This document shows, piece by piece, positions 1-10,102 of a stretch of 10,102 nucleotides of DNA. The stretch's first letter is position 1, and each line of letters starts with the position of its first letter. The notes under the pieces are model-generated. The model was not told the origin of the DNA. It was given only the letters and a program-made list of their open reading frames with translations, and made no database searches. This DNA is from Planctomycetota bacterium (GTDB lineage: Bacteria; Planctomycetota; Phycisphaerae; WQYP01). Position numbers and translations under genes: made by a program. The stretch covers positions 1-10,102 of the forward strand of contig JAKAZF010000051.1 of assembly GCA_021826605.1 (NCBI GenBank), given 5' to 3'.

Positions 1-1007
1 ATCACATCGCGTATGCAGCCACCGATGCCTGTGGCCGCCCCACCGTAAGGTTCAATGGCAGAAGGTCGATTGTGCGTCTCCACCTTCATGCACAAGGCGT
101 ACTGATCGTCAAAGGCAATCACACCGGCATTATCCTTAAACACACTGAGCGTCCAGGGGAGATTAAGTTCCGACGTGGCGCGGAAGATCGTGGATTTAAC
201 CAGATTATCAATGCGCATTGACACGTCGCCGGGGGCGTGATGATCGTGTCCCTCGTGCTGGTCGGCACTGGGATGATGGGTAAATTCAATAATTGCCTTG
301 AGCGTTTTATGTACGCAATGTTCGCTCCACGTCTGGGCCAGCGTTTCAAGCTCGGCGTCGGTCGGTTCGCGCCCCACTTGCTGAAAATATTTCTGAATGG
401 CGGACATTTCCGCCACGTCCAGAAAAAGATGCCCGGAACGCGATAAATTCTGCAATTCTTCGCGTGACAGATGACGAATGGGCACTTCCACACGTGCAAA
501 TTCATACGGCTTACCGACGGGAAACGCGTCGGGAAGCAGTGGTACCGTGTGCAATTCTTCAATGCTTTCGTTGGCCAGCACGCGCCGTCCCAGCATCATC
601 GCCGTATCGGTGGTAACGTTTCCGAGCAGTAGAAATCGGCGACCGGTTCGCACCTGCACGGCACCCGGTGCGCACCGCAGCTTGTCGGCAATCGCTGCTT
701 GGGCGCTGGCGGCGACGGGGTCCATCACGCCCGGTTTGAGATGCACCTCTAAAAGCCGTCCCGAGGCGTGAGGTTCGACCCCGACTACATACAGTTCCGA
801 AACGGGATCGCACAGGACCTGAGCAGCAATTTGCTCCACACGCTGAGATGTGAGAGTGGAGGCGTCACCTTGGAGCAGAAATATCCGACCCGACGCAACC
901 GAATATATTTCATCGAAACCCAAGTGGCGAATTTCATTTAATATCGCCTCACCCGCTGCATCTTCCGCCGGGTTCAGGGGATAAACCTCAACACGATAAA
1001 CGGCCAT
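1..1007 (-). CDS. purL: Phosphoribosylformylglycinamidine synthase PurL, N-terminal part, with fused PurS-like repeats (runs off left edge)
   Basis: PurL makes FGAM from FGAR, glutamine and ATP, the fourth step of de novo purine synthesis, in the cytoplasm. The window holds the first 335 codons. Residues about 3-80 and 84-156 are two PurS-like repeats; the second shows LKPGVMDP and [11 protein letters not shown]. The PurL body starts near residue 171 ([18 protein letters not shown]), followed by WSEHC at 227-231, KVETHNRPS at 308-316 and GGAATGIGG near 322-330. The family usually reads HNHPS, so R314 is odd. A histidine-rich stretch (six His in residues 244-257) interrupts the early body. The ATG at 1007 has AAGGAG (complement of 1012-1017) at good spacing. 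The gene lies 88 bp after yraN on the same strand. Small PurL proteins normally use a separate PurS; large ones carry a PurS-dimer-like N-domain, so this resembles an intermediate or fused form. Family identity is near certain; the repeat reading is my own alignment by eye. Confidence 0.95.
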
Positions 1008-1095
1008 GACACTCCTTCAACTCGGCACGCCTGCACACACTTCGGATTATGCACTGATTTGGGCAATTTTGCAGCCGTCGGCGACGATGTGCGCC

Positions 1096-1530
1096 CTATT
1101 TCCGTTTTGTGTGATCGCCAGGTGCAATGCTGTGGGCATTTTTGTGATAGCGCAACTGGGGCCGCCCATCGCGCGGCCAGACAACCGCTATCACATCCAG
1201 CCGCATCGGATAGTGGCCCAGACGCCGGGTACGAGTAAACCATTGCGCGGAGCGGCGGATGGCGGCAATTTTTTCCTTTCCGAGCGTCAACTCCGGCGGG
1301 CCGAAATCTTCAGTTTCGCGCGTGCGCACCTCGATAAAAACCAGATCACCTTTATCAAACGCTACCAAATCCAGTTCCCCATTCGGACAAAGTACGCGGC
1401 GGGCAACGACGCGCATGCGGAGCTTGCGACGGGCATAGCGGGCAGCCAATATTTCACCGGCCAAGCCAAAAGCATCCTTACCTTCCGGTCGACGCGGCAT
1501 GGCGATTCGGCGAAGCAGATTTCTGAACAT
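1096..1530 (-). CDS. yraN: YraN / UPF0102 family nuclease-like protein
   Basis: This 144-residue protein matches the YraN (UPF0102) family, whose fold is related to Holliday-junction resolvase and restriction-type nucleases; the cellular role is poorly known. The family pattern is visible: G22-x-x-G25-E26 early, then CPNGELDLV (48-56) with D54, then VFIEVRTR (64-71) with E67 and R69, and RLDVIAVV near the C-terminus. Many members have EVK where this has EVR. Length is typical. The ATG at 1530 has GAGGGAG (complement of 1534-1540) 3-4 bases upstream; an internal ATG at codon 11 is an alternative start. It begins 27 bp after the argC stop and ends 88 bp before purL, so it is probably part of the same transcript. 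Family assignment is strong; nuclease activity is only inferred from the family. Confidence 0.9.
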   Translation of the reverse strand: MFRNLLRRIAMPRRPEGKDAFGLAGEILAARYARRKLRMRVVARRVLCPNGELDLVAFDKGDLVFIEVRTRETEDFGPPELTLGKEKIAAIRRSAQWFTRTRRLGHYPMRLDVIAVVWPRDGRPQLRYHKNAHSIAPGDHTKRK

Positions 1531-1557
1531 GTGCTCCCTCGCACAAGGCGGCAGGCG

Positions 1558-2577
1558 TCAATTCAGCCCCATGGCCTGGGGAAAGCCAGCGACAAGATTC
1601 ATATTTTCAATGGCCTGGCCGGCCGCCCCTTTGACCATGTTGTCCAACGCACTGATGATGACCCATCGGTTGCCATATTGGTAAATAGCCATATCAATAT
1701 AATTTGTATTGATGACATATTTTGTGCTGGGTGGCGCGCCCGTGCGAATGCGTACAAATGGGCTTGAACCATAGGCACTGCGCCACGCCTGCAAAGCCAG
1801 ATCGATGGTCGCAAGCACCGTCGGCTTGGTGTAAATGGTGGCTAAGATGCCTCGATCCATCGGCACGAGATGCGGCACAAAGGTGATGCCCACCTCTTTT
1901 CCGCTGCCTAATTTGATGCCCTCGGCAATTTCCGGTGCATGGCGATGTGTGCCTATGGCGTAGGCTTCAAATGACTCGTTCCGCTCCGGGAAGTGATGCT
2001 GGGGTACTGGATTGCGGCCAGCACCCGATATACCCGAGGCGGCGTTTACGATGATATCCTGCGAATCAATCAGGCCGGCCTTGACCAATGGTGCAAGCGG
2101 CAGAATGGCGGACGTTGTGTAACAGCCCGGATTGGCAATCAATTTCGCGCTGGCAATCTGCCGGGCAAATAAATCCGGCAAGCCATAGACCGCGTGCGCC
2201 AAATTTTCCGCGTCCGTGTGGGGGTGTTTGTACCACTTTTCATACAACCGCGTATCTTTAAGACGGTAGTCGGCGGATAAATCAATCACGCGCAGGCCCA
2301 CCGATAGCAATTCCGGTGCATACTGCATGGCTGTGGCATGCGGCACGCAAAGAAAGGCGATATCGGCTTTCTGCGCAATCACTTTTGGCTCGAAAGGTTC
2401 AATAGGTAAATCAATCCGCCCGAGCAATTCTGGAAATATTTCGCTAATTGGCTGTTCAGTTTTGCGGCTCGCCAGTACCGTCACCTTTACTTGCGGATGC
2501 CGTAATAACCACCGCAGCAGTTCAAGGGACGTGTAACCTGTAGCGCCCACAATGGCAGCGCGTAATCGATCGGGCAT
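1558..2577 (-). CDS. argC: N-acetyl-gamma-glutamyl-phosphate reductase ArgC
   Basis: ArgC reduces N-acetyl-gamma-glutamyl phosphate to the semialdehyde with NADPH, the third step of arginine synthesis, in the cytoplasm. The 339 residues are the usual length. The N-terminal Rossmann fold carries GATGYTSLEL (11-20), where many ArgC proteins have GYTGxEL. The catalytic cysteine is C152 in ANPGCYTT, followed by NAASGISGAGR (178-188), the catalytic-site HRH (211-213), FVPHLVPMDRG (233-243) and KGAAGQAIENMN (316-327). The ATG at 2577 has TGAGG about 7 bases upstream. The gene sits 120 bp after the GbsR/MarR-like gene and 27 bp before yraN. No other arginine gene is in the window. I see no ARG-box palindrome I would defend. 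Identity is certain. Confidence 0.97.
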   Translation of the reverse strand: MPDRLRAAIVGATGYTSLELLRWLLRHPQVKVTVLASRKTEQPISEIFPELLGRIDLPIEPFEPKVIAQKADIAFLCVPHATAMQYAPELLSVGLRVIDLSADYRLKDTRLYEKWYKHPHTDAENLAHAVYGLPDLFARQIASAKLIANPGCYTTSAILPLAPLVKAGLIDSQDIIVNAASGISGAGRNPVPQHHFPERNESFEAYAIGTHRHAPEIAEGIKLGSGKEVGITFVPHLVPMDRGILATIYTKPTVLATIDLALQAWRSAYGSSPFVRIRTGAPPSTKYVINTNYIDMAIYQYGNRWVIISALDNMVKGAAGQAIENMNLVAGFPQAMGLN

Positions 2578-2697
2578 AATGACCTCATTACATCACACAC
2601 GAAATGCACCCATGCATTCGTTTTGGCATCAACACCAGGAGCCTGTGGAGCCTGTGCAAATAATAGCCACGCTTCTGGATCGTGGATGACCAAGTTC

Positions 2698-3255
2698 CTA
2701 AATCATTTTATCAACCATTTTGGTCAGGCGGGATAAAAAGGCGGGTTGCTGGTCGATCGCCTTACCCAATATTTTATGAAAAACCGTAAAAAACTGCAGT
2801 AACTCGGCCATTTTATCCACATAAGCGGTGTGGGCGGCGGCGTCTTCGGGCGGTACCGGTGTTTTGTCGGCAGCCTCGATGCACTTGCTGATGCGATCGA
2901 GCAGAGGATCAAGTTCACGCCGTTTGCGCTCGCGCATGATGTTTTGGAACATGACCCACACATCTTCTTCGGAGGTAAAAAAGTCACGTCGGTCGCCGGC
3001 TATGCTGGTACGCCGGACAATGCCCCAGTTGATCAACTCGCGCAGATTCATGCTTGCATTGCCGCGCGAAATCTGCAGCGTTTCCATAATGTCTTCGGCG
3101 GTTAAGGGCCGTGGTGCCACCATCAGCAGGGCATGCACCTTCGCCATGGTACGGTTAATGCCCCAATGCTGCGCCATTTGTCCCCACAGATCGACAAATT
3201 GCATGCGAGGCGCTTCGAGTGCGTCTTTTAATGTTTTATTCAGTGAATCCGTCAT
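2698..3255 (-). CDS. GbsR/MarR-family winged-helix transcriptional regulator
   Basis: The 185-residue protein is a predicted DNA-binding regulator of the GbsR/MarR type. A winged helix-turn-helix spans about residues 33-95: the recognition region includes LTAEDIMETLQISRGNASMNL (51-71), then LINWGIVRR, and a wing ending in GDRRDFF (87-93). The C-terminal half (about 100-185) is helical and probably mediates dimerisation. Members of this family bind small ligands (choline for Bacillus GbsR), but the ligand here cannot be read from sequence. Its gene lies 122 bp after the GT87-like gene and 120 bp before argC on the same strand, so it might control either neighbour or itself. The Shine-Dalgarno before the ATG at 3255 is weak (GGAT about 10 bases upstream). 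Family call good; target unknown. Confidence 0.88.
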   Translation of the reverse strand: MTDSLNKTLKDALEAPRMQFVDLWGQMAQHWGINRTMAKVHALLMVAPRPLTAEDIMETLQISRGNASMNLRELINWGIVRRTSIAGDRRDFFTSEEDVWVMFQNIMRERKRRELDPLLDRISKCIEAADKTPVPPEDAAAHTAYVDKMAELLQFFTVFHKILGKAIDQQPAFLSRLTKMVDKMI

Positions 3256-3377
3256 GGCAGCTATAATCCGACCAACACCTGTTTATTTACCGCCGTATTG
3301 TGCCGTGAAAACAAATTAATTTCTACGGTCATACCAATTTATGCCGCCTGATTCACATGCGTAAATGGTGCCCGCCA

Positions 3378-4748
3378 TTATTTTTCAGGCGATGTCAACG
3401 GTACGATTGCACCCGCCGGTAGCAATTGCGGCAGTTTCCACATCATCACCAGGGCGGCACCCCACAACACGAGCGCCGCATAGGTGACAAGCCCCAAACC
3501 GCGCAGAATATAGAATGGCGGCGGCAAAACCGTAAGGATGTGCGACACCGCAAAAAACAGCAGCACCAAACCCAGCGGCCAGCCAATCGGCAATTTTTGG
3601 TCTTTCTCCCATTTAACCGCCAACAGCGTCGTTACCAGCGGCAACACCATACAGTAGTAATGCGGATGGCAAATGGGGACAATTGGCATCATGATGGTAA
3701 TCAGTGCACCGAGGAACAAATTGCGGTGCAGCGGCGTATGCTGTCGCGATTTTGCCTCCACCCACAGGGTTATCAAAACAAGGAGGATACTGATGGACCA
3801 GTGGGTAATTTTCATCCATTCCGCGGGTGGCGGGGCGGGCTGGCCAAAATGTACAGTATGGTCGATCATCGCCTCGAACGAGTTGGAATCGGTCTTATTG
3901 ACATCCAACAATTCCCGATCACGCGATGTATTGTGGTTAAGCCCCAAGGCCGGCTCAATTACCACCTGCATAAAGCGCGATTCCGCCGTGTAGGCATGAT
4001 GCGGCCCCATGACGATGGCTGGGATCACAATCACGCCCAGCAACAGGGCTGTCGCCGCCCCCACCAGCATCCGAAACCGCAAACGCCATAACGCATAAAG
4101 CAGCAGGAAGGCGGGAAATACTTTAATGGCAGCGGTAAGCCCCAACCAAAAACCACCCAGAATTTGCTTGCGATACGCTAAAGCCGCCCCCGCCAGACAA
4201 AACAACATCAACAACACAGAGTTGATCTGTCCGCGCGCCAACGCGCGGTCTAGGGCTGGCAAACAAACCAATATCGGTAACACACGCAGTGCCCACCAAC
4301 GTCGGCAAAAGCGATTCTGCATCTGCACCATAGGATCAGAGCTGGTCTTTTCAAACGCGTGGGCTATGAAACACGCGCCGAGCCATATGACCGCGATATT
4401 GATCACATACCAAAGACCCACGCTTACCGCATACGGTAACAAACCATTGCGGGATTGACCCGCCGGCGCATCGGCCAATGGCCAGAGCGCCACGGCCAAT
4501 AACGGCGGATAGTTATAATGCCAGCCATTTGTATCGGTAACGTTGTAAGGGTCTTTGTGCACCCGAATGGCCCAGGCAGCACGGAAGTAGGTATCGACGT
4601 CGGTCATGCGGCGTTTGAGAAAGGCGGATCGCACCTCCGTCACTACGCCGAAGATAATCACGCCCAGCAGCAGTGCAACCAAACCCACGCGCTCAAGGCG
4701 GTTGAGATAACCGAAGGCACCGGTCGTATTCAGGGGTTCAGCGGCCAA
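3378..4748 (-). CDS. GT87-family (DUF2029) polytopic membrane glycosyltransferase
   Basis: This 456-residue protein has roughly nine to eleven hydrophobic segments, beginning at about 21-37 and continuing near 104-131, 153-170, 174-192, 198-222, 228-248, and several more to the C-terminus. It looks like glycosyltransferase family 87: an early acidic motif TDVDTYFRAAW (49-59), then DPYN (66-69), a YNYPPLL segment (79-84), RGQIN (172-176) and AAIKVFPAFLLLYALWR (206-222). GT87 enzymes are GT-C type transferases that use polyprenyl-phosphate sugars, such as mycobacterial mannosyltransferases; donor and acceptor here are unknown. The start is TTG at 4748: an in-frame stop lies just upstream, and the next ATG (codon 48) would cut off the first membrane helix. 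GGAAGGT lies 9-15 bases upstream, somewhat far. A probable promoter is at 4842-4870. Confidence 0.85.
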   Translation of the reverse strand: MAAEPLNTTGAFGYLNRLERVGLVALLLGVIIFGVVTEVRSAFLKRRMTDVDTYFRAAWAIRVHKDPYNVTDTNGWHYNYPPLLAVALWPLADAPAGQSRNGLLPYAVSVGLWYVINIAVIWLGACFIAHAFEKTSSDPMVQMQNRFCRRWWALRVLPILVCLPALDRALARGQINSVLLMLFCLAGAALAYRKQILGGFWLGLTAAIKVFPAFLLLYALWRLRFRMLVGAATALLLGVIVIPAIVMGPHHAYTAESRFMQVVIEPALGLNHNTSRDRELLDVNKTDSNSFEAMIDHTVHFGQPAPPPAEWMKITHWSISILLVLITLWVEAKSRQHTPLHRNLFLGALITIMMPIVPICHPHYYCMVLPLVTTLLAVKWEKDQKLPIGWPLGLVLLFFAVSHILTVLPPPFYILRGLGLVTYAALVLWGAALVMMWKLPQLLPAGAIVPLTSPEK

Positions 4749-4770
4749 TAATTTCTACCTTCCACCATTG

Positions 4771-4792
4771 GTCCCGGTTCTTCCGCCGGGAT
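4771..4792 (-). promoter_or_regulatory. Hairpin in the 5' leader of the GT87-like gene
   Basis: TCCCGG (4772-4777) pairs perfectly with CCGGGA (4786-4791) across an 8-base loop, and a further G-T pair extends the stem. It lies 23 bases upstream of the TTG start codon of the GT87-like gene, just upstream of its GGAAGGT ribosome-binding stretch. It could modulate translation initiation. No T-run follows on the minus strand, so it is not a terminator. Function is inferred only from position. Confidence 0.35.
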
Positions 4793-4841
4793 CGCAGCGT
4801 ACACTTTCACCGCAGTGGCGGTTTTGAGCAACCCATCACGC

Positions 4842-4870
4842 ATTGTAAGCCACTGCAAAACCGGTCTAAA
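4842..4870 (-). promoter_or_regulatory. Candidate sigma70-type promoter for the GT87-like gene
   Basis: On the minus strand TTTAGA (4865-4870) and TACAAT (4842-4847) are separated by exactly 17 bases, matching the -35 and -10 consensus at 4 and 5 of 6 positions. Transcription would start near 4835, giving a leader of about 87 bases before the TTG codon at 4748. Inverted repeats flank the -10: GCAGTGG (4812-4818) with CCACTGC (4850-4856), and CGGTTTTG (4819-4826) with CAAAACCG (4856-4863). A third AAAACCGG copy is at 4877-4884. This arrangement could be an operator. Only sequence resemblance supports it. Confidence 0.4.
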
Positions 4871-5149
4871 AAGTTAAAACCGGCCGTAAATCAAAAACCA
4901 TATTACCAGATTGCCTATTTATGCATCACTAACACTACGGGCGGCGCTTGAAGTAGGCGTGGAATGAAATGAGTGCACCAAATCGGGGATGGAATTGGTA
5001 TGAAAGTCCAATAATTGGGCGTCGGATATGCCGAAACAAACGGCGACGAGGCCGCGACCAAAATCTTATCCGTTTGGCATGCCACTTGCATCTATACATA
5101 TGTCGTCGTCAACGGCGACAACGCAGGTGGCCGATGCGGAGGTAAAAGC

Positions 5150-5206
5150 ATGGCAACCTGCAGCGGGCTGGAGTTGGTGCCCCTGCCCGCTTGGCTTGAA
5201 TTTTAG
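5150..5206 (+). CDS. Possible 18-residue small ORF inside the structured RNA
   Basis: ATG at 5150 opens an 18-codon frame, MATCSGLELVPLPAWLEF, ending in TAG at 5204-5206. A full GGAGG (5138-5142) sits 7 bases upstream, the best ribosome binding site spacing possible. GGAGG lies in the 10-base loop of hairpin H3, and the ATG is in its 3' arm. The stop codon directly abuts the 5' arm of the 11-bp stem at 5207. This layout would suit a dual-function RNA or a leader peptide whose translation changes downstream folding. Four of 18 residues are leucine. The peptide resembles nothing I know, and a chance GGAGG plus ATG is possible. Confidence 0.25.
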   Translation: MATCSGLELVPLPAWLEF

Positions 5207-5300
5207 TTTGCGTCCGTGAGCAGTCCGCTGCGAGTGGTGAGCGGTGCATTGAACTTGGAAATGACGGACGCAAAAACGATCTCGTTTCCTCCTCCGCCAG

Positions 5301-5340
5301 GCCGTGTGGACTTACCCTCCTCCACACGGCTTTTTTATTT
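5301..5340 (+). terminator. Strong rho-independent terminator
   Basis: GCCGTGTGGA (5301-5310) and TCCACACGGC (5321-5330) form a perfect 10-bp stem with a 10-base loop, followed at once by TTTTTTATTT (5331-5340). The T-run is only on the plus-strand side, so it ends plus-strand transcripts. All genes to its left are on the minus strand, so it must serve a transcript that starts within 4749-5300. Confidence 0.9.
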
Positions 5341-5344
5341 TATT

Positions 5345-6243
5345 AATTTTGCGAGTTGTCGGATTGTGCCAGCGACACCGGGACGGAACGATCCAAAAGC
5401 GCGAAGGGTCAATGGCCGCCGCGATCCGAGATTGTCAGCGTGGCGATTCCACACGAAGGAGGCGAAGACACTTTTATTCAAAAGAATCGCGATGGGCAAG
5501 AGCTGCGCTATGCATGGGGCCATGGACGTGTGCGTTATATACCCACCGGCTTGCCGGCGGTTGGTACGTTGGCCGATGGCGGACGGGCCGCGATGGGCGG
5601 TGGCCGATTTTGCATGGGCATAGACACCGGGCAAGCCCGGTGCTATGTATCTCGGCGGATGAGAACCGCAATATTTGCGATAGAAAAAAAATTGAATCGC
5701 GGAGAGACATGGATAATACATTGCTTACATATTGGCTATTTTCCGACAGTTGAGCCGTCGAGCTCAAACTATGAGTGTTATGAAAGGCGCATTCACCTGC
5801 ATATATCCGCCAAGAAAATATCCAGCGGGTGATGGCAAACTACTGGGATCGGCAAAAAAGCTTCTGTTTGTACGAGCATAATAGGATCGCATTCTGGCTA
5901 CCATTCGCTCCGACGATTCGGAAAGACGACCAAATCAACTTCGAAGCCACGCGAAGTACTGTGGCCGCCATCGTGACAGGCCCTCATCGCGCGGCGATCA
6001 CTGTGGACGCGGAATGCGAGACTAAATGCCATACACCTCTACGAAACAGCGGACGTGCCCGGGAATGCGATTCTCCTGAGGGTTTGCAAATCTCGTGGAA
6101 GTTATTGCTGCGGGTGCGATGGCAGCGTGCCCACGGGTTTAAGGAAACATTACCAATCCGTGGTGCGGAAGGATCGGCATGCAGTTTGCACGCCAGAACA
6201 AACCGAGGCTATGGTCGGCCCCGTCGGGCCGCGACATTCCCCG
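5345..6243. other. Long stretch without a supportable gene
   Basis: Open frames exist in several phases, but none has a good ribosome binding site or a recognisable protein pattern; they look like chance frames in GC-rich DNA. Visible structures: ACC(C)ACCG (5541-5548) pairing with CGGT(T)GGT (5558-5565), which overlaps an alternative CCGG/CCGG core with loop CTTG; CACCGGG-CAAG-CCCGGTG (5625-5642), a perfect 7-bp stem; TTGAGC/GCTCAA (5750-5767); and CGGCCC-CGTC-GGGCCG (6216-6231), which lies 13 bases before the Shine-Dalgarno of the nitrate-binding gene. TGGCCGAT occurs twice (5570-5577, 5601-5608). None is followed by a T-run. The region may hold the leader of the downstream gene, another RNA, or decayed coding DNA; I cannot choose. 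Confidence 0.5.
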
Positions 6244-6260
6244 AAAGGAGATCCGCATTG
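6244..6260 (+). promoter_or_regulatory. Ribosome binding site that fixes a TTG start
   Basis: AAAGGAG (6244-6250) lies 7 bases before TTG (6258-6260). The frame is open for another 143 codons upstream, but that part has no family resemblance, while homologous sequence of the NrtA/NasS family begins exactly here (LRFGFIRLIDAAALI). This decides the start in favour of TTG at 6258 rather than the ATG at 5829. Confidence 0.8.
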
Positions 6261-7415
6261 CGATTTGGCTTTATCCGACTCATCGACGCGGCGGCCTTGA
6301 TTGCCGCCCACGCAAAGGGCTTCTTCCGTGATCAGGGACTCGACGCATCGCTGGAACGGCAAATTGGCTGGATGAATGTTCGCGACAAACTCGGGTACGG
6401 CACACTGGATGCCTGCCACTCTCTGATTGGCATGCCCATCATGACGCAATTGGGAAGATCGGGCTTTGGTCGGCCCATGGTGGCGGTGATGGAGCTTGGG
6501 GCGGGCGGCAACAGTGTGGTCATATCCCGGCGGCTTGCAGAAATTGGTATTGACTCAGCGGCGGCGCTTAGTCAATTGATCCATTCAGGCCTGTATCGAC
6601 GCCAATTGGTTTGCGCCCATGTTTCAACCTTTTCCATGCACCATTACCTGCTGCGGGAATGGCTGGCCGATGCGGGTATCAATCCGGATCGGGATGTGCA
6701 GTTGACACAACTTACGCCGATGCAGGTAGCCGAGCATATGGCCAACCGCTACGTGGATATTTTCTGCGTTGGTGAACCATGGGGATTGATGGCCCAGCAG
6801 CAGGGGTGGGGCAAGGTGATCTGCGCCACGACTGACATTCTGCCGCACCATCCGGAAAAGGTACTCGCGGTAACGGAGAGTTTTATTGAAAGCCACCGGG
6901 AGGATGTGGTCAAAGCGATTGCGGCGTTGCTGCGGGCATGCGAATATTGCGCAAATCCCGCCAATCGCGAGGAACTTGCGGAACTTTTATCGCAAGAGGC
7001 CTACCTCGACATGGAGCCAGAATTGATATTATCGAGCCTCAACTCCGGCCCCGCCGATATGGGGTCCGGTGCCACCATTAAAAGCCGACCTGATGATTGG
7101 ACCTTCCGCGATTGGGGAGTGCGGTATGCGGCTCCGTCGGGTACGCATTTTGTATGGTTTTTGAAGCAGATGCAGCGCTGGGGAGAAGTTGACCCCAAAG
7201 CTGATCTCCAGCAACTTGCCCAACGCTGCGTCCGCAGTGATTTGTACACGGAAGCGGCGGCGATGCTTAATGTCGCTCCTCCGACGAGTGACTTTCCGGT
7301 CATGCCGTTGCGACGGGGTGTACTCAATCCGTTTGCTGTCGAAACGCGGCCAACAAATCCCCCATCCGGGCCGAAAAGCACGTTACGCCCGCCCTCACGC
7401 GCATTACAGGAATGA
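6258..7415 (+). CDS. Nitrate-binding protein of the NrtA/CmpA/NasS family, probably a cytoplasmic NasS-like sensor
   Basis: The 385-residue product matches the nitrate/bicarbonate-binding family of NrtA, CmpA and NasS: FGFIRLIDAAALIAAHAKGFF (3-23), GWMNVRDKLGYGTLDACHSL (37-56), STFSMHHYLLREWLADAGI (123-141), DIFCVGEPWG (167-176) and HPEKVLAV further on. The C-terminal part has the family's THFVWFLKQMQRWG and SDLYTEAAAMLN segments, followed by a proline-rich tail. Periplasmic NrtA has a lipoprotein signal; here none exists, because the family core starts at residue 1. That fits NasS, a cytoplasmic nitrate/nitrite sensor that holds the ANTAR antiterminator NasT. No nasT, permease or ATPase gene is nearby, so partner and ligand are unproven. 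A GC-rich hairpin (6216-6231) precedes the ribosome binding site. The stop at 7415 is followed by 424 bases before ilvB. Family call strong; the NasS versus transporter choice is inference. Confidence 0.87.
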   Translation: MRFGFIRLIDAAALIAAHAKGFFRDQGLDASLERQIGWMNVRDKLGYGTLDACHSLIGMPIMTQLGRSGFGRPMVAVMELGAGGNSVVISRRLAEIGIDSAAALSQLIHSGLYRRQLVCAHVSTFSMHHYLLREWLADAGINPDRDVQLTQLTPMQVAEHMANRYVDIFCVGEPWGLMAQQQGWGKVICATTDILPHHPEKVLAVTESFIESHREDVVKAIAALLRACEYCANPANREELAELLSQEAYLDMEPELILSSLNSGPADMGSGATIKSRPDDWTFRDWGVRYAAPSGTHFVWFLKQMQRWGEVDPKADLQQLAQRCVRSDLYTEAAAMLNVAPPTSDFPVMPLRRGVLNPFAVETRPTNPPSGPKSTLRPPSRALQE

Positions 7416-7839
7416 CGAAAGGAACACGCTATATCCGGCACCAAAAAGGTATCGGCCGTCTCGACCGCGATGGAAGCGGAGGCAGACCCGTCATCCGGGA
7501 CGGCCTCCTCGGCAAGGGTTAAAACACGGTCGCCGTGCACTCATAAATCCTCGTGCACCATTCCGTAAGCTGAGGGCAATGGGGCGTGGAGGCGATAACA
7601 ATTCTTTGCGCAGTACGCGGGTGGCCACGGGATTTTCATAAAATGGTAAATTCCGACGGAACTTGCAGTTGGATGCTCTTCTGGAGATAATTCTGTTGTC
7701 GACGGATGCTGCCACCTGCGGGTTTGGCTGCATCTGGTTTTCGGAAGAAAACGGCGGCCCAGTCAGGCGCCGGTGTTATTCGCTGCGTGGCGGACGCCGA
7801 GCTAACCGATTTTTGGCAGCCGATGATGTGAGGATTTTT
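7416..7839 (+). other. 424-base gap and probable leader of ilvB
   Basis: No gene is supportable. Features seen: a 5-bp hairpin CCGTC-ATCCGG-GACGG (7488-7503) without a T-run; two copies of the palindrome GTGCAC (7535-7540 and 7553-7558), start-to-start spacing 18 bases, which could be a protein-binding site or a stem; a promoter-like pair at 7663-7691; and the ilvB ribosome binding site GAGG (7830-7833). I see no separate leader peptide with a stop codon and a run of Leu/Ile/Val codons, and no terminator, so classical attenuation is not demonstrated. Confidence 0.5.
7663..7691 (+). promoter_or_regulatory. Candidate promoter for ilvBN
   Basis: TTGCAG (7663-7668) and GATAAT (7686-7691) are 17 bases apart. 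The -10 matches 5 of 6 consensus positions, the -35 only 3 of 6. A start near 7698 would give a leader of about 140 bases before the ilvB ATG. Weak evidence, based on motif spacing alone. Confidence 0.3.
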
Positions 7840-9741
7840 ATGTCTACGATCACCTCCCCCGGCGGGGCGGCCAAGCCTTTTGGTTCCGCCAAGAACAAGA
7901 CACACGAAAAAACTGAAAAGCGAGCGTCTGAATCGCGTTCAGAAGCGCAAGGTGGAGATGCGTCGGTCGATAGCGGCACCGGGCTGCCGGTGTTGGGATC
8001 GCCGACCGGCCGCACGAATCGGTACATCGGTAAAACCGGTGCCGAGATCATGCTTCAGATGCTGGTGGAGCACGGCGTAACCGATGCGTTTGGCTACCCG
8101 GGTGGAGCGATTTTGCCCACCTTTGATCAACTGTACAAAAAGCAACTCAATTTTGTTCTGGTGCGCCATGAACAGGGTGCCGGGCATATGGCCGATGGCT
8201 ACGCCCGTGCCACCGGCAAGCCGGGCATTGTGATTGTGACCAGCGGCCCGGGAGCCACCAACACGGTCACTCCGCTGGCTACAGCGTACATGGATTCAAT
8301 TCCGATGATCGTATTTTCGGGTCAGGTGCGCACGTACATGATCGGTAATGACGCCTTTCAAGAGGCGGATGTGACAGGCATTACCCGGCCGGTGACCAAG
8401 CGGAATTATCTGGTCAAAAGCGTCAATGATCTGCCGCGGATTATTAATGAGGCGTTTATCATCGCCACGACGGGGCGTCCCGGGCCTGTGCTTATTGACC
8501 TGCCGGTGGATGTAACGACATCCAAGGTGGAGCAGGCAATTGACGATACGCCCTACCTGCCGGGCTATAAGCTTTACCGCTCCGGTCATAGCCGCATGAT
8601 AAAGCAGGCGATGGACGTGATTAACCGTTCCGACCGTCCTGTGCTTTACGTGGGTGGCGGTGCCATACTGAGCGACGCGTGGAAAGAGGTGCGTGATTTT
8701 GCCAAAAAGGCGAACATACCATGCACCACCACGCTTCTGGGCATGGGGGCGTTTGATGAACACGACCCGCTGAGCCTGCACATGCTGGGCATGCACGGCA
8801 GCGCCTACGCCAACTATGCGGTGCAGGAATCGGACTGCCTTATTGCTGTTGGTGCGCGCTTTGATGACCGGGTGACCGGAAACCTGAAGCTTTTTGCGCC
8901 CAAGGCGAAAATTATTCATGTGGATGTTGATCCATCGAGCATCAGCAAAAATGTGAAGGTGGACGTACCGGTGGTGGGTGACGCCAAATTGTGTCTTGCT
9001 GAGATGATTGATCTGGCGGAATCAAAGCCGCGGCAAGAATGGTTTGAGCAAATCGCGGGATGGAAGCAGCAGTATCCTTTCAGCTATCGGGATGATTCTG
9101 ACCTGCCCAAGCCACAGGCAATTATTGAAGCGATCAATCAGGTAACGCAAGGCAAAGCCTACTTTACAACGGGTGTGGGACAGCATCAGATGTGGGCGGC
9201 ACAATTTATCCGATGGCGCTTTCCACGCAGCATGATTACCAGCGGCGGGCTGGGAACCATGGGCTATGGCCTGCCGGCGGCGATTGGTGCCCAAGTGGGC
9301 CGCCCGAACGATTTGGTCATTGATATTGACGGCGATGCGTCATACATCATGACGGCCATGGAATTGGCCACCATGCGGCAATTCAACCTGCCGGTGAAGG
9401 TCGCCATCTTGAATAACCGGTTTCAAGGCATGGTGCGGCAGTGGCAGCAGTTGTTTTATGGCAGTCGGTTTTCTAACAGCGAAATGGTCAATCCTGATTT
9501 TGCGGCGATGGCGGAAAGTTTTGGCATTCGCGGTATGCGGTGCGAACGCAAAGAGGATGTGCTTAAGACCGTTGAGGAAATGATCAAGCATCCCGGGCCG
9601 TGCGTCGTGGACTTCCTGTGTGAAACTGCCGAAAACGTCTATCCGATGGTGCCGTCTGGCAAAGGGCTGCATGAAATGGAACTGGGCGTTGTGGCCAGTG
9701 CGCCGCCGAACAGCGGGCGTGACTTGGGCACATTGGCGTAA
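7840..9741 (+). CDS. ilvB: Acetolactate synthase, large (catalytic) subunit IlvB
   Basis: This ThDP-dependent enzyme condenses two pyruvates to acetolactate, or pyruvate with 2-oxobutyrate, the first common step to valine, leucine and isoleucine. Of 633 residues, about 1-60 are a polar Ser/Lys/Glu/Gly-rich extension not found in most IlvB proteins. The core has FGYPGGAILP (84-93), catalytic Glu111 in RHEQGAGHMADGYAR, the pyruvate-domain TSGPGATN (134-141), GNDAFQEADV (169-178), FAD-region RFDDRVTGN (340-348), GGLGTMGYGLPAAIGA (469-484) and the ThDP/Mg motif from GDA (498-500) to NN (525-526); most relatives read GDG there. GMVRQWQ (530-536) follows. ATG at 7840 was chosen because GAGG (7830-7833) is 6 bases upstream; the frame stays open back to a TTG at 7663. 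ilvN follows 71 bases downstream, so the two are co-transcribed. End-product feedback would act through IlvN. Confidence 0.97.
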   Translation: MSTITSPGGAAKPFGSAKNKTHEKTEKRASESRSEAQGGDASVDSGTGLPVLGSPTGRTNRYIGKTGAEIMLQMLVEHGVTDAFGYPGGAILPTFDQLYKKQLNFVLVRHEQGAGHMADGYARATGKPGIVIVTSGPGATNTVTPLATAYMDSIPMIVFSGQVRTYMIGNDAFQEADVTGITRPVTKRNYLVKSVNDLPRIINEAFIIATTGRPGPVLIDLPVDVTTSKVEQAIDDTPYLPGYKLYRSGHSRMIKQAMDVINRSDRPVLYVGGGAILSDAWKEVRDFAKKANIPCTTTLLGMGAFDEHDPLSLHMLGMHGSAYANYAVQESDCLIAVGARFDDRVTGNLKLFAPKAKIIHVDVDPSSISKNVKVDVPVVGDAKLCLAEMIDLAESKPRQEWFEQIAGWKQQYPFSYRDDSDLPKPQAIIEAINQVTQGKAYFTTGVGQHQMWAAQFIRWRFPRSMITSGGLGTMGYGLPAAIGAQVGRPNDLVIDIDGDASYIMTAMELATMRQFNLPVKVAILNNRFQGMVRQWQQLFYGSRFSNSEMVNPDFAAMAESFGIRGMRCERKEDVLKTVEEMIKHPGPCVVDFLCETAENVYPMVPSGKGLHEMELGVVASAPPNSGRDLGTLA

Positions 9742-9747
9742 AACACG

Positions 9748-9765
9748 TTGGCTGGAATCAGCCGA
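9748..9765 (+). promoter_or_regulatory. Small hairpin between ilvB and ilvN
   Basis: TTGGCTG (9748-9754) pairs with CAGCCGA (9759-9765), including one G-T pair, across loop GAAT. It starts 6 bases after the ilvB stop and has no T-run, so it is not a terminator; it could protect the upstream message from exonucleases or tune the subunit ratio. Purely structural evidence. Confidence 0.3.
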
Positions 9766-9812
9766 TGGCAGGATCATTTAACTCGAGAATCATCAGGAAC
9801 GGAGGTCGCTGT

Positions 9813-10102
9813 ATGCGGCATGTCATAACAGCATTAGTGATGAATGAACCCGGCGTGCTGGCGCACGTGGCCAATATGTTTTCGGCCCGCGGATTTAATA
9901 TAGATTCATTGGTGGTGGGCCGGACGGAAGACCCGCTGCTTTCCCGCATGACGATTGTGGTGGTTGCCGACGACCGCACTCTGGATCAGGTGCGTAAGCA
10001 ATTGGCCAAGATCGTCACGGTGGTAAAGGTACGCGATTACCGTGAGACGCCGTTTGTGGCCCGTGATTTGATGCTGGTGAAACTCAGTGCGTCGCCGCGT
10101 AC
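9813..10102 (+). CDS. ilvN: Acetolactate synthase small (regulatory) subunit IlvN/IlvH, 5' part (runs off right edge)
   Basis: The first 96 codons are present. They begin with the ACT domain typical of the regulatory subunit: MRHVITALVMNEPGVLAHV, then ANMFSARGFNIDSLVVG and RTEDPLLSRMTIVV, which match the conserved NEPGVL, FSxRGxNIxSL and TEDPxxSRMT motifs. This domain binds valine, leucine or isoleucine for feedback control and activates the large subunit. The ATG at 9813 has a perfect GGAGG (9801-9805) 7 bases upstream. The gene follows ilvB by 71 bases on the same strand, the usual ilvBN order. The second half, with the ALS small-subunit C-terminal domain, lies outside the window. The family is also named IlvH; the choice of letter has no functional weight here. 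Confidence 0.96.
   Translation, partial: MRHVITALVMNEPGVLAHVANMFSARGFNIDSLVVGRTEDPLLSRMTIVVVADDRTLDQVRKQLAKIVTVVKVRDYRETPFVARDLMLVKLSASPR

What the first reader, a model, noticed from the sequence alone, without database searches (positions are those of the whole stretch)
4976..5340. Unassigned structured RNA of about 300-370 nt with its own terminator
Seen: six or more consecutive stems (5028-5080, 5101-5120, 5123-5161, 5162-5191, 5207-5274, 5274-5287) almost end to end, then a 10-bp terminator hairpin with a T-run. All upstream genes face the other way, so the terminator needs a transcript born in this gap. Known: the landmarks of tmRNA (tRNA-like 3' end), RNase P RNA (P4 core), SRP RNA and 6S RNA are not visible. 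Inference: a free-standing small RNA or a cis-regulatory element of a type I do not recognise. One 11-bp perfect stem plus a 13-pair stem in so short a stretch is hard to explain as chance.
Basis: partly seen in the sequence, partly recalled or inferred. Interest (0 to 1): 0.75.

Follow-up and report, generated by a model that had tools for sequence, protein, structure and literature searches.

The report
Sigma-54 small RNA mimicking anti-Shine-Dalgarno
This stretch of a planctomycete genome very likely encodes a small regulatory RNA, probably switched on by the sigma-54 transcription system, whose two exposed CCUCC patches look built to block the ribosome-binding sites of other messages; it belongs to an RNA family with no match in Rfam that recurs in two related bacterial families.

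Summary
This module occurs in 18 of 28 genomes of the window's family and 16 of 26 of a second family that includes a Humisphaera genome (Phycisphaerae, Planctomycetota), up to 5 copies each. Over 38 copies CCUCCUCCGCC is constant, while 8 of 9 terminator-stem pairs change on both sides with 99.7% pairing kept. A sigma-54 -24/-12 site (5075-5090) stands upstream: exact in 15 of 17 own-family loci, 1 match elsewhere; a looser form in 22 of 29 second-family copies, 4 elsewhere. No Rfam match; Hfq found in 0 of 19 genomes. Best reading: a sigma-54-dependent trans-acting sRNA pairing anti-Shine-Dalgarno patches with mRNA ribosome-binding sites, like alpha-r14/cuckoo RNAs but not a member. Transcription, targets and repression are inferred; no target conserved beyond the genus was found. 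In some copies the module follows a CBM48 protein gene.

The parts
5075..5090 (+). sigma-54 -24/-12 promoter-like site, TGGCATG-CCAC-TTGCA
   Evidence: matches TGGCAYGN4TTGCW; one of 4 exact sites in the 3.7 Mb genome; exact site in 15 of 17 own-family loci within 350 nt upstream of the core, 1 match in the other 266,196 strand positions
5101..5336 (+). inferred transcript (about 236 nt): start about 12 nt after the -12 GC, end in the T-run
   Evidence: inference from promoter geometry and terminator; fold z -3.8 for 5099-5338, 0 of 200 shuffles
5102..5119 (+). 5' hairpin GTCGTCGTCAACGGCGAC
   Evidence: sequence; a hairpin in the same place in the predicted fold of G003 (L003)
5123..5161 (+). 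stem GCAGGT/ACCTGC enclosing GCGGAGG (5136-5142), which could pair with the seed
   Evidence: sequence; GCGGAGG:CCUCCGC pairing in the MFE of the longer span
5163..5190 (+). hairpin GCGGGC...GCCCGC
   Evidence: sequence; kept in G003
5207..5274 (+). long stem TTTGCGTCCGT/ACGGACGCAAA closing the 5' domain just before the seed
   Evidence: 11 bp perfect; kept in G003 with changes (two sequences only); a stem in the same place with other sequence in the consensus fold of genera g2, g3, g5, g6
5281..5299 (+). seed CUCGUUUCCUCCUCCGCCA, anti-Shine-Dalgarno-like
   Evidence: CCTCCTCCGCC in 38 of 38 aligned copies, CTCGTTTCCTCCTCCGCC in 32 of 38 (copies were collected with a model that contains the motif)
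5301..5336 (+). intrinsic terminator: 10-bp stem (5301-5310/5321-5330), loop 5311-5320, T6 5331-5336
   Evidence: 9 modelled pairs: 99.7% of cells paired, 8 pairs with changes on both sides, 65 such cells, 0 of 500 shuffles
5314..5320 (+). second anti-Shine-Dalgarno patch ACCCUCC in the terminator loop
   Evidence: CCCTCC or TCCTCC after the seed in 35 of 38 copies; unpaired probability 0.93-1.00 in 25 of 26 modelled transcripts, 0.67 in one
3378..4748 (-). GT87 glycosyltransferase gene, divergent neighbour of the RNA
   Evidence: Pfam PF09594; homologue on the same side in 10 of 17 own-family loci besides the window

Best explanation
The + strand of about 5101-5336 encodes a trans-acting small RNA made by sigma-54 RNA polymerase from the site at 5075-5090 and ended by the terminator at 5301-5336. 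Its working end is the 3' module: a linker CUCGUUUCCUCCUCCGCCA and a terminator loop ACCCUCC, both complementary to Shine-Dalgarno sequences (GGAGG). When an enhancer-binding protein activates sigma-54, the RNA accumulates, pairs with the ribosome-binding sites of a set of mRNAs and lowers their translation, without Hfq. The variable 5' domain would stabilise the RNA or tune exposure of the seed. Shown by sequence: conservation, covariation of the terminator stem, co-occurrence of the promoter site. Inferred: transcription, start site, pairing with mRNAs, repression, which genes.
For: Core found in 39 of 397 class genomes, 24 of 275 genera: 18 of 28 own-family genomes (family size), 16 f6 genomes and 5 weak hits elsewhere; f6 is 16 of 26 genomes with 1-5 copies (one of the 16, G083, is near the threshold). 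Of 36 contigs with the exact 19-mer in genome contigs, 31 have a hairpin right behind it, all labelled Phycisphaerae or Planctomycetota; one Phycisphaerales locus is cut off and the 4 from other phyla lack it. Stem covariation. CCUCCUCCGCC in 38 of 38, a second CCUCC-type patch in 35 of 38. Sigma-54 sites: 15 of 17 own-family loci, 22 of 29 f6 copies. RpoN in 49 of 53 genomes, and in 31 of 31 of those at least 90% complete and at most 5% contaminated. Hfq in 0 of 19 genomes while the control rang in 5 of 14 known genomes. G009 has two cores behind one promoter site. Precedent: NfeR1 uses three redundant CCUCCUCCC anti-SD motifs, kept while the stems around them differ, to silence ntrB, Hfq-independently (PMC10746234, passages).
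Against: No transcript data. No target conserved beyond the genus: the 18-mer complement with up to 3 mismatches in 28 genomes showed, in the listed rows, only the RNA genes as exact sites (list truncated); the best own-genome start-site candidate, accB, keeps the 10-nt match GGCGGAGGAG in 2 of 4 species of the genus, 9 nt in a third, and at most 7 nt elsewhere. 10 of 28 own-family and 10 of 26 f6 genomes have no hit, several of them over 90% complete. Two of 17 own-family loci (L079, L087) have no recognisable sigma-54 site. The linker patch is often partly paired in predicted folds (unpaired probability 0.03-0.91). The copies were collected with a model containing the seed, so its constancy is partly by construction; of five weak hits left out of the count, four lack CCTCCTCCGCC. 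The f6 promoter pattern was written after viewing those loci, and 7 of 29 copies lack it.
Confidence: 0.66

Rival explanations
1. The conserved 3' module binds a protein (an RNA chaperone, ribonuclease or ribosomal protein) and serves as a maturation or sequestration site; the CCUCC patches are recognised by the protein rather than by mRNA.
For: Conservation extends past CCUCC to CUCGUUU (32 of 38 copies) without a conserved mRNA partner found; Hfq not found, so another partner is possible.
Against: CCUCC patches in two different structural settings (linker and loop) are kept while the stem changes, as in RNAs known to act by anti-SD pairing.
Confidence: 0.15
2. The module is an unusually conserved transcription terminator or 3' stabiliser that ends various sigma-54 transcripts, with no trans function.
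For: It follows different upstream parts, including a CBM48-protein gene in f6.
Against: A terminator needs no fixed linker sequence upstream nor a fixed loop motif; the stem, the part a terminator needs, is what varies.
Confidence: 0.12
3. A cis-acting leader or attenuator for a downstream gene, for example the NMT1-domain open frame that starts at or after 5829.
For: Same strand, about 490 nt upstream of that frame.
Against: NMT1 and IlvB of the window had no hit in the 17 own-family loci, whereas GT87 on the other side had hits in 10, so far as the loci reach; several copies per genome at separate places in f6.
Confidence: 0.04
4. A sponge for CsrA or a small coding RNA.
For: GGA motifs in the window's RNA; an 18-codon ORF after GGAGGT at about 5149-5205.
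Against: The GGA of the own-family terminator arm is not shared by many f6 cores (alignment A3, output); the ORF's start codon is not kept in G003. CsrA itself was not searched for.
Confidence: 0.03

Closest known systems
alpha-r14 / NfeR1 ('cuckoo' RNAs) of Alphaproteobacteria
   Same: identical CU-rich anti-SD motifs in unpaired regions, stems of differing sequence, Hfq-independent (PMC10746234 passages)
   Different: NfeR1 has three hairpins each with CCUCCUCCC and is activated by LsrB and repressed by NtrC; here one linker patch CCUCCUCCGCC and one terminator-loop patch ACCCUCC, a sigma-54-type promoter site, another phylum, no Rfam hit; direct sequence comparison not made
CcsR1-4 / CIN1 locus of Rhodobacter (DUF1127 gene followed by CcsR RNAs)
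   Same: RNAs cotranscribed behind a small protein gene from an alternative-sigma promoter (PMC10253847 passages), as the f6 CBM48 copies seem to be
   Different: RpoHI/RpoHII promoter, DUF1127 protein, processing by RNase E; here a sigma-54-like site and a CBM48 protein, processing untested; that CcsR RNAs carry CCUCC-type motifs is recalled (the passages gave none)
C-rich-loop sRNAs of Firmicutes such as RsaE/RoxS (recalled)
   Same: unpaired C-rich seeds complementary to Shine-Dalgarno sequences (recalled)
   Different: different hosts and promoters (recalled); no relation tested beyond Rfam

Membership tests
alpha-r14 / cuckoo RNA family | three hairpins each with CCUCCUCCC in unpaired regions (as described in PMC10746234) | tested here: not met
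   one linker patch CCUCCUCCGCC and one terminator-loop patch ACCCUCC; CCUCCUCCC does not occur in the window's core
alpha-r14 / cuckoo RNA family | match to an existing covariance model | tested here: inconclusive
   no Rfam match over 4976-5340 even at E up to 10 and none at gathering in 11 related loci; that Rfam holds this family is recalled, not checked
alpha-r14 / cuckoo RNA family | silencing of mRNAs by pairing at the translation start | not testable with these tools
   needs reporters; no conserved target found
tmRNA, RNase P RNA, SRP RNA, 6S RNA and other Rfam families | covariance-model match | tested here: not met
   no match overlapping 4976-5340 at E up to 10 among 4227 families; ARAGORN found no gene in the window
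sigma-54-dependent genes | -24/-12 element TGGCAYGN4TTGCW conserved upstream | tested here: met
   exact in the window and in 15 of 17 own-family loci, 1 in the remaining 266,196 strand positions; RpoN gene in the genome
sigma-54-dependent genes | loss of transcription without RpoN or its activator | not testable with these tools
   needs a mutant or in vitro transcription
intrinsically terminated sRNA | GC-rich hairpin directly followed by a T-run, kept by covariation | tested here: met

The most novel reading that the evidence does not exclude
Phycisphaerae carry a portable 3' silencer module: an anti-Shine-Dalgarno linker plus terminator that has been joined to different sigma-54 transcripts (free sRNAs with unrelated 5' domains, and the end of a glycogen-binding-type CBM48 mRNA), so that sigma-54 activation also imposes a broad, Hfq-free decoy competition with the 16S rRNA tail for mRNA Shine-Dalgarno sites.
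Probability: 0.3. Interest if true: 0.75.

Novelty: new variant of a known kind. Interest (0 to 1): 0.6.

Why it matters
I found no described sRNA of this sort in Planctomycetota: four searches of the held library listed 3 of 3, 15 of 153, 15 of 639 and 12 of 12 papers, and none announces one in its title, abstract start or the passages I read; papers outside this library were not searched. No Hfq was found in the 19 genomes tested. A conserved, multicopy, sigma-54-linked anti-SD RNA would be an entry point to post-transcriptional control in the phylum and an apparently independent case of the alpha-r14 design, testable in cultured Tepidisphaeraceae if cultured strains carry it.

Tried and rejected
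Rfam and ARAGORN: no match. DNA similarity in plasmids: none. One long conserved target: none seen in the listed rows. accB as a conserved target: full complementarity confined to part of the genus. The other GGAGGAG-N3-11-ATG sites of the own genome (32; reversed-pattern control 16) were not followed: of the 30 with loci, 18 ATGs open frames under 100 aa; among the 12 others panC and accB were recognised and two gave no NCBIfam match, the rest were not annotated. Presence of RpoN does not separate genomes with and without the RNA. Phylum-wide R2 search: 10 of 392 genomes, the own genome plus nine weak ones; L169 looks genuine, L166/L168/L174 possible, the rest probably chance. CsrA sponge and small ORF: no supporting conservation.

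Rows dropped: L001, L002 and L017 (copies of the window or of L012). One search took 45 sources and gave 46 matches; one search took 37 sources, leaving out the near-identical L011, L022, L026 and the weak L062, L063, L065, L066, L067, so the covariation and motif counts rest on 38 of those 46. In one search, 12 sequences were given and 9 were distinct. The synteny test used the 17 contigs with the own-family hairpin, 17 of the 36. The contigs and the loci come largely from the same genomes and are not independent.

Full report
WHAT IS THERE. The excess belongs to 5099-5338; 4976-5097 alone is weak (z -1.9, 7 of 200 shuffles as low). Rfam has no match over this interval even at E up to 10, and ARAGORN finds no tRNA or tmRNA in the window.

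CONSERVATION LIES AT THE 3' END. A DNA search of 41 genomes, the own one included, found matches in 15; apart from the own genome and same-genus G003 (aligned from 5071) they fall within window 5273-5352. The core is CUCGUUUCCUCCUCCGCCA followed by a hairpin with ACCCUCC in its loop and a T-run. A covariance model of the core hit 39 of 397 class genomes and 24 of 275 genera: 18 of the 28 genomes of the window's own family (family size), 16 genomes of a second family f6, and five weak hits in four other families. All held f6 genomes searched: 16 of 26 have 1 to 5 copies, one of the 16 (G083) only near the threshold. A scan for the exact 19-mer in named genomes gave 36 contigs. In 31 a hairpin follows, all labelled Phycisphaerae, Phycisphaerales, Phycisphaera, Humisphaera or Planctomycetota (one of them, L098, without CCUCC in the loop); one Phycisphaerales locus is cut off at its end, and the four labelled Nitrospinota, Bdellovibrionales, Lachnospiraceae and Nitrospiraceae lack the hairpin. 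The Humisphaera contig has the same length as the f6 contig G108:C289, and Humisphaera belongs to Tepidisphaeraceae, so f6 is probably that family.

COVARIATION. In 38 copies the terminator stem pairs in 99.7% of cells; 8 of 9 pairs change on both sides, 65 cells in all, and 0 of 500 shuffles reach these values; slid controls pair in 22-44%. The alignment was fitted to the model structure, which favours it, and related copies inflate cell counts; but the middle of the stem differs between the families (GCCGTGTGG against GCYGCACGG) and again in the second G009 copy. Meanwhile CCTCCTCCGCC is present in 38 of 38 copies, CTCGTTTCCTCCTCCGCC in 32 of 38, and a second CCCTCC or TCCTCC in 35 of 38. 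A caveat: the copies were found with a model that contains the motif, and of five weak hits left out, one (L067) has CCTCCTCCGCC and four do not. Still, linker and loop stay fixed while the stem drifts, which is what a pairing or binding seed would give. The loop patch is predicted unpaired (0.93 or more) in 25 of 26 modelled transcripts; the linker patch varies from 0.03 to 0.91.

PROMOTER. Each of the 16 own-family rows first examined (15 loci, one with two cores behind one site) has TGGCAYG-N4-TTGCW 115-310 nt upstream. On the named contigs, largely the same genomes, it is exact in 15 of 17 own-family loci within 350 nt upstream, against 1 match in the other 266,196 strand positions; L079 and L087 lack it. 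The own genome has 4 exact sites in 3.7 Mb; with up to one mismatch 95 against 39 for the reversed pattern. The f6 copies carry a looser GG-N10-G[CT] site in 22 of 29 within 520 nt, against 4 in 125,739 strand positions outside; this pattern was composed after looking at the loci. RpoN was found in 49 of 53 genomes, and in 31 of 31 of those at least 90% complete and at most 5% contaminated. With GC at 5088-5089, the start should lie near 5101 (inference).

ONE MODULE, SEVERAL TRANSCRIPTS. The 5' part differs. Own-family RNAs have a structured domain whose sequence is shared only among near relatives; in several genera a long stem stands just before the seed (nine distinct sequences in one set, two in the other). 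In 11 of 13 f6 copies aligned there is a second conserved element, GAGCGCGGTTGGTTCCC (or nearly so) plus a hairpin. Six f6 copies (L036, L040, L042, L043, L044, L060) follow an open frame whose last sense codon lies 38-64 nt upstream; in five the first ATG of a protein of CBM48/AMPK1_CBM type comes about 20-30 nt after a TGGCACR-N3-TTTGT site (Pfam run on three of the proteins); the sixth, L043, has such a site too with a longer open frame. GT87 is the divergent neighbour in 10 of 17 own-family loci besides the window; of the seven others three have under 900 nt on that side, but four have 1.9 to 7.9 kb without it.

MECHANISM. Both patches are complementary to GGAGG, the Shine-Dalgarno core. 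Anti-SD action has been shown for NfeR1, whose three CCUCCUCCC motifs are redundant, whose stems vary and which is Hfq-independent (PMC10746234, passages). Hfq was found in 0 of 19 genomes tested, while the control search rang in 5 of 14 known genomes. Against: I found no target conserved beyond the genus. accB in the own genome has GGCGGAGGAG four bases before its ATG; the 10-nt match is kept in 2 of 4 species of the genus, 9 nt in a third, and not elsewhere among 25 genomes. In the own genome GGAGGAG-N3-11-ATG occurs 32 times against 16 for the reversed pattern. Pairing with many Shine-Dalgarno sites through short contacts is therefore likelier to me than a single partner, but this is inference.

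CONTEXT IN PRINT. PMC12316311 (12 of 17 passages) describes predicted sigma-54 control, mostly in Planctomycetia, of chaperones, universal stress proteins, mechanosensitive channels and csrA; sRNA, small RNA and non-coding occur 0 times in its main text. That makes a stress or nutrient signal plausible. Searches on planctomycete small RNAs listed no paper that announces such an RNA; PMC2864571 lists a Rhodopirellula-1 motif (one passage read), whose sequence I did not compare. The paper on the cuckoo RNA family was not held.

VERDICT. Real, conserved small RNA family: about 0.93. Sigma-54 dependence of the window's copy: about 0.85. Anti-SD trans repression given a real RNA: about 0.7. It works like alpha-r14 RNAs but fails their motif and hairpin description, so it is filed as a new variant of a known kind.

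Noticed in passing
L248 12679-12697 (-), IMGVR_UViG_3300047169_000098: A contig of the viral collection carries the exact 19-mer followed at the same spacing by a 10-bp hairpin and TTTAATTT, but the loop lacks CCUCC and the sigma-54-like pattern was not found in 450 nt upstream: perhaps a phage-borne mimic, perhaps chance.
   Followed up: partly
L037, L038, L048, L050-L057 (f6), upstream of the core: A second conserved element, GAGCGCGGTTGGTTCCC plus a long hairpin of variable sequence, forms the 5' part of 11 of 13 aligned f6 copies; it could be an RNA domain of its own.
   Followed up: partly
L036, L040, L042, L044, L060 (f6): A protein of about 105-115 aa with a CBM48/AMPK1_CBM glycogen-binding-type domain, behind a sigma-54-like site, precedes the module (Pfam on three of them).
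   Followed up: partly
L012 (G009), cores at 1504-1563 and 1612-1671 (-): Tandem duplicate of the core behind one promoter site; the upstream copy has a stem altered by compensatory changes and a weaker T-run.
   Followed up: partly
window 6175-6190 (+): A one-mismatch sigma-54-like site CGGCATGCAGTTTGCA lies within the long open frame 5829-7415 that holds an NMT1_2 domain; if the true start of that gene is downstream, it could be its promoter.
   Followed up: no
L169 (family f15), L166, L168, L174 (family f18): More distant look-alikes: CU-rich linker plus terminator, some with CCUCC-type loops, hinting at a wider group in Phycisphaerae.
   Followed up: partly
window 5149-5205 (+): An 18-codon ORF after GGAGGT within the RNA; its start codon is not kept in G003.
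   Followed up: partly
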